64,000 nucleotides of DNA from an uncultured Ruminococcus sp. (GTDB lineage: Bacteria > Bacillota > Clostridia > Oscillospirales > Ruminococcaceae), in the NCBI GenBank assembly GCA_947627625.1, contig CANQWR010000002.1, forward strand, positions 1 through 64,000, read 5' to 3'. The notes beneath the pieces are model-generated. The model was given only the letters and a program-made list of their open reading frames with translations, searched no databases and had not been told where the DNA came from. Below, one piece after another: positions 1-64,000 of the stretch (positions within the stretch are counted from its first letter, which is position 1; every line of letters starts with the position of its first letter). Both the position numbers and the translations under genes were made by a program.

Positions 1-35
1 TCACCGCCTTTATCTCTATTATACCACCTATATAC

Positions 36-66
36 AAAAAAGTCCAGCGTTCGGCTGAACTTTTTT
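36..66. terminator. Bidirectional intrinsic terminator
   Basis: Inverted repeat with arms at 36-48 and 53-66. An A-run on the left and a T-run on the right let it act in both directions. It lies downstream of the calcium ATPase gene (minus strand) and would also stop a plus-strand transcript entering from the left. Confidence 0.75.
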
Positions 67-76
67 GACAGGCTGA

Positions 77-104
77 AAGCATCACTTTCGGGTGATGCTT
101 TTTT
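77..104 (+). terminator. Intrinsic terminator, plus direction
   Basis: A 9-bp stem (AAGCATCAC at 77-85 with GTGATGCTT at 92-100) with a 6-nt loop is followed by a T-run. It is read on the plus strand, so it probably ends a gene lying left of the window or backs up the hairpin at 36-66. Confidence 0.6.
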
Positions 105-141
105 AATTTTATTTAATTTTATTTAATTTTATTTAATTAAA

Positions 142-2772
142 TCACTTATTTTTCATAAAAATATTGCTGAGAAGTGGCACAGCAGCACTCATTCCGAGAG
201 CTATATAGAACTGATTTTTTGTGAGCATTACGGTCTCAAAAATCATTCTCAACTGCGGTACAAGAATGCAGACCGCAAGGACACCAGCGGAGAAGAGTAC
301 AGCGAGTATGAGACTGAAATTGCCGAAAGGGTTCATTCTGAATATAGATTTAGTTTCACTCCTGCACTCAAAGACGTGAATAAGCTGTGAGACAACGAGT
401 GTCACAAGGGAGCAGGTTCTTGCGGCGGCGAGAGTACCACCCGTGCGGACTGCGAGACTGAAAGAGGCGAGAGTTGACAGACCTATAAAAATGCCCCTGA
501 AAACTATTTTCCACATGAGACCGTCCGAAAAAAATCCCTCATCGGATTTGCGTGGCGGACGGGACATTATGTCTTTTTCGGGAGGTTCGAGACCGAGAGC
601 TATTGCAGGCAGACCGTCCGTGACGAGATTCACGAGTAAAATCTGCACGGGGAGCAGGACAACAGGCATGCCCATTACTATTCCGAGAAACATGGTCAGG
701 ACTTCGCCTATATTGCACGAGAGAAGATAGCGGACAAATTTTCTGATATTTGCGTACACGCACCGCCCCTGTTCAACAGCGTTCACGAGAGTTGCGAGGT
801 TGTCGTCAAGTAAAATGACATCGGAAGCCTGTTTAGTTACGTCAGTACCCGTGACACCCATTGCGACACCAACATCAGCCTCTTTTATTGCAGGAGCGTC
901 GTTTACGCCGTCTCCCGTCATGGTGACTATGTGTCCAAGGCGTTTGAAACTGCGGACTATTCGGAGCTTGTGTGCGGGTTCGACACGTGCAAAGACGGTG
1001 TACTTATCTATGCACTTGTCGAGTTCCTCATCGGATAGCCTGTCGAGTTCCGCACCCGTCATAGCGAGACCGTTTTTCAGCAGTCCCGCTTGTCTTGCGA
1101 CTGCGACGGCAGTTTTCTTGTGGTCTCCCGTAATCATAACCGTTTTGACGGAAGCCGATGCACATTTTCTTATGGCAGTCTTTGCCTCTTCTCTGGGAGG
1201 GTCGAGCATTCCCGAAAGACCGAGAAACACGAGATTGCCACGGTTCGGGTCAAATTTTTCCGACACACAGAATGCAAGAGCGAGTACACGGAGTGCGTTT
1301 TCGGACATTTCGTTTACTTTTTCCGATATTTTATTTTTCAACTCTCTGTTTAGTGGGAGAATTTCGCCCCTGTCGGTCATGTACTGCACACACCTTGACA
1401 GTATGACTTCCTCCGCACCCTTGAAGTAAATTATTTTTTCGGAACCGCAAAGACAGTGTACGCACATAAATCTTGTCTCACTGTCAAAGGGGTACTCATC
1501 AAGGCGAGTGCAGGAGGGTGTCAGGGAGGATTCCGTCATATCCGCCTTTGCACCTGCTATAAGGAGAGCTATTTCGGTGGGATCACCCGTGACGTTCCAC
1601 TCACCTTTTCCCTCAAGATTTCCTCTGTTACGGCTTCTGACGTTTTCGGAAGTCGAAATTTTCGCATCGGAGCAGAGTACACCGCATTTAAGGGTTTCCG
1701 TGAGAGCCTTTTCGCTTTTTGGGTTCACGGAAATTTTCCCCTCACCCTTTGATATTCCGCCTGAAATTCTGTAACCCATTCCCGAAAAATAGAAATCGCT
1801 TTCAGCCGTTGAAACTCTTGTGACGGTCATTCTGTTTTCTGTTATAGTACCTGTTTTGTCTGAACATATAACGGACGCACAGCCGAGGGTTTCCACGCTG
1901 TGGAGTTTGTTCACAAGAGCCTTTTGTTTGAGCATTCTGTTGACGGCAAGTGCAAGGGCGATAGTGACGGTAGCGGGGAGACCTTCAGGAATTGCGGCAA
2001 TAGCTATAGTTATGCCGGTCATGAGCATTTCAAAAACGTCCTCACCCCTAAGCACTCCCGCAAGAAATACCGCCACGCACACAAAGAGACATATAACAGC
2101 GACAACTTTTCCGAGTTCCGCAAGACGTTTTTGCAGGGGAGTCATTTCGCTGTCTATATCTGTGAGCATTTCGGAGATTTTTCCCATTTGAGTATTTTTT
2201 CCAGTTGCGATAACTCTTGCACGGCAAGTTCCCCTCACCGCAGAAGTACCGCAGTACACAACATCGGGACGGTTCAGGGAGTTATCCATATTGGCAGGCG
2301 AACCGAGAGTTTTCGGCACAGGTTCGGACTCTCCGGTCAATACAGCCTCGTCAGCCGAAAATTCAGCGGACTTTATAACAGAACAGTCCGCAGGAATCCT
2401 GTCGCCTGCCTCTATTTCAACGACATCATCCACGACAAGTTGTGACGCATCAATCTGTTTTAGAACGCCGTCACGCCAGCACTTTGCAGTCGGGGCAGTC
2501 ATTGACCTCAGAGCTTCAAGAGTGTGTTCGGTTCTGAACTCCTGTACAAAGCCGAGAATGGCGTTCAGGAGGACTATGAGAATTATGGTGACAGCGTCGG
2601 TGATTTCGCCCATAAACATGGAGATAACAGTCGCTATCAGCAGAATCATCACCATTATGTCCTTGAACTGTCCGACAAATATTTTAACGGCACTGTTTTT
2701 TTTGGCATCTCCGAAGACATTTTGACCGTCTTTTCTGAGTCTGTCTTCAGCTTCCTGCTCTGTAAGCCCCAT
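142..2772 (-). CDS. Calcium-translocating P-type ATPase
   Basis: Type IIA/IIB (SERCA/PMCA-like) cation pump of about 876 residues that exports Ca2+ by ATP hydrolysis across the cytoplasmic membrane. Visible hallmarks are the actuator TGES, the PEGLP motif in the ion-binding helix, the phosphorylation site DKTGT, the KGA nucleotide-binding motif, and GDGVNDAP in the hinge. About ten membrane segments are present. The start is the ATG at 2772 (protein begins MGLTEQEAED), because an AGAAAGGA ribosome site lies just upstream; the reading frame itself extends 84 bases further without a site. It is a single gene that ends before two terminators. Calcium rather than manganese specificity is inferred from overall similarity. 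Confidence 0.93.
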   Translation of the reverse strand: MGLTEQEAEDRLRKDGQNVFGDAKKNSAVKIFVGQFKDIMVMILLIATVISMFMGEITDAVTIILIVLLNAILGFVQEFRTEHTLEALRSMTAPTAKCWRDGVLKQIDASQLVVDDVVEIEAGDRIPADCSVIKSAEFSADEAVLTGESEPVPKTLGSPANMDNSLNRPDVVYCGTSAVRGTCRARVIATGKNTQMGKISEMLTDIDSEMTPLQKRLAELGKVVAVICLFVCVAVFLAGVLRGEDVFEMLMTGITIAIAAIPEGLPATVTIALALAVNRMLKQKALVNKLHSVETLGCASVICSDKTGTITENRMTVTRVSTAESDFYFSGMGYRISGGISKGEGKISVNPKSEKALTETLKCGVLCSDAKISTSENVRSRNRGNLEGKGEWNVTGDPTEIALLIAGAKADMTESSLTPSCTRLDEYPFDSETRFMCVHCLCGSEKIIYFKGAEEVILSRCVQYMTDRGEILPLNRELKNKISEKVNEMSENALRVLALAFCVSEKFDPNRGNLVFLGLSGMLDPPREEAKTAIRKCASASVKTVMITGDHKKTAVAVARQAGLLKNGLAMTGAELDRLSDEELDKCIDKYTVFARVEPAHKLRIVRSFKRLGHIVTMTGDGVNDAPAIKEADVGVAMGVTGTDVTKQASDVILLDDNLATLVNAVEQGRCVYANIRKFVRYLLSCNIGEVLTMFLGIVMGMPVVLLPVQILLVNLVTDGLPAIALGLEPPEKDIMSRPPRKSDEGFFSDGLMWKIVFRGIFIGLSTLASFSLAVRTGGTLAAARTCSLVTLVVSQLIHVFECRSETKSIFRMNPFGNFSLILAVLFSAGVLAVCILVPQLRMIFETVMLTKNQFYIALGMSAAVPLLSNIFMKNK

Positions 2773-2879
2773 AGTATCAATCCTTTCTCTACAGACTACT
2801 TGCGTTTTTAGAATAATTGAAGTGTTTATTGGGAGGTGTGCCCTCCTTGACCCCAAAAATTAAAGCGGTAGACTTATCA

Positions 2880-3430
2880 TAGGGGGTCTGGGGGTTTCCA
2901 ACCCCCAGCGGGGTCAAGGGGCGGAGCCCCTTGTGGGGGTTCAGGGGGCGAAGCCCCCTGCCCCTAATCGTTCTAATAAAAATTTGCACATTCCCCGACA
3001 GTTTAGAAATAAAAGAAATTTCCAAAAAAATATAATTTTAATAAAATTATTTTTTGGGCAAAGCCCCCTGCCCCTAATCGTTCCAATAAAAATTTGCACA
3101 TTCCCCGACAGCTTAGAAATAAAAGAAATTTCCAAAAAAATATAATTTTAATAAAATTATTTTTTGTGGCAAAGCCCCCTGCCTCTTATCGTTCCAATAA
3201 AAATTTGCACATTCCCCGACAGTTTAGAAATAAAAGAAATTTCCAAAAAAATATAATTTTAAGAAAATTATTTTTTGGGCAAAGCCCCCTGCCCCCTAAT
3301 CGTTCCAATAAAAATTTGCACAGTCCCCGACAGTTTAGAAATAAAAGAAATCTCCAAAAAAATATAATTTTAAGAAAATTATTTTTAAGAAAATTATTTT
3401 TTGGGGTTTGGGGGCGAACCCCCAAAAATT
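2880..3430. repeat. Family A GC-hairpin mosaic with four tandem ~110-bp units
   Basis: The region opens with G-run/C-run hairpin words (GGGGCGGAGCCCC, GGGGGCGAAGCCCCC). It then has four tandem units, with the word AAGCCCCCTG recurring at 2951, 3061, 3172 and 3282 (period 110-111). Each unit contains a C-rich hairpin arm, TAATCGTTC, an A-rich stretch with CCCCGACAG, and an AT palindrome bounded by CCAAAAAA and TTTTTTGG. The open frames here are artefacts of the repeat. It fills most of the 940-bp gap between the ATPase gene and htrA. Confidence 0.9.
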
Positions 3431-3532
3431 TTAATAATCGTTCTAAACGCAAGAAGTCGAATATCTGTCCTTAAAAGATATGCTGAAAAGTGCGGGCTTA
3501 TCCCAAAGAGGACAAATTTTTTATGATTAAAC

Positions 3533-3636
3533 TGTGAAAACTGTGTTAAGCAAAGGGGCGTGAATTTTCACAGAATGTTTTGTAAAAATATACATTAAGA
3601 GCAAACAGTTTTCACAAAGGGCTTTTATAATATAAT
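3533..3636 (+). promoter_or_regulatory. htrA promoter region with three TTTTCACA octamers
   Basis: The octamer TTTTCACA occurs at 3565-3572 and 3609-3616 on the plus strand, and in reverse at 3533-3540. Two overlapping TATAAT -10 boxes lie at 3626-3631 and 3631-3636, so the last octamer covers the -35 position and no good -35 hexamer is seen. As I recall, the same octamer marks the CssR-controlled htrA and htrB promoters of Bacillus subtilis. Control by a CssRS-like system is inference. Confidence 0.5.
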
Positions 3637-3712
3637 CACAACCTGAGGGAGATGAGAAAGAGCCTGAAGGTTGTGATTGATTCAGATTTATATGAAAGGG
3701 AATGTGAGTTAT

Positions 3713-5074
3713 ATGAAACAGTACGATTTTGATATTCAGGACATATCCGAGAATGAAAATTCAACGGTGAGCTACGATTTCAACGCAGGCGGGAACAATT
3801 CCCCGAAAAACCCCAAGAGACACACTCTTCTGAAAATAGTCGCAGGACTTATGGCAATGGTAGTTGTGTCCGCAGGTTCGATAGCGGTCTACAAGCAGGT
3901 TTCACCGGAAAAAACAGTTTCGGGTACGGTAGTTTCGGACAGTAGTGAAACAAAGGAGGAAACGTCCAATTCTATAAAGTCCTCACCGATGAGCCTTATA
4001 GAACCCGACGACGAAAAGGGAAATGCACTGACTACAGAGCAGGTAGTAGAAAAGGTACTGCCGTCGGTAGTGGGAATAGAGTCGCAGTTCACTATAACTT
4101 CTCAGAACAATACGGACGACTTTTTCAATAATTTTGGTGGATTTGGTTTCGGTTTCGGAGGATTTGACTTTGGCAACAACGAGCCGTCCACTTCAACGGC
4201 AACGGCAACGGGTACGGGAGTGATAATAAGCGAGGACGGCTATGTAGTCACAAACGCACACGTTATATATGACACCGAATACGGCGGAGGTCTTTCGGAC
4301 AAGATTTCGGTAGTTTTCAATGACGATGAAAGCCACGATGCGGAAGTAGTGGGTTACGACACGGACTGTGATTTAGCTGTACTGAAAATAGATGCGGACA
4401 ATCTCACACCTGCCGAATTTGGAGACAGTGACGAGCTGAAACTTGGAGAGTCTGTAGTGGCAATAGGAAATCCTCTCGGCTTTGAACTTATGGACACCGT
4501 AACAGGCGGTCTTGTGTCGGGACTTAACAGAGATATAACCATAAACGACAAGCCAATGACGCTTATACAGACAGATGCGGCTATAAATTCGGGAAATTCA
4601 GGCGGTCCGCTTATAAACAAGTACGGACAGGTCATAGGAATAAACTCTTCAAAAATGAGTTCGTCATATATGTCCACAGAAGCGTCAATAGAGGGAATAG
4701 GCTTTGCGATTCCGTCAAATGAAGTTTCAAGGATAGTGGACGACATAATGGAGTACGGCTATGTGACGGGAAAGCCGCAGCTTGGCATAAGCTGTCAGGA
4801 CGTTACAGAGATGGTCTCACAGATGTACGGTTTACCCGTGGGTGTCTACATCACGGACGTGACAGAGGGCAGTGCCGCTGAAAAGGCAGGACTTGGCAAG
4901 GGAGACGTAATAACCGCTGTGGACGGCGAGAAGGTCACGACTGCCGAGGAGCTGAACGCTCAGAAGAACAAGCACGAAGCAGGCGAGGACTTGGAAATAA
5001 CATACGTTGAAAACGGCACTCAGGAGGAAAAGACCATAACAGTCACCCTTGACGAGGCAAAATCTGAAGAGTAA
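3713..5074 (+). CDS. htrA: HtrA/DegP-like membrane-anchored serine protease
   Basis: Envelope quality-control protease of about 453 residues. A cytoplasmic N-terminus of about 35 residues precedes one membrane segment, then a Ser/Gly-rich linker with a Gly-Phe-rich patch, a trypsin-like domain, and a C-terminal PDZ domain. The catalytic triad is visible: His in TNAHV, Asp in CDLAVL, Ser in GNSGGPL. Start chosen at ATG 3713 (MKQYDFD) with AAAGGGA about 12 bases upstream; an ATG at 3677 in the same frame has no ribosome site. It is monocistronic, closed by the terminator at 5123-5158. The octamer repeats upstream suggest secretion-stress induction. Confidence 0.95.
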   Translation: MKQYDFDIQDISENENSTVSYDFNAGGNNSPKNPKRHTLLKIVAGLMAMVVVSAGSIAVYKQVSPEKTVSGTVVSDSSETKEETSNSIKSSPMSLIEPDDEKGNALTTEQVVEKVLPSVVGIESQFTITSQNNTDDFFNNFGGFGFGFGGFDFGNNEPSTSTATATGTGVIISEDGYVVTNAHVIYDTEYGGGLSDKISVVFNDDESHDAEVVGYDTDCDLAVLKIDADNLTPAEFGDSDELKLGESVVAIGNPLGFELMDTVTGGLVSGLNRDITINDKPMTLIQTDAAINSGNSGGPLINKYGQVIGINSSKMSSSYMSTEASIEGIGFAIPSNEVSRIVDDIMEYGYVTGKPQLGISCQDVTEMVSQMYGLPVGVYITDVTEGSAAEKAGLGKGDVITAVDGEKVTTAEELNAQKNKHEAGEDLEITYVENGTQEEKTITVTLDEAKSEE

Positions 5075-5122
5075 TAAAATTAAAGACAACAACTATTCTC
5101 CTTTACAAATACATTCTCTCAA

Positions 5123-5158
5123 AGAAAACGACCGATATAAAAACATCGGTCGTTTTCT
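5123..5158. terminator. Bidirectional terminator between htrA and coaBC
   Basis: A 14-bp perfect inverted repeat (arms 5123-5136 and 5145-5158, AGAAAACGACCGAT and its complement) serves two convergent genes, htrA on plus and coaBC on minus. Confidence 0.85.
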
Positions 5159-5162
5159 ATGT

Positions 5163-6407
5163 TTAATTATTTTTGTTGTTTTTGTTATTATATAACTCAA
5201 GAAGTCTGTCGAGAATTATATTTGCGACATCCGATTTGGTCATAATATCGAGCATTTCGGACGATTTTTCCGTTATAAGAGTTACTATATTTGTATCTGT
5301 GCCGAAACCCGCACCCCGTTGGTTTACGGAGTTGGCACAAATCATGTCTGCATTTTTGGAGATGAGTTTTTTTCGGGAGTTTTCAAGAAGATTTTCTGTC
5401 TCCATTGAGAAACCGCAGACAATCTGGCGGGGGTTTTTATTTTCACCGATATATTTTAGAATGTCGGTGGTACGCCTGAATTTCAGGAGAAGTTCGCCGT
5501 CAGATTTTTTGATTTTGTTCTCTGAAAATTCGGCAGGGGTGTAGTCGGCGACAGCGGAAGTCATCACGAGAATATCGTTTTGCGGAAAATTTTCTTTTAC
5601 GGTTTGGAACATCTCTTCAGCAGATATTGCACTCAAATTTCCCACGAACATAGGCGGTTCAATGTCTGTGTGAGCGGAAACAAGAGTGACATCCGCACCC
5701 CTGAGCATTGCACAGCGTGCTATAGCGTAACCCATTTTGCCTGTGGAGTGGTTTGTCACAAATCTGACAGGGTCTATGCTCTCACGGGTTGCACCAGCCG
5801 TGACGAGAATTTTGAGTCCCTGCAAATCTTTTTCAAAGGCAATTTCACGGACTACATATTCAAGAAGAGTATTTTCGTCGGGGAGTTTCCCGTCACCAAT
5901 GTCACGGTTTGCGAGCATACCTTTGACAGGTTCGATAATTTCATAGCCGAAATTTTTTAATTTTTTAATATTGTCCTGAACAATAGGGTTGTGGAACATA
6001 TTGTGGTTCATAGCGGGAGCAATAATTTTTTTACAGGTGCAAGCCATTACGGTAGTGGTGAGCATATCGTCAGCGATACCGTTGGCGATTTTGCCTATTA
6101 CGTTTGCGGAGGCGGGAGCTATAATGGCGACATCGGCTTTTTTTGCTATGGAGACGTGTTCGACACTGTATTCAAAATTTCTGTCAAAAGTATCTATAAG
6201 ACACTTGTGCTGGGTGAGAGTTTCAAAAGTCAGAGGGTTTACAAATTGTGTGGCGTTCGGAGTCATTGCAACATGAACGTCCGCACCGAGTTTTGTCAGC
6301 ATTCTTGCGAGGTTGCATATTTTGTATACCGCTATCGAACCCGTCACGCCTATCAGGACAGTTTTTTTGTCGAGAATATTACCGTCCATATCAGAAGTTG
6401 AAACCAT
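5163..6407 (-). CDS. coaBC: CoaBC: phosphopantothenoylcysteine synthetase/decarboxylase
   Basis: Bifunctional enzyme of about 414 residues for two steps of coenzyme A synthesis: joining cysteine to 4-phosphopantothenate, then FMN-dependent decarboxylation. The N-terminal CoaC half shows VTGSIAVYK, the active-site His in EHVSIAKKAD, PASANVIGK, and PAMNHNMF. The C-terminal CoaB half shows VTAGATRE and TSAVADYTP. The start at 6407 overlaps the upstream MIF-like gene by 17 bases. An alternative ATG at 6389 lies one base past that gene's stop; neither has a strong ribosome site, so translational coupling is likely. It shares an operon with coaX, so two CoA genes are co-expressed. Confidence 0.93.
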   Translation of the reverse strand: MVSTSDMDGNILDKKTVLIGVTGSIAVYKICNLARMLTKLGADVHVAMTPNATQFVNPLTFETLTQHKCLIDTFDRNFEYSVEHVSIAKKADVAIIAPASANVIGKIANGIADDMLTTTVMACTCKKIIAPAMNHNMFHNPIVQDNIKKLKNFGYEIIEPVKGMLANRDIGDGKLPDENTLLEYVVREIAFEKDLQGLKILVTAGATRESIDPVRFVTNHSTGKMGYAIARCAMLRGADVTLVSAHTDIEPPMFVGNLSAISAEEMFQTVKENFPQNDILVMTSAVADYTPAEFSENKIKKSDGELLLKFRRTTDILKYIGENKNPRQIVCGFSMETENLLENSRKKLISKNADMICANSVNQRGAGFGTDTNIVTLITEKSSEMLDIMTKSDVANIILDRLLELYNNKNNKNN

Positions 6408-6732
6408 TGAAGCCCCAGTTGAGGGTTTCGGAATATTTTACATAAACTCTGTTTGACGGAACGGAGATAGTGTTCTCAATTATAGTACATATCTGTGTGG
6501 TGAGTTTTTCATAGGCGGTAGGGTTAGCCTTGCCGAATATGCTGATGTCCACCATAACAGCAGGTTCGGAACTTCCCGCAAACCACATATTGTGACCTGT
6601 TTCAATGTCAGTCATGATGTAGCTGACAGGTTTTCCGAGGTTCACGGAAACGGCGTTGTCGATAGCCTTTTCGAGTTTTTCCATAGTATCTCCCGAGAGA
6701 TTTTTGTTTGTCTTTACGTTAATAAACGGCAT
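6391..6732 (-). CDS. MIF/tautomerase-superfamily protein
   Basis: A 113-residue protein of the macrophage migration inhibitory factor family. Pro2, which becomes the N-terminal catalytic proline after Met removal, is present (MPFINVKTN). The family's two beta-alpha-beta halves can be followed along the full length, and the C-terminal region YVKYSETLNWGFNG matches the MIF pattern. Members act as keto-enol tautomerases in vitro; the physiological substrate here is unknown. It lies between coaX and coaBC, overlapping coaBC, which is not a standard arrangement and gives no obvious functional reason. It is preceded by a TTTTAATT-type AT tract and a GGAG ribosome site. Confidence 0.85.
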   Translation of the reverse strand: MPFINVKTNKNLSGDTMEKLEKAIDNAVSVNLGKPVSYIMTDIETGHNMWFAGSSEPAVMVDISIFGKANPTAYEKLTTQICTIIENTISVPSNRVYVKYSETLNWGFNGFNF

Positions 6733-6786
6733 AGTAAATTCTCCTTTTATTTTAATTTTATTTTAATTATTTTAATTTTTATTATT

Positions 6787-7566
6787 TTAATTATCTTGAT
6801 TATTTTTATTTAATTCATATATTACGGACAGCCCTTTCATAAGCAAGTCGCTGTCGGTGATAATTTTTCTTTCACAAAGTGGTACTACCTTTTCGGCAAG
6901 ACCGCCCGTTGAGACGACTGTACAGCTATAGCCGAGTTGTTTTTCAATGCGTGAGACAATGCCGTCCACAGCACAGGCGTGCGAGAGGATTATACCGTTT
7001 CTTATGGAGTCGGCAGTATTTGTACCGATTACGCCCGCAGTTCCACCGAGATTTATTTCGGGGAGTTTTGCGGTATTTTTTGCGAGAGCTTTGACGGAAG
7101 TCACAAGACCGGGGAGGATAAGTCCGCCGAGATATTTTTTATTTTTATCAATTACGGATATAGTGGTAGCAGTCCCCATGTCAATTATTATGACGGGTGA
7201 ACCGTAAATTCGGCACGCCCCCACAGCATCGGCAATTCTGTCCGCACCGAGTTGTTTCGGGTTGTCAATACATATATCGAAACCTGTTTTCAGGTTGCTG
7301 TTGACAATCATTGCATCTGTCCGCAAAATTTTCCTGACAGCTCTCTGCAATATTTCAGTAAGAACAGGCACTACCGAGCATATCACCACATCATGAATAT
7401 CTGTAAATTCCACAGAATTTATCTCAAGAATATTTTTTATAACAACAGCATATTCGGTCTCAACAGCTGAAGTATTTGTTGAGATCCTCTCCGAGAATAC
7501 AATTTTGTCACCATCCATACAGCCGAGTACTATATTAGTATTGCCTATATCAACGGCAAAAAGCAT
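6787..7566 (-). CDS. coaX: Type III pantothenate kinase
   Basis: CoaX phosphorylates pantothenate in the first committed step of CoA synthesis. Its usual length is about 255-260 residues, and 259 are found here from ATG 7566. Family motifs are DIGNTN at the N-terminus (phosphate binding), GADRIAD, the DMGTATT segment, and GGLILPG. The start was placed at MLFAVDIG because AGAGAG lies upstream and because extending the frame upstream runs into the repeat at 7610. It is first in the coaX-MIF-coaBC operon. Type III kinases are not feedback-inhibited by CoA, which is family knowledge. Confidence 0.95.
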   Translation of the reverse strand: MLFAVDIGNTNIVLGCMDGDKIVFSERISTNTSAVETEYAVVIKNILEINSVEFTDIHDVVICSVVPVLTEILQRAVRKILRTDAMIVNSNLKTGFDICIDNPKQLGADRIADAVGACRIYGSPVIIIDMGTATTISVIDKNKKYLGGLILPGLVTSVKALAKNTAKLPEINLGGTAGVIGTNTADSIRNGIILSHACAVDGIVSRIEKQLGYSCTVVSTGGLAEKVVPLCERKIITDSDLLMKGLSVIYELNKNNQDN

Positions 7567-7609
7567 AATTTCAACTCTCTTTCTATATGCCTTACGGCAT
7601 TGGGATTTT

Positions 7610-7704
7610 GTGGGGGGCTCTGCCCCCCACACCCCCCGCCAAAGGGGGAAACCCCCTTTGGAAACCCGTGATTAAATATTTTTAGTTCTCCCACTATTCA
7701 AGTT
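7610..7704 (-). repeat. Family B repeat module, copy 1
   Basis: Read on the minus strand it contains ACTTGAATAGT, ACTAAAAATATTTAATC, a hairpin of CCAAAGGGGG with CCCCCTTTGG, and a terminal G/C hairpin GGGGGGCAGAGCCCCCC. The same order occurs at 25466-25563 and 55618-55722. This copy ends about 45 bases before the coaX start. Confidence 0.85.
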
Positions 7705-7742
7705 TTCATTAATTGTGGGAGGTGTACTCTTTGTCCCTGATT

Positions 7743-7864
7743 GTTTCCTCTGTGGGAATAATCATGGGGGGTCTGGGGGGATTCTTCCCCCCAGCGGGGT
7801 CAAGGGGCGAAGCCCCCTGCCTCTAATCGTTCTAATGGGGGTCTGGGGGCGAAGCCCCCAGTCC
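7743..7864 (+). repeat. Family A mosaic
   Basis: Starts with the recurrent edge GTTTCCTCTGTGGGAATAAT, followed by the CATGGGGGG head and G/C hairpin words ending near 7864. Together with family B it fills the gap between folD and coaX. No gene is seen. Confidence 0.85.
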
Positions 7865-7882
7865 TGAATAAATTATAAATTT

Positions 7883-8740
7883 TTATTCAAGTCCCGCCTG
7901 CTGTTTTGCGGCGGTGAGGGTGTTTTTCATAAGCATTGCAATGGTCATAGGACCTACTCCACCGGGGACGGGAGTTATGTATGAAGCTCTTTTTTCGGCG
8001 GACTCAAAGTCCACGTCACCGCAGAGCTTGTTGTTTTCGTCACGGTCCATTCCGACATCTATGACGACTGCACCCTCCTTTATCATGTCACCAGTTATAA
8101 ATTTTGCACGTCCTATAGCCACGACGAGAATGTCCGCACCGAGACATATTTCTTTTAGATTTTTGGTCTTTGAGTGGCATATCGTGACAGTGCCGTTTTT
8201 CTGTAAGAGCAACATAGCCTGAGGTTTTCCGACAATATTGCTCCTGCCGATAACAACGCAGTTTTTACCCGTTATATCGGTGCCTGTACTCTCAATAAGA
8301 CGCATTACTCCGGCGGGAGTACACGGCAGGAAAGAGTAGTCACCAATCATAATTTTTCCGACATTGACAGGGTGAAAAGCGTCAACGTCCTTTTCGGGGG
8401 ATATAGTATTTATGACAGCTTTTTCGTCAATGTGAGGTGGGAGAGGTAGCTGCACGAGAATGCCGTTTATTTTGTCGTCACGGTTGAGGACTTCCACCAA
8501 ATCAAGAAGCTGTTCCTGAGTTGTATTTTCGTCGAGAGCGTATTCATAGGACTGGAAACCCACAGCTTCACAAGCCTTTTTCTTGTTGTTGACGTAAACT
8601 CTCGATGCCTGATCATTTCCCACTATGACGACGGCGAGACCTACTTTCAGACCGTGTTCTTCACGGAGTTTTGCGGTTTCCTTGGCGACTTCAGCTTTTA
8701 CGGCTGCCGAGACAGCTTTTCCGTCGATAATATTTGCCAT
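7883..8740 (-). CDS. folD: FolD bifunctional methylene-THF dehydrogenase/cyclohydrolase
   Basis: A 285-residue cytosolic enzyme of one-carbon metabolism that interconverts methylene-, methenyl- and formyl-tetrahydrofolate with NADP. Seen are the catalytic Tyr-Lys region ([10 protein letters not shown]), GILVQLPLP, the Rossmann motif [11 protein letters not shown], and C-terminal [11 protein letters not shown]. Start at ATG 8740 (MANIIDGK) follows GAGGAA; an upstream in-frame ATG at 8758 has no ribosome site. It is flanked on both sides by family A repeats and so is probably monocistronic. Confidence 0.96.
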
Positions 8741-8778
8741 AAAAATTCCTCTTTTCATTATTTATAAGTACTGCCTTT

Positions 8779-8938
8779 TTGGAGGGCGTTGTCCCCCGAA
8801 CCCCTATTAGAATGATTATTAGAACGATTATTAGAACGATTAGGGGCAGGGGGCTTTGCCCCCTGAACCCCCACAAGGGGCTCCGCCCCTTGATCCCGCT
8901 GGGGGGAAGAATCCCCCCAGACCCCCCATGATAATCCA
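8779..8938 (-). repeat. Family A mosaic
   Basis: Read on the minus strand, it has the CATGGGGGG head, GGGGGG/CCCCCC hairpin words, then TAATCGTTCTAATAATCG repeats. It fills the folD-lgt gap. Confidence 0.85.
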
Positions 8939-8997
8939 CTATTGTTAATTTTTTTGGGTCAATGGGGAACATCGTCCCTCAGTAAGTTCTATAGTAA

Positions 8998-9978
8998 TCA
9001 TTTATTACTTTCCATTTCAGACAAATCCTCATCAGAGATACCGTTTTTCTCACGCCTTGCCCTTTCCATGAGCCTGTGCCATTCGGGGGTACTTGCGTAA
9101 AGCACGTAATTTTCGGGGTCACGCTTTACACGTGAGTGCATAATTATCTGTACAATTACGGAACACACAAAGACTATAATTGATAGAGCCTGTGAGACCC
9201 TTATATTTCCCGTCATGAGACTGTCCGTCCGCAGACCCTCCACTATAAACCTCTCCAGACCGTACCACATAAGGTACATCAGAAAAATCTGACCGTCATA
9301 TTTACGCCTTTTTGACATGAAAGAGAGTACAAAAAAGCCGAGTATGCACCAGACCGATTCATAGAGAAAACACGGGTGGACGGCGTATTTTTCGGAGATT
9401 GAGACTGCACTCATTTCGGAGGCGTTTTGTGCGATGACGTTCTGAATAGTACCGCCCGTCATAGCAAATAGGGAGTCCGTGTTTGCACCGAAAGCCTCCT
9501 GATTGACGAAGTTGCCCCACCTGCCGACACCCTGACCGATGAGAAATCCGATAACGGCTATGTCGAGCATGGGTAAAATTTTTATTTTTTTAATCTTACA
9601 GATGACAAGCCCGACCGTGACAGCACCTATTATACCGCCATATATAGCAAGACCGCCGTTTCTGGTGTTTATTATCGCCATTATATCGCCTTTGTAGTAC
9701 TCCCACCGACAGGCGACGTAGTAAATTCTTGCACCTATCAGACCGCCGAAAACTCCGCCAATAACAGCGTCAACAGCTTTGTCCGCATCGACACCGAAAC
9801 GCTTCATTCTGGGAAAACAGTATATAGTTGCGAGGAGAAGACCGAGTGCGATTATAACGCCGTACCACTTTATTTCCACTCCAAAGACGGTAAAAGCGGT
9901 AGGGTTTATGTGGAATTTCCAGCCGAGATTAGGAAAGAATATTTCATAAGGGTCGGTTATAGCCTGAACCTCTTTCAA
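8998..9978 (-). CDS. lgt: Prolipoprotein diacylglyceryl transferase
   Basis: Integral membrane enzyme that moves diacylglycerol from phosphatidylglycerol to the lipobox cysteine of prelipoproteins. It has about 326 residues and seven hydrophobic segments. The Lgt signature GVGRWGNFVNQEAFG and the conserved GGLIGARIYYV and LYESVW motifs are present. Translation starts at TTG 9978, overlapping the stop of the M16 peptidase gene upstream, with GGTGGAG just before. A charged C-terminal tail of about 45 residues (RVKRDPENY onward) extends past the last helix. A likely substrate, the lipoprotein at 42747, is encoded in this window. Confidence 0.94.
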   Translation of the reverse strand: MKEVQAITDPYEIFFPNLGWKFHINPTAFTVFGVEIKWYGVIIALGLLLATIYCFPRMKRFGVDADKAVDAVIGGVFGGLIGARIYYVACRWEYYKGDIMAIINTRNGGLAIYGGIIGAVTVGLVICKIKKIKILPMLDIAVIGFLIGQGVGRWGNFVNQEAFGANTDSLFAMTGGTIQNVIAQNASEMSAVSISEKYAVHPCFLYESVWCILGFFVLSFMSKRRKYDGQIFLMYLMWYGLERFIVEGLRTDSLMTGNIRVSQALSIIVFVCSVIVQIIMHSRVKRDPENYVLYASTPEWHRLMERARREKNGISDEDLSEMESNK

Positions 9979-11258
9979 GACTCCACCGTCCCCTCAATCA
10001 CGGACATAACAAGCCTGTCACCTCTGAGTTCGTCTCTTATAAAGGAGAGAACGTCATCGGACTTAAGTTCTGACGTGAATTTTATTGCGTCATACGGGGA
10101 AACTCCCTCCATGTGACTGTTCATCATGGTGTTTGCGACGGCTTCCACGTTGTTCAGTTCCCTGACCATTGAGCCGTAAGCGGATTTTTTAATTCTCTGG
10201 AACATCTTGTCATCAATTCCCTCTGATTTGAGACGTTCTGTTTCGGCGAGAATGTTCTCCCTTATCACTTCGGGCTTTGAGGAGTCACCGCTGAATATGA
10301 CAGTGAAATAGCCGTCACCGCAGAAAACTTCCCCGCCGAAAGTAGAATTTATGACATTGTCTTTCAGAAGTCTCCTGTACATATCGGTCGAAGCGTCACA
10401 GAGAATAGACATAGCGACAGAAGCCGTGACGGATTTTTTGAGTCTCTCGACACCCGAACACGTCTTGCACTTGAAACCTATGTGGAAAACACTTGTTCCG
10501 ACAGGCTGTTTTTCGTATATTTCGGACTGCACAATTTCGTCGGGTTCATCGGGAAAGACCGTTTCAAGCCCCTTGTCCTCACAGGTTTTCAGGCACTCGT
10601 CACATATCGCAAGGACCTCATCGGCGTTTATATTTCCCGCTATTGAGAGTACCATATTGTTGAGATTATAGAAAGTGTTATAGCACTTGTAGAGCAGATC
10701 CGCATCGATTTGGGCTATACTCTCTATAGTACCCGCAATGTCTATCTTGACAGGGTGGTTGTGGTACATACAGCGTAGCATATTAAAGAAAACTCTCCAC
10801 TCGGGGTTGTCGTTGGTCATCTGTATTTCCTGACCGATAATTCCCTGTTCCTTGTCAACAGTCTCTTGGGTGAAATAGGGTTCCTGTACAAAGTTCAGGA
10901 GTATTCTGAGAGATTCCTGATAATTTTTTGAACAGCTGAAAATATAGGCAGTCTTGTCGAAAGAGGTGAAAGCGTTTCCGTTTGCACCCGTCTTTGCGTA
11001 CAGTTCAAAGACATCGCAGTCTTCATTCTCAAAGAGTTTGTGTTCGAGGAAGTGAGCGATACCCTCTGGGACTTCCGTGTATTCTGTGTCACCCTTCTGT
11101 CTGAACATAGTGTTTATAGAGCCGTACTTTGTACCGAAAAGGGCTTCCACGGTACTGAAACCGTGCATTTCGCATATATATATGTCGAGACCGCTGTCGT
11201 GCTTGACGTGAATGCACTTGTCGCCTGTTGCGGAGCTTGTGATTACATTTTTCTGCAT
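9975..11258 (-). CDS. M16-family zinc peptidase, catalytic subunit (YmfH-like)
   Basis: A 427-residue insulinase-family peptidase. The inverted zinc motif HFLEH is at residues 69-73, with the downstream glutamate in the EQGIIGQE segment, so the active site looks complete. It resembles Bacillus YmfH. It lies four bases after a non-catalytic paralogue, the usual two-chain arrangement of M16B proteases where both halves form one chamber. Its stop overlaps lgt, so all three genes form one unit. The substrate is unknown. Confidence 0.9.
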   Translation of the reverse strand: MQKNVITSSATGDKCIHVKHDSGLDIYICEMHGFSTVEALFGTKYGSINTMFRQKGDTEYTEVPEGIAHFLEHKLFENEDCDVFELYAKTGANGNAFTSFDKTAYIFSCSKNYQESLRILLNFVQEPYFTQETVDKEQGIIGQEIQMTNDNPEWRVFFNMLRCMYHNHPVKIDIAGTIESIAQIDADLLYKCYNTFYNLNNMVLSIAGNINADEVLAICDECLKTCEDKGLETVFPDEPDEIVQSEIYEKQPVGTSVFHIGFKCKTCSGVERLKKSVTASVAMSILCDASTDMYRRLLKDNVINSTFGGEVFCGDGYFTVIFSGDSSKPEVIRENILAETERLKSEGIDDKMFQRIKKSAYGSMVRELNNVEAVANTMMNSHMEGVSPYDAIKFTSELKSDDVLSFIRDELRGDRLVMSVIEGTVES

Positions 11259-11262
11259 AATA

Positions 11263-12522
11263 TCAGTCCTCCTTGCTGAGCATATAGTAGAAAGTATCAG
11301 GTTTCAGGGAATTTGCCGCATCGACAATTCTCTGACGGGAGACTTCCAAAAATCTGGCGAATTTCTGTGCGGGAGTGAGGATTTCGCCGTCACAGAGGCA
11401 CTCAAAGAACCACATGGGATATGAAGTCGGGGAGTCGCCGACAGAGGAGAAAGCGTTGTCAAGGGAGGCAAGAGCGTTCTGGAGTTCGTCGTCGGAGAAA
11501 TTGCCCTTTTTTATCTCGTCAAGCTGTCGGAGAATTTCGTCCTCAGCTTTTTGTATATTGGACTTCTCAACACCCGAGTCAATTGTCAAAACATTTTTCG
11601 GAGGGCTGAAGTGGCAGGCACAGTAGTAGCAGAGACTCATTTTTTCCCTGACGTTCACAAAGAGTTTTGAGACGGGAGTTTCGCCTAAAATCATGCTGAC
11701 GAGACGGAGTGCGAAAACGTCGTCCGAATCGGACTTAAAGACCATTACAGTCTTGCACTGTCTTACGTCAATTTCCTCACTGACTTTCTCAATTTTGGGC
11801 TTTATCGGACTTGGCGTGCGGAAAACCACCTCTTGCGGAGAGCGTTCTGTTTGAGAAAAAGCCTCCCTGAAAGTCTCCTCAGCAAGACTGTTTTCATAAG
11901 GGGAAACGAAAGAAATTTCGATCTGTGCATTTTTGAGAAGATTTTTATACGCCCTGTAAGCGGACTGCGGAGTTACTCTCAGAGCAGTCTCTTTTGAACC
12001 GTATGGGACAATCCCCGCAGGTTCGTCTTTGAGGGCAGTTTGCAGAGCCTGTTTAAGGGCGTAACTCCTCTTGTCGTTCATTTCGGCATCTATTCTGTCG
12101 AGGAGGTCTTTTTTTTCTATGTCGAAGTTCTCCCGAGAGAAACCGCCGTCCTGGATATCGGGAGAGAAAATGCAGTCCCTTACTATCTGCACCATCTCAC
12201 GGGTTATGTCCTCACCGTCTATGGCGTAGCGGTTGTCTATCCACGATGATGACACGCTCAGAACTTGCAAATCTCCTCTTTTTCCCGTTATGTGAGAGAG
12301 TCCCGAACCGTACAGAGACGAGAGTTTTTCGTTCATTTTTGCAATTGTGTTGAAAACGCTGTTTGTGGTTGCGATTACCCCCACAGCTATGGCGTTTTCG
12401 GAGACGTATTCGGGGTCATTTTTGACTATAAAGCGGATAGTCAGCTGACAGGTCTTGAATTTCTCGTCAATGACGGAGAGAAAACCTACCTTGTCTGAAA
12501 TTTCCGTTCTGTTGTATTTCAT
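11263..12522 (-). CDS. M16-family peptidase-like protein, non-catalytic (YmfF-like)
   Basis: A 419-residue protein with the M16 fold but no HxxEH motif, matching the inactive partner (YmfF-like) of the downstream gene. It retains the M16 C-terminal region (VREKMSLCYYCACHFSP). First gene of the operon 12522 to 8998. A possible TATAAT lies at 12585-12590 with only a weak -35. The ribosome site is GAAGGAG about 10 bases before the ATG. The role as a structural/substrate-binding half is inferred from family pairs. Confidence 0.87.
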   Translation of the reverse strand: MKYNRTEISDKVGFLSVIDEKFKTCQLTIRFIVKNDPEYVSENAIAVGVIATTNSVFNTIAKMNEKLSSLYGSGLSHITGKRGDLQVLSVSSSWIDNRYAIDGEDITREMVQIVRDCIFSPDIQDGGFSRENFDIEKKDLLDRIDAEMNDKRSYALKQALQTALKDEPAGIVPYGSKETALRVTPQSAYRAYKNLLKNAQIEISFVSPYENSLAEETFREAFSQTERSPQEVVFRTPSPIKPKIEKVSEEIDVRQCKTVMVFKSDSDDVFALRLVSMILGETPVSKLFVNVREKMSLCYYCACHFSPPKNVLTIDSGVEKSNIQKAEDEILRQLDEIKKGNFSDDELQNALASLDNAFSSVGDSPTSYPMWFFECLCDGEILTPAQKFARFLEVSRQRIVDAANSLKPDTFYYMLSKED

Positions 12523-12660
12523 GATTTTTTTACACTCCTTCTTTCAATTTTTTCCGTGATTTATAAATTCGGCAGATATCTATTATTATAGCATATCTGT
12601 GGACGAATTACCATAGAATTTTTGAAATTTTTTTCAAAGTATCTCCCATAGCACGGAAAA

Positions 12661-12688
12661 ACCGCAGTTTTCCGAAAAAAACTGCGGT
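12661..12688 (-). terminator. Intrinsic terminator after ispH-S1
   Basis: ACCGCAGTTT pairs with AAACTGCGGT; on the minus strand the stem is followed by a short T-run. It lies 15 bases beyond the stop of the ispH-S1 gene and closes that operon. Confidence 0.8.
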
Positions 12689-12703
12689 CTATAGCGGATA
12701 TGA

Positions 12704-14668
12704 TTACTCAGCGTCTTCGGAATCTTCCTCAACAGCTCTCATGGAAATACTTATTCTGTGGGAATCGGTGTCGATGTCCACAATCTTGACGGAGACAACG
12801 TCGCCCACAGAGAGAATATCTCTTATATTGTCGACTTTTCTGTCGGCAATCTGTGAGATGTGGATAAGACCGTCAACGCCCTCGATTATCTGTGCAAAAG
12901 CACCGAAAGAGGTTATCGAGACGATAGTGACCTTTATAACGTCACCGACACTGTAGTTTGCCTTGAATATTTCCCAAGGGTTGTCCTCAGGCTTTTTGTA
13001 TCCGAGGGAAATTCTGTTCTCCTCGGGTTTGAGGTCTTTTATGTAGACTTCAAGGGTGTCGCCCACGCTGACAACTTCACTGGGGTGTTTAATTCTGTTC
13101 CAAGACAGTTCGGAGATGTGAACCATTCCGTCGATACCGCCGAGGTCGACGAACGCACCGAAACTTGTGAGGGACTTGACTTTGCCCGTATAAACCTTGC
13201 CGACTTCGGCGTTTGCCCAGAACTCAGCCCTTGCCTGTTCTTTTCTCTCGTTCTCGACAATCTTTATCGAGCCGACATAACTGCTGTTTCTGCCCTTTCT
13301 CCTGTCGGGATTTTCGGACTCAATTACTTTGAACTCAACTTTTTTGCCCACAAGTGAGCTAAGCTCGGCGTTTTTCGGCAGACCCGTCTGTGAAGCGGGA
13401 ATAAAGACATTTGCACCGAGGTAGTCGAGTTTAACGCCTCTGTTGACCGCCTGTTTAACGGTTCCCTCAAGAGTCTCTCCGTTTTCCTTTGCCTCTGCGA
13501 GTTTGTCATAACCGATACGCTCATCGGCTCTTTTCTTTGATAGCTGAACAGTTCCCTCAGCATCGTTGACCTTTACTACGACAAGTTCGATTTCGTCACC
13601 GATTTTGACGACGTCGGAAGGCTTCTGCGAGGGGTCGGAAGTGAGGTCTCCGCACTTCACATAGCCTGTCTGTTTTGTACCGAGGTCTACGCTAATCTCA
13701 GTGTCATTGACAGTCACAACTATGCCCCTGACCTTCTCTCCGTTGTGGATTTTCTTGAAGGACTTGTCGATAGTCTCCTCATTGAAAATTTCCTCATCAG
13801 GGTTGTTAGTAATTATTTCATTTTCTGCCATTTTGGTTTGAACCTCCTTGATTATGAATGCCGGGGTAGAAGCACCGGCTGTTATGCCGATTTTGTCGGC
13901 ACGGGGGAGCTGTAAGGTGGAAAGTTCGTCCGAATTTTCGATGTGATACGACGTACAGAACTGACTGCACACTTCATAGAGTTTCACAGTGTTTGAGCTG
14001 TGTTTACCGCCGACGACAATCATGAGGTCAGACTCTTTTGCGAGCTGTAAAGCGTCTGACTGTCTTGCATCGGTTGCACTGCAAATTGTATCGAAAACGA
14101 CTATATCCGGATTGTCTTTCGGAATCACGTTCATACACTTTTCCCATACTACTATATTATACGTTGTTTGAGCGACAAATGCAAGCCTTTTTCCAAAAAA
14201 ATTCCTGTTTTTTTCAAAAATGTCTTTTAGTTCAAAATTATCCTTAAAAACAGCATAATTTTGTGAACAATGTCCAATGATACCCTGAACTTCAGGGTGG
14301 TTTTTGTCGCCTGCTATCAGGATGAAAAAGCCCTCTTTTGATTTTTCGGAGACTATTTTGTGAATCCTTGCGACAAACGGACAGGTTGCATCGAGCATTC
14401 TGTTGCCCTTTTGGGATATACTGTCGTAAATATCCTGCCCCACGCCGTGGGAGCGTATAACAACAGTCTCATCGGGCTGTAGTTCGTCCACAGAGTCAAT
14501 GACTCTTGCACCCTTTGAGATCATGTCGTCAACAACGTCCTGATTGTGAATAATAGGGCCGAGCGTAGCGACCTTACTATTCTGCTCAAGTTCATTATAC
14601 ACCATTTTTACCGCTCTGTCAACCCCAAAACAGAACCCGGCAGATTTTGCCACTTTTACTGTTGCCAT
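12704..14668 (-). CDS. ispH: IspH fused to four S1 RNA-binding domains
   Basis: A 654-residue fusion. Residues 1-285 form 4-hydroxy-3-methylbut-2-enyl diphosphate reductase, the last step of the MEP isoprenoid pathway. Its three [4Fe-4S] cysteines are in AGFCFGV, DATCPFV and TICSATD. Residues from about 300 hold four S1 domains, with the last two (KSLTSFGAFVDLG and VSITSFGAFAQII) the best conserved. The IspH-RpsA fusion is common in Clostridia, and whether the S1 part replaces ribosomal protein S1 is debated. Start at ATG 14668 follows AGGAAG. It is last in the cmk-plsC-MORN-ispH order, with the MORN gene the unusual member. Confidence 0.95.
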   Translation of the reverse strand: MATVKVAKSAGFCFGVDRAVKMVYNELEQNSKVATLGPIIHNQDVVDDMISKGARVIDSVDELQPDETVVIRSHGVGQDIYDSISQKGNRMLDATCPFVARIHKIVSEKSKEGFFILIAGDKNHPEVQGIIGHCSQNYAVFKDNFELKDIFEKNRNFFGKRLAFVAQTTYNIVVWEKCMNVIPKDNPDIVVFDTICSATDARQSDALQLAKESDLMIVVGGKHSSNTVKLYEVCSQFCTSYHIENSDELSTLQLPRADKIGITAGASTPAFIIKEVQTKMAENEIITNNPDEEIFNEETIDKSFKKIHNGEKVRGIVVTVNDTEISVDLGTKQTGYVKCGDLTSDPSQKPSDVVKIGDEIELVVVKVNDAEGTVQLSKKRADERIGYDKLAEAKENGETLEGTVKQAVNRGVKLDYLGANVFIPASQTGLPKNAELSSLVGKKVEFKVIESENPDRRKGRNSSYVGSIKIVENERKEQARAEFWANAEVGKVYTGKVKSLTSFGAFVDLGGIDGMVHISELSWNRIKHPSEVVSVGDTLEVYIKDLKPEENRISLGYKKPEDNPWEIFKANYSVGDVIKVTIVSITSFGAFAQIIEGVDGLIHISQIADRKVDNIRDILSVGDVVSVKIVDIDTDSHRISISMRAVEEDSEDAE

Positions 14669-14685
14669 TTTTAAGTCACTTCCTT

Positions 14686-14720
14686 AATTTAATTTTAATT
14701 TAATTTAATTTTAATTTAAT
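14686..14720. repeat. TTTAATTTTAATT low-complexity AT tract
   Basis: Irregular repeats of TTTAATTT separate the MORN gene from ispH. The same kind of tract recurs at gene ends elsewhere (101-140, 6738-6786, 24395-24447, 28504-28560, 43469-43515, 47107-47155). Confidence 0.8.
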
Positions 14721-15670
14721 TTCTGTTCGCACTTGTCGTCTTTCCATACGCCGACTGTTATCACGTCTCCTAATTTGTTGTACCTGACACCGAAACCGTG
14801 TCTTTTGCCGTTTTTCCAGTCGCCATAATAAGAAGTGCCGTCAGTATAAGTATATTTCCCTCTGCCGTTTATATGGTTGTCTTTCCATTCGCCCTCATAG
14901 TGTCTGCCGTCCGCACAAGCAAATTTCCCGTAGCCGTGTCTGTTGCCGTCTTTCCATTCACCCTCATAACGGTTGCCGTTTGCATAAGTCATTTTTCCTT
15001 TGCCATTTTTCTTGTTATTTTTCCATTCACCCTCATAACAATCGCCGTTAGCGTAAGTATATTTTCCATAGCCGTGAAATTTACGGTCTTTCCATTCACC
15101 CTCATAATGTGCACCGTCACCGTATTCCATAACCCCATAGCCGTTTATCTCATCGTCTTTCCATTCGCCCTCATAGGAAGGACCGCATTCCCATGTTATT
15201 TTTCCCTTGCCGTTTTTCTTGTTGTCTTTCCATTCGCCTGCATAATAAAACTCATAGTAACCCTCGTAACGGTCGCCTTCCATATCATAACATTTTCCAT
15301 AGCCGTTTCTCTTGCCGTCTTTCCATTCGCCCTCATAATAATAGCCGTCCACGTCTGTAAATTTTCCCTTGCCGTGGAATTTACCGTTTTTCCATTCGCC
15401 CTCATAGCGTACACTGCCACCGTATTCCATAACCCCGTAGCCGTCACGTTTTTCACCGACGACCTCGCCCGTGTAGATACCCCATTCGTCTCTGTTGCCC
15501 TCTTCATAACGCTTGCGTTCAACCTGAAGTCTCGGGGGAGTTTTTTCCTCTGTCTTTTCACTTTCAGGAGACATTTCGGGAGATATGTTCAGCGGCACTC
15601 CGCAAAACGGACAGAACATAACATCGGGCGTTTCAATTTTCCACTCTCTTCCACATAAATTGCACTTCAT
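14711..15670 (-). CDS. Zinc-ribbon plus MORN-repeat protein
   Basis: A 319-residue protein. The N-terminus has a four-cysteine zinc ribbon (C3, C6, C20, C23: CNLCGREW and CPFCG), then a charged linker to about residue 65, then 10-11 MORN repeats of the form YEGEWKDGKxNGYGK. One repeat is enlarged (YEGYYEFYYAGEWKD). There is no signal peptide or membrane segment, so it is likely cytosolic. MORN repeats form beta hairpins and occur in scaffold and lipid-associated proteins; no specific function can be assigned. It sits between plsC and ispH, an operon that normally lacks it. Ribosome site GAGGAGG is clear. Confidence 0.85.
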   Translation of the reverse strand: MKCNLCGREWKIETPDVMFCPFCGVPLNISPEMSPESEKTEEKTPPRLQVERKRYEEGNRDEWGIYTGEVVGEKRDGYGVMEYGGSVRYEGEWKNGKFHGKGKFTDVDGYYYEGEWKDGKRNGYGKCYDMEGDRYEGYYEFYYAGEWKDNKKNGKGKITWECGPSYEGEWKDDEINGYGVMEYGDGAHYEGEWKDRKFHGYGKYTYANGDCYEGEWKNNKKNGKGKMTYANGNRYEGEWKDGNRHGYGKFACADGRHYEGEWKDNHINGRGKYTYTDGTSYYGDWKNGKRHGFGVRYNKLGDVITVGVWKDDKCEQKLN

Positions 15671-15711
15671 GAATTTTCCTCCTCAGTTTTTTTATCGGGA
15701 TTTTCGGGGAC

Positions 15712-16314
15712 TTACTCGGGTTCATCGACAAGGGCTTTTATCTCCTCCATGTACTTCTTTTTGAGTTTGACAAGTTCCCTCGGGTTAGGATTTTCAAAAT
15801 CCGTGCAGAAGTCCGCAGGGTAGACAGGTTTGCCGTATCGGACCGTTATTTTGCTCCTGAAATGGAGTTTCCCCGAAAAGGTAATACCGACAGGGATAAT
15901 AGGTTTCCCCGAACGCACGGCTATGACGGCAGCACCCGAATGCCCCCGGTGGACTTTTCCGTCTTTGGAGCGAGTACCCTCGGGGAATATAATCAGACTT
16001 TTTCCCGAATCGAGTTTTTCAACGGCAGTGTCGAGAACGGCAGTGTCCCCCTTGCCCCTTGCCACGGGAAAAGCTCCGAGAGACTTTATCAACGCACCGA
16101 AAAATTTATTCTTGAAAAGTTCCTCCTTAGCCATAAAAACGTGTTCGCCCTTAAGGACACAGCCGACTATAGGAGGGTCTGCATTGCTTCTGTGGTTTGA
16201 AGTGAAGATGAGAGTAGTGTCGGAGGGGATATTTTCAAGCCCCTCCCAGTGAATACTAAAGCATATTTTTACACCAAGCCTGACAATTCTTTTAGCTATC
16301 TGATAATATATCAT
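15712..16314 (-). CDS. plsC: 1-acyl-glycerol-3-phosphate acyltransferase
   Basis: A 200-residue lysophospholipid acyltransferase making phosphatidic acid for membrane lipids. The catalytic HX4D motif is in SNHRSNADPP, and the substrate motif FPEGTRSKDG is intact. The GIRS-like motif region (IPVGITFSGKL) is also present. It begins with ATG 16314, overlapping the stop of cmk by four bases, with GGGGAG upstream. The cmk-plsC-ispH order is typical of Clostridia. Confidence 0.93.
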   Translation of the reverse strand: MIYYQIAKRIVRLGVKICFSIHWEGLENIPSDTTLIFTSNHRSNADPPIVGCVLKGEHVFMAKEELFKNKFFGALIKSLGAFPVARGKGDTAVLDTAVEKLDSGKSLIIFPEGTRSKDGKVHRGHSGAAVIAVRSGKPIIPVGITFSGKLHFRSKITVRYGKPVYPADFCTDFENPNPRELVKLKKKYMEEIKALVDEPE

Positions 16315-16970
16315 AATTTCTCCCCGATCATCTCAATTATTTTTTCAGCGGACTGTTCAAGAGTAAGTTTTGTTGTGTCCACGAGAACAGCGTCCTCAGC
16401 CTGTTTGAGTGGAGCAGTTTCACGGTGCATATCCTGATAGTCACGCTTTTTTATATCTTCAAGAATGTTTTCATAGGTCGGACAGTCGGGTTTTTCGGCG
16501 AGTTCTTTGTAACGCCTTTTTGCACGCTCCTCAGCGGAAGCTGTCAGGAAAATTTTCACGTCCGCATTTGGGAGAACTACCGTACCTATGTCACGTCCGT
16601 CCATGATGACGTTGTTTTCACGGGCGATTTTTTTCTGTGTCTCAAATAGATAAGCCCTGACAGCAGGTATTGCGGAAGTCCTTGAAGCAGCCATTGATAT
16701 TTCGGGAGTGCGTATAAGACCTGAGACATCTCTGTCGCCGAGAAATACTCTCTGAACGCCGTCGGCAAATTTTATTGACAGACGGGCATTCGGGAGAGAT
16801 TTTTCTATATCCTCATCGGGAATATTGTTTTCGGTTATGTACAACGCACACGCACGGTAGAGAGCACCCGTGTCGACATAGATGTAACCGAGTTTTGCGG
16901 AGACCATTTTTGCGATAGTACTTTTTCCCGCACCCGCAGGACCGTCGATAGCTATGTTTATATTTTTCAT
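16311..16970 (-). CDS. cmk: Cytidylate kinase
   Basis: A 219-residue CMP/dCMP kinase. The P-loop is GPAGAGKST near the N-terminus, DGRDIGTVV is the conserved nucleotide-binding motif, and the LID arginines are in RAKRRYKEL. It supplies CDP for nucleic acids and lipid head groups. ATG start with AAGGAG upstream. It is first in the operon; a family A repeat lies before it. A second, distant Cmk-like protein is at 40833. Confidence 0.95.
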   Translation of the reverse strand: MKNINIAIDGPAGAGKSTIAKMVSAKLGYIYVDTGALYRACALYITENNIPDEDIEKSLPNARLSIKFADGVQRVFLGDRDVSGLIRTPEISMAASRTSAIPAVRAYLFETQKKIARENNVIMDGRDIGTVVLPNADVKIFLTASAEERAKRRYKELAEKPDCPTYENILEDIKKRDYQDMHRETAPLKQAEDAVLVDTTKLTLEQSAEKIIEMIGEKL

Positions 16971-17023
16971 AATAAGAACTCCTTTTTAATTTTATTTTTT
17001 GGGGGAATGTTGCCCCCTTTGGC

Positions 17024-17350
17024 TTTCAAGATTAACAATAGTAGAATTATCATGGGGGGGTCGGGGGCGGGGTATGGGGTGTCCCCATTTTCAAATCACC
17101 CCCGACGGGGGTTTGGGGGCAGAGCCCCCAATGGGGGTTCAGGGGGCAAAGCCCCCTGCCCCTAATCGTCCTAATATTAAGAGGGAACTGCACTTGTTCT
17201 CTATTATTTCAATAGAAAAATTTCTAAAAAAATATAATTTTAAGAAAATTATTTTTTGGGCAAAGCCCCCTGCCCCTAATCGTTAAAAACAGGGGGGTGG
17301 GGGCGTAGTCCCCCAATACCCTAAGCCCCAAGTCCATTATCGTTCCCCCC
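17024..17350 (+). repeat. Family A mosaic with a compact G-quadruplex motif
   Basis: A G-rich head at 17054-17079 reads G7, TC, G5, C, G4, TAT, G4. It is followed by G/C hairpin words, a shorter AT palindrome unit at about 17220-17260, and a second G/C block. It occupies the whole gap between cmk and the flavoprotein gene. No gene is seen. Confidence 0.88.
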
Positions 17351-17367
17351 TAAAAAAGTCTGCAAGT

Positions 17368-18585
17368 TCACATATACATAGATGCAGTATAAGCCGTTGA
17401 GAAAGCAATCTGCAAATTAAAACCGCCCGTGTAAGCGTCCACATCTATGACTTCCCCCGCAAAATAGAGATTTTTCGCTATTTTTGACTGCATAGTCTTG
17501 GGTTCTATTTCCCTCACGGACACCCCTCCGCTCGTTATGACAGCCTCGTCAATGGGTCTGAAGCCCGAAATTCTGACGGGGAAATTTTTTATTATCTCAC
17601 CGAGTTTCAGTCTCTCCCGTTTTGTTATTGAATTTACTTTTTTGTCGGGGGAAATTCCCGACATTCCGATTATTACGGGAACAATTTTTGCGGGGAGCAG
17701 TTTCCCGAGGGAGTTTCGGAAGTCCCTGTTGAGATTTTCACCGAAATCACGCTGTATTCTCAAATCGAGTTTTTCGGGGGAGAGAGCAGGTTTGAGGTCT
17801 AAATATACGGAATAATTTTCGGGATTGTCCCTGATTCGAGAGCTTGCCGTGAGGACGAGAGGACCCGAGATGCCGAAATGCGTGAAGAGCATTTCACCGA
17901 GTTCGGAGAAAATAATTTTTTTGTTTTTGTCGCAGAGGGAGAGGGTTATATTTTTCAGAGACAGCCCCATGAGTTCTGTACAGAATTTGTCGGGGGAGAC
18001 GAGCGGAACAAGGGAGGGTTTCAGCGGAGTTACAGTGTGCCCGACAGATTTTGCAAGGGAATAGCCGTCACCTGTAGAACCCGTGGCGGGGTAGGACTTC
18101 CCACCGCACGCTATGAGTACAGAATTTGCGTAAAAATTTTTATTATCCGCAATGACACCCCTGCAGACACCGTTTTCAATTATAAGTCCCGTGACACGTT
18201 TTTTAATTATTTTGACGCCGAGATTTTTCATTTCTTTTTCGAGAGCGTCCGCAATATCGTCCGCACGGTCGCTGACGGGGAAAACTCTGTTGCCCCTCTC
18301 CGTTTTGAGTGGTACTCCAAGTTCTTCAAAAAAACTCATGCAGTCGCCCGAATCGAAGTTAGAAAAGGCACTGTACATAAATCTTGCATTGACGGGGATA
18401 TTTTTCATATGTTCCTCAACGGGGGAATTGTTTGTCAGGTTGCACCTGCCTTTTCCTGTTATGCGGAGTTTCCTGCCAAGTTTTTCATTTTTTTCAAAGA
18501 CCGTCACGCTCTTTCCGAGCCTTGCGGAGACAACAGCGGACATACAGCCCGAAGCTCCACCGCCTATTATGATAATGTCCGTCAC
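17368..18585 (-). CDS. HI0933/YhiN-type FAD-dependent oxidoreductase
   Basis: A 405-residue flavoprotein. The N-terminal dinucleotide fold is IIGGGASGCMSAV; the family's GKGRCNLTN signature follows at about residue 45; C-terminal GEVIDVDAYTGGFNLQ binds FAD. Family members are poorly characterised (sometimes named aminoacetone oxidase). GTG start at 18585 overlaps the DUF3006 stop, so it is translationally coupled to the two genes before it. Confidence 0.9.
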   Translation of the reverse strand: MTDIIIIGGGASGCMSAVVSARLGKSVTVFEKNEKLGRKLRITGKGRCNLTNNSPVEEHMKNIPVNARFMYSAFSNFDSGDCMSFFEELGVPLKTERGNRVFPVSDRADDIADALEKEMKNLGVKIIKKRVTGLIIENGVCRGVIADNKNFYANSVLIACGGKSYPATGSTGDGYSLAKSVGHTVTPLKPSLVPLVSPDKFCTELMGLSLKNITLSLCDKNKKIIFSELGEMLFTHFGISGPLVLTASSRIRDNPENYSVYLDLKPALSPEKLDLRIQRDFGENLNRDFRNSLGKLLPAKIVPVIIGMSGISPDKKVNSITKRERLKLGEIIKNFPVRISGFRPIDEAVITSGGVSVREIEPKTMQSKIAKNLYFAGEVIDVDAYTGGFNLQIAFSTAYTASMYM

Positions 18586-18812
18586 TCTGCACCGCCTTTC
18601 AGAATTTTTTTAAGTCTGTCCACGTTAGACTTCCGCCTTTCGGCAGTAGTTTTTTCGTCAATAATATATCCGTTTTCGGTTAAAATAATCACGTCCCCCG
18701 CTTTCACGTTTTCGGGGAGGTACATCACAGAAATATCAATTATTTCACCGTTTTCCCTCTCAACTACAGCAAAATCCTGTTCAAACCTGTCTATAATAAA
18801 TTTTTCGGTCAT
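18582..18812 (-). CDS. DUF3006 domain protein
   Basis: A 76-residue small beta-rich protein matching DUF3006: the pattern IIDRFEQDFAVVE then LPENVKAGDVI. It overlaps both neighbours by four bases (ATGA type). DUF3006 genes are often found beside ComEC-like metallo-hydrolases, as here. Function unknown. Confidence 0.85.
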   Translation of the reverse strand: MTEKFIIDRFEQDFAVVERENGEIIDISVMYLPENVKAGDVIILTENGYIIDEKTTAERRKSNVDRLKKILKGGAE

Positions 18813-19714
18813 GGTTTTTCCTCCGAAATTTCGTAGTCCTCACCATCGGACTTGAAAACAACAGTGCCGTTAATGTCGGTGCGGTAAATTCTGTCTGTAT
18901 ATTTTGAAAGTTTTTCGAGAGTCACGTCTTTGGGGTGTCCGTAGGAGTTTCCCACACCGCAGGATATTACCGCATATTCGGGGGTTACGGCTTTGAGGAA
19001 CTCCTCCGAAGAGGAGGTGTCACTGCCGTGATGACCGACTTTCAGAACGTCCGCATCGACAAAAGCACCCGCCTGTAAAATTTCTTTTTCGGCGAGACTT
19101 TCAGCGTCACCCGTGAAGAGAAAACTGTTGTCGCCGTGGGACATATAGACCACTACTGAATAGTTATTAGCATTGCTGTAATCGTCACTGTTCGGGGCTA
19201 TTATGGTACACTCCGCACTGCCAATTTTGATTTTCCTGTTCAGCTGTGCCTCTGTGAGATTTATATTTTCCTCCTCAACAGCGTCAAGGAATTTTGTGAA
19301 ATATACAGTTGACGGAACGTCACCGTCATCGAGGTGGGGGATTATAAATTCACCGACTTCAAAATTTTTTACTATTTCGGACATACCGCCCATGTGGTCC
19401 GAATGGGGGTGAGTGCCGATAATGTAGTCAATATTTTCGACACCCATATTTTTGAGATAGCCCGTGACTGTATCCGCTTCTGACTTCTCACCGCAGTCTA
19501 TGAGCATATTGTCGTCACCCGAGGATATGTATATACTGTCGCCCTGCCCGACATCGATATAGTGTACTTCCAGTTCCGAGACGGCATTATTTTCGGGTAC
19601 GGCAAGCGGAACGCCTATAATTCCTGCAATTATGACGGCAATTATCCATATCAGATTTTTGAGATTAAATTTTTTGCCGGAATTTTTTTCAGTGTTTTTT
19701 TCCTCTTGAGCCAA
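18809..19714 (-). CDS. ComEC-like metallo-beta-lactamase-fold hydrolase
   Basis: About 301 residues: an N-terminal membrane anchor (about residues 18-40) and an extracytoplasmic MBL domain with the zinc motif HPHSDHMGG, LIDCG, and HHGSDTSS. It resembles the hydrolase domain of ComEC, thought to degrade the non-transported DNA strand, but lacks the channel. TTG 19714 is the best start because GGAG sits eight bases upstream; a GTG at 19723 directly abuts the ribosome site. The gene overlaps the end of ygiQ by 26 bases. Confidence 0.85.
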   Translation of the reverse strand: MAQEEKNTEKNSGKKFNLKNLIWIIAVIIAGIIGVPLAVPENNAVSELEVHYIDVGQGDSIYISSGDDNMLIDCGEKSEADTVTGYLKNMGVENIDYIIGTHPHSDHMGGMSEIVKNFEVGEFIIPHLDDGDVPSTVYFTKFLDAVEEENINLTEAQLNRKIKIGSAECTIIAPNSDDYSNANNYSVVVYMSHGDNSFLFTGDAESLAEKEILQAGAFVDADVLKVGHHGSDTSSSEEFLKAVTPEYAVISCGVGNSYGHPKDVTLEKLSKYTDRIYRTDINGTVVFKSDGEDYEISEEKP

Positions 19715-21572
19715 ATTTTTCACTCCTGTTTTTGTTTTTAATATTATTATTATTTTTTATATTATTTTTCGCACCTGTGCTGTCGTCACGGACAAGGCAT
19801 TTCGGGGAATTTCCTATCAAATCGGTTCTGCCCGCTTTTTTCAGAGCCTTCAGGACTATTTCCCTGTTCTGCGGTCTGAAATACTGGAGCAAAGCCCTCT
19901 GCATAGCCTTGTCCTCTGCACTTTTCGGCACATAGACTTCTTTGAGCGTATAGGGATCAAGCCCCGTGTAGAACATACAAGTTGAGATAGTGCCGGGGGT
20001 GGGGTAGAAGTCTTGGACCTGTTCGGGACGTATCTTGTTTTCTTTCAGAAAAAGAGCGAGTTCTATTGCGTCATTGAGGGTACTCCCGGGGTGGGAGGAC
20101 ATTAGATACGGCACAAGATACTGTTCCTTGCCGATACTCTTTGTAATTTCGTAAAATCTCTTCTGAAATTTTTTGTAAGCTTCAATGTGAGGTTTGCCCA
20201 TTTTGTCAAGCACCGCCGAGGAACAGTGTTCGGGAGCGACTTTCAGTTGACCGCTGACGTGGTACTGAATAAGTTCCCTTAGAAAATCCTCGTTTTTGTC
20301 CTGCATAAGGTAGTCAAACCTTATACCCGAGCGTATAAAGACACGTTTCACGCCCTTGATACTCCTGAGTTTTCGGAGAATATCAAGATATTCGGAGTGG
20401 TCGGCTTTGAGAGCCGGACAGGGTACGGGTGCGAGACATTTTTTTCCTTTGCAAAGTCCCGCTTTGAGTTGCTTTTCACAGGAGGTGTGACGGAAATTTG
20501 CGGTCGGACCGCCTACATCGTGTATATATCCCTTGAAATCGGGCATATGCGTGAGTTTTTCAGCCTCTTCGAGAATGGACTTTTCACTCCTCACGGAGAC
20601 ACGTCTGCCTTGATGGAGTGCAATGGAACAGAAATTGCAGAACCCGAAACAACCTCTGTTGTGAGTGATAGAGAATTTGACTTCCTCAATGCCCGGGACA
20701 CCGCCGAGTTTTTCATAAGAGGGGTGATAATTTTTAGTGTAGGGGAGGGAGTATATATAGTCAAGTTCTTCAGTTGTGAGACTGTAGGCGGGCGGGTTCT
20801 GGACAAGCATTGTGTCACCGTGTCTCTGCGTGACGATTTTTCCGTAAATTTCGTCTTGCTGGTCGTACTGTATTCTTGTCGCCTTTGCGTACTCCCTCTT
20901 GTTGTCACGCACCTGTTCAAAAGACGGACACTGTGCGGAACCTATGGGAGTGTTCACGGGTTCGGTGAGATAGCAAGTCCCCCTTATATCGGTAATATTT
21001 TTAATATTTTCACCGCTTGCGAGACGAGTGCAGAGTTCCCGAATCTGGTGTTCGCCCATGCCGTACATGAGAATATCGGCAGTACTGTCAACGAGTACGG
21101 ACGGCATAACGGAATCGCTCCAGTAGTCATAGTGTGCAAAACGTCTGAGAGAGGCTTCAAGACCGCCTATTCCTATGGGAATATCCCCGAAATACTCACG
21201 GATTTTTCGGCAGTAGACAGTAACAGCTCTGTCGGGACGTTTTCCCGCTTTTCCGCCTGCCGTGTACGCATCATCGGAACGCTTTTTCTTTGCGGACGTG
21301 TAGTGTGCGACCATGGAGTCAATATTTCCCGCTGTCACGAGAAAAGCGTATTTAGGACTTCCGAAACGCCTGAAATCCCTGTCGGAACGCCAGTCGGGCT
21401 GGGAGATTATCCCGATAGTAAAGCCCAAATCCTGAATAAGCCTTGTGACTATCGCCATACCGAAACTTGGGTGGTCAACATAAGCGTCACCCGTTATGTA
21501 GATAAAATCAAACTGTTCTATGCCCATTTCAAGCATTTCTTTTTTTGTCATGGGCAGAAAATCGTTGTACAA
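19689..21572 (-). CDS. ygiQ: YgiQ-family radical SAM protein
   Basis: About 627 residues. The N-terminal UPF0313 region has TGDAYVDHPSFGMA, the radical SAM cluster motif is CFGFCNFC, and a C-terminal basic tail follows. The biochemical reaction of YgiQ is not established. TTG 21572 is preferred as start: AGGCGG lies six bases upstream and the protein then begins with the expected FLPM-containing segment. The frame continues upstream into a family A repeat, which is why a longer prediction would be wrong. Confidence 0.9.
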   Translation of the reverse strand: MYNDFLPMTKKEMLEMGIEQFDFIYITGDAYVDHPSFGMAIVTRLIQDLGFTIGIISQPDWRSDRDFRRFGSPKYAFLVTAGNIDSMVAHYTSAKKKRSDDAYTAGGKAGKRPDRAVTVYCRKIREYFGDIPIGIGGLEASLRRFAHYDYWSDSVMPSVLVDSTADILMYGMGEHQIRELCTRLASGENIKNITDIRGTCYLTEPVNTPIGSAQCPSFEQVRDNKREYAKATRIQYDQQDEIYGKIVTQRHGDTMLVQNPPAYSLTTEELDYIYSLPYTKNYHPSYEKLGGVPGIEEVKFSITHNRGCFGFCNFCSIALHQGRRVSVRSEKSILEEAEKLTHMPDFKGYIHDVGGPTANFRHTSCEKQLKAGLCKGKKCLAPVPCPALKADHSEYLDILRKLRSIKGVKRVFIRSGIRFDYLMQDKNEDFLRELIQYHVSGQLKVAPEHCSSAVLDKMGKPHIEAYKKFQKRFYEITKSIGKEQYLVPYLMSSHPGSTLNDAIELALFLKENKIRPEQVQDFYPTPGTISTCMFYTGLDPYTLKEVYVPKSAEDKAMQRALLQYFRPQNREIVLKALKKAGRTDLIGNSPKCLVRDDSTGAKNNIKNNNNIKNKNRSEKFGSRGKKH

Positions 21573-21614
21573 AATATCACCGCCTTTTATTTTGTGGACT
21601 GTTGGGGACTTCAT

Positions 21615-21703
21615 GCAAATTTTAATTAGAACGATTAGGGGCAACGCCCCCTGCCCCTTATCGTTCTAACGGGGGTTCGGGGGCAGAGCCCCCGGTAATA
21701 AGT
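21615..21703. repeat. Short family A mosaic
   Basis: G/C hairpin words GGGGGCAGAGCCCCC and GGGGCAACGCCCC with two ATCGTTCTAA flanks lie between ftsK and ygiQ. The copy starts two bases after the ftsK stop and may act as its terminator. Confidence 0.85.
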
Positions 21704-21704
21704 T

Positions 21705-24374
21705 TTAAGATTTTGATTTAGCAGTTTTTCTCCTGTTTTCGTACTGCATTCTTGACATCAGTACTTTTCTGGGCTTTGAGCCTTCACTCGCCCCGACAAC
21801 TCCCATCTCTTCAAGAGTGTCGATAATTCTTGCAGCCCTTGCGTAGCCGAGTTTGAGTTTCCTCTGCAGCATAGACGTGGAAATCTGTCCCGCATTCACA
21901 GCGACTTCAATAGCCCTCTCAACGTAGTCTTCGTCTGTACCTGTCTCAAAACCCGTGGAGTGGGAGACATCTTTTTCGCCCTTTCCGACGGGAATAAAGC
22001 TCTCAACAGCCTCTATTATATCAAGGTCATATTCGCTCTCCGACTGTGATTTTATAAAATCGAGAGTTGAATTTATGTCCTCATTTGAAGCAAAACAGCC
22101 CTGAACTCTCAGAGGATCGCTTGAACCTATGGGGAGGTACAGCATATCACCGTTACCGAGAAGTTTGTCCGCACCGCTCTGGTCTATAATAGTACGGGAG
22201 TCCACCTGTGACATCACAGAGAGAGCTATACGGCTTGGAATATTGGCTTTTATGAGACCTGTTATAACGTCAGTGGTAGGACGTTGAGTAGCGACAACAA
22301 GGTGAATACCTGCTGCACGTCCCATCTGTGCAAGACGGCAGATAGACTCCTCGACTTCTTTTCCTGCGACAAGCATCATGTCTGCAAGTTCGTCAATAAA
22401 TATAACTATTTGCGGGATAGGGGACATATCGTCCTCTTCTTCGGCAAGCTGATTGTAGGACTTCAAATCGTTCACGGAAGCGTCCGCAAAAGTCTGGTAT
22501 CTCTTCATCATCTCACTGACAGCCCAGCCGAGAGCCCCCGCCGCTTTTTTTGCGTTGGTGACTATTGGGATGAGAAGGTGCGGTATTCCCTCAAAGACTT
22601 TGAACTCAACAATTTTGGGATCTATCAGGATAAATTTGACCTGTTCGGGGGAAGCGTTGTACATGATACTCATAATTATGGAGCGGGTGCAGACAGATTT
22701 TCCCGAACCTGTAGTGCCTGCTATTATGACGTGGGGCATTTTGGCTATGTCACCGAGAATAATATTTCCGGCTATGTCCTTTCCGACAGCAAAAGTCAGA
22801 CGGCTTTTAGAGTTTCTGAACTCAGGAGAGGACAGCATTTCACGCATTGTCACGATGTCCTTGTGTTCGTTGGGGACTTCTATACCTATGACGGATTTTC
22901 CCGGAACGGGTGCTTCAATTCTGACACCCCTTGCAGCGAGACTCAGAGCAATATCGTCCTCAAGACTTCTTATTTTTGAGACTTTCACCCCTGCGGCGGG
23001 TTGGATCTCGTAACGTGTTATAGACGGACCTCTGAATATATTTTTTATAGTGACCTCAACGTTGAAATTTTGCAGAGTGGTCTGTATTATGTCGGCTTTT
23101 TCACGCATTTCGGCAATAGCCTCTTCACTTCCCGAATATGTATCAGGAGGGGTGAGAAGTTCCACAGAGGGGAGTATATATAGTTTGGAACGTGATTTTT
23201 TTCTTGTTGTGGTGAAATCACCGTCGGGGTTTCTCTTTTTGTAGACCGCACGCTCTATAAGTCTCTCAAGATTTTCGTCGGGGTAGACGTTTTCGATTCC
23301 GTCGGTCGGTACTCCCGATATTATTTTTTCCTCATAGGGAGTTTCGGGAGGTTTTTTTGTCTTCCGTTCGGTCTCATAGGGGAGAGGAATATCAATAGTG
23401 AAATCGCCGTTTTTTTCGGTGCTGATTATCTTCTCACGGACGTGCTGTTCGGGCGGGGGAGGAGACTCTTCGGGTGGGAGTTCTTCACCGCCGTCACGAT
23501 TGTTTATCATCTCAAAAGCCTCAATATCGGCGTGGAAACTGCGTTTTTCAGCCTCTTCGGTCTCCTCATCGGGTTCATAATCATCGGTAAAAGCGTCCTG
23601 AAAGTCCTCCCCCATCATGACCATTCTGAAACCCGTGACGTATTTTCCGAAAGCCTTGAACGGTTTGGAAATCCAGTCAAAGAACTGTATAATACCCATG
23701 CCTTTCAGGAGACTGAGGACCACAAATATCATGATTATAGTTATTATTTTTGCACCTACAGAGCCGAATATTGACAGCAGCGGACCTGCGATAAGGAGCG
23801 ATGCAACTCCCCCGCCTTTGAGACTTTTTCCCTGACTGAACATTGCAGACATAGTTTCTTTGAAACTGTCTCCGGGGATAGTCCCCGACACGAAAATCTG
23901 TATAAAGGCACTCAGCAGAAATATCATTGCAACCCCGAACAGAGCCCTGCCCGTTATATTTTCGGAACTCTTCTCCCTGCCTATATTTACCGCCGTGTAC
24001 ATGAGTATGACGGGTACAAAAAGTGCGGAAAAACCGAAAAGACCGAGAAAGAAATTGTGAAAAGCCCTCCAGCCGTCAGTACCCTTTATAAGCACCATGA
24101 GGAGAAAAGTAAAGCCGAGTGCAAAGAGTACGACGGACATATTTTTATTCTGACGGTTCACGGTCTCTTCGAGCTTTTTGAGTGCGGGAGACTTTCCCCC
24201 CGAATCGGCTTTTTTCTTTTCGTCACCCTTTTGTTTCTGTGGAGTTTTATTTGCGGAAGATTTTCCTCCACCTCCTCCTTTTGCGGAGTTTTTCGCATTT
24301 TTTCCGCCCTTTTGCGAACTGCCGTTTTTTTTCGCACTGTCTCCGTTTTTTTTGTTTTTATTATTATCTGCCAT
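21705..24374 (-). CDS. ftsK: FtsK/SpoIIIE DNA translocase
   Basis: An 889-residue septal DNA pump. A Lys-rich low-complexity N-terminus (about 70 residues) precedes four membrane helices, an acidic linker (to about 390), the RecA-like motor with Walker A GTTGSGKS and Walker B region IVIFIDELADMM, and a C-terminal winged-helix gamma domain (LQRKLKLGYARAARI) that reads DNA polarity signals. In a spore former the same protein may drive chromosome transfer into the forespore (SpoIIIE role). It lies directly after tepA, as in Bacillus, and probably shares the promoter at 25207-25235. Confidence 0.95.
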   Translation of the reverse strand: MADNNKNKKNGDSAKKNGSSQKGGKNAKNSAKGGGGGKSSANKTPQKQKGDEKKKADSGGKSPALKKLEETVNRQNKNMSVVLFALGFTFLLMVLIKGTDGWRAFHNFFLGLFGFSALFVPVILMYTAVNIGREKSSENITGRALFGVAMIFLLSAFIQIFVSGTIPGDSFKETMSAMFSQGKSLKGGGVASLLIAGPLLSIFGSVGAKIITIIMIFVVLSLLKGMGIIQFFDWISKPFKAFGKYVTGFRMVMMGEDFQDAFTDDYEPDEETEEAEKRSFHADIEAFEMINNRDGGEELPPEESPPPPEQHVREKIISTEKNGDFTIDIPLPYETERKTKKPPETPYEEKIISGVPTDGIENVYPDENLERLIERAVYKKRNPDGDFTTTRKKSRSKLYILPSVELLTPPDTYSGSEEAIAEMREKADIIQTTLQNFNVEVTIKNIFRGPSITRYEIQPAAGVKVSKIRSLEDDIALSLAARGVRIEAPVPGKSVIGIEVPNEHKDIVTMREMLSSPEFRNSKSRLTFAVGKDIAGNIILGDIAKMPHVIIAGTTGSGKSVCTRSIIMSIMYNASPEQVKFILIDPKIVEFKVFEGIPHLLIPIVTNAKKAAGALGWAVSEMMKRYQTFADASVNDLKSYNQLAEEEDDMSPIPQIVIFIDELADMMLVAGKEVEESICRLAQMGRAAGIHLVVATQRPTTDVITGLIKANIPSRIALSVMSQVDSRTIIDQSGADKLLGNGDMLYLPIGSSDPLRVQGCFASNEDINSTLDFIKSQSESEYDLDIIEAVESFIPVGKGEKDVSHSTGFETGTDEDYVERAIEVAVNAGQISTSMLQRKLKLGYARAARIIDTLEEMGVVGASEGSKPRKVLMSRMQYENRRKTAKSKS

Positions 24375-24394
24375 TTTATTTTCCCCAGTGAAAT

Positions 24395-24447
24395 TTTTTA
24401 TTTAATTTAATTAAATTTATTTATATTTAATTTTTATTTAATTAAAA
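24395..24447. repeat. TTTAATTT-type AT tract
   Basis: AT-only low-complexity spacer between tepA and ftsK, made of irregular TTTAATTT and TTTATTTA words. Confidence 0.75.
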
Positions 24448-25125
24448 TTATTTATATCTTTTTTCGGTGTTTTCAATCATCTTGTAAAGGCACTCCATAG
24501 CGTCACTAAGTCCGCCGAGTTCGTCTATAAGACCGAGTTTTACCGCATCTGCACCTTCAAGAACCGAACCGACATCGAGGACAAGTTCCTGAGTGTTCAT
24601 CATAAGTTCCCTTAAATTATTTTCCATGATACGGCTGTTGTCCGTAATAAAGCTGATAATTCTGTCCTGCATTTTCTCAAAGTAGTCGAGAGTCTGCGGC
24701 ACACCGAGAACAGTCCCGTTCATTCTGACGGGGTGTATAGTCATTGAAGCGGACGGCACTATGAAAGAGTGTTTTGCACTGACCGCAAGGGGTACGCCTA
24801 TAGAGTGACCTCCCCCCAGAACCAAAGAGACGGTGGGAGTTTTCATACCCGCTATAAGTTCAGCGATAGCAAGCCCCGCCTCAACGTCACCGCCTACAGT
24901 GTTCAGGACGATAAGAAGCCCCTCAACGCTCCTGTCCTGTTCAATAGCAACGAGTGCAGGGATAATGTGTTCATATTTGGTAGTTTTATTTTGTTCGGCG
25001 AGAACATAGTGACCCTCAATCTGTCCTATGACAGTGAGACAGTGAATGAGATGTTTTGCATTCTGAGAGACTGTCTCACCGTTGTCCCGAATTTCATCAA
25101 AATTTTTTTCATCTTCTCCGTTCAA
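24448..25125 (-). CDS. tepA: TepA/ClpP-like serine protease
   Basis: About 225 residues, ClpP/crotonase fold. The nucleophile serine is in GGGHSIGVP and the active-site histidine in MTIHPVRM. TepA is described in Bacillus as an intracellular ClpP-like protease involved in degrading small acid-soluble spore proteins. Start at TTG 25125 (GGGAGAG six bases upstream). The longer frame from GTG 25206 cannot be used because that codon directly follows the -10 box of the promoter. The gene precedes ftsK/spoIIIE as in Bacillus. Confidence 0.88.
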   Translation of the reverse strand: MNGEDEKNFDEIRDNGETVSQNAKHLIHCLTVIGQIEGHYVLAEQNKTTKYEHIIPALVAIEQDRSVEGLLIVLNTVGGDVEAGLAIAELIAGMKTPTVSLVLGGGHSIGVPLAVSAKHSFIVPSASMTIHPVRMNGTVLGVPQTLDYFEKMQDRIISFITDNSRIMENNLRELMMNTQELVLDVGSVLEGADAVKLGLIDELGGLSDAMECLYKMIENTEKRYK

Positions 25126-25206
25126 ACTGAAGCTCTCCCATCGTATATATTGTCCGAATCTCACACGGACAGATATATTCTGTGCAGGAAAAGACGTTAT
25201 ATACAC

Positions 25207-25235
25207 ATTATAAACGTAATTTTATAAAAAGTCAA
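25207..25235 (-). promoter_or_regulatory. SigA-type promoter for tepA-ftsK
   Basis: TTGACT at 25235-25230 and TATAAT at 25212-25207 with a 17-base spacer. Transcription would begin near 25200, leaving a leader of about 75 bases before the TTG start. Confidence 0.85.
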
Positions 25236-25255
25236 GCAATTTTGACGTATTGGGG

Positions 25256-25428
25256 GGACTGCTTTGTGGGGGGCTCTGCCCCCCACTCCCCCCGTTAGAA
25301 CGATAAGGGGCAGGGGGCGTTGCCCCCTGAACCTCTACTGGGGGCTTTGCCCCCAGACCCCCACAAGGGGCTCTGCCCCTTGACCCCGTCGGGGGGAAGA
25401 ATCCCCCCGAACCCCCCATGATAGAAAC
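25256..25428 (-). repeat. Family A mosaic
   Basis: Minus-strand orientation: CATGGGGGG head, several G/C hairpin words and ATCGTTCTAAC. It lies between the divergent tepA and EAL genes, upstream of the tepA promoter. Confidence 0.85.
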
Positions 25429-25465
25429 AAGAAGTAATTGGGGGAGAGAAGACAAAAAGTTTCAC

Positions 25466-25563
25466 TAAACTTGAATAGTCGCACAACTAAAAATATCTAA
25501 TCACGGGTTTCCAAAGGGGGTTTCCCCCTTTGGCAGGGGGTGTGGGGGGCAGAGCCCCCCACA
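25466..25563 (+). repeat. Family B repeat module, copy 2
   Basis: Same order as copies at 7610 and 55618: ACTTGAATAGT, ACTAAAAATATCTAATCACGG, CCAAAGGGGG/CCCCCTTTGG hairpin, GGGGGGCAGAGCCCCCC. It precedes the EAL gene by about 140 bases. Confidence 0.85.
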
Positions 25564-25704
25564 GACTGTTCTAAAATCTTTTGAAATAAAGTTTGAAGAT
25601 AAAAAACTATTTCATGAAATTTTTACAGAAAATTAAGAAAATATTCAGAAAAATATGATATTATAGTGTGCAGGAAATCCATAATAAGACGGCGGTGATA
25701 ATTT

Positions 25705-26895
25705 ATGTATACAGTTGAAGAAATTTTTGAAGCAATGGAAAAGGGAGAATTGCAGGCTTACTATCAGCCACAGTACGATGCAATGACGTGCGGTATAACG
25801 AGTGCGGAGGCACTTGTCAGGTGGGTAAAGCCCGACGGAAAAGTCATATCTCCCGCAATGTTCATACCCGAAGCGGAGAAGTCGGACGCAATTACCGCAA
25901 TAGACTGGTATATGCTTGAATGTGCGTGCCGTATGCTGAAAAAGCAGGAGGAGGACGGCAGACAGTTCCCCGTTGCGGTGAACTTCTCCAGACGGCACAT
26001 AGGCGAGGAGGGTTTTATAGAGAGACTCTCAAAGACGGTCGACGGCTATGGTCTTGATCACTCTCTTATAGAAGTGGAGATAACGGAGTCCGCAATGGTG
26101 GACGACATGGACAGCATACTTGAATGGATAAGTGACGTACACAATGCGGGATTTATAGTGGCAATTGACGATTTCGGAAGCGGTCTTTCGTCTTTGCAGT
26201 TTGTAAAGGAGATGCCCGCCGACATTCTGAAAATAGACAAGTCGCTTCTCAGCGAGAACTGTGAGAACGAAAAAGAGAGGATAGTACTTGAGAGTATATT
26301 CTACTTTGCGAACAGGTTAAATATGACGACTATTGCGGAGGGTGTCGAGACAAAGGAACAGCTCTCATTTATGAGAACCTGTGACTGCAAAAAAATTCAG
26401 GGTTACTACTTTGCGAGACCAATGAATGAGAGTGACTATTTACAGCTCTGCCGAGAGTACATATGTGTTGACAATACCGCCGATATTCTGGAGATACAGG
26501 CACCGACGAGTGCATTGAATCTGCTGATGAAAGTGGTTTTCAGGAGATACCCGCTTGTCATATTCTCAAATCTGACGAGGAACAGTTTTTACATGATGAC
26601 TTACAAGGAGTTCACCTCAACGGGCTGTCCGTCAACGGGAGTCTTTGACGAGCTTATAGAACACGGTACTCTGTCCATGCACCCCGATGACCGTGAAGCG
26701 TTTTCAACGACTTTCAACAGGCTGAATCTGCTGTCCGCCCACGAAAACGGTGTAAAAGAAGTGAGACTTATAACGAAACAGCTTGGCGACGACGGAGTTT
26801 ACAGGCGTGTGGAGACAACGGACTATTTCGTAAAAAGCCCGTCATCGGAGGACGTTCTTGTGATAACGCTCTGTGACAATCTCCCCGAAGATTAA
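25705..26895 (+). CDS. EAL-domain cyclic-di-GMP phosphodiesterase
   Basis: A 396-residue protein with no membrane segment. An EAL domain occupies residues 1-250 with all catalytic motifs seen: EALVRW (35-40), NFSRRH, EITES, DDFGSG, KIDKS, AEGVET and GYYFARP. It should hydrolyse c-di-GMP to pGpG. Residues about 270-390 form a second domain (VIFSNLTRNSFYMM, LSMHPDDREAF) that looks PAS-like and may sense a signal; this part is inference. No GGDEF domain is attached. ATG start with GGCGGTGA upstream. Confidence 0.9.
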   Translation: MYTVEEIFEAMEKGELQAYYQPQYDAMTCGITSAEALVRWVKPDGKVISPAMFIPEAEKSDAITAIDWYMLECACRMLKKQEEDGRQFPVAVNFSRRHIGEEGFIERLSKTVDGYGLDHSLIEVEITESAMVDDMDSILEWISDVHNAGFIVAIDDFGSGLSSLQFVKEMPADILKIDKSLLSENCENEKERIVLESIFYFANRLNMTTIAEGVETKEQLSFMRTCDCKKIQGYYFARPMNESDYLQLCREYICVDNTADILEIQAPTSALNLLMKVVFRRYPLVIFSNLTRNSFYMMTYKEFTSTGCPSTGVFDELIEHGTLSMHPDDREAFSTTFNRLNLLSAHENGVKEVRLITKQLGDDGVYRRVETTDYFVKSPSSEDVLVITLCDNLPED

Positions 26896-26934
26896 AAAAT
26901 CTGCATTTGAATTGAGAATTTTTTCTGAAAACAC

Positions 26935-26963
26935 TGGACAAAAGTCTGACAATGTGATATAAT
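26935..26963 (+). promoter_or_regulatory. SigA-type promoter
   Basis: TGGACA and TATAAT separated by 17 bases, about 40 bases before the small Cys-containing gene at 27011. Confidence 0.75.
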
Positions 26964-27010
26964 ATAAAATATAATCATAACAATCAATTTATAATCAGAG
27001 GTGATTTTTT

Positions 27011-27331
27011 ATGGCACTGTTTTTCAAGGGTACAAACTATTTTGATAAAAATATAAAACCAAAGTGCGACTACTGTCACTTTGGCAGAAGAACTAAAGAT
27101 GGCGACAAGGTTCTGTGTGAGAAGAGGGGAATGGTTCAGAGGGAATATTTCTGCGGAAAATTTATCTACTCACCTCTGAAGAGGATTCCCGTTAAACAGC
27201 TCAATTTTGTCGGAAGTCTCGCCGATGAAGATATGTATATGGAGTCGGCGGGGGACGTTGCAGAGAAGAACGAGGAGAGTGAGAAAGAGAAGCCGGAGGA
27301 GAAGTCCGATAAAAAAACTGAGGACAAGTGA
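27011..27331 (+). CDS. Small four-cysteine protein, unknown function
   Basis: A 106-residue protein I do not recognise by name. Residues 17-50 hold four cysteines (CDYC, then LCEKRG, then FCGKF) that could bind a metal. The C-terminal 35 residues are a Glu/Lys-rich disordered tail. A good ribosome site (AGAGGTGA) and a consensus promoter support expression. The tRNA-Leu gene follows 60 bases downstream and may be on the same transcript. Confidence 0.75.
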   Translation: MALFFKGTNYFDKNIKPKCDYCHFGRRTKDGDKVLCEKRGMVQREYFCGKFIYSPLKRIPVKQLNFVGSLADEDMYMESAGDVAEKNEESEKEKPEEKSDKKTEDK

Positions 27332-27390
27332 TTAAAAAGTTCTCTTGCGATAAAAAGCGGGATAGTTCCATAGCGGACTTTTCCGCATAC

Positions 27391-27472
27391 GCATCTGTGG
27401 TGAAACTGGCAGACACGCAAGATTTAGGTTCTTGTGCCGAGAGGCGTGCAGGTTCGATTCCTGTCAGATGCA
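27391..27472 (+). tRNA. tRNA-Leu (TAG)
   Basis: The acceptor arm GCATCTG pairs with CAGATGC. The anticodon loop TTTAGGT between CAAGA and TCTTG gives anticodon TAG. Also seen are a class II variable arm and the TTCGATTC T-loop. CCA is not encoded. Confidence 0.95.
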
Positions 27473-27508
27473 CTGTATTTTGTTTTATTATTTATACTAT
27501 ACTCACAA

Positions 27509-27548
27509 AAAGGAGCAGGGTTCGGAAACCCTGCTCCTTTGTTTTTTA
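27509..27548. terminator. Bidirectional terminator after tRNA-Leu
   Basis: A 14-bp stem (AGGAGCAGGGTT with its complement, 27509-27522 and 27527-27540) is followed by a T-rich run. It also ends the convergent minus-strand gene at 27560. Confidence 0.9.
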
Positions 27549-27559
27549 TTTTTTTATTC

Positions 27560-28489
27560 TCACCAAGTGCCTGCATTGGGGTCAACGTAGCTGACTGCAC
27601 CGCCCGCATTGGGGTCGACATAACCGCCGCCGCCCGCATTGGGGTCAACGTAACCACCGCCGCCCGTGTTGGGGTCGACGTAACCTCCGCCGCCTGTGTT
27701 GGGGTCAACGTAACCACCGCCGCCCGTGTTGGGGTCGACGTAACCTCCGCCGCCTGTGTTGGGGTCAACATAACTGCTGACACCCCCGCCGCCTGTGTTG
27801 TTGGGTTCAACGTAACTGCTGACACCCCCGCCGCCTGTGTTGTTGGGTTCAACGTAACTGCCGACACCTCCGCCGCTTGTGTTGGGGTCAACATAGCTGC
27901 CGACACCTCCGCCGCTTGTGTTGGGGTCAACGTAACTGCCGATACCCTCACCGCCTGCATTAGGTGTGACATAACTGCTGTTTCCGTTTCCGTAATTCGT
28001 GTAACCGCCGTAATTTCCGTAATTATTGCCGTAGGTGTTGTTATTGTTGTTATTGTTATTGTTATTATTATTGTTTCCGTAGTAGTTGTTATTGTTGCTG
28101 TTTACATAGTTCTGGTCCGATGAAGTATATGTGTCGTTGTCGTCATAGTAGTAGTCGTAACTCCTGCCGTTTGCGTTAAATCCCGAACCCGTGGTCACGG
28201 TTATCACATAGTCCGTGCGGGTAGTGGCAGAAGTTGTATTGTAAGATTTTTGGGATTTGTCTGCGGACTGTGTTGTGACGGCAACGACACTGCCGTTGTT
28301 ATTGCCGTCCTGAACGAGATTTGGGTTTCCACGTCCGAGGTCTGAAATTATCTGTTGATTTGGTGTTATGGGGAACATTGTGAAAAAAAGCAGTATCAGA
28401 AAGGTCGCACCTATGAAACTGCCACACGACAAAAGGGTCAGTTTTGTTGATTTTTTCAGGGAACTGAAAAATTCGGAAATTTTAGACAT
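27560..28489 (-). CDS. Membrane-anchored protein with Gly-rich tandem repeats
   Basis: A 309-residue protein of unknown function. One N-terminal hydrophobic segment (about residues 16-42) is preceded by lysines, so the rest is probably outside the cell. Residues 75-170 are Asn/Tyr/Ser-rich low complexity, including an Asn run. Residues 173-309 are twelve repeats of the form YVDPNTGGGG (10-14 residues each). The ATG is preceded by GGAGTGTGA, the same leader word as the neighbour at 29289, suggesting co-ordinated expression. It could be a surface or spore-coat-like structural protein; this is inference. Confidence 0.75.
   Translation of the reverse strand: MSKISEFFSSLKKSTKLTLLSCGSFIGATFLILLFFTMFPITPNQQIISDLGRGNPNLVQDGNNNGSVVAVTTQSADKSQKSYNTTSATTRTDYVITVTTGSGFNANGRSYDYYYDDNDTYTSSDQNYVNSNNNNYYGNNNNNNNNNNNNNTYGNNYGNYGGYTNYGNGNSSYVTPNAGGEGIGSYVDPNTSGGGVGSYVDPNTSGGGVGSYVEPNNTGGGGVSSYVEPNNTGGGGVSSYVDPNTGGGGYVDPNTGGGGYVDPNTGGGGYVDPNTGGGGYVDPNAGGGGYVDPNAGGAVSYVDPNAGTW
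27563..27976 (-). repeat. Coding tandem repeat, 30-bp units in 60-bp pairs
   Basis: DNA repeats encode the YVDPN-Gly units. From about 27638 to 27760 two nearly identical 60-bp blocks alternate synonymous AAC/GAC-type words, which points to recent duplication by slippage or recombination. Confidence 0.85.
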
Positions 28490-28503
28490 AGCTCACACTC
28501 CAG

Positions 28504-28560
28504 AATTTTTAATTTTAATAAATTTTAATTTAATTTTAATAATTTTTAATTTATCATATG
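28504..28560. repeat. TTTAATTTTAAT AT tract
   Basis: AT-only spacer between two minus-strand genes, of the same type as at 14686 and 24395. Confidence 0.7.
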
Positions 28561-28572
28561 ACAAGTCGGGGT

Positions 28573-29289
28573 TCACTTCTCTTCTTTGCCTGTCAGGTCA
28601 AGAGAGCGTGCAGAGGAGGAGAAGTCAACCGACTGCATGAAGTCATCGGTTCTCACGTCATCGGGGTTATCTGTTATTTCGGGTTCGGGCTGTGGAGGGG
28701 GAGGGACTGACGGAGTTGAATACCCCACCGTTTCCATGGAGTCCGTGGCGGTCTTCTCCCACTCCTCAGACTGCTGTCTGAATTTGTTCTTTATATTGAA
28801 CTGTATTCTGTCGGACTTTTGCTGTTCGGCTCTCTCGCTGAAGTACGGGAAGCCGACCTGCTGACTTAAATAATTATACTTGTTGTTTGTGATAATTACA
28901 AGAACAGTCAGTAAAACCGAGATGAAAAGCACAACAGGATTGAAGTCGGAGATAATTCCGAGAGCATCAAAGGCGTAGAAGTGGCTGTTTACCAGGAGAG
29001 TGTTTATAAACATCACGGCAGTCGCAATAATTACAAATACATTTTCTTTTTTATATACGGACCTATATGACAGCACGAGTGCGGAAATCTTGAAAACAGC
29101 GTCAAGAAAGGGGTAAGCAGGGTACTGCACGAGGTTCATAATCAAGATAAAAATATCGGCAAGGGCATAAAAGCCGTACATGACAGCATATATTTTAGTG
29201 GCAGTATTGTACAGATGTGTACACTTTTTCAGTTCGCTCCTGTTTTTGTCAAACTCTTTATTTTGTTTATTTTGTATATTCTGTTCCAA
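28573..29289 (-). CDS. Multi-pass membrane protein, unknown function
   Basis: A 238-residue protein. About four hydrophobic helices occupy residues 38-155. A soluble C-terminal tail of about 80 residues carries a Pro-rich stretch (PPPPQPEPE). TTG start at 29289 with GGAGTG seven bases upstream. It lies upstream of the Gly-rich repeat protein, in the same direction, and may work with it; there is no recognised family. Confidence 0.7.
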   Translation of the reverse strand: MEQNIQNKQNKEFDKNRSELKKCTHLYNTATKIYAVMYGFYALADIFILIMNLVQYPAYPFLDAVFKISALVLSYRSVYKKENVFVIIATAVMFINTLLVNSHFYAFDALGIISDFNPVVLFISVLLTVLVIITNNKYNYLSQQVGFPYFSERAEQQKSDRIQFNIKNKFRQQSEEWEKTATDSMETVGYSTPSVPPPPQPEPEITDNPDDVRTDDFMQSVDFSSSARSLDLTGKEEK

Positions 29290-29349
29290 GTTTTCACACT
29301 CCAGTTGAAATCTGAATATAATAAACCAAATGCGGGAGGAGATAAAAAT

Positions 29350-29832
29350 TCAGACATCGGTGATATTTGTTATTACTCCCGAGGCGAATATGTCCACACT
29401 TCCGAAAGACGGAGCTTTTCCGTCGTGGGGAACTGAACAGCTCCCCGGATTGAGAAAATACATACCGTTTTCGTAGTGTTCATATCTGACGTGAGTGTGA
29501 CCGAAGAGAACAATGTCACAGTTTTCCTGTTTGGCGTTTTTGGTTATTATGTCGAGAGTGTTCTTTACAGCATAGGTGTGACCGTGTGTGATGAAAATTC
29601 TGTGACCGAACACGGGTAGGACGGTGTGAGTCGGACGCATACTTCCCCAGTCGCAGTTGCCTGCCACCTGAATTATTTTTGACTCATATTCGGGGTTTTC
29701 GAGAAGGAAGTTGTCAACATCACGCTCACCGTCACCGAGATGTATGTACCAGTCGGCGTTCACTGAGCGGAGTATTATATCCTCAACAGCAGACAGGTTT
29801 CCGTGGGAATCGGACATTACAATAATACGCAT
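29350..29832 (-). CDS. YfcE/MJ0936-type metallophosphoesterase
   Basis: A 160-residue calcineurin-like phosphodiesterase. All five metal motifs are seen in order: SDSHGN, HLGDGERD, GNCD, THGH, GHTHV. Members hydrolyse phosphodiesters with Mn2+ or Ni2+; the natural substrate is unknown. ATG at 29832 with AGGAG upstream. Followed on the minus strand by the membrane protein gene after 60 bases. Confidence 0.92.
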   Translation of the reverse strand: MRIIVMSDSHGNLSAVEDIILRSVNADWYIHLGDGERDVDNFLLENPEYESKIIQVAGNCDWGSMRPTHTVLPVFGHRIFITHGHTYAVKNTLDIITKNAKQENCDIVLFGHTHVRYEHYENGMYFLNPGSCSVPHDGKAPSFGSVDIFASGVITNITDV

Positions 29833-29984
29833 TAAAAGTCTCCTTTCGGGAATTTTATATTATAATATTATAACACAGATTTTTTGAAAAATCAATAAAT
29901 GTTTGGAATTTTTTTAATGGGGGGAACTGTCGGGGCTTTTTCAGTGGGGGAATTATCGGGGTAGTGGGGGGGGATTTTTCTCCC

Positions 29985-30503
29985 GAACTTTTATTGTAAC
30001 GCTGTTGGGGGTTTCGTCCAAATTTTAATCAGAACGATAAGGGGGCGGTTGTCTCCTGACTTTGTCGGGGGGCGTTGTCCCCAAACCCCAAAAAATAATT
30101 TTATTAAAATTATATTTTTTTGGAAATTTCTTTTTTGTAAGCTGTCGGGGACTGTGCAAATTTTAATCAGAACGATAAGGGGCAGGGGGCTTTGACCCAA
30201 AAAATAATTTTCTTAAAATTATATTTTTTTGGAAATTTCTTTTTTGTGAGCTGTCGGGGACTGTGCAAATTTTAATCAGAACGATAAGGAGCAGGGGGCT
30301 TTGCCCAAAAAATAATTTTCTTAAAATTATATTTTTTTGAAAATTTCTTTTTTGTAAGCTGTCGGGGACTGTGCAAATTTTAATTAGAACGATTAGGGGC
30401 AGGGGGCTTTGCCCCCTGAACCCCCATTGGGGGCTCTGCCCCCAAACCCCCGCTGGGGGGAAGTATCCCCCCAGACCCCCCATGATTATTCCCACAGAGG
30501 AAA
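29985..30503 (-). repeat. Family A mosaic with three to four tandem ~109-bp units
   Basis: Reverse orientation of the 2880 array. GCAAATTTTAATCAGAACGAT recurs near 30017, 30155, 30265 and 30372, each followed by a G/C word and the AT palindrome TTTTTTGG/CCAAAAAA. It ends with the CATGGGGGG head complement and GGGAATAAT edge at about 30500. It fills the 760-bp gap before the small-gene cluster. Confidence 0.88.
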
Positions 30504-30598
30504 CAGACCCCGCACCCGTGGCAGTCTACTGTTTCAATTTTGGGGTCAAGAAAAATCACACCCCCACAAAAATTTCAATTAAATCGGAGGTAATTTTT

Positions 30599-30847
30599 AT
30601 GAATGCAAAGAACATCGATCCTAATAAACTGAACGCACTTTTGTCGGCGGTCAGCGGAAAAATAGGCGTACCGCCCGAAAAACTCAAAAAAGAGCTTGAG
30701 TCGGGCAAATTCGACAGTGCGTTGTCGTCAATGGGAAAGCAGGAGGCTGAAAAATTTCAGCAGGCGGTGAACAACCCTAAACTGATTGAAAAGATGATGA
30801 GTACACCGCAGGCAAAGGCGTTATACAAAAAGCTGTCGGGGGAGTAA
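30599..30847 (+). CDS. Small helical protein, unknown function (cluster gene 1)
   Basis: An 82-residue, probably all-helical protein (MNAKNIDPNKL) without membrane segments or cysteines. The middle reads GVPPEKLKKELESGKFDSAL, and the end KKLSG. ATG at 30599 with CGGAGG ten bases upstream. It is the first of three closely spaced genes (gaps of 5 and 16 bases) that run toward a bofA-like gene. I do not recognise a named family. Confidence 0.75.
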   Translation: MNAKNIDPNKLNALLSAVSGKIGVPPEKLKKELESGKFDSALSSMGKQEAEKFQQAVNNPKLIEKMMSTPQAKALYKKLSGE

Positions 30848-30852
30848 TTCCC

Positions 30853-31212
30853 GTGGACGACATGATGCAGAAAATAACGGCTCTCCTGTCGGACGAGGAG
30901 AGTGTCAGACAGCTGACAGAGCTTGCGGGAATGCTTATGTCCGAAAACAGCGGTGACGATAGCGGAGCTGAATCGGACAAAAAAGAAGAGTGTGAGGAGA
31001 GCAGTTCCGTCAACATTCCCGATATATCGGCAATAGTCAGTCTTGCGGGAGCTATGAACCGCACCGACAAAAACGAGGAGCTTCTGTATGCACTGAAACC
31101 GCATTTAAGTCCCGAGAGACAGAAAAAGACCGACAAGGCGGTCAAGATGCTGAAACTGTTCAACGTACTCAAAACGGCTAAAGAAAGCGGTCTTCTGAGC
31201 GAGATAATCTGA
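30853..31212 (+). CDS. Acidic protein, unknown function (cluster gene 2)
   Basis: A 119-residue protein from GTG 30853, with GGGGGAG from the end of the previous gene as ribosome site. Two helical parts are separated by an acidic linker (residues 30-50, Asp/Glu/Ser-rich). The C-terminal part contains LKPHLSPERQKKTDKAVKML, which resembles a motif I have seen in unnamed Clostridia proteins. Function unknown. Confidence 0.72.
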   Translation: MDDMMQKITALLSDEESVRQLTELAGMLMSENSGDDSGAESDKKEECEESSSVNIPDISAIVSLAGAMNRTDKNEELLYALKPHLSPERQKKTDKAVKMLKLFNVLKTAKESGLLSEII

Positions 31213-31228
31213 GAGGGAGGTATCGGGT

Positions 31229-31513
31229 GTGTATAATGACAGACGGGTAAATTCAGTGTCAAAGAACACAATAAGTCAGCCGAGGAAAATGCACATCAGA
31301 TATGTTCCGAGTGCGGACTATCCCCCCGAGACGGCGGTCACGGGGAGTGTGGCAGACAGAAAAAATCAGGCGGGAAGTTCGAAATTTTCCACGGTGTCTC
31401 CGTTCGGGCTTGATGCGGAGACACTTCTCCTGACTGCAATTATAGTGTTGCTGATAAGTGAGAATGCCGACAAGACGCTTATACTTGCACTTGTCTACAT
31501 ACTTGCGAGTTAG
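31229..31513 (+). CDS. Small protein with C-terminal membrane helix (cluster gene 3)
   Basis: A 94-residue protein. The polar N-terminal 60 residues are followed by PFGLDAETLLL and a hydrophobic tail broken by ENADK (two short segments, LLTAIIVLLIS and LILALVYIL), suggesting a C-terminal hairpin anchor. GTG start at 31229 with GGGAGG upstream. It is co-directional with the two genes before it and bofA-like 61 bases later. Confidence 0.7.
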   Translation: MYNDRRVNSVSKNTISQPRKMHIRYVPSADYPPETAVTGSVADRKNQAGSSKFSTVSPFGLDAETLLLTAIIVLLISENADKTLILALVYILAS

Positions 31514-31574
31514 AATAAAAATATTAAAATTAAAAATATTAAAATAAAAAATCAAAACAGGGGATTTTATTTAT

Positions 31575-31829
31575 ATGGATACGGATATTATTTTCACGGC
31601 AATATGTGCAATGGCGGTTTTGATTATGGCGGTTTACTACACAAGCCGTAAGAGGAGATTGAGGTGTATACTGTCGGGGACTCTCACGGGGCTTGTCGCA
31701 CTTTTTCTGATAAACAAATACGGAGTTTTCATAGGTGCGGACATACCCGTGAACATATTCAATCTCTCGGGGAGTATAATTCTGGGAGTGCCGTTTGTTA
31801 TATGCCTTGCGGTACTTGAATTTTTGTGA
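31575..31829 (+). CDS. BofA-like pro-sigma-K processing inhibitor family protein
   Basis: An 84-residue protein with two to three hydrophobic segments. The C-terminal half (FLINKYGVFIGADIPVNIFN, then ILGVPFVICLAVL) fits the BofA family, whose Bacillus member anchors and restrains the SpoIVFB protease that activates SigK in the mother cell. Many Clostridia keep bofA-like genes without that pathway, so the role is uncertain. A GGGGA site lies before the ATG. It ends before a consensus promoter for the next gene. Confidence 0.8.
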   Translation: MDTDIIFTAICAMAVLIMAVYYTSRKRRLRCILSGTLTGLVALFLINKYGVFIGADIPVNIFNLSGSIILGVPFVICLAVLEFL

Positions 31830-31847
31830 TTTTTATATAAAAAACTC

Positions 31848-31876
31848 TTGAAATTCCGCAAAATTCGTGTTATAAT
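31848..31876 (+). promoter_or_regulatory. SigA-type promoter for the nucleoside phosphorylase gene
   Basis: TTGAAA and TATAAT with a 17-base spacer, 127 bases before the start codon. The leader contains an AT tract and a weak CCGGA/TCCGG hairpin near 31971. Confidence 0.75.
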
Positions 31877-32002
31877 TTTATTATAGTTAAATTTGAAATT
31901 TAATTTTGATTTAATTCTGAATTTAATTAAAATTTAATTATAATAATACCGAAAGGGGTGAGACTGTTGCCGGACACTGACGGTTTCCGGTGATGGTGCA
32001 GA

Positions 32003-33265
32003 ATGAATATAATAGATATTATATCAAAGACAAAGAAGTCCGAAATACTGAGCAGTTCGGAGATAGAGTGGCTTGTCGGGAAGTTCACGGCGGGAGAGAT
32101 TGACGACTGTCAGATGTCGGCGTGGCTTATGGCTGTGTGTCTCAGGGGACTGACGGAGAGTGAAACTCTCGCACTCACCCTTGCAATGCGTGACAGCGGA
32201 GATATTCTCGATTTGTCCTGCATAGAGAGAGTCACGGCGGACAAGCACAGTACAGGCGGAGTGGGTGACAAGACAACACTTGTGATAGCACCTGTTGTAG
32301 CCTCTTGCGGAGTGGCAATGCCTAAGATGTCGGGGAGGGGTCTCGGACACACGGGCGGTACTATAGACAAGCTGGAGAGCATAGAGGGCTACAGGACGGA
32401 ACTTCAATTTGAAGAGTTTATAAATATAGTCCAAAAGACGGGCTTTTCGGTCATTTCACAGAGTGGGAAACTCTGTCCGGCAGATAAAAAAATTTACGCA
32501 CTCAGAAACATGACAGGCACGGTGGACAGTACACCTCTTATATGTTCAAGTATAATGAGTAAAAAACTTGCGACAAATGCGGACTGTCTGCTTTTAGACG
32601 TGAAATGCGGTTCGGGGGCGTTTATGAAGACAAGACAGAGTGCTGAAAAACTTGCGAGACTTATGGAGCGTGTGGGGGAGTCGGCAGGAAAAAAGTGCAG
32701 GGCAGTCGTCACGGATATGGACACTCCACTCGGAAACAACATAGGCAATGCCCTTGAAGTAAAAGAGGCTATAGAGGTACTTCAGGGCAAAAAAAGGGAC
32801 AGACTTTATTCCCTCTGTATGGAACTCTCGGCGGACATTCTTGAACTTGCGGGAGCAGGCAGCAGAAACGAATGTTTTGAAATGGCGGAGAGGGCAATAT
32901 CCTCCGGAAAAGCCCTTGAGACTTTCGCAAAGACCGTTGAACTGCAAGGCGGTAATTCAGCGGTGTGCTATGACACCTCTCTGCTTCCACAGGCGAGGTA
33001 CAGTTATAGAGTGAGAGCGTCGCACGATGTCAAGATAATTTCAGCCGACAGCGAACAGCTCGGAATGACTTCACTAATACTTGGTGCGGGCAGACTTATG
33101 AAAGACGACGATATAGACTACACAGCGGGAATAGTCATGGAGTGTCAGAGGGGGGATAACGTCTCACAGGGCGAAACTCTTATGACTTTGTACTCGTCAA
33201 GATGTAGTGATTTTTCGGAGACAGCAGTAAGGGCAATAAGAGCGTTGACACTCTGTCCGATATAA
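32003..33265 (+). CDS. pdp: Pyrimidine-nucleoside (thymidine) phosphorylase
   Basis: A 420-residue salvage enzyme that splits uridine/thymidine with phosphate. The family signature KHSTGGVGDKTTL is at about residues 83-95, followed by SGRGLGHTGGT and the phosphate/base site SSIMSKKLA. Length fits the family. Uridine versus thymidine preference cannot be read. It stands alone under its own promoter, followed by a family A repeat. Confidence 0.93.
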   Translation: MNIIDIISKTKKSEILSSSEIEWLVGKFTAGEIDDCQMSAWLMAVCLRGLTESETLALTLAMRDSGDILDLSCIERVTADKHSTGGVGDKTTLVIAPVVASCGVAMPKMSGRGLGHTGGTIDKLESIEGYRTELQFEEFINIVQKTGFSVISQSGKLCPADKKIYALRNMTGTVDSTPLICSSIMSKKLATNADCLLLDVKCGSGAFMKTRQSAEKLARLMERVGESAGKKCRAVVTDMDTPLGNNIGNALEVKEAIEVLQGKKRDRLYSLCMELSADILELAGAGSRNECFEMAERAISSGKALETFAKTVELQGGNSAVCYDTSLLPQARYSYRVRASHDVKIISADSEQLGMTSLILGAGRLMKDDDIDYTAGIVMECQRGDNVSQGETLMTLYSSRCSDFSETAVRAIRALTLCPI

Positions 33266-33283
33266 TTTTTTAGTGTGGAGTTT

Positions 33284-33450
33284 GTTTCCTGTGTGGGAAT
33301 AATCATGGGGGGTTCGGGGGGATTCTTCCCCCCGACGGGGGTCTGGGGGCAGAGCCCCCAGTGGGGGTTCAGGGGGCAAAGCCCCCTGCCCCTAATCGTT
33401 CTAACGGGGGTTCAGGGGGCGAAGCCCCCTGCTTCCTATCGTTCTTAAAA
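33284..33450 (+). repeat. Family A mosaic
   Basis: Edge GTTTCCTGTGTGGGAATAAT, CATGGGGGG head, then four G/C hairpin words and two TAATCGTTC/TATCGTTC ends. It lies between convergent genes. Confidence 0.87.
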
Positions 33451-33471
33451 ATTTGGTATGAAGTCCCAATG

Positions 33472-34053
33472 TCAAGAACGACGTGCTTTTTTATGCGATT
33501 TACGGACGGAAAAACCGAAGTCGCCGAGTTTTCTGCCGAGGGAGAAGTATTCGCCGTGGGAGTAAGCCATAAGACCTGCCTGCTGCAGGTTCAGTTTACC
33601 CTTGCTGTCAATATATTTTTCGTCGGCGTTTACTCCCGTTATTTCGGCTAAAAACATAGTGTGCGAGCCGAGTGGTTTAATTTCTGTGACACGGCATTCG
33701 AGATTAACGGGACACTCCTCTATTATTGGTGCGGAGACGGTTCTTGCGGGGAGAGTGTGGAATGAACAGAGACCGAATTTGTCAACGTCTCTGCCGCTCT
33801 TTACACCACAGAGGTCTGTCTCCCTTGCCATTGATGAAGTAGTCAGATTTATTACGAACTCCCCCGAATTTTTTATCATATCGTGGGAGAACCTTTCGGG
33901 TCTCACGGAGATATAAGTCATAGGCGGGTGAGAGCATATAATGCCCGTCCAGCCTATTGTCAATATATTTGATTTTTCGCCGTCCTTGCAGGTGACGAGT
34001 ACAGCGGGCAGGGGTGCGAGGAGAACGCTTCCCCTCCAGAATTGTTTTGGCAT
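33472..34053 (-). CDS. Flavin reductase-like FMN-binding protein
   Basis: A 193-residue protein of the flavin reductase/DIM6-NTAB split-barrel family. Characteristic parts are TIGWTGIICSHPPM, SVRPERFSHDMI, and EFVINLTT. Such proteins reduce or carry FMN; the electron partner is unknown. Start at ATG 34053 with AAGGATTG upstream, and a matching promoter at 34087-34115. Confidence 0.88.
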   Translation of the reverse strand: MPKQFWRGSVLLAPLPAVLVTCKDGEKSNILTIGWTGIICSHPPMTYISVRPERFSHDMIKNSGEFVINLTTSSMARETDLCGVKSGRDVDKFGLCSFHTLPARTVSAPIIEECPVNLECRVTEIKPLGSHTMFLAEITGVNADEKYIDSKGKLNLQQAGLMAYSHGEYFSLGRKLGDFGFSVRKSHKKARRS

Positions 34054-34086
34054 ATAAATTCAATCCTTTCTTTATGTTTTGACTTT

Positions 34087-34115
34087 ATTATAACATTTTT
34101 CGGCGGATTTTTCAA
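34087..34115 (-). promoter_or_regulatory. SigA-type promoter for the flavin reductase gene
   Basis: TTGAAA (34115-34110) and TATAAT (34092-34087) with a 17-base spacer on the minus strand. Confidence 0.8.
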
Positions 34116-34204
34116 GGATTGTCCATAAAACCGCAACCGTTCCCGACATTTTTTTCATATTGGTTGTGTTATAATGTACCCGAAACATCCACCGGGGCTT
34201 CGCT

Positions 34205-34360
34205 CCTGTGGGAATAATCATGGGGGGTCTGGGGGGATACTTCCCCCCAGCGGGGTCAAGGGGCGGAGCCCCTTGTGGGGGTTCAGGGGGCAACGCCCCC
34301 TGCCTCCAATCGTTTTAACGGGGGGTGGGGGCAGAGCCCCCCACAAGGCATAGCTCCCCA
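34205..34360 (+). repeat. Family A mosaic
   Basis: TGTGGGAATAATCATGGGGGG head, G/C hairpin words, ATCGTTTTAAC and a final GGGGGCAGAGCCCCC word. It precedes the spoIIA operon by about 45 bases, leaving little room for an unblocked SigH promoter; none is clearly readable. Confidence 0.85.
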
Positions 34361-34405
34361 CAAATCAACACCCCAATATAAAGTTATAAACAGGGAGGAG
34401 AAAAT

Positions 34406-34717
34406 GTGTCGGTCAAAGTGGAGATAAAGAGCGAGAGAGACTGTGTATCGGCAGTTCTGAAAGGTGAGATAGACCACCACTCTGCAAGAGAAGTGCGTGC
34501 TGAAATCGACAGCTATATAGTCACTTATCAGCCCGAAAAATTTGTCATAGATTTCAAAGGCGTGACTTTTATGGACAGTTCGGGTGTGGGACTTATCCTT
34601 GGCAGGAGTAAACTGCTCAAAGAGTGCGGAGGAGAACTTGAAGTCCGCAATGCGAGTGCGTCTGTAAAGCGTGTCCTTAAACTGTCGGGCATAGAGAGAA
34701 TAGTTAATATAATATAA
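34406..34717 (+). CDS. spoIIAA: Anti-sigma F factor antagonist SpoIIAA
   Basis: A 103-residue STAS-domain protein. The phosphorylated serine is in FMDSSGVGLI. Unphosphorylated SpoIIAA binds SpoIIAB and frees SigF in the forespore; SpoIIE (62477, partial) is its phosphatase. GTG start with GGGAGGAG upstream. First gene of the spoIIA operon. Confidence 0.93.
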   Translation: MSVKVEIKSERDCVSAVLKGEIDHHSAREVRAEIDSYIVTYQPEKFVIDFKGVTFMDSSGVGLILGRSKLLKECGGELEVRNASASVKRVLKLSGIERIVNII

Positions 34718-34764
34718 TAATTATAAAAAATAAAAAAACAGGTATCTGAACGGGAGATATTTTT

Positions 34765-35190
34765 ATGGAGATAATAAATGAAGTAAAATTTGTAATGCCG
34801 TCCATGTCGGTGAACGAGAGTACAGCGAGAGCGGTCGTTTCGTCATTTGTGATACAGGCAGACCCGACTGTCGAGGAACTTTCCGACATAAGGACTGCCG
34901 TTTCGGAGGCGGTCACAAATTCGATAGTACACGGCTACAGGCATTACAGCGGAAAAATCGAAATAACCGTGAGGATTCTTGCGGAGAGGAAAATTTACAT
35001 AAAAATAAAGGACAGGGGGTGCGGGATAGAGGACGTAAAGCAGGCTATGGAACCTCTTTTCACGACTGCCCCCGAGGAGGAGCGTTCGGGGCTTGGCTTT
35101 TCGGTCATGCAGTCCTTTATGGACAGGCTTATAGTCAGGAGCAAGCCGAATATCGGTACAACAGTCACGATGTACAAAAGGCTGGGCTGA
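34765..35190 (+). CDS. spoIIAB: Anti-sigma F factor / SpoIIAA kinase SpoIIAB
   Basis: A 141-residue GHKL kinase. N box EAVTNSIVHGY, G1 box DRGCGIED and G2 box GLGFSVM are intact. It holds SigF inactive and phosphorylates SpoIIAA. Preceded by CGGGAGAT and followed two bases later by sigF. Confidence 0.93.
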   Translation: MEIINEVKFVMPSMSVNESTARAVVSSFVIQADPTVEELSDIRTAVSEAVTNSIVHGYRHYSGKIEITVRILAERKIYIKIKDRGCGIEDVKQAMEPLFTTAPEEERSGLGFSVMQSFMDRLIVRSKPNIGTTVTMYKRLG

Positions 35191-35192
35191 CT

Positions 35193-35852
35193 ATGGATAC
35201 TGAGATAAAAAAGCCCGTTGCGGAGGAAAATCTCGGTCTTGTGCATTTGTGTGCAAACAAATTCCGCAACAGGGGCATTGAATATGAGGAACTCTACTCG
35301 GCAGGTTGTGTCGGACTTCTTAAAGCGGTCAAGTGTTTTGACAGCGACAGGGGAGTGAAGTTTTCGACATATGCAGTACCCGTGATACTTGGCGAGATAA
35401 AACGTCTTTTCAGGGACGGCGGTACGGTCAGAGTGAGCAGGACTTTGAAAGAGCTGTCCATGAGGGTCGGCAGAACCTGTGAGGAGTTCCGCATTAGAGA
35501 GGGCAGAGAGCCTTCCGTCAGCGAAATTGCGGACATCACAGGCGAGTCCGAAGCCGACATCGCACAGGCTTTGTCATCGGCACAGCCTGTAGTCTCACTG
35601 ACTTCCTCCGACGAAGAGGAGGGGCAGATTGACATTCCGACGGAATCCCCCGACGAGCTTATAGTGGACGTTCTTGCCCTGAGACAGATAATGCAGAGAC
35701 TTCCCCCGCAGGACAGACTTCTCATTGAGCTGAGATATTTCAAAAATTTAACACAGACGAAAACAGCCGAAATAATCGGAATGACACAGGTGCAGGTGTC
35801 AAGACGTGAGAAAAAGCTCCTCCGACAGATGCGGGAGAAGCTTTTGGAGTAG
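35193..35852 (+). CDS. sigF: RNA polymerase sigma-F factor
   Basis: A 219-residue forespore sigma factor (SpoIIAC). Region 2 is seen in YSAGCVGLLKAVKCFD and FSTYAVPVILGEIKR; region 4 in QTKTAEIIGMTQVQVSRREK. The start is ATG 35193, two bases after the spoIIAB stop, so translation is coupled. A longer frame from 35019 lies inside spoIIAB and is not used. A family A repeat follows. Confidence 0.93.
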   Translation: MDTEIKKPVAEENLGLVHLCANKFRNRGIEYEELYSAGCVGLLKAVKCFDSDRGVKFSTYAVPVILGEIKRLFRDGGTVRVSRTLKELSMRVGRTCEEFRIREGREPSVSEIADITGESEADIAQALSSAQPVVSLTSSDEEEGQIDIPTESPDELIVDVLALRQIMQRLPPQDRLLIELRYFKNLTQTKTAEIIGMTQVQVSRREKKLLRQMREKLLE

Positions 35853-35867
35853 ATACCCAAGTCTCCC

Positions 35868-36136
35868 AAAATTAAAACAGTAGAATTATTATGGGGGGTT
35901 CGGGGGGATACTTCCCCCCGACGGGGGTTTGGGGGCAGAGCCCCCAATGGGGGTTCAGGGGGCAAAGCCCCCTGCCTCTCAGACTTAAAACAGGGGGTTT
36001 TGGGGGGCGTAGCCCCCAACAGTCCACAGATTAAAATCTCTAAAAAATATAATTTTAATAAAATTATTTTTTGGGGTTTGGGGGGCGTAGCCCCCCCACA
36101 AAATAGCGTCCCCCAATCTAAAGGGGCGAAGTCCCC
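35868..36136. repeat. Family A mosaic overlapping the end of the next gene
   Basis: TTAAAACAGTAGAATTATTATG edge, GGGGGG head, G/C words, an AT palindrome unit at about 36035-36075, then GGGGGCGTAGCCCCC and GGGGCGAAGTCCCC words. The last word (36124-36137) is inside the reading frame of the gene at 36118. Confidence 0.85.
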
Positions 36137-36606
36137 AATATATAATTTTTAAGTCTGACAAATTTTCCGTTTTCAAACTGTTCCGTGAGATTTTCGGGGT
36201 TTTCGGCGAGTTTTTCAAAATCAATGTCCATAATGCAGGAATATGTGCGTTTTTCGCCGTCTTTGCAGGAAAATTCAATAATTTCTTCATAGCGTTTTAT
36301 GGTATTGTAGCGTGTGGGGAGTTCCCTGTACTGACGGCTTGTCTTTATAGTTAAAATATCTTCATATTTTATGACTTCTTTAATTCCGCAGGTCACGAAA
36401 ATCACGGAATTTTCGTCCGTTTCAAAGCGTGACGGCACTCTTTCCAAAAGACAGCAGACAGCTATGTAAACGGCAAATATCAGGAAAAATATGAAAAGAT
36501 TTCCGTCTGTCACGGCAAAAATCGTCATAATTAAAAATATGGCGATTATGCCGCATATTCTGACAGTGTCGGCGAGTTCGCTCCTGTAGCAGAATTTTTC
36601 TCTCAT
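36118..36606 (-). CDS. Small membrane protein, unknown function
   Basis: A 162-residue protein with two hydrophobic helices (about residues 15-58) and a soluble C-terminal domain (VTCGIKEVIKYEDILTI onward) that looks like the PH-like domain of small bacterial membrane proteins; that call is tentative. The final residues and stop codon come from a family A hairpin word, so the C-terminus was probably changed by repeat insertion. Its ATG overlaps the stop of the gene at 36603. Confidence 0.7.
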   Translation of the reverse strand: MREKFCYRSELADTVRICGIIAIFLIMTIFAVTDGNLFIFFLIFAVYIAVCCLLERVPSRFETDENSVIFVTCGIKEVIKYEDILTIKTSRQYRELPTRYNTIKRYEEIIEFSCKDGEKRTYSCIMDIDFEKLAENPENLTEQFENGKFVRLKNYILGTSPL

Positions 36607-36926
36607 GTTCGGTCACTTCCATAAAGTTCAGATTTTTTATTATAGAGGACTTCCTCAAATTCCTCTTTAGTTATCACAAAAGCGTGGAATTTTTCCCCCC
36701 ACAATTCATTTATTTCCTCAGCGGTCTCAATGGGACATATTTCAATGACATCTCTGTAAAAATCCTCCGCACTTTCAAATTTTTCGGCGTGACCGTCACG
36801 AAAAATTTCCACAGACCTGTTGACGAGCCTTTCGGGGAGATTCAGTTCATAAAAATATAAAACAGGCAAATCGTGCGATTCGTATTCCATAAAGATTTTG
36901 AGATATTCTCTTTCCAAATTAGACAC
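36603..36926 (-). CDS. Hypothetical protein, 107 residues
   Basis: Soluble, acidic protein (MSNLEREYLKIFMEYE) with no recognised motif. It overlaps the next gene by four bases (ATGA), and follows the 60-residue membrane protein gene by 24 bases, so the three are one operon on the minus strand. A GGAAG ribosome site lies before the ATG. Function unknown. Confidence 0.68.
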   Translation of the reverse strand: MSNLEREYLKIFMEYESHDLPVLYFYELNLPERLVNRSVEIFRDGHAEKFESAEDFYRDVIEICPIETAEEINELWGEKFHAFVITKEEFEEVLYNKKSELYGSDRT

Positions 36927-36950
36927 TTCCTTAATTATTAAAATATCAGA

Positions 36951-37133
36951 TTACGAGTTCATATATGACAAAATACTGTCGTAGGAGGGAAATTGTCTCT
37001 CAAGCAGAATGACAGTTGTCAAAACAATCAGCGTAAACACTCCGCAGACAAAAACGACAGCCATAATAATTGAGCAGACAAGAACGTCAAAATATCTGTA
37101 GTATTTAAGTCTATTTTTGTTTTTATTTTCCAA
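36951..37133 (-). CDS. Small single-helix membrane protein
   Basis: About 60 residues with one or two hydrophobic segments (VLVCSIIMAVVFVCGVFTLI). The start is TTG 37133, because AGGAGG lies eight bases upstream; the frame upstream has no site. First of the three-gene set 37133 to 36118. Function unknown. Confidence 0.6.
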   Translation of the reverse strand: MENKNKNRLKYYRYFDVLVCSIIMAVVFVCGVFTLIVLTTVILLERQFPSYDSILSYMNS

Positions 37134-37152
37134 ATTCTGATACCTCCTGCAA

Positions 37153-37205
37153 AACACCTTGACCCGACCGAAAAAATTTTTTCGTCAGGTCAGGGTGTTG
37201 TTGTT
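37153..37205 (-). terminator. Terminator after the SPFH gene
   Basis: Imperfect long hairpin (AACACC at 37153-37158 with GGTGTT at 37194-37199, plus an inner A-run/T-run stem). Lies 40 bases past the SPFH gene stop on the minus strand and ends in a T-rich stretch. Confidence 0.65.
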
Positions 37206-37241
37206 TTAATTTTAATTTAATTTTAATATTTTGATTTAATA

Positions 37242-38711
37242 TTACTCCGGAACTTCCTCAACGGTATCTTCGGGAATTTCCTCTGTTTTTGCGGTGGTGT
37301 TTGCGGCTTTTCCGCCGAGGAAACCTGCGAGTAGTGCCCTTATATCGACACCTGTCGCTTCCGTGAGACCGTCCGTTATTTTGGTGGTGGAGTTTATAAT
37401 ATCGCCCACGAGTTTGGTAGAATTTCCCTCTCCGTACATGGTGATTTTGTCCACACTTGCAAGGGGAGCGGCGGCGTTTTTCACAACTTCGGGCAGGGCT
37501 TTGAAGTACATCTCCAGAACGGCGGCTTCACCGTACTTTTTCATAGCCTCAGCCTTTGCGTTTATGCCCTCTGCTTCGGCGAGACCTTTAGCACGGATTG
37601 CGTCCGCCTCCGCCTGACCTACAGCCATTATACCCTCTGCCTCCTGCATTTTGGCGAATTTTTTCGCCTCTGCTTCGGCTTTTTGAGCCTCCGCCTCCTG
37701 TTCACGCTGAAAACGGTCCGCCTCAGCCTCTTTTCGGAGTTGATAAAGTCTTGCGTCAGCCTCCTGTTGAGCCTTGTATTTTTCAGCCTCAGCCTTTTTC
37801 TTGATTTCAGCGTCAAGAGCCTTTTCTTTTACTTCGGACTCCCTTGCTTTGAGTTCTATTTCCTTTTCGGAAGCGGCAATATTTGCGTTAGCCTTTGAGA
37901 TTTCTATTGACCTACGCTGTTCCTCCTGCTGGATTTGGTAAGCGGCATCGGCAATAGCGAGTTGAGTGTCGGCATCTTTTTTGAGTTCAGCCTGTTTTAT
38001 TGCGAGTTCATTGTTACGCTGTGCGACTTCTGTCTCGGCAGTCACACGTGCGTCGTTTGCTTCCTTTTTAGCCTGAGCCTTTGCGATCTCTATCTCTTTT
38101 TCGGACTCAGCCCTTGCGATTGCAGCCTTTTTCTGTATGGTAGTGATATTGTCGATACCGAGATTTTCAATCAGATTCTGGTCGTCCGTGAAGTTCTGGA
38201 CGTTGAAAGAGACTATCTCCAAGCCCATTCTGTTGAGGTCGGGGGCGGCGTTCTCCTGAACCTTTTCCGCAAAAGCCTTTCTGTCGTTTACCATTGAGAC
38301 GAGAGTCATCTGTCCGACAATCTCACGCATATTTCCTTCGAGAACCTCACGGGCGACTTTTGCTATATAGGTAGTTTCCTTGTTCAGGAAGTTCTCCGCA
38401 CCGAGTTTTATAAGAACGGGGTCACTGCTGACTTTCACGTTTACATTAGCGTCCACATTTATGTTTATGTAGTCCGCTGTCGGAACGGCACTTGAAGTTT
38501 TCACGTCCACGGCTATGAGCTGTAGTTTGAGTTTGTCGACACGCTCAAAGAACGGAATGCGTATACTCGCCTTGCCTATGATGATCTTTTTCCTCAGTCC
38601 CGAAATGATGTAGGCGGTGTCGGGCGGAGCCTTGATGTATCCCATGCTCAGGATAATGATTATGATGACAGCTATAACAGCTATCGTGATGATTGCACCG
38701 ATGTTGTCCAT
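37242..38711 (-). CDS. Flotillin-like SPFH-domain membrane protein
   Basis: A 489-residue protein. One N-terminal helix (residues 5-25), an SPFH/band-7 domain (to about 190), then a long Ala/Glu/Lys coiled coil (200-400) with the flotillin-type EAEGI/AEAEGINAK repeats and a C-terminal Glu-rich tail. Flotillins organise membrane microdomains. The NfeD partner often encoded beside such genes is not nearby. ATG follows CGGAGG. A consensus promoter and an ATTTCACA inverted repeat lie upstream, suggesting stress-type control. Confidence 0.9.
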   Translation of the reverse strand: MDNIGAIITIAVIAVIIIIILSMGYIKAPPDTAYIISGLRKKIIIGKASIRIPFFERVDKLKLQLIAVDVKTSSAVPTADYININVDANVNVKVSSDPVLIKLGAENFLNKETTYIAKVAREVLEGNMREIVGQMTLVSMVNDRKAFAEKVQENAAPDLNRMGLEIVSFNVQNFTDDQNLIENLGIDNITTIQKKAAIARAESEKEIEIAKAQAKKEANDARVTAETEVAQRNNELAIKQAELKKDADTQLAIADAAYQIQQEEQRRSIEISKANANIAASEKEIELKARESEVKEKALDAEIKKKAEAEKYKAQQEADARLYQLRKEAEADRFQREQEAEAQKAEAEAKKFAKMQEAEGIMAVGQAEADAIRAKGLAEAEGINAKAEAMKKYGEAAVLEMYFKALPEVVKNAAAPLASVDKITMYGEGNSTKLVGDIINSTTKITDGLTEATGVDIRALLAGFLGGKAANTTAKTEEIPEDTVEEVPE

Positions 38712-38765
38712 GATAAAGAACCTCCGATTTTGTTTTGATTTTTGTGTTTGTGTTCATGTGACTTT

Positions 38766-38832
38766 ATTTCACAGTCCCGTGATGTGAAATTGTTCTGAAT
38801 AATATTATAAAGCATTTTTCCGGGTTTGTCAA
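38766..38832 (-). promoter_or_regulatory. Consensus promoter and inverted repeat upstream of SPFH gene
   Basis: TTGACA (38832-38827) and TATAAT (38809-38804) with a 17-base spacer on the minus strand. Just downstream of the start point an 8-bp inverted repeat ATTTCACA/TGTGAAAT (38766-38773 and 38783-38790, 9-base gap) could be an operator or an RNA hairpin. ATTTCACA differs by one base from the htrA octamer. Confidence 0.8.
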
Positions 38833-39075
38833 TAATTTTCGCAAAACAGAGGCATATATAATTGACATAGGACTAAATAACAGGAAATATGGTTTGCGTG
38901 AATATTTCGGGAGTTCACACGAACCTTTTGGACGATTTCTTGAATATGATATGGAAACTCCCGGAAAGATTCTCATATTAAAAAATATATTTTATTATAT
39001 TGTGATAAATATGAATAAAAATTTCTCGAAAAAGGTCTTAAAAAAATATTTTTCGGAGAATAAAGAAAAATCATC

Positions 39076-39104
39076 TTGAAAAAAGAAATAATATGTGCTA
39101 CAAT
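39076..39104 (+). promoter_or_regulatory. SigA-type promoter for the SLC13-like transporter
   Basis: TTGAAA and TACAAT with a 17-base spacer. The leader of about 85 bases has a short GGGAGGGAC/TTCCCCC stem. The rest of the gap 38833-39075 holds only AT-rich sequence and no convincing gene. Confidence 0.7.
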
Positions 39105-39195
39105 TTACATCGGGATATTTTCAAAGCGGGAGGGACTTCCCCCACGGTTGAAAAAATAAAATAATAAAACAAAAAAGGAAACGGAGTGATTTTTT

Positions 39196-40548
39196 ATGCT
39201 TACGGCATCGGTGTTTGCCGTTGTGATTTTCATAGTCATGTTTTTTATGATAGTGCTTGACAAGATAGAACGGCACATAGTCACACTCGGCTGCGGACTG
39301 CTAACGCTTGTAGTGGTTTTCGGGATATGTATGCACAGTTTCAGTGCGATATGGAACACTCTTGCAATTAAAAATTTTGTCACAAGGGACTTCTGGTATC
39401 AGGTGACGGAGAGCGAGAGCAAGGGAATAAACTGGGCGACTATAATATTCATAGCGGGTATGATGGTAATGGTAGAGGGAATGGCAAAGGCAGGATTTTT
39501 CAGGTGGCTTTGCATGAAGATAGCGTTCATAGTGAAGTGCAGACCGATACCCGTGTTTATAACATTCATGATAATGTCGGCGGTACTGTCGATGTTCATA
39601 GACAGCATAACAGTTATAATGTTTCTGTCGGCTGTCACTGTGGAACTCGCACAGCTGTTGGATTTCAACCCCGTACCCGTCATATTGTCTGAAATATTCT
39701 GTGCGAACTTAGGCGGTTCTGCGACTATGTGCGGAGACCCTCCGAATATAATAGTGGGAACGTCTTTGGGACTTTCGTTTTTTGACTTCCTGAACAATAC
39801 GGGACTTTGTGCGGGAATAAGCCTTGTATTTTCGGTGATATTTTTCTATTTTGCATTCAGGAAAGAGATAGTAAAGGACGGTGCAAAGCAGGTGGACATA
39901 TCGACACTCCCCGCCCCGTCAGAGTCGATAAGCAACAAGAGGGACTTTATAATAAGCTGTGTGATATTCGGCTGTGCTGTTGTACTTCTCGTGACGCACT
40001 CCATGACACACCTGACAGTTGCGTCAATAGGGCTTTTCATAGCATTTTTGACGGTCGTCACGGCGGGAAAAAGTGCCTTGGAACTTCTCAAAAAAGTTGA
40101 CTACAAAACGCTCCTGTTTTTCATAGGTCTGTTTGTAGTGGTCGGAGGACTTGAGGAGACGGGAATACTTGAGTACATAGCCGATTTCATAAAGGACATA
40201 AGCGGAGGAAACGCAATGCTTATGATTGCGATAATACTTTGGATTTCGGCACTTGCAAGTGCATTTGTGGACAATATACCATTTTCGGCTACAATGGTAC
40301 CCGTTATACAGAGCCTTGCGGGTACAACGGGAGTGAGTATAAATACACTTGCATGGGCGTTGTCGATAGGTACGGACATAGGCGGAAGTGCCACACCTAT
40401 AGGAGCTTCCGCAAATGTAGTCGGAACTTCCGTTGCGGCAAAGAACGGCTACCCGATAAGTTGGGGCAAATATTGTGCAAAGCTTGCACCCGCCACTGTA
40501 ATGGTTCTTGCGATTTCTACAGTCTATATATTCGTGAGATATATATAA
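39196..40548 (+). CDS. SLC13/ArsB-superfamily ion transporter
   Basis: A 450-residue permease with about eleven hydrophobic segments. The two pseudo-symmetric halves each carry a re-entrant motif: SMFIDSITVIMFLSAV in the first and SAFVDNIPFSATMVPV in the second, plus CGDPPNIIVG and GGSATPIGASANVVG, typical of the ion-transporter superfamily that includes ArsB, NhaD and citrate/dicarboxylate carriers. The substrate cannot be told; Na+/H+ or anion transport is possible. ATG at 39196 follows an A-rich ribosome region (GGAAACGGAG). Confidence 0.88.
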   Translation: MLTASVFAVVIFIVMFFMIVLDKIERHIVTLGCGLLTLVVVFGICMHSFSAIWNTLAIKNFVTRDFWYQVTESESKGINWATIIFIAGMMVMVEGMAKAGFFRWLCMKIAFIVKCRPIPVFITFMIMSAVLSMFIDSITVIMFLSAVTVELAQLLDFNPVPVILSEIFCANLGGSATMCGDPPNIIVGTSLGLSFFDFLNNTGLCAGISLVFSVIFFYFAFRKEIVKDGAKQVDISTLPAPSESISNKRDFIISCVIFGCAVVLLVTHSMTHLTVASIGLFIAFLTVVTAGKSALELLKKVDYKTLLFFIGLFVVVGGLEETGILEYIADFIKDISGGNAMLMIAIILWISALASAFVDNIPFSATMVPVIQSLAGTTGVSINTLAWALSIGTDIGGSATPIGASANVVGTSVAAKNGYPISWGKYCAKLAPATVMVLAISTVYIFVRYI

Positions 40549-40574
40549 TTTTGATATAAGAGAGGTAAATGATT

Positions 40575-40817
40575 ATGTATTTTACAAATCAGGACTGCAA
40601 CGTTTTCACGGCGGCAAATTCGTCCGACAAGTCGGATGAAATGAAAAAAAGACGCAGCTGTCTGAGGGGGAAACTTCTTGAAACTGAAATAAAAAAGCCG
40701 AAATGGTTCGGATTTAAGTGGAAAGCGAACGTAAATATTTTTGAAGTAGACACGCAGCTTATAGGAAATTTCTGTAACCGCCTTATGATGCCTGTTTACG
40801 ACATTTTCACCAAGTGA
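40575..40817 (+). CDS. Hypothetical protein, 80 residues
   Basis: Begins MYFTNQDCN from ATG 40575 with AGAGAGG nine bases upstream (an ATG at 40569 is too close). Lys/Arg-rich centre, no recognised domain. It lies 26 bases after the transporter gene and 15 before the Cmk-like gene, so the three are probably co-transcribed. Function unknown. Confidence 0.65.
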   Translation: MYFTNQDCNVFTAANSSDKSDEMKKRRSCLRGKLLETEIKKPKWFGFKWKANVNIFEVDTQLIGNFCNRLMMPVYDIFTK

Positions 40818-40832
40818 AAGGAATGTGAGACT

Positions 40833-41438
40833 ATGGGACAGTTGATAATTTCAGTCGGACGTGAGTTCGGCAGCGGAGGACGTGTAATAGCGGAAACTCT
40901 TGCGGAGAGATTCGGCATTCCCGTTTACGACAGACACCTTATAACGGAAATCGCCACAAAGACGGGAATGTCTGAGGAGGAAGTCGAGAAGTACAACGAG
41001 ACGCCCAAATCAAGGCTTGTTTCGAGAAGAGTGAGAGGTTACAGCAATTCCATCGAGGACAACATAGCCGAAATGCAGTTTGACTTCATAAGAAAAAAGG
41101 CTGAGAGCGGGGAGTCCTTTGTAGTCGTGGGCAGGTGTTCGGAGGTCAAACTGAAAGATTTCAGCAGTCTTGTCAGCCTGTTCATCACGGGCGACATGGA
41201 CAAAAAGACCGAAAGAGTTATGAATATCTATGAACTTGACAGGGAGTCCGCAGAGGATCTGATCGCCGAAAAGGACAGAAAGAGAAAAAAGTACCACAAT
41301 TCCCACACGGATTCGGAGTGGGGGGACGTAAGGCTTTACGACCTGACCATAAACAGCAGTAAGCTCGGCATAGATAAAACGGTTGACTTTTTAGAGGGCT
41401 ACATCAGAGCGAGAATGGACAACAACAGTCAAAAATAA
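40833..41438 (+). CDS. Cytidylate kinase-like nucleotide-binding protein
   Basis: A 201-residue member of the Cmk-like P-loop family. The degenerate P-loop is VGREFGSGGR, followed by VYDRHLITE and the C-terminal LYDLTINSS motif. The true cmk is at 16311, so this one probably has a different substrate. ATG with AAAGGAATG upstream. Last gene of the transporter unit. Confidence 0.87.
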   Translation: MGQLIISVGREFGSGGRVIAETLAERFGIPVYDRHLITEIATKTGMSEEEVEKYNETPKSRLVSRRVRGYSNSIEDNIAEMQFDFIRKKAESGESFVVVGRCSEVKLKDFSSLVSLFITGDMDKKTERVMNIYELDRESAEDLIAEKDRKRKKYHNSHTDSEWGDVRLYDLTINSSKLGIDKTVDFLEGYIRARMDNNSQK

Positions 41439-41484
41439 TTACTTATTATCCGACTTAAAACGGGCGGACTGCTATAAAATTGTG

Positions 41485-41525
41485 CAATTTTTCCGTTATA
41501 CGCTGTATTGCAAACGGAAAAATTG
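41485..41525. other. Strong intergenic hairpin
   Basis: A 13-bp inverted repeat (CAATTTTTCCGTT at 41485-41497 and its complement 41513-41525) with a 15-base loop lies between the Cmk-like gene and the tRNA promoter. There is no clean T-run after it, so it may be a weak terminator or an RNA structure. Confidence 0.6.
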
Positions 41526-41563
41526 TGCAATGCGACTATTTTTGAATATTTTCAGAAAAACTC

Positions 41564-41592
41564 TTGACATTTTGAAAAATGCGTGATATAAT
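41564..41592 (+). promoter_or_regulatory. Perfect-consensus promoter for the tRNA cluster
   Basis: TTGACA, 17-base spacer, TATAAT. Transcription would start about 15 bases before tRNA-Gly. A perfect consensus fits a stable-RNA promoter. Confidence 0.9.
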
Positions 41593-41612
41593 ATTATTTG
41601 TTGAAACGGTGT

Positions 41613-41686
<74 letters not shown>

Positions 41687-41695
41687 TTTTCATGT

Positions 41696-41769
41696 GCGCC
41701 TTTAACTCAGCTGGATAGAGTAACTGCCTTCTAAGCAGTAAGCCGCTGGTTCGAATCCAGCAAGGCGCG
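41696..41769 (+). tRNA. tRNA-Arg (TCT)
   Basis: GCGCCTT pairs with AAGGCGC; loop CTTCTAA gives anticodon TCT; no encoded CCA. Ten bases after tRNA-Gly. Confidence 0.95.
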
Positions 41770-41829
41770 TGTACTTTTTGAGTTCTCCGCCTGTTGATGC
41801 GTGATATGACGGAGTCTGTTTTTTTATAT

Positions 41830-41904
41830 GGTGGGTGTAGCTTAGCTGGTTAAAGCGTCGGATTGTGGTCCCGAAGACCGTGGGTTCGAATCCCATCTCC
41901 CACC
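41830..41904 (+). tRNA. tRNA-His (GTG)
   Basis: Loop TTGTGGT gives anticodon GTG. The extra G at 41830 (G-1) faces C73, the histidine identity element. The acceptor stem GTGGGTG/CTCCCAC has one T-T mismatch at the sixth pair. No CCA is encoded. Confidence 0.92.
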
Positions 41905-41910
41905 CTCAAG

Positions 41911-41943
41911 CCTCTGTTGATTTAACAGGGGCATTTGTTTTTT
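41911..41943 (+). terminator. Terminator of the tRNA cluster
   Basis: Stem CCTCTGTT/AACAGGGG (41911-41918, 41924-41931) followed by a run of T. Confidence 0.85.
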
Positions 41944-41959
41944 TGGAGATTTTTTTGAC

Positions 41960-42205
41960 TTGTGGACTGTCGGGGATCAGTGCAAATTTTAATTAGAACG
42001 ATAAGGGGCTTTGCCCAAAAAATAATTTTCTTAAAATTATATTTTTTTAGAGATTTTTTTGACTTGCGGATTGTCGTGGGCTTTGTGCAAATTTTAATTA
42101 GGACGATAAGGGGCAGGGGGCTTTGCCCCCTGAACCCCCATTGGGGGTTCTGCCCCCAAACCCCCGTCGGGGGGAAACATCCCCCCGAACCCCCCGTGAT
42201 AGAAA
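41960..42205 (-). repeat. Family A mosaic with two ~107-bp units
   Basis: Minus-strand orientation. GCAAATTTTAATTAG words near 41981 and 42088 are each followed by a G/C word and the AT palindrome; it ends with the complement of the GGGGGG head. It fills the gap between the tRNA cluster and rlmH. Confidence 0.87.
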
Positions 42206-42238
42206 CCCGAAAATTATTATACAGGCAGGTGAATTTTT

Positions 42239-42715
42239 GTGAATATAAATATAATTGCCGTGGGAAAATTAAAAGAGGAGTTTTTCAAAAGTGCCTGCAA
42301 AGAGTACGCAAAGAGACTCACGCCGCATTGTTCTCTTGTGATACACGAAATTCCCGAGAGCAAAGTAAACAGTTACAATCCGTCCGAAAAGATGGTGCAG
42401 ACGGCTCTTGCAACCGAGGCACAGAATATAAAAAAATATCTGAAAGGGTATATAATTCCGCTCTGCATAGAGGGAAAAATGCTTGACAGCGTGGAATTTT
42501 CGGAGACCATAGAGAAAATACGTCTTAACGGGGAGAGTACGATAACATTTGTTATAGGAGGTTCTTTCGGACTGTCCGAGGAGATAAAGAAAATGGGCGA
42601 TTTAAGGCTATCGATGTCGGGAATGACTTTCCCCCACCACCTTGCGAGAGTAATGCTCCTTGAACAGATTTACAGGTCTTTTCAGATAATTTCAAACAGC
42701 AGGTATCACAAGTGA
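42239..42715 (+). CDS. rlmH: 23S rRNA pseudouridine-1915 N3-methyltransferase
   Basis: A 158-residue SPOUT methyltransferase that modifies helix 69 of 23S rRNA. The SAM-binding knot is FVIGGSFGLSEE and the C-terminal LARVMLLEQIYRSFQI with final YHK is typical. GTG start at 42239 with GGCAGGTG upstream. The frame continues upstream into a repeat and was not extended. Confidence 0.95.
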   Translation: MNINIIAVGKLKEEFFKSACKEYAKRLTPHCSLVIHEIPESKVNSYNPSEKMVQTALATEAQNIKKYLKGYIIPLCIEGKMLDSVEFSETIEKIRLNGESTITFVIGGSFGLSEEIKKMGDLRLSMSGMTFPHHLARVMLLEQIYRSFQIISNSRYHK

Positions 42716-42746
42716 AATTCCAGAAAAATTCGGAGGATATATATTT

Positions 42747-43469
42747 ATGAGACTTCTGAAATTATTTCCGATTATAGCAGTCATTGCAGTAATTTTCATA
42801 TCCTGTGACAGCAGGGCGAGACTTCCCGAAACTTCCATAGGGGGAGTTCCTCTTGTAGAGGAGGTTTCTCCCGAACAGACGGACGAAAATGTCTACAAAG
42901 ATTTGGACGAGGAGACTTCATATATAAGGGCAATGCTTGAAAATGCCTATAAAACTCTCAGAGACGGGGGAGGGGATTTTGTTTCGGAAATAGAACAGTG
43001 CATAAGGGACAGCGGTGTCACGGAGAGTCAGCTGTCGAGAATACAGACTTTAATATTCTCAAAGGACACGGGAAAAGTCGCATATCTGACGGTTTCGGAA
43101 AAAGAAGTCCCCTGTGCGGGAATGATAGTCCCCGACGGTATAGAACACTATTTTGCGGAAAGTCCCGCAATGGCTTCGGCGGAGGAGATAGGAAACGCCG
43201 TCAGGTTGGGGGACTACCTTAGCGATATGGCGGGCAGATATTGTACCTATAACGCCGAACAGGAGCGTTACGAGATATATGAGATAAAGGACTCCATGAG
43301 TGCGGAGGAAGTTCTTGATATGTCAACGGGTGAAATCGGCGATTTGGACGCACTTAACAATATAATCAGCAAAGGGCTTGAAAACGACGTTTACAGGATA
43401 AATATATACGAGATACGCTGGTTTGTTCCTGAAGTTCTCAGGCACTTCGGGATAGATGATGTGAATTAA
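42747..43469 (+). CDS. Putative lipoprotein, unknown function
   Basis: A 240-residue protein. It has a lipoprotein-type signal (MRLLKLFPIIAVIAVIF then ISC, cysteine at residue 20), an acidic N-terminal linker, and a globular domain with no recognised family. It would be processed by Lgt (8998). It lies 31 bases after rlmH with GGAGGAT before the ATG. Confidence 0.78.
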   Translation: MRLLKLFPIIAVIAVIFISCDSRARLPETSIGGVPLVEEVSPEQTDENVYKDLDEETSYIRAMLENAYKTLRDGGGDFVSEIEQCIRDSGVTESQLSRIQTLIFSKDTGKVAYLTVSEKEVPCAGMIVPDGIEHYFAESPAMASAEEIGNAVRLGDYLSDMAGRYCTYNAEQERYEIYEIKDSMSAEEVLDMSTGEIGDLDALNNIISKGLENDVYRINIYEIRWFVPEVLRHFGIDDVN

Positions 43470-43515
43470 AATATAATTAAATATAAATAAATAAAATAAA
43501 ATGAAGTAAAATTAA
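43469..43515. repeat. AT tract between genes
   Basis: TTAAAATATAATTAAATATAA-type low-complexity sequence after the lipoprotein stop; same class as the other AT tracts. Confidence 0.65.
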
Positions 43516-43536
43516 GAGGGATTCGGAGGACTTGTT

Positions 43537-44478
43537 ATGTTGAAATATTTGTTTCTTGTTGTGGGGTTTGTACTGCTGATAAAGGGGGCGGACTTCTTTG
43601 TTGACGGAAGTTCAAGCGTTGCAAAGTCCGCAAGAATACCGTCCCTGATAATAGGAATGACAATAGTTGCAATGGGGACAAGTCTGCCGGAGACTTCCGT
43701 GAGCGTGAGTGCATCACTTGCGGGAAAAAATGACCTTGCAATCAGCAATGCGGTCGGGTCGAATATATTTAATCTGATGGTGGTGTGCGGAATATGTTCG
43801 GCAATATGTCCGCTGAAAATAAGCGTTGAGGCACTGAGACGTGATTTCCCGACTTCAATTGTTGCGGCAGGTATTCTTGTAGCGGCGGGAGCTTACGGGA
43901 ACACGGTCGGACGAATTGACGGTGTGATATTTTTGAGTGTTTTTGCAGTATTTCTGATAATAATGATACAGTCTGCAAGGAGGAGCAGAGCGGAGAGTGC
44001 AGAGACAGACAGTGAGGAGGATTATAAAATACTCCCGTCATGGAAGTCCGCTTTGTACATAGTCGGGGGAATTACCGCTATAGCAGTCGGGGGAAAACTT
44101 GTAGTAGAGAGTGCTTCAGCTATTGCAAGAGCTTTCGGAATGTCGGACAACCTTATAGGAATGACTGTAGTCGCACTGGGAACAAGTCTGCCCGAACTTG
44201 TGACTTCAATAGTCGCCTCTAAGAAAAACGAACCCGATATGGCTCTCGGAAACGTAATAGGTTCAAATATTTTCAATATACTTTTTGTACTCGGCATAGC
44301 CTCTGCGATTTCCCCGATGACCTACACTACAGAAAATTTCATTGACACGGTTGTGCTTATTGCGATGAGTGCGATAGTATTTCTGTACTGTCTCAAAGAC
44401 AACAAACTCGTCCGCTGGCACGGTATATCAATGCTTGTGATCTACTCTGCATATACCGCATATATTTTTACAAGATAG
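43537..44478 (+). CDS. Calcium/sodium antiporter (CaCA, YrbG-like)
   Basis: A 313-residue exchanger with about ten helices in two inverted halves. Each half has the alpha repeat: MGTSLPETSVS with NAVGSNIFNL, and LGTSLPELVTS with NVIGSNIFNI. It would exchange Ca2+ for Na+ or H+, complementing the Ca2+ pump at 142. Ribosome site GGAGGA. Confidence 0.93.
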   Translation: MLKYLFLVVGFVLLIKGADFFVDGSSSVAKSARIPSLIIGMTIVAMGTSLPETSVSVSASLAGKNDLAISNAVGSNIFNLMVVCGICSAICPLKISVEALRRDFPTSIVAAGILVAAGAYGNTVGRIDGVIFLSVFAVFLIIMIQSARRSRAESAETDSEEDYKILPSWKSALYIVGGITAIAVGGKLVVESASAIARAFGMSDNLIGMTVVALGTSLPELVTSIVASKKNEPDMALGNVIGSNIFNILFVLGIASAISPMTYTTENFIDTVVLIAMSAIVFLYCLKDNKLVRWHGISMLVIYSAYTAYIFTR

Positions 44479-44539
44479 TTTTTAGGTCGGGGTTTTACTC
44501 CTGCCCTGATATCTATCGTTCCGAAAAAAGGAGTTTTTT

Positions 44540-45742
44540 ATGATAATACTGAGTGGAAAATACAACAGTGCGGAGGTTTTTGCGGATACTCTCGACAGCA
44601 CCTCCACAGCACAGATAATTGAACTTTGTAACCAGAAGTTCACAGAGGGCTTGCAGATACGCATAATGCCCGATGTACACGCAGGGGCAGGCTGTACAAT
44701 AGGTACGACAATGACGGTCGGAGACAGAGTTGTCCCGAACCTTGTCGGCGTGGACATAGGTTGCGGAATGGAGACTGTCAAGTTAAAAGAAAAACATATA
44801 GAGTTACAAAAACTCGACAAGCTGATTTACAGCAGGATACCGTCAGGGGCAGAAGTCCGTGAGACTCCCCACAGGTATATTGAGAGAATAAACCTTGCGG
44901 AGTTGTACTGTGTGGAGCATATAAATTTTCAGAGAGCCGAAAACAGCGTGGGTACTCTCGGAGGGGGAAACCATTTCATAGAAGTTGACAAGGGTGAGGA
45001 CGGAAGTTTATATATCGTAATTCACTCCGGTTCACGGCATTTAGGGCTTGAAACTGCAAAATACTATCAGGAAGAGGCTTACAGGAGACTGAACAGGTCG
45101 TCCGAAAAGGAGGTCAACGAGCTTATAGCAAGGCTGAAATCAGAGGGCAGACAGAAGCAGATACAGTCCGAAGTCAAGGCACTGAAAAACACTAAGAGGA
45201 CCGACATTCCCAAACATCTTGCATATACAGAGGGGGAACTGTTTGAACGCTATATCCACGATATGAAGATAGTGCAGGAGTTTGCAATGCTCAACCGTCA
45301 GGCTATGATGGACGACATTATAAAAAACATGGGTTTGCACGTTGTTGAGAGGTTCACTACAGTCCACAACTATATTGATACAGATAGCATGATTCTCCGC
45401 AAAGGTGCAGTCTCCGCACGGGCAGGCGAAAAGCTGCTGATTCCGATAAATATGCGTGACGGAAGTCTTATATGCGTGGGAAAGGGCAACCCCGACTGGA
45501 ATTTTTCCGCACCCCACGGAGCAGGCAGGCTTATGTCACGTTCGGACGCAAAACAGGCTTTTACGGTCTCGGAGTTCAAAAAACAGATGTCGGGAATATA
45601 CACAACGTCCGTGAACAGCGACACGCTTGACGAGTGTCCGATGGCTTACAAGTCCATGGACGATATATTAAAAAATATAACAGACACAGCTGAAGTCGTT
45701 GAGATAATAAAGCCCGTCTACAATTTCAAAGCGAAAGGATGA
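44540..45742 (+). CDS. rtcB: RtcB-family RNA ligase
   Basis: A 400-residue GTP/Mn2+-dependent 3'-phosphate RNA ligase. Metal-site motifs seen: DVHAGAGC, GVDIGCGMET (metal-binding Cys), GGGNHFIEV, HSGSRHLG; the histidine that carries GMP is in SAPHGAGR. The shorter form (about 400 residues) is common in Firmicutes. Its cellular role here (tRNA or rRNA repair) is not known. No RtcA or RtcR neighbour is seen. Confidence 0.92.
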   Translation: MIILSGKYNSAEVFADTLDSTSTAQIIELCNQKFTEGLQIRIMPDVHAGAGCTIGTTMTVGDRVVPNLVGVDIGCGMETVKLKEKHIELQKLDKLIYSRIPSGAEVRETPHRYIERINLAELYCVEHINFQRAENSVGTLGGGNHFIEVDKGEDGSLYIVIHSGSRHLGLETAKYYQEEAYRRLNRSSEKEVNELIARLKSEGRQKQIQSEVKALKNTKRTDIPKHLAYTEGELFERYIHDMKIVQEFAMLNRQAMMDDIIKNMGLHVVERFTTVHNYIDTDSMILRKGAVSARAGEKLLIPINMRDGSLICVGKGNPDWNFSAPHGAGRLMSRSDAKQAFTVSEFKKQMSGIYTTSVNSDTLDECPMAYKSMDDILKNITDTAEVVEIIKPVYNFKAKG

Positions 45743-45748
45743 TTTTTT

Positions 45749-46048
45749 ATGTCAAAAAAATTTGTGCCGTACGAGAAGATGAGCAAAAAGGAGCGTAAAA
45801 AGCTGGACAGTGCGAAAAGGCGTGACTGGAACGGCGTGAACCCCGTGACGAGGGTGCTTGACAAAAATTCAAAGAAGTATTCGAGAAAAATAAAACACAA
45901 AAACAGCCGTCCTGAGAGTATCGGACGGCTTTTTGATTATTATTTTATTTTAATAGACGGTCACTCACCGCTGTACGGTGGCAGAGACGGGTGGACTTCC
46001 TCACAAGAATGTGTTGCAATGATTTGGGAGTACCCGTTTTTATATTAG
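45749..46048 (+). CDS. Small basic protein whose 3' end runs through a terminator
   Basis: It reads as 99 residues. The first 50 or so (MSKKFVPYEKMSKKERKKLD, then RDWNGVNPVTRVLD) look like a conserved small basic protein. After residue 52 the frame crosses an intrinsic terminator hairpin (45905-45930) and an antisense gene remnant, so the C-terminal half looks acquired and the original stop may be lost. ATG follows GGATGA, six bases after rtcB. Function unknown. Confidence 0.6.
   Translation: MSKKFVPYEKMSKKERKKLDSAKRRDWNGVNPVTRVLDKNSKKYSRKIKHKNSRPESIGRLFDYYFILIDGHSPLYGGRDGWTSSQECVAMIWEYPFLY
45905..45938. terminator. Bidirectional terminator inside the small ORF
   Basis: AGCCGTCC (45905-45912) pairs with GGACGGCT (45923-45930), with T-runs on both sides. 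It would end the rtcB transcript before the stop codon at 46048. Confidence 0.8.
45961..46036 (-). pseudogene. Remnant of the 3' end of the small gene at 46124
   Basis: On the minus strand it still encodes EEVHPSLPPYSGE and stop, aligned to EEVYPFLPPYSGE of the intact gene. Before that the frame has shifted by one base and there is no start. Part of the 143-bp tandem copy. Confidence 0.75.
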
Positions 46049-46058
46049 AAAAGTCGGA

Positions 46059-46200
46059 CACAAAAACAGCCGTCCCGACAGTACGGGACAGCTTTTTGAT
46101 TATTATTTTATTTTAATAGACGGTCACTCACCGCTGTACGGTGGCAGGAACGGATAGACTTCCTCATAAGACTCTATCGCACCGCTCTGGTGAGTACCCG
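46059..46200. repeat. Tandem duplication, copy 2 (142 bp)
   Basis: The intact version, carrying the last 25 codons of the small minus-strand gene and its terminator. Confidence 0.9.
46068..46100. terminator. Bidirectional terminator
   Basis: AGC-GTCCCG pairs with CGGGAC-GCT across one mismatch (46068-46077 and 46084-46093), with T-runs on both strands; ends the gene at 46124 (minus). Confidence 0.75.
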
Positions 46201-46327
46201 CAGGAATCAGTCCCGTCATATCGCCCCACGACGCAGACGGACAGATATATTCATGTTCGGGCTTGTCTCTGTCGGGCACGGGAATTTCAGTGCCGTTTTT
46301 TCCGTCCTGTTTTGTGTCTCTCTTCAT
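46124..46327 (-). CDS. Small conserved-looking protein, unknown function
   Basis: A 67-residue, cysteine-poor, acidic protein (MKRDTKQDGKNG), with CPSASWGDMTGLIP and the end YEEVYPFLPPYSGE. Start at ATG 46327, with GGGGAG nine bases upstream. It has its own terminator and a decayed partial copy next to it, which argues that it was once under selection. Function unknown. Confidence 0.65.
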   Translation of the reverse strand: MKRDTKQDGKNGTEIPVPDRDKPEHEYICPSASWGDMTGLIPAGTHQSGAIESYEEVYPFLPPYSGE

Positions 46328-46401
46328 GACAATCATCTCCCCCCACAGCTATTATGTGAGTTTTCGGGGGAACTATCAGAGGAAAATATCGGGAACAGGT
46401 G

Positions 46402-46713
46402 TCACTCAAAGCGGTAGTCGCCCGTGTAGTTTTTCTTGAACTCCTCATAGACTTCATTCAGAAGATTTTCGTCCTCAATGCTCACAAAGTCGTCATATTC
46501 GGGGTCGTCGGCGGGGAGAACTTCCAGAATGACAACGCCGTCGTCCTCCTCGTCAAACGGCAGGAGTACGGAAAAAACACGGTCATAGAGCTGAACGGTG
46601 TCGATAATCTCAAAAGAGACCTCATTTCCCTCCTCGTCAGTGAGAGTTATATAGTCCTCGCCGCTCTCGTCGAAGTCCTCGGTATCTGTATCTCTTTCAT
46701 CAAAATTGCTCAT
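46402..46713 (-). CDS. DUF1292 protein
   Basis: A 103-residue, very acidic protein. After an Asp/Glu-rich head the DUF1292 core reads ITLTDEEGNEVSFEIID, then ILEVLPADDPEYDDFVSIED. Function unknown. In many Clostridia it lies between ruvX and a fur-like gene; here the fur-like gene is nearby but not adjacent. ATG 46713 with GGAGG five bases upstream and a matching promoter. Confidence 0.9.
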   Translation of the reverse strand: MSNFDERDTDTEDFDESGEDYITLTDEEGNEVSFEIIDTVQLYDRVFSVLLPFDEEDDGVVILEVLPADDPEYDDFVSIEDENLLNEVYEEFKKNYTGDYRFE

Positions 46714-46748
46714 ACAAACCTCCATAGAAATATAATATATACACTGTA

Positions 46749-46777
46749 ATGATAACATATTTTTCACGGCAAGTCAA
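46749..46777 (-). promoter_or_regulatory. SigA-type promoter for DUF1292 gene
   Basis: TTGACT (46777-46772) and TATCAT (46754-46749) with a 17-base spacer on the minus strand. Confidence 0.75.
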
Positions 46778-46836
46778 CAGGACGTTAAAAAAAAGAGTTA
46801 AATAGAATTTATTTTGTCGCAATATACAAAATATTA

Positions 46837-46855
46837 AATTATTTAGAAATATTTT
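46837..46855. promoter_or_regulatory. Possible Fur/PerR-type site
   Basis: AATTATTTAGAAATATTTT matches 17 of 19 positions of the site before the Fur-family gene (47583-47604). It lies between the DUF1292 promoter and a 38-codon frame. Binding is inference. Confidence 0.35.
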
Positions 46856-46947
46856 AGTGCAGAATTGCCCGACGGATTTTTGTGTGTGAGGAATAAAAAT
46901 ATAAAAAGAGGGTACAATATCATGAGGGCGGCAATGGGGGTGAGTAT

Positions 46948-47064
46948 ATGCCTGAAGATGATGTAAAGATATATATTCCGAAAATTCCCGACACGGACCG
47001 TGAAGAGCCTGACAGCGAGGAAGTCAGGATTTACGGCAGTGGACAGGTCAAGAGTGAGTGTTGA
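46948..47064 (+). CDS. Possible 38-residue acidic protein
   Basis: Encodes MPEDDVKIYIPKIPDT through QVKSEC, ending TGA. GGGGGTGAG lies just upstream and a TACAAT at about 46915 could be a -10 box. Composition is like other genes here. Too short for a family call. Confidence 0.4.
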   Translation: MPEDDVKIYIPKIPDTDREEPDSEEVRIYGSGQVKSEC

Positions 47065-47143
47065 AAATTTTTCAAAGGGGTGTGGGGGGACTTCTCTCTC
47101 TGCACTCCCTGTTTTTTTATTTTTTAATTTATCTTAATTTATT

Positions 47144-47557
47144 TTAATTTATTTTACAGTCTTTGCATATCCCGTAGAAAACGGTCTGGGAGGAGTCAAT
47201 TTCAAAGCCGTGTTCCTCCGAAATATGCTGACTGATCTCTCGCAGGTGGGAGCAGTCGAGATGTATCAGTCTACCGCACGAGAGACATTTCAGGTGAAAA
47301 TGTTCACGGCAGTTTTCACCGTCATCGATGTACTGGTAGCAAGCACCCGTTTTTCCGTCGAATGAGTATTTCCTCACAGTGCCGTTTTCAACGAGTTTGT
47401 CGAGTTGGCGGTAGATAGTGGCAGTCCCGACGGGAGAACCCTCAGCGGACAGATACGCACTTATCTCCTGAACATTTGTGTGCTTGTTTTTGTTTTTTAT
47501 GAGAAAAGAAATCAGTTTTTCTCTCTGTCTTGTATTATAACCCGAATCACGTTTCAT
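47144..47557 (-). CDS. Fur-family transcriptional regulator
   Basis: A 137-residue metal-dependent repressor. The N-terminal winged helix (LISFLIKNKNKHTNVQEISAY, GTATIYRQLDKL) is followed by the dimerisation domain with HFHLKCLSCGRLIHLDC and a C-terminal CKDCK, together a structural zinc site. Whether it senses iron, zinc or peroxide (Fur, Zur, PerR) cannot be decided. ATG 47557 with CGGAGG upstream. A repeated TTAGAATTATT element upstream may be its own operator. Confidence 0.9.
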   Translation of the reverse strand: MKRDSGYNTRQREKLISFLIKNKNKHTNVQEISAYLSAEGSPVGTATIYRQLDKLVENGTVRKYSFDGKTGACYQYIDDGENCREHFHLKCLSCGRLIHLDCSHLREISQHISEEHGFEIDSSQTVFYGICKDCKIN

Positions 47558-47582
47558 AATTCCTCCGTTTTGTGTTTGATAT

Positions 47583-47604
47583 AAATAATTCTAAATAATT
47601 CTAA
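47583..47604 (-). promoter_or_regulatory. Tandem TTAGAATTATT element before the Fur-family gene
   Basis: On the minus strand TTAGAATTATT occurs twice in a row, 26 bases before the start codon. AT-rich array-like sites of this kind are typical Fur/PerR targets; autoregulation is inference. Confidence 0.45.
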
Positions 47605-47654
47605 CAGATTTCGGACGACTTGTCAAGTTATGAATTTTAGTTTTGGGGGACGTT

Positions 47655-47792
47655 GTTTTGTGGGGAGCGTTGCCCTCCACCCCTCTGTTAGAACGATTAG
47701 GGGCAGGGGGCTTTGCCCCCTGAACCCCCACAAGGGGCTCTGCCCCTTGACCCCGCTGGGGGTTAAAAACCCCCAGACCCCCTATTTGTTCT
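47655..47792 (-). repeat. Family A mosaic
   Basis: Minus orientation with GGGGGTTTTTAACCCCC head variant, G/C words and ATCGTTCTAAC. It lies between the Fur-family gene and the gdhA terminator. Confidence 0.85.
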
Positions 47793-47841
47793 ACTGAAAT
47801 TTTTTTGTGACTTGAGTCGGTGACAAATTTTATAAAAAAAA

Positions 47842-47868
47842 TCTCCCTCTGCAAAAAACAAAGGGAGA
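47842..47868 (-). terminator. gdhA terminator
   Basis: TCTCCCTCTG pairs with CAAAGGGAGA (one mismatch); on the minus strand an eight-T run follows. Confidence 0.88.
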
Positions 47869-47916
47869 AGTTTTTTTATTTTATTTAATCTTTATTTTAA
47901 TTTTAGTCTTTTGATT

Positions 47917-49345
<1,429 letters not shown>

Positions 49346-49451
49346 GTACCAAATCACGAATTTTTTCCAAAAATTTCTTTTTTGTTACTACTGCACTGTT
49401 TTTTGAACTTGTTTTTGTGTATTTTCACAACAAAAATAATTTCAGTAGAAC

Positions 49452-49640
49452 CAAAAGGGGGTCTGGGGGTTTTTAACCCCCAGCGGGGTCAAGGGGCAGA
49501 GCCCCTTGTGGGGGTTCAGGGGGCAAAGCCCCCTGCCCCTTATCGTTCTAATTAAAATACTAAATTTCCAAAAAAATATAATTTTAAGAAAATTATTTTT
49601 TGGGGAAGTATCCCCAGACCCCCCATAATTATTCTCACAG
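49452..49640 (+). repeat. Family A mosaic
   Basis: GGGGGTTTTTAACCCCC head, G/C words, TATCGTTCTAATT, one AT palindrome unit, and the edge complement ATTATTCTCACAGAGGAAAC. It fills most of the gap between folC and gdhA; 49640-49731 is C-rich with no gene. Confidence 0.87.
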
Positions 49641-49731
49641 AGGAAACACCCCCGCCCCTATGACAATCTTCTACTGTTTCAATTTTGGAAGTCAAGGGAG
49701 GACACCCCCACAAGGCAACGTCCCCCCGCAT

Positions 49732-50973
49732 CTAACACCCCGATAAATTCAAGTACTCACTCGCAAGATAGAGTGAACCGCAAATAACGACTATGCCGTT
49801 ATTTTCAAGAGCGAGTTCCGTCGCTTTTCGGAGTGCAACACCAAGAGAGTGACACGCTTCATTTTCGGCACACTCCCCCGCAATTTCGGCAAGTTTTTCG
49901 GCGGGAACGGCATTTTGTGAAAAGTCGTCAACGGTAAACATTTTTTCGCAGTACCGTGCAATTGTGTAAACTCCGTACTCGTAATCCTTTGTGCCGACCA
50001 TTCCCATGACGGAGTATATTTTTTTGTTTTCGGAGACGGCATATTTACGCAGTACCGTCGCAAGATTTTCTATTCCCTCGGGGTTGTGACCACCGTCCAC
50101 GATAACAGGCGGATTGCCGTCAATATACTGACATCTTGCTTTTAACCGTGTCGTCTCAATGGACTTTCTTATTGCAGATTCCGTGACTGCAAAGCCCTTT
50201 TTCGCTATATATCGGCAAGATTCAATAGCCGTCACGGCATTTGAAAACTGTCCCCGTCCGAGCATGGACGGCTTATAGGAATTACCGTCATATTCAAAAA
50301 AATTATCTTTAATCAGAAATTTTTTTATTTTGACAAATTCGGCGTTGACTTCACTTGCTTTTTTTCTGAAAATATTTTTACAATTACATTCGGGAGCTAT
50401 GACAACAGCGGAGTTTTCCTTGATTATCCCCGCTTTCTGTTGTGCGATTTTTTCGACTGTATCGCCTAAAATGTCGGTGTGGTCGAGAGAGATCGAAGTT
50501 ATAACGGACAGAACAGGCGGAGGAATGACATTTGTACAGTCAAGAAGTCCGCCTATACCCGTTTCAAGCACAACTATGTCGCAATTTTCGTTCTGAAACC
50601 ACAAAAACGCTATAGCCATGGTGATTTCAAACTGCGAATACGGCATATCGTCTATTTTGTCTTTAATAAATTCACATATTTTACATAGTGAGCCGTCATC
50701 TATTTCGGAATTATTTATGCGGATTCTGTCGTTATAGCGGAGTATATAGGGGGACGTGAACTGCCCCGTTTTATAGCCAGAGTAAATCAGTGCATTTGAG
50801 ATGTACTCAACGACCGAACCTTTGCCGTTAGTACCTGCCACATGAATAAATTTCAGCTTTTTTTCGGGATTCCCGACAAGTTTCATAAGGTTTTCAGCCC
50901 GTGACAGATTTGTGACAGGTTTGCCCGATTTGCTGTATGAATTTACAAACTCCATGCACTCGTTAAAATTCAT
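49732..50973 (-). CDS. folC: Folylpolyglutamate synthase
   Basis: A 413-residue Mur-ligase-type enzyme adding glutamates to folates (and possibly dihydrofolate synthesis). P-loop GTNGKGSV at about 46-53, the Mg site region ETGIGGLLDCTN, and DGGHNPEG in the C-terminal domain. ATG 50973 two bases after the SDR stop. Last gene of the valS operon. Confidence 0.94.
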   Translation of the reverse strand: MNFNECMEFVNSYSKSGKPVTNLSRAENLMKLVGNPEKKLKFIHVAGTNGKGSVVEYISNALIYSGYKTGQFTSPYILRYNDRIRINNSEIDDGSLCKICEFIKDKIDDMPYSQFEITMAIAFLWFQNENCDIVVLETGIGGLLDCTNVIPPPVLSVITSISLDHTDILGDTVEKIAQQKAGIIKENSAVVIAPECNCKNIFRKKASEVNAEFVKIKKFLIKDNFFEYDGNSYKPSMLGRGQFSNAVTAIESCRYIAKKGFAVTESAIRKSIETTRLKARCQYIDGNPPVIVDGGHNPEGIENLATVLRKYAVSENKKIYSVMGMVGTKDYEYGVYTIARYCEKMFTVDDFSQNAVPAEKLAEIAGECAENEACHSLGVALRKATELALENNGIVVICGSLYLASEYLNLSGC

Positions 50974-50975
50974 AA

Positions 50976-51719
50976 TTAAAATGCACTCTCCTGCTTTTCG
51001 GCTTTTTCGACAGCTTTTTCCAGAGACATTCCCCTGAAATCCTGAGCGTTGAAATACCTGCCTGTTTTTCCGTCATTGACAAACGCCCCGACAAGTAGTC
51101 CGGGGATAGCGGTTTCGGGTTCAAAAAAGGCGTTTTCACCGCCCATATCAGTCTTGCACCAGGCGGGATTTGTCAGACTTATTATAACACCGCTGTCCCT
51201 GTAATAATAGGCAAGGTCACGGGTTACTTTGTCCAATGCGGCTTTGCTTGCGGAGTAGGGACCCTGCTGAGGTTCGAGATCTATGTCGCTTGAAGTGTTT
51301 ATTATCCTGCCGAAACCACGTCTTTTCATGCCGTCAATGAAGTGATAGCAAATCATCATCGGGGCAATTGTATTCACCCTGAAACTCGTCTCGTATTCGG
51401 CGGCGGGCGTGTCAAGTATAGCAGACCTGTAAGTTGTCTGCAAACCCGCATTGTTAAATATTATATCGACTTGTGTATTTCTGCTGTCGATTTCGGCGAG
51501 CATTTTTTCAAGCTGTCCTATATCGGAGAGTTCAGCCTGAACAATATAAGCCTGCACACCTAAATTCAGTACTTCTTTGAGGACTTTTTCACAGTGTACG
51601 GCATTTCTTGCGTGCAGAATCAGATTACAGCCCTGCTGTGCCATTGCGACTGCAATAAGTCTCCCCAACCCTCTGCTTGCACCTGTAATCAGCACCCATT
51701 TGTTTTTCAAGTCCAACAT
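50976..51719 (-). CDS. Short-chain dehydrogenase/reductase
   Basis: A 247-residue classical SDR. NAD(P) motif TGASRGLG, NNAG, and catalytic YSASK are intact, with Ser in NTSSDI. Substrate unknown. GGAG then ATG. It sits between a GNAT gene and folC. Confidence 0.9.
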   Translation of the reverse strand: MLDLKNKWVLITGASRGLGRLIAVAMAQQGCNLILHARNAVHCEKVLKEVLNLGVQAYIVQAELSDIGQLEKMLAEIDSRNTQVDIIFNNAGLQTTYRSAILDTPAAEYETSFRVNTIAPMMICYHFIDGMKRRGFGRIINTSSDIDLEPQQGPYSASKAALDKVTRDLAYYYRDSGVIISLTNPAWCKTDMGGENAFFEPETAIPGLLVGAFVNDGKTGRYFNAQDFRGMSLEKAVEKAEKQESAF

Positions 51720-51744
51720 ATTTTCTCCTTATTTATTTATTTAT

Positions 51745-52275
51745 TTATATACGTTCTGTTTTCATTCGATATACTTTGCACTTGAAAGTTTTACTCCCGT
51801 CAAATTTTGTGTATTCGGAATAACTGTCAAAAACAAGTCCGCATTTTTGTATAACCCGTCCCGAAGCGGGATTGTCAACAGCGTGTTCGGCGACAAATTC
51901 ACTTGCATTATGTTCAGTGATAACATATTCAATCATACGCTTTGAAACTTCTGTTGCATAGCCGTTCCCCCAGCAGTCATATCTCAGATTATAGCCGAAA
52001 CTCCAGACATTTTCGTCTGTCCTGAATCTGATACCGCCCGAACCGATAAGTTTCCCGTCTGATTTGCGGACAAATCCCCATGTATACTCATTTTCAAGAT
52101 TTTCAAGTGATTTCAGCCATTCTGTTGTTGTCTCAACATTTTTGTGACATGAATAAATCATGTATTCGGCGACTTTTTCGTCACCTGTCCACTCAAACAC
52201 AGCTTTTGAATCGTCTATAGTAAGAGGTCTTAAAATAAGACGTTCCGTTTCGATTGTAGGAATTTCAAATATCAT
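51745..52275 (-). CDS. GNAT acetyltransferase (RimJ/RimL-like)
   Basis: A 176-residue N-acetyltransferase. ETERLILRPLTIDD at the N-terminus, acetyl-CoA site region YDCWGNGYATEVSKRM and NPASGRVIQKCG are present. Substrate (protein N-terminus or small amine) unknown. Five bases after the YjbR gene. Confidence 0.87.
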   Translation of the reverse strand: MIFEIPTIETERLILRPLTIDDSKAVFEWTGDEKVAEYMIYSCHKNVETTTEWLKSLENLENEYTWGFVRKSDGKLIGSGGIRFRTDENVWSFGYNLRYDCWGNGYATEVSKRMIEYVITEHNASEFVAEHAVDNPASGRVIQKCGLVFDSYSEYTKFDGSKTFKCKVYRMKTERI

Positions 52276-52279
52276 AAAA

Positions 52280-52633
52280 TCACCCGTTTACAATGTCATA
52301 GCTTTTGTCAATAATATTGCACAGAATGTCAAATTCCACGCTCCCGTCAAGGATTATCGAGATCCAGTTTTTCTTGTTCATGTGGTACGCAGGAAAGCAC
52401 CTGCCCTCGGCGAGCAGGCACTCTCTTGTGACGGGGTTACACCTCACGTTGATTATATCAACAGTCCCCATGCTGTCGGGGACAAGGACGGATTTTCTGA
52501 CTTTCATAACAAGAGCATACCATTTTTTGTTATTTTTATTTCTTAAAATAAAAGCGTCGGGAGTCCTTGCCCACAGATATTCGGGCTCTGTTGAATATTT
52601 TTCCATTGCATAGGAGATGATTTTTTTACGCAT
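52280..52633 (-). CDS. MmcQ/YjbR-family protein
   Basis: A 117-residue protein of the YjbR (CyaY-like fold) family: [18 protein letters not shown] at the start and [15 protein letters not shown] near the end. Function unknown. ATG 52633 overlaps the valS stop by eight bases and fits the family N-terminus; a TTG at 52648 is less likely. Confidence 0.85.
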
Positions 52634-55250
52634 TTCTGAAAGTTTCAAGGGACTGGTTTATTTTTGACATCTTTTCTTCAGCCTTTGCGAGTTTAGCCCT
52701 TTCGGTCTCTATGAGTTTTTCAGGGGCTTTCGCAATAAATCCCTGATTGTTGAGCTTGTTGCTGAGGAAGTCAATATCTTTCTGCACCTTCGCCTTTTCC
52801 TTTTCGAGACGTGCAATTTCCTTATTTTTGTCGACGAGTTCGTCCATAGGGATAAATATTCTTGCGGAGTCGGTCACGGCATTTGCACAGTTTTCGTGCT
52901 TGTCGCCGGAGTTTATCTCCACGGAGGAAGCAGAGGCGAGTTTTTCAAAGAAAGCGGTGCAGGAGCGGAAAATTTCGGGGAAATCGGTCTCTATTATCAG
53001 TTTTGCCCTCACAGACGGCGGAACGTTCATTTCAGTCCTTGTGTTGCGGACAGCTTTTATAGCGGAGATTATTCTGTCAAAGGACTTTTCTTCATCGGGA
53101 TAGGATAAACTTTCGTCATATACGGGGTAATTTTCGAGAATTATCATACTCTTTCCGTTTGTGAGAACCTGCCATATTTCCTCTGTTATGAACGGCATGA
53201 ACGGGTGGAGGAGTTTCAGCATACCCTGCATTGCCCACACGAGTACGGACTGTGCTTTGGCTTTGGACTCACCGCCCGCCTGTATTCTTGATTTGGTGAG
53301 TTCAATGTACCAGTCGCAGTAAACGTCCCAGATGAAGTCGTAAATTTTCTGTGAAGCCACGCCGAGTTCGTACTTTTCGAGATTTTCGTTGACTTCTTTT
53401 GCGAGAGTGTTCAGCTTGCTTATGAGCCATTTGTCCTCTGTTTCGGGGTTTTCGGGGAGACCCGTAAACTCAAAGTCTTCAGGGAGATTCATCATTATAA
53501 ATCTTGAAGCATTCCAGAGTTTGTTTGCGAAATTTCTTGCGGACTTGACTTTTTCGTCAATATATCGCATATCATTTCCGGGGGAATTTCCGGTTGCAAG
53601 CATAAATCTGAGAGCGTCCGCACCGTACTGCTCAATTACTTCAAGAGGGTCAATGCCGTTGCCGAGAGATTTTGACATCTTTCTGCCCTGACTGTCACGC
53701 ACAAGACCGTGTATAAGAACCGTGTCAAAAGGCACTTCACCAGTGTTTTCAAGTGCACTGAACATCATTCTTATAACCCAGAAGAATATTATATCATAGC
53801 CCGTGACGAGCGTATTTGTCGGATAGAAGTAATTGAAATCCTCTGTCTTTTCGGGGAAACCGAGTGTAGAGAAGGGCCACAGTGCAGAGCTGAACCAAGT
53901 GTCAAGGGTGTCAGAGTCCTGACGCATTTCCTTTCCGCACTTTGGACATTTACAGGAATTTTCCTTTGTGACGGTAATTTCCCCGCAGTCGTCACAGTAA
54001 AAAGCGGGTATTCTGTGTCCCCACCATATCTGTCTTGAAATGCACCAGTCCTTTATATTTTCAAGCCAGTGGAAATATATTTTGTCAAATCTTTCGGGGA
54101 CAAACTTTGTCCTGCCGTCCTTTACGGCTTTTATGGCGGGCTCGGCAAGAGGTTTCATTTTGACAAACCACTGTGTTGAGACTTTCGGCTCTACAGTTGT
54201 TCCGCACCTGTAGCACGTTCCGACATTGTGACTGTAGTCCTCTATGCGTACAAGACAGCCCTCTTTTTCAAGGTCCTCAACAATTTTTTCCCTTGCGGAG
54301 TACCTGTCCATACCCGCATATTCGGGGTAATCGTCAACTATAGTCGCATCGTCATTCATGACATTTATAACGGGCAAGTTGTGTCTCAGACCGACTTCAA
54401 AGTCATTCGGATCGTGTGCGGGAGTGATTTTCACAACACCCGTACCGAAGTCCATTTCAACGTAATCGTCCGCAATAATGGGAATTTCCCTGTGTACTAT
54501 CGGCAGAATGACGGTCTTTCCGACAAGTTTTTTGTACCTTTCGTCTTTTGGGTTCACGGCAACAGCCGTGTCGCCGAGGAGGGTTTCGGGTCTTGTAGTT
54601 GCGAGTTCAAGATAGTCCTCAGTACCCTTTATTTTGTATCTCAAATGCCAGAAGTGACCTGCTTGGTCTTCATATGTAACTTCCGCATCGGACAGAGATG
54701 TCAGGCATTTCGGACACCAGTTTATAATTCTCTCACCCCTGTATATCAGACCTTTTTCGTAATATTTCACAAATACTTCTTTCACGGCTTTTGAACAGCC
54801 CTCGTCCATTGTGAAACGCTCCCTTGACCAGTCGCACGATGAACCCAGTTTTTTGAGCTGTTCAACGATACGTCCGCCGTACTGCTCTTTCCAAGCCCAT
54901 GCACGTTCCATAAAGCCCTCACGACCGAGTTCTTCTTTGGAAATGCCCTCTTTTCGCATAGCCTCAACAATTTTAGCCTCTGTCGCAATGGCGGCGTGGT
55001 CAGTACCGGGAAGCCACAGTGCGGAATATCCCGACATTCTCTTCCATCTTATGAGAATATCCTGTAAAGTCTCGTCAAGAGCGTGACCCATGTGGAGCTG
55101 TCCCGTGATGTTCGGAGGGGGAATGACTATAGTATATGGTTTCTTATTCTTGTCGACCTCCGCACGGAAACAGCCTTTTTCGTTCCATGCGGAATAGATC
55201 CTGTCCTCAAAGTCTTTGGGACTGTATGATTTTGCAAGTTCTTTTGACAT
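52626..55250 (-). CDS. valS: Valyl-tRNA synthetase
   Basis: An 874-residue class I synthetase. HMGH (the HIGH motif) at about 56, the editing domain in the middle, KMSKS at about 537, and the C-terminal tRNA-binding coiled coil. ATG 55250 has GGAG nine bases upstream; ATG 55256 is only three bases from it. There is no T-box in the leader. Starts the operon valS-yjbR-GNAT-SDR-folC. Confidence 0.96.
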
Positions 55251-55355
55251 TTTCATTAACTCCTGTTCTTGTGTTATAATTATTTTGGGGAAACCGTGTC
55301 CATAGGTGATTTTCCGAATTTACAGCGGAAACAGCCGTAAGACACATACACTTTG

Positions 55356-55384
55356 ATTATATCATGTTCGAGAAAATCTGTCAA
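55356..55384 (-). promoter_or_regulatory. Perfect-consensus promoter for valS operon
   Basis: TTGACA (55384-55379), 17-base spacer, TATAAT (55361-55356) on the minus strand. The leader is about 100 bases. Confidence 0.88.
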
Positions 55385-55419
55385 CTATTTATTTCGGAAC
55401 GAGTTGGGGTGTGTTGCTT

Positions 55420-55570
55420 GTGGGGGACTTTGTCCCCAAATTTTTATTGGAACGATTAGGGGCAGGGGGCTTTGCCCCCTGAACCCCCATTGGGGGCTCT
55501 GCCCCCAAACCCCCGTCGGGGGGAAGAATCCCCCCGAACCCCCCATGATTATTCTCACAGAGGAAACGCC
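55420..55570 (-). repeat. Family A mosaic
   Basis: Minus orientation: GGGAATAAT edge, GGGGGG head, G/C words and ATCGTTCCAAT. It lies upstream of the valS promoter. Confidence 0.87.
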
Positions 55571-55617
55571 CTCAGCCCCCATGATTATTCCCACAAGGGA
55601 GACACTCTCGACTTCCA

Positions 55618-55722
55618 TAAACTTGAATAGTAGGAAAACTAAAAATATTTAATCACGGGTTTCCAAAGGGGGGTTCCCCCTTTGGTGGGGGGCTTGGGGG
55701 GCAGAGCCCCCCACAAAACAAC
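55618..55722 (+). repeat. Family B repeat module, copy 3
   Basis: AACTTGAATAGTAGG, ACTAAAAATATTTAATCACGG, CCAAAGGGGG hairpin, and a GGGGGGCAGAGCCCCCC word ending 10 bases before the stop of the minus-strand gene at 55732. Confidence 0.85.
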
Positions 55723-55731
55723 GCCCTCCAC

Positions 55732-56166
55732 TCAGAGAAATCCCCTCATGCTGACACAGAGATTTTCCTCTGCTCTTACAAGTCTCTTTGCAATATTTTT
55801 AGACCTCTCATCGGCTGCCGAGTACTGATTGAGATAACGGCTTATAGACTTCACGCCCATGTTACAGCCGTCCGTTATGAGGTCTGCAATAACGCTGTCT
55901 GACTCGTTCATTTGCAGTTTGACATTGGTTTTTATCCATGACATACCCTTTGCCATTGGGTTAGGTTCTTTGCCGTCGTCGTGGTAGTCGGCGAGAACCA
56001 TCTGCAAATCATTTTTGAGAGCTTCGTTTTCGCTCATACTGTCCTGTAAAATTTTTTTAAGGCTCTCGTCGTGTACATAGGTCATCACGTCGTCTATAGC
56101 GGAGACTCCCATTTTGACACCTGCATCGCACTCCCTGAGAAGTTTTATAGTATCCTGTTCCACCAT
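55732..56166 (-). CDS. Helical protein, possibly ferritin-like, unknown function
   Basis: A 144-residue, mainly helical protein (MVEQDTIKLLRECDAGVKMG). It has the feel of DUF2383/ferritin-like small bundles (ADYHDDGKEPNPMAKGMSW) but no metal-site pattern is certain. ATG 56166, with AAAGGAG 11 bases upstream; longer frames start inside the leader. Divergent from amt. Confidence 0.72.
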   Translation of the reverse strand: MVEQDTIKLLRECDAGVKMGVSAIDDVMTYVHDESLKKILQDSMSENEALKNDLQMVLADYHDDGKEPNPMAKGMSWIKTNVKLQMNESDSVIADLITDGCNMGVKSISRYLNQYSAADERSKNIAKRLVRAEENLCVSMRGFL

Positions 56167-56326
56167 GTTGTAAAACACTCCTTTCATTACTGTTATAATA
56201 TTGTCTGCAGCGTTGTAAAAAATATTATACAGGGAGTTCAAAATTATTATATTTTGCCGATATGCACATTTTTTTCAACGGTAGAAATAAAAAAATGTTC
56301 AAAACATGAAATTCTTCAAAAAGCCC

Positions 56327-56355
56327 TTGACAAATCGGAAATTACCGTCTATAAT
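56327..56355 (+). promoter_or_regulatory. Perfect-consensus promoter for amt-PII
   Basis: TTGACA, 17-base spacer, TATAAT. The start point near 56362 gives a leader of about 170 bases before the amt ATG. Confidence 0.9.
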
Positions 56356-56374
56356 ATACTTGTAAACAGCAAAG

Positions 56375-56429
56375 ACGCTGTGGAGACTGTCATTTTTGTA
56401 CGCAGTATCCACGGCGTTTTGTGTTTTTT
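56375..56429 (+). terminator. Leader terminator/attenuator upstream of amt
   Basis: ACGCTGTGGA (56375-56384) pairs with TCCACGGCGT (56408-56417), and an inner ACTG/CAGT extends the stem. The T-rich run TTTTGTGTTTTTT follows. It begins only about 13 bases into the transcript, so most transcripts should end here unless it is overridden. Confidence 0.75.
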
Positions 56430-56503
56430 ATTAAGTGCTTAATTCCATACACAACGGGGTGTATGATGCCTTTTTACAGGGTATCTGCACCCCTCCGCTT
56501 TTT
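56430..56503 (+). promoter_or_regulatory. Two hexaloop hairpins with overlapping terminator (ANTAR-target-like)
   Basis: Hairpin 1: ATTA, loop AGTGCT, TAAT (56430-56443). Hairpin 2: CATACAC, loop AACGGG, GTGTATG (56446-56465). Both loops have A at position 1 and G at position 4, the reported rule for ANTAR antitermination targets. The 3' arm of hairpin 2 lies in GGGGTGTA (56456-56463), which can instead pair with TGCACCCC (56486-56493) before TCCGCTTTTT, forming a competing terminator. Confidence 0.6.
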
Positions 56504-56530
56504 GCTGTAGTATTATAAGGAGGTAATTTT

Positions 56531-59991
<3,461 letters not shown>

Positions 59992-60023
59992 ATATAAATT
60001 ATATATAAGACTTACGCCTTGAT

Positions 60024-60150
60024 TGGGGGCTACGCCCCCAAACCCCCATTAACGATTAGGGGCAGGGGGCGTTGCCCCCTGAACCCCCATTGGGGGCTCT
60101 GCCCCCAAACCCCCGTCGGGGGGAAGAATCCCCCCGAACCCCCCATGATT
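60024..60150 (-). repeat. Family A mosaic
   Basis: Minus-strand orientation: GGGGGG head, G/C words and ATCGTTAATGG. It lies between pyrG and glnN, leaving 82 bases before the glnN start. Confidence 0.87.
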
Positions 60151-60232
60151 TTTGGAAACCGGGGCAAGGTTCACAAGTCAAAAAAGTCAAGAAGTTTACA
60201 CAAATAATAATATATAACTGGAGGTTTTACTT

Positions 60233-62323
60233 ATGGAAAAGGTTACAGATTACTTTGGTTCAATGGTGTTTGACGAGAGAGTCATGAAAGCTGTTCTCTC
60301 AGAAAAGGTGTACAAGAGCCTGAAGAGGACTATCGACAGGGGTACACCGCTTGACATCTCCGTTGCAAACGCTGTTGCGGAGGCTATGAAAGAGTGGGCA
60401 ATCGGAAAGGGTGCAACTCACTACACACACTGGTTTCAGCCCGAAACAGGTCTGACAGCCGAAAAACACGACAGTTTCATATCTCCCGCACCCGACGGCA
60501 GGGTTATTATGGAGTTTTCGGGAAAAGAGCTTATTAAAGGTGAACCCGACGCATCTTCATTCCCGTCGGGCGGTCTGAGAGCTACTTTTGAAGCAAGAGG
60601 TTACACGGCTTGGGATCCTACTTCCTATGCGTTCATAAAGGACGGCACACTCTATATCCCGACCGCTTTCTGTTCATATACGGGTGAGGCACTCGACAAA
60701 AAAGTACCGCTTCTCCGTTCAATGGACGCTCTGAACCGTCAGGCTCTGAGAATTTTGAAACTTTTCGGCAATGATACTGTTAAATGTGTAAAGACTTCAG
60801 TCGGACCTGAGCAGGAGTATTTCCTCATTCCGCAGGAGCTTTACGCACAGAGAAAAGATTTGATTATGACGGGACGTACTCTTTACGGTGCAATGCCCCC
60901 GAAAGGTCAGGAGATGGAAGACCACTATTTTGGTGCTATAAAGACAAAAGTTAAGGAGTACATGGCTGACCTTGACAAGGAGCTCTGGAAACTGGGAATA
61001 CTCGCAAAGACAAAGCACAACGAAGTTGCTCCCGCACAGCATGAGCTTGCACCTATTTACAGTACAACAAACATAGCTGCCGACCAGAACCAGCTCACTA
61101 TGGAAGTTATGCAGAAAATCGCACAGCGTCACGGTCTTGTGTGTCTGCTCCACGAAAAGCCCTTTGCAGGCGTGAACGGTTCGGGCAAGCACAACAACTG
61201 GTCTATCTCAACCGATACGGGAGTTAATCTTCTCTCACCCGGTGAGACACCCTATGAAAATGCACAGTTCCTGTTGTTCCTTGCGGCAGTAATCAAAGCT
61301 GTTGACGATTATCAGGATTTGCTCCGTCTGTCTGTTGCGACGGCGGGAAACGACCACAGACTTGGTGCGAATGAAGCTCCTCCCGCAGTTATATCAATGT
61401 TCCTCGGTGACGAGCTCACAGCTGTACTTGAAGCCATTGAGAACGACACTCCCTATAACGGCGGTGAGAAGGAGAAAATGCAGCTCGGTGTTGACGTTCT
61501 GCCGAAGTTCAGCAAGGACTCCACAGACAGAAACAGAACTTCCCCGTTTGCGTTCACGGGAAACAAATTTGAGTTCAGAATGCTTGGCTCTTCAAATAGT
61601 ATCTCCTGTGCAAACATTCACCTCAACGCCGCTGTTGCGGAGAGCCTGAAACAGTTCGCCGACGTACTCGAAAAGGCTGACGATTTCAAGACAGCTCTGC
61701 ACCAACTGATAAAAAATACTATAAAAGAACACAAGAGAATCATTTTCAACGGCAATGGTTACGACGACACCTGGATAGCAGAGGCTGAAAAACGTGGTCT
61801 GCTCAATCTCAGGACTACTGCTGATGCAATGCCGAGGTTATGTGACGAAAAGAACGTCAGAATGCTCACTTCACACGGCGTTTTCACCGAAGCCGAAATA
61901 TACTCACGCCGTGACATAATGCTTGAAAACTACACAAAATCTGTTAATATAGAGGCTATCACCATGATAGACATGGCAAGAAAGGAGATAATCCCCGCTG
62001 TGTCGAGGTTTGCGGGAGACGTTGCAAAGGCTGTTTCAGCAAAGACCGCCGTTGCGAATGTCGCTTGCAAGTATGAGAAAAAACTTGTGACAGAGCTTTC
62101 GGACCTTATCGACAAGATGGACGAAGCGTCATCAGACCTTGAAAAGGCTGTCGCAGACCTCAAGGTGATACCCGAAAGTGTCGAAGCCTCAGCGTTTGTG
62201 CGTGACTCACTTCTCCCGAAGATGGAAGTCCTCCGCTCATTTGCCGACAAAGCCGAGACAATGACCTCAGAGGAGTACTGGCCCTTCCCGACCTATGACA
62301 AACTTCTCTTTGGTGTAGAATAA
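60233..62323 (+). CDS. glnN: Glutamine synthetase type III
   Basis: A 696-residue GSIII enzyme (ATP-dependent glutamine synthesis from glutamate and ammonium). Length fits GSIII, not the 440-residue type I. Motifs: [12 protein letters not shown] near the N-terminus, [32 protein letters not shown], and [17 protein letters not shown] with GGAGG upstream. It pairs functionally with gdhA and amt-PII. Confidence 0.96.
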
Positions 62324-62355
62324 TGCCATCTACTTTTCTCCCCTAAATAGAGATT

Positions 62356-62398
62356 CCCCTGCACGGTATTATAGTGCTGTGCAGGGGGATTTTTTTTA
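62356..62398 (+). terminator. glnN terminator
   Basis: CCCCTGCAC (62356-62364) pairs with GTGCAGGGG (62379-62387), followed by eight T. Confidence 0.92.
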
Positions 62399-62476
62399 TT
62401 TCACCCCCGAAAAGTGACAATTTTCTTGTTTATACCGTGATAGAATAAGTTATAAGTTTCTTTTGAGGGTGATAGA

Positions 62477-64000
62477 ATGTTCAGGATAAAAGGTCTGAAA
62501 TTGAGCAACAATTCTTTGATGATACTTTCTTTTCTGTCGGCTATGGCGTCGGGATTTTTTCTTTCGGGGGCGAATATAGCGGGAGTAGCGTCTTTTGCGG
62601 ACATATCCCTTGCGGGGGCATTGGGAGTAGTCACGTCTCCGGCAGTCCTTGCGGGGAGCCTTTTAAGGTGCATAGTTGACGGTACTGTCGGGAAGAACAT
62701 AGTCAAGATAATAGCAATGATAATAATAGTCATAACAAAACTGTTTTCGGACATAGGCAACAGGACAAAGGCTTGCGGATTTTTCACGGCATTCGGAATA
62801 TTTGTATCGGGAATGTTAATATCGGCGGTTCTCGGAGAATTTTTTTACAAACTTCTTTTTTATCTGTTTTACTCGGTTTTGTCGGGGCTGACCGCCTATT
62901 CCGCATCACTCGTCATAATGAGCCTGAAAAAGCAGTTTGTGATAGAACTGTCGGGGAAATCGGGTTGTGCCTATGCACTTGTTTACATAGTTTTCATGTC
63001 GGCACTTTGCGGAATAGAGATATACTCCCTGAACATAGGTATGATGATCGGTACAGCCGTCACGCTCCTTGCCTCCTATTATTACGGACACACGGGAGGT
63101 GCGTTGTGTGGTGCATTGACATCTTGCGGAGCATTTCTCGCCTCCTCAGACGCTGGAATGACTGTTGTACTCCTCCCCGTGGCGGGACTTATGACGGGTT
63201 ACATTCACCGTCAGAGGACAGGCGTTTCGGTGGTGGCGTTTGTGTCGCTAAGTTTCATGCTGATGGTTCTGACAGGCATAACAAAGAATAATATAGGTAT
63301 AATGCTGAACATAGTTTCGGGAGCAGTTTTATTTGCGGTCATTGCCCCCTGCTACTCGGACAAATGGGTGAGTACGGGAACGGACAGCGGTACAGCCTTG
63401 CCCGATATAATAAACGCAAGAATGAGTTTTCTGTCCGACTCAATAGGGACTGTCAGGGCGGAGTCGGGAAAAATTGCGGAAGTCCTCGCCGAAAACAGCA
63501 AGGACGTTGACGGCGTGAGCAGAATCAGTTCAAAGATATGCAGTAACTGTTACAGGAACGATTTGTGCTGGGGGAGCGAAAAAGCGGTCACACAAAAGGC
63601 TTTTGCGAAACTGTCACGCCAGCCTGAAATAACTTACGAGACTTTTCCCTATGAATTGCAGAACTGCCTGAAAAAGGAGGAACTTATAAAAAAATTCGCA
63701 AAAGCGTCAAGGGAGAGAATGACTGCGAGAATTTTGAGACTTCGCTCTTCGGGAAATCAACAGCTTTTAAGTGAACAGATAAAGATAACAGAGGAGATAA
63801 TACGCTCTGTCGGGGAGAGAATAGATGTCCGCTACTCCGAACCGATAAGCAGACTTGTGACAAAAAAGCTGTCACGTTACGGAATTGTCCCGAAAAAAGT
63901 CATAGCGTACTACAATATATACAACAGACTTATAATAGAGTTGTACTTTATAACAGCGGAGTCTCCTGCAAGTACGTCAAGAATATGTGATTTGATTTCG
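62477..64000 (+). CDS. spoIIE: Stage II sporulation protein E, 5' part (runs off the window)
   Basis: An uninterrupted frame of 508 codons, open at 64000. The N-terminal 290 or so residues form about eight to ten membrane helices. The cytosolic part begins near residue 305 (LPDIINARMSFLSDS), with the SpoIIE-type cysteine cluster ICSNCYRNDLCWG and the helical regulatory segment LSEQIKITEEIIRSVGER. The PP2C phosphatase domain lies beyond the window. SpoIIE removes phosphate from SpoIIAA (34406) and so activates SigF. ATG 62477 with GAGGGTG upstream. Confidence 0.88.
   Translation, partial: MFRIKGLKLSNNSLMILSFLSAMASGFFLSGANIAGVASFADISLAGALGVVTSPAVLAGSLLRCIVDGTVGKNIVKIIAMIIIVITKLFSDIGNRTKACGFFTAFGIFVSGMLISAVLGEFFYKLLFYLFYSVLSGLTAYSASLVIMSLKKQFVIELSGKSGCAYALVYIVFMSALCGIEIYSLNIGMMIGTAVTLLASYYYGHTGGALCGALTSCGAFLASSDAGMTVVLLPVAGLMTGYIHRQRTGVSVVAFVSLSFMLMVLTGITKNNIGIMLNIVSGAVLFAVIAPCYSDKWVSTGTDSGTALPDIINARMSFLSDSIGTVRAESGKIAEVLAENSKDVDGVSRISSKICSNCYRNDLCWGSEKAVTQKAFAKLSRQPEITYETFPYELQNCLKKEELIKKFAKASRERMTARILRLRSSGNQQLLSEQIKITEEIIRSVGERIDVRYSEPISRLVTKKLSRYGIVPKKVIAYYNIYNRLIIELYFITAESPASTSRICDLIS

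Follow-up and report, generated by a model that had tools for sequence, protein, structure and literature searches.

A putative two-gate ANTAR antitermination leader upstream of the amt-PII gene of an uncultured Ruminococcus

The window, by which we mean the whole 64,000-nucleotide stretch of Ruminococcus DNA that was analyzed, carries a gene for an ammonium transporter fused to P-II (amt-PII), followed after a gap of 60 nt by pyrG, which is probably cotranscribed with it. The leader of amt-PII is approximately 170 bases long and lies downstream of a promoter that the earlier note had called perfect and that does agree with the consensus at every base. The features of the locus are as follows:

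56327 to 56355, plus strand, sigma-70 type promoter TTGACA-17-TATAAT (consensus match, 12/12)
near 56362, plus strand, predicted transcription start
56366 to 56381, plus strand, hairpin A, ACAGC-AAAGAC-GCTGT, putative ANTAR site of gate 1 (5 bp, -5.4 kcal/mol)
56373 to 56429, plus strand, terminator T1 with its U-rich tract, gate 1 (56373 to 56419 folds at -24.0 kcal/mol)
56431 to 56442, plus strand, imperfect palindrome TTAAGTGCTTAA between the gates (hairpin 1 of the earlier note spans 56430 to 56443)
56446 to 56465, plus strand, hairpin B, CATACAC-AACGGG-GTGTATG, putative ANTAR site of gate 2 (7 bp, -7.0 kcal/mol)
56456 to 56503, plus strand, terminator T2, gate 2 (stem, 56456 to 56493; T-run, 56499 to 56503)
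56517 to 56523, plus strand, Shine-Dalgarno sequence AAGGAGG, read from the sequence
56531 to 58333, plus strand, ammonium transporter fused to P-II, the regulated gene (PF00909, 2e-115; PF00543, 1.2e-20)
58393 to 59991, plus strand, pyrG (CTP synthase), named by eye from the sequence alone
17096 to 17129, 30429 to 30462, 33326 to 33359, 35912 to 35945, 42143 to 42176, 55492 to 55525, and 60092 to 60125, copies of the repeat GGGGGCTCTGCCCCCAAACCCCCGTCGGGGGGAA (at most 3 mismatches)

The G+C-rich repeat GGGGGCTCTGCCCCCAAACCCCCGTCGGGGGGAA, with its seven near-identical copies in the window, was also seen by eye before gltB, a glutamine synthetase (GS) homologue, and asnB elsewhere in the genome and represents an intergenic repeat family. 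A separate open reading frame on the minus strand (27560 to 28489) contains a stretch rich in Asn together with numerous repeats of the YVDPN type.

The entire leader folded at -63.9 kcal/mol (z = -6.83 versus 200 shuffles). Hairpin A begins approximately 4 to 5 nt past the predicted transcription start, at the extreme 5' end of the transcript; its loop, AAAGAC (56371 to 56376), has A at position 1 and G at position 4, and the 5' arm of T1 overlaps both this loop and the 3' arm of the hairpin. The loop of hairpin B, AACGGG (56453 to 56458), also has A at position 1 and G at position 4. The 5' arm of T2 begins at the latter base, and in folding, hairpin B and T2 were mutually exclusive. T2 folded at -24.8 kcal/mol (56453 to 56503), and its T-run is displaced, beginning 5 nt after the stem. 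Since hairpin A overlaps the 5' arm of T1, gate 1 has the anatomy of gate 2, a hexaloop hairpin that is mutually exclusive with an intrinsic terminator. When the leader was folded as far as the T1 U-tract, the energy was -26.1 kcal/mol with T1 versus -14.7 kcal/mol with hairpin A enforced; at gate 2, it was -24.8 kcal/mol with T2 versus -13.9 kcal/mol with hairpin B enforced. These energies indicate that T1 and T2 should form by default, and therefore, something must hold hairpins A and B for read-through to occur. The leader, with its double gate, is genuine.

Several elements of the earlier note were thus confirmed: the strong first terminator, the overlap of its second hairpin (our hairpin B) with T2, and the presence of two hexaloops, AGTGCT and AACGGG, that both have A at position 1 and G at position 4. 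The terminator that it placed ahead of the switch is T1, and hairpin A, which had been missed, overlaps it. The double gate, regarded there as unusual, exists; however, it is the usual layout of the genus and not an oddity of this leader. With a simple terminator scan, the sole hit was hairpin B with its tail; T1 and T2 went unlisted, and shuffled sequences gave 2.6 hits on average, more than the 1 found here. No match to an ANTAR-target family was obtained in Rfam 15, which may hold no such model, at the gathering threshold or at E ≤ 10; weak Rfam matches in the leader (microRNA, snoRNA) were taken as chance.

The leaders of relatives were then compared. The genus sample comprised 125 genomes, 92 of which had an Amt-PII match at E ≤ 1e-60, and 70 leaders were read (30 loci from the Amt-PII search and 40 fetched later); the family sample comprised 297 genomes, 134 with Amt-PII, and gave 65 leaders outside the genus. 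In 69/70 genus leaders, a CAGC-like hexaloop hairpin lies within 30 nt downstream of the promoter, but these rows were chosen with a pattern requiring a purine at loop positions 1 and 4 and A at position 2; the leader that this pattern missed (L052) shows both hairpins in another scan. The distance from the -10 element to the start of the hairpin A stem is exactly 11 nt in 61 of these 69 leaders. When no loop sequence was demanded, the best hairpin 6 to 14 nt after the -10 element had a 6-nt loop in 97 of the 113 leaders, from the combined 135 (70 genus and 65 family), that have a TTGAC promoter; 8 had another loop size, and 8 had no hairpin. The 14 distinct post-promoter hexaloops all conformed to AANGRN, position 6 being A, C, or G. 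Loops A and B share this consensus, and their stems (CAGC/GCTG versus CAC/GTG) are unrelated.

With a stem of at least 4 pairs, two G-C pairs, and a leader stretch of 330 nt required, an AANG hexaloop hairpin was present in 126/135 leaders (70/70 genus and 56/65 family), versus 4/135 on the reverse strand (0/70 and 4/65). The AANG type was by far the commonest class of hexaloop hairpin, accounting for 137/246 in the genus and 84/235 in the family; the reverse-strand shares were 0/230 and 4/187, and the shuffle means for AANG hairpins were 2.8 and 2.5, respectively. This strict control replaced a reverse-strand count of 48/135 that had been made with looser stem rules over 400 nt, and the hairpin-B column of one scan, which chose by stem length alone and often took T2, was discarded. 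Among the nine leaders without an AANG hairpin, L119 has hairpin A just beyond the 330 nt used, and in L159, L171, L172, and L175, the hairpin is shorter or poorer in G-C pairs. None was seen in L144, L163, L166, or L170, all four of which closely follow an upstream gene. The hexaloop signal extends beyond the family: 68 of 80 named amt loci were tested, and AANG hairpins occurred in 26/40 loci titled Lachnospiraceae, Butyrivibrio, Eubacterium, and the like (reverse strand, 2) and in 24/28 titled Ruminococcus, Oscillospiraceae, or Clostridia (reverse strand, 3). Ruminococcus, including R. flavefaciens ND2009, was among the closest matches listed in the named-genome scan.

Comparison with the leaders of relatives showed that the loops and stems of hairpins A and B are kept. 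Alignment A1 comprised 45 of 60 nonredundant gate-1 stretches and alignment A2 comprised 35 of 55 gate-2 stretches; stretches in which one terminator contained both hexaloops, as well as those that were truncated at an end, carried long insertions, or had an odd layout, were dropped by eye. For T1, 96.7% of the cells were paired and 9/12 pairs had changed on both sides (45 leaders), with 87 doubly changed cells versus 21 in shuffles; for T2, in the gate-2 alignment, the values were 90.1% and 8/11 pairs. Hairpin B was paired in 91.8% of the cells across 35 leaders and had double changes in 3/7 pairs, which 177/500 shuffles reached, and in 14 cells, which no shuffle reached. Hairpin A was paired in 98.3% of the cells, with double changes in 2/4 pairs and in 2 cells only, a number that was equaled when the partner was slid by 2 columns; because its stem is nearly invariant, the support for this hairpin comes from its loop, its loop size, and its position. 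The terminator stems T1 and T2 therefore covary, and the stems of hairpins A and B are kept. Since the leaders were chosen with an AANG-like pattern, invariant loop columns in A1 and A2 are circular, and the claims about the loops rest on the pattern-free and control scans.

The hairpin 1 of the earlier note, ATTA-AGTGCT-TAAT (4 bp), is separated by 2 nt from hairpin B; folded alone, it had an energy of 0.0 kcal/mol. Its stem is not conserved: an ANNG hexaloop, with A at position 1 and G at position 4, was found in the 34 nt before hairpin B in only 15 of the 66 genus leaders with hairpin B. In the window, hairpin 1 is a weak candidate for a second hexaloop of gate 2. At this place, 55/66 genus leaders have a perfect palindrome of at least 8 bp (mononucleotide-shuffle mean, 5.2), a class to which the imperfect copy of the window does not belong. 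The palindrome varies in sequence by species (TAGCGCTA, TTTAAGTACTTAAA, TATGCGCATA) yet is self-complementary through its center, which reads AGCGCT in 36, AGTACT in 7, and TGCGCA in 5 of the 55. A recruitment (P1) role alone does not account for such a center, and the palindrome may be an operator, an RNA contact, or a weak recruitment hairpin. The earlier note had proposed a dual hexaloop of hairpins 1 and 2 behind a plain terminator as the target; the conserved units are instead hairpin A with T1 and hairpin B with T2, and that choice of the two hairpins was probably wrong.

Several leader architectures were found. The window and most of the genus have two gates in series, with hairpins A and B together at 59 to 95 nt from loop to loop. 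In other leaders, gate 1 holds the only AANG hairpin of at least 4 bp (L022, L073, L116, L117, L120, L121, L135, L142, L149, L150, and others), or only a gate-2 type hairpin is present (L108, L124, L125, L128, L131, and others); in the latter group, only a short distance separates amt from the gene before it, and no promoter could be seen. A single terminator contains both hexaloops in L132 to L134, L137, L139 to L141, L147, L148, L153, L155, and L158. In L132, L133, L137, L139, L148, L153, L155, and L158, the second hexaloop is near the tip of the shared terminator, and therefore, it is the first hairpin, not the second, that competes with the terminator there. Among 104 gate-1 leaders, which were chosen as having hairpin A, 87 (64 from the genus and 23 from outside it) have no second ANNG hexaloop with a stem of at least 3 bp before the T1 U-tract. 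Single-hexaloop gates are thus common, and the arrangement of two hairpins close together before a terminator is absent from gate 1 in these 87 leaders.

The source genome (87% complete) encodes exactly one ANTAR protein (PF03861, 54.5 bits; cutoff, 27.3). Its gene lies in the order gltB-gltD-GS homologue-ANTAR-purF-asnB, in which the glt, pur, and asn genes were named by eye; in one other genome (G073), the same cluster adjoins amt, divergently. ANTAR proteins were found in 115/125 genus genomes, mostly with two matches each, and in 132/134 family genomes with Amt-PII versus 85/163 without it (Fisher p = 8e-23, with genomes counted as independent of kinship and lists compared by hand). No ANTAR match was obtained in G158 (98% complete), which has a hexaloop leader (L111), or in G275 and, within the genus, G048 and G037, which have amt or amt ends; in G037, amt starts at contig ends. 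We examined 35 genus ANTAR loci (the 30 best scoring plus L002, L104, L105, L106, and L107), comprising 33 distinct genes, two of them duplicated. Only the source locus (L002) and L105 have its own gltBD-linked type; the other 31/33 represent a second paralogue type, which was not found in the source genome at its 87% completeness.

The phospho-acceptor Asp of the receiver, expected of an EutV-type regulator, is Asn in the source protein, and it is missing from 26/33 distinct genus proteins (28/35 rows) and 18/20 sampled family proteins. No kinase gene was seen by eye beside the ANTAR gene. When the source protein was aligned with Rv1626, EutV, and AmiR, five of seven RNA-contact residues of EutV were identical (K143, K147, K149, E160, and M172); Y164 is replaced by His, as in AmiR, and R142 is replaced by Ile (residue names from PMC8934654, with numbers offset by 2 to fit the PDB chain). 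The ANTAR protein called for by the earlier note is therefore encoded in this genome, beside gltB-gltD and the GS homologue, and its GS/GOGAT-gene neighborhood, together with the conserved loops and stems, supports the idea that a nitrogen gene is preceded here by a leader of the ANTAR antitermination type.

The neighbor of the ANTAR gene is a further candidate component:

L002:8709 to 10007, minus strand, GS homologue of the source genome, adjoining the ANTAR gene

A GS homologue occurs in the same locus as 32/33 distinct genus ANTAR genes (34/35 loci) and in 13/20 family ANTAR loci, as taken from the best hits listed. At Glu 129, 212, 220, 327, and 357, which we take to be the catalytic residues in the numbering of enterobacterial GS, the source homologue has S, V, Q, S, and T, respectively, in a comparison made against an archaeal enzyme. 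Of 34 genus GS rows, 33 lack the catalytic residue at 129 and 33 at 212, 32 lack it at 220, and all 34 lack it at 327; at 357, it is lost only in the source and L105 rows. Four GS homologues scored 264 to 296 bits (263.8 for one of them) with the NCBIfam GlnA model TIGR00653, whose cutoff is 429.15. With these residues replaced and the equivalog score under the cutoff, the source homologue does not qualify as an active type I glutamine synthetase. The catalytic residues look intact in several other genera; therefore, their loss seems secondary and the GS/ANTAR pairing older. These comparisons suggest a regulatory role for the GS homologue, which is likely a candidate pseudoenzyme nitrogen sensor.

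Two models, R1 and R2, were built from the amt leaders, and their amt matches are therefore by construction. In the source genome, R2 matched amt only, and R1 had seven matches at E ≤ 1. One of these (C28:6822-6869, which is L198:1501-1548; E = 0.0098) has a TTGACA-17-TACAAT promoter, a single hexaloop hairpin, AAGC-AATGGT-GCTT, and a terminator and precedes a circularly permuted ATP-grasp gene. Another, at 27505 to 27549 on the minus strand of the window (E = 0.0017), is an ordinary terminator without hairpin A and was rejected; since it outscores the C28 site, the latter rests on its promoter and hairpin and not on its E value. The C28 site looks like a true gate and suggests a wider regulon. 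Four weaker R1 matches in the source genome had E values of 0.06 to 0.78. The gltB, glnN, and asnB leaders and the gltD-GS gap showed no such gate when read by eye; on L002 and L033, R1 had no match at E ≤ 1 and R2 had one only (E = 0.68, on L033).

R1 matches at E ≤ 0.001 were found in 97/125 genus genomes, and 20 regions with 21 R1 sites, none coinciding with a known full amt, were fetched. At nine sites (L204 to L210, L212, and L215), a double-gate amt-type leader precedes pyrG with no full amt there, and in L207 a short amt remnant lies between the leader and a pyrG-like gene. In L204, L207, L209, and L210, G replaces A at position 1 of loop B. Four sites are amt starts (the first site of L211, L213, L214, and L217, the last with a shortened amt), and the second site of L211 and that of L219 lie before a gene that by eye resembles a glutamine-amidotransferase-fold hydrolase. 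L223 has a promoter, a hexaloop, and a terminator before an open reading frame. The sites of L216, L218, and L220 to L222 have no TTGAC promoter, look like 3' or chance terminators, and were rejected.

In our judgment, it is likely that the amt-PII operon, probably including pyrG, is preceded by a two-gate ANTAR antitermination leader, with the GS homologue as a putative pseudoenzyme sensor. It can be envisioned that the nascent RNA, when unbound, folds into T1 or, later, T2 and transcription stops. A nitrogen signal, whose direction of action is presumed, would activate the ANTAR protein, which would capture hairpin A once the first 20 nt or so have emerged and so block T1; the same protein or a second dimer would then capture hairpin B and block T2. 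The GS pseudoenzyme would act as the nitrogen sensor, holding or freeing the ANTAR protein. Because there is one AANGRN loop per gate, gate 1 must on this model act from a single 5'-terminal hexaloop, with no upstream recruitment hairpin. Several observations count against the model: the absence of an ANTAR match from G158, despite its hexaloops, and from G275, G048, and G037; the eut precedent discussed below; the near invariance of hairpin A; the doubly changed pairs of hairpin B, whose number shuffles often reached; the displaced T-run of T2; the replacement of EutV R142 by Ile; the second paralogue type of 31/33 genus ANTAR genes; and the GS homologues outside the genus with intact catalytic residues.

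Pairs of this kind are familiar: in AmiC-AmiR, a sensor protein is combined with an ANTAR antiterminator, and AmiC holds or frees AmiR. NasS-NasT is likewise a sensor protein with an ANTAR antiterminator (PMC3795266), NasS holding or freeing NasT. As in these systems, the Ruminococcus ANTAR gene has as its neighbor a gene whose product may be a ligand-binding partner; unlike them, the partner is a GS homologue, and the putative partnership is known from the genes alone. In Clostridium thermocellum, Clo1313_2030 is an ANTAR protein in a GS-GOGAT cluster, as in Ruminococcus, and has been proposed as an ammonia-sensitive antiterminator, with the nitR antiterminator of C. acetobutylicum cited beside it (PMC4676874); the passages on Clo1313_2030 describe no target RNA and mention no degeneration of GS. 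The EutV/EutW-controlled eut leaders of Enterococcus faecalis share with the amt leader the hexaloops with A at position 1 and G at position 4, a hairpin that overlaps the terminator, an ANTAR regulator, and a nitrogen theme. In contrast to them, the amt leader has one hexaloop per gate and two gates in series, the first 5' terminal, and, in contrast to EutV, the Ruminococcus receiver has no phospho-Asp and no kinase gene was seen beside its gene. ANTAR control of amt is already of a known kind, since ammonium transporter and P-II genes are among the predicted ANTAR targets of Ramesh 2012 (PMC3369931), which also reports transcription units of Desulfotomaculum acetoxidans that each carry several ANTAR sites; these predictions concern the same gene class under a dual-hairpin model, which by design leaves single-hexaloop gates unmatched. 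Neither single-hexaloop antitermination nor a pseudo-GS/ANTAR pair was found described in the literature searched, outside which the older NitR work lies, and that literature showed no counterpart of this variant, with its serial gates that each use one 5'-terminal hexaloop.

By the eut precedent, single hexaloops should fail, because deletion of P1 from eutP abolishes induction (Ramesh 2012, PMC3369931) and lengthening of the linker by 20 nt abolishes antitermination (Walshe 2022, PMC8934654); EutV binds each isolated hexaloop, but antitermination needs the dimer and both hairpins, and the latter authors encourage study of the extent to which a site with one hexaloop is functional. A classical dual hexaloop, in which hairpin 1 would serve as P1 and hairpin B as P2 of gate 2, with T1 as a simple terminator or attenuator that is controlled otherwise, would fit the side-by-side position of the two loops before T2, both with A at position 1 and G at position 4, and the palindrome does give an AGCGCT or AGTGCT hexaloop in some relatives. 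We nevertheless consider it improbable, given the rarity of the ANNG hexaloop in the genus, the null folding energy of hairpin 1, and the overlap of T1, too, by an AANG hexaloop in genus leaders; moreover, its linker would be 2 nt, and in eutP linkers of 3 or 14 nt already cut induction drastically (PMC3369931). A split arrangement, in which hairpin A recruits and hairpin B antiterminates through one ANTAR dimer that opens T1 and is handed on to T2, is a possibility that we hold to be rather doubtful and, as a special form of the preferred two-gate model, is not exclusive of it. The co-occurrence of A and B in most genus leaders speaks for it, as do the folding of the top of T1 with hairpin A formed, which would shorten the path, and the several other genera that hold both hexaloops in one terminator, 18 to 34 nt apart; against it are a spacing far above the 5 to 12 nt of eut (PMC3369931) and the existence of leaders with A only (such as L022, L073, L116, and L135) and with the B type only (such as L108, L124, and L131).

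That some RNA-binding protein other than ANTAR binds the hexaloops would account for G158 and for the differences at R142 and Y164, but hexaloops with A at position 1 and G at position 4 that overlap a terminator are the known ANTAR signature (PMC3369931), and with the strong co-occurrence of ANTAR and Amt-PII, we regard this as very unlikely. A role of gate 1 as the source of a short, EutX-like decoy RNA to titrate the ANTAR protein is more improbable still. Termination at T1 would yield an RNA of approximately 60 nt with the hexaloop sequence, but T1 traps loop A in its stem, where it could hardly be presented, and the mutually exclusive layout points to antitermination; this reading was set aside for the former reason. 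Extending the preferred two-gate model, we postulate, tentatively and with somewhat more doubt than confidence, that Ruminococcus and its relatives use antitermination from a single 5'-terminal hexaloop, with two serial gates before amt and control by a dead GS in place of phosphorylation.

In conclusion, this leader family offers many natural single-hexaloop gates, in one-gate and two-gate versions, so that the function of a single hexaloop is directly testable. The leaders suggest that an ANTAR protein may open a stop signal from one hairpin, where the textbook case needs two, and sites of this type would escape any search in which two hairpins are required. They also point to a possible nitrogen control circuit in rumen fiber degraders in which a GS homologue is the likely sensor.
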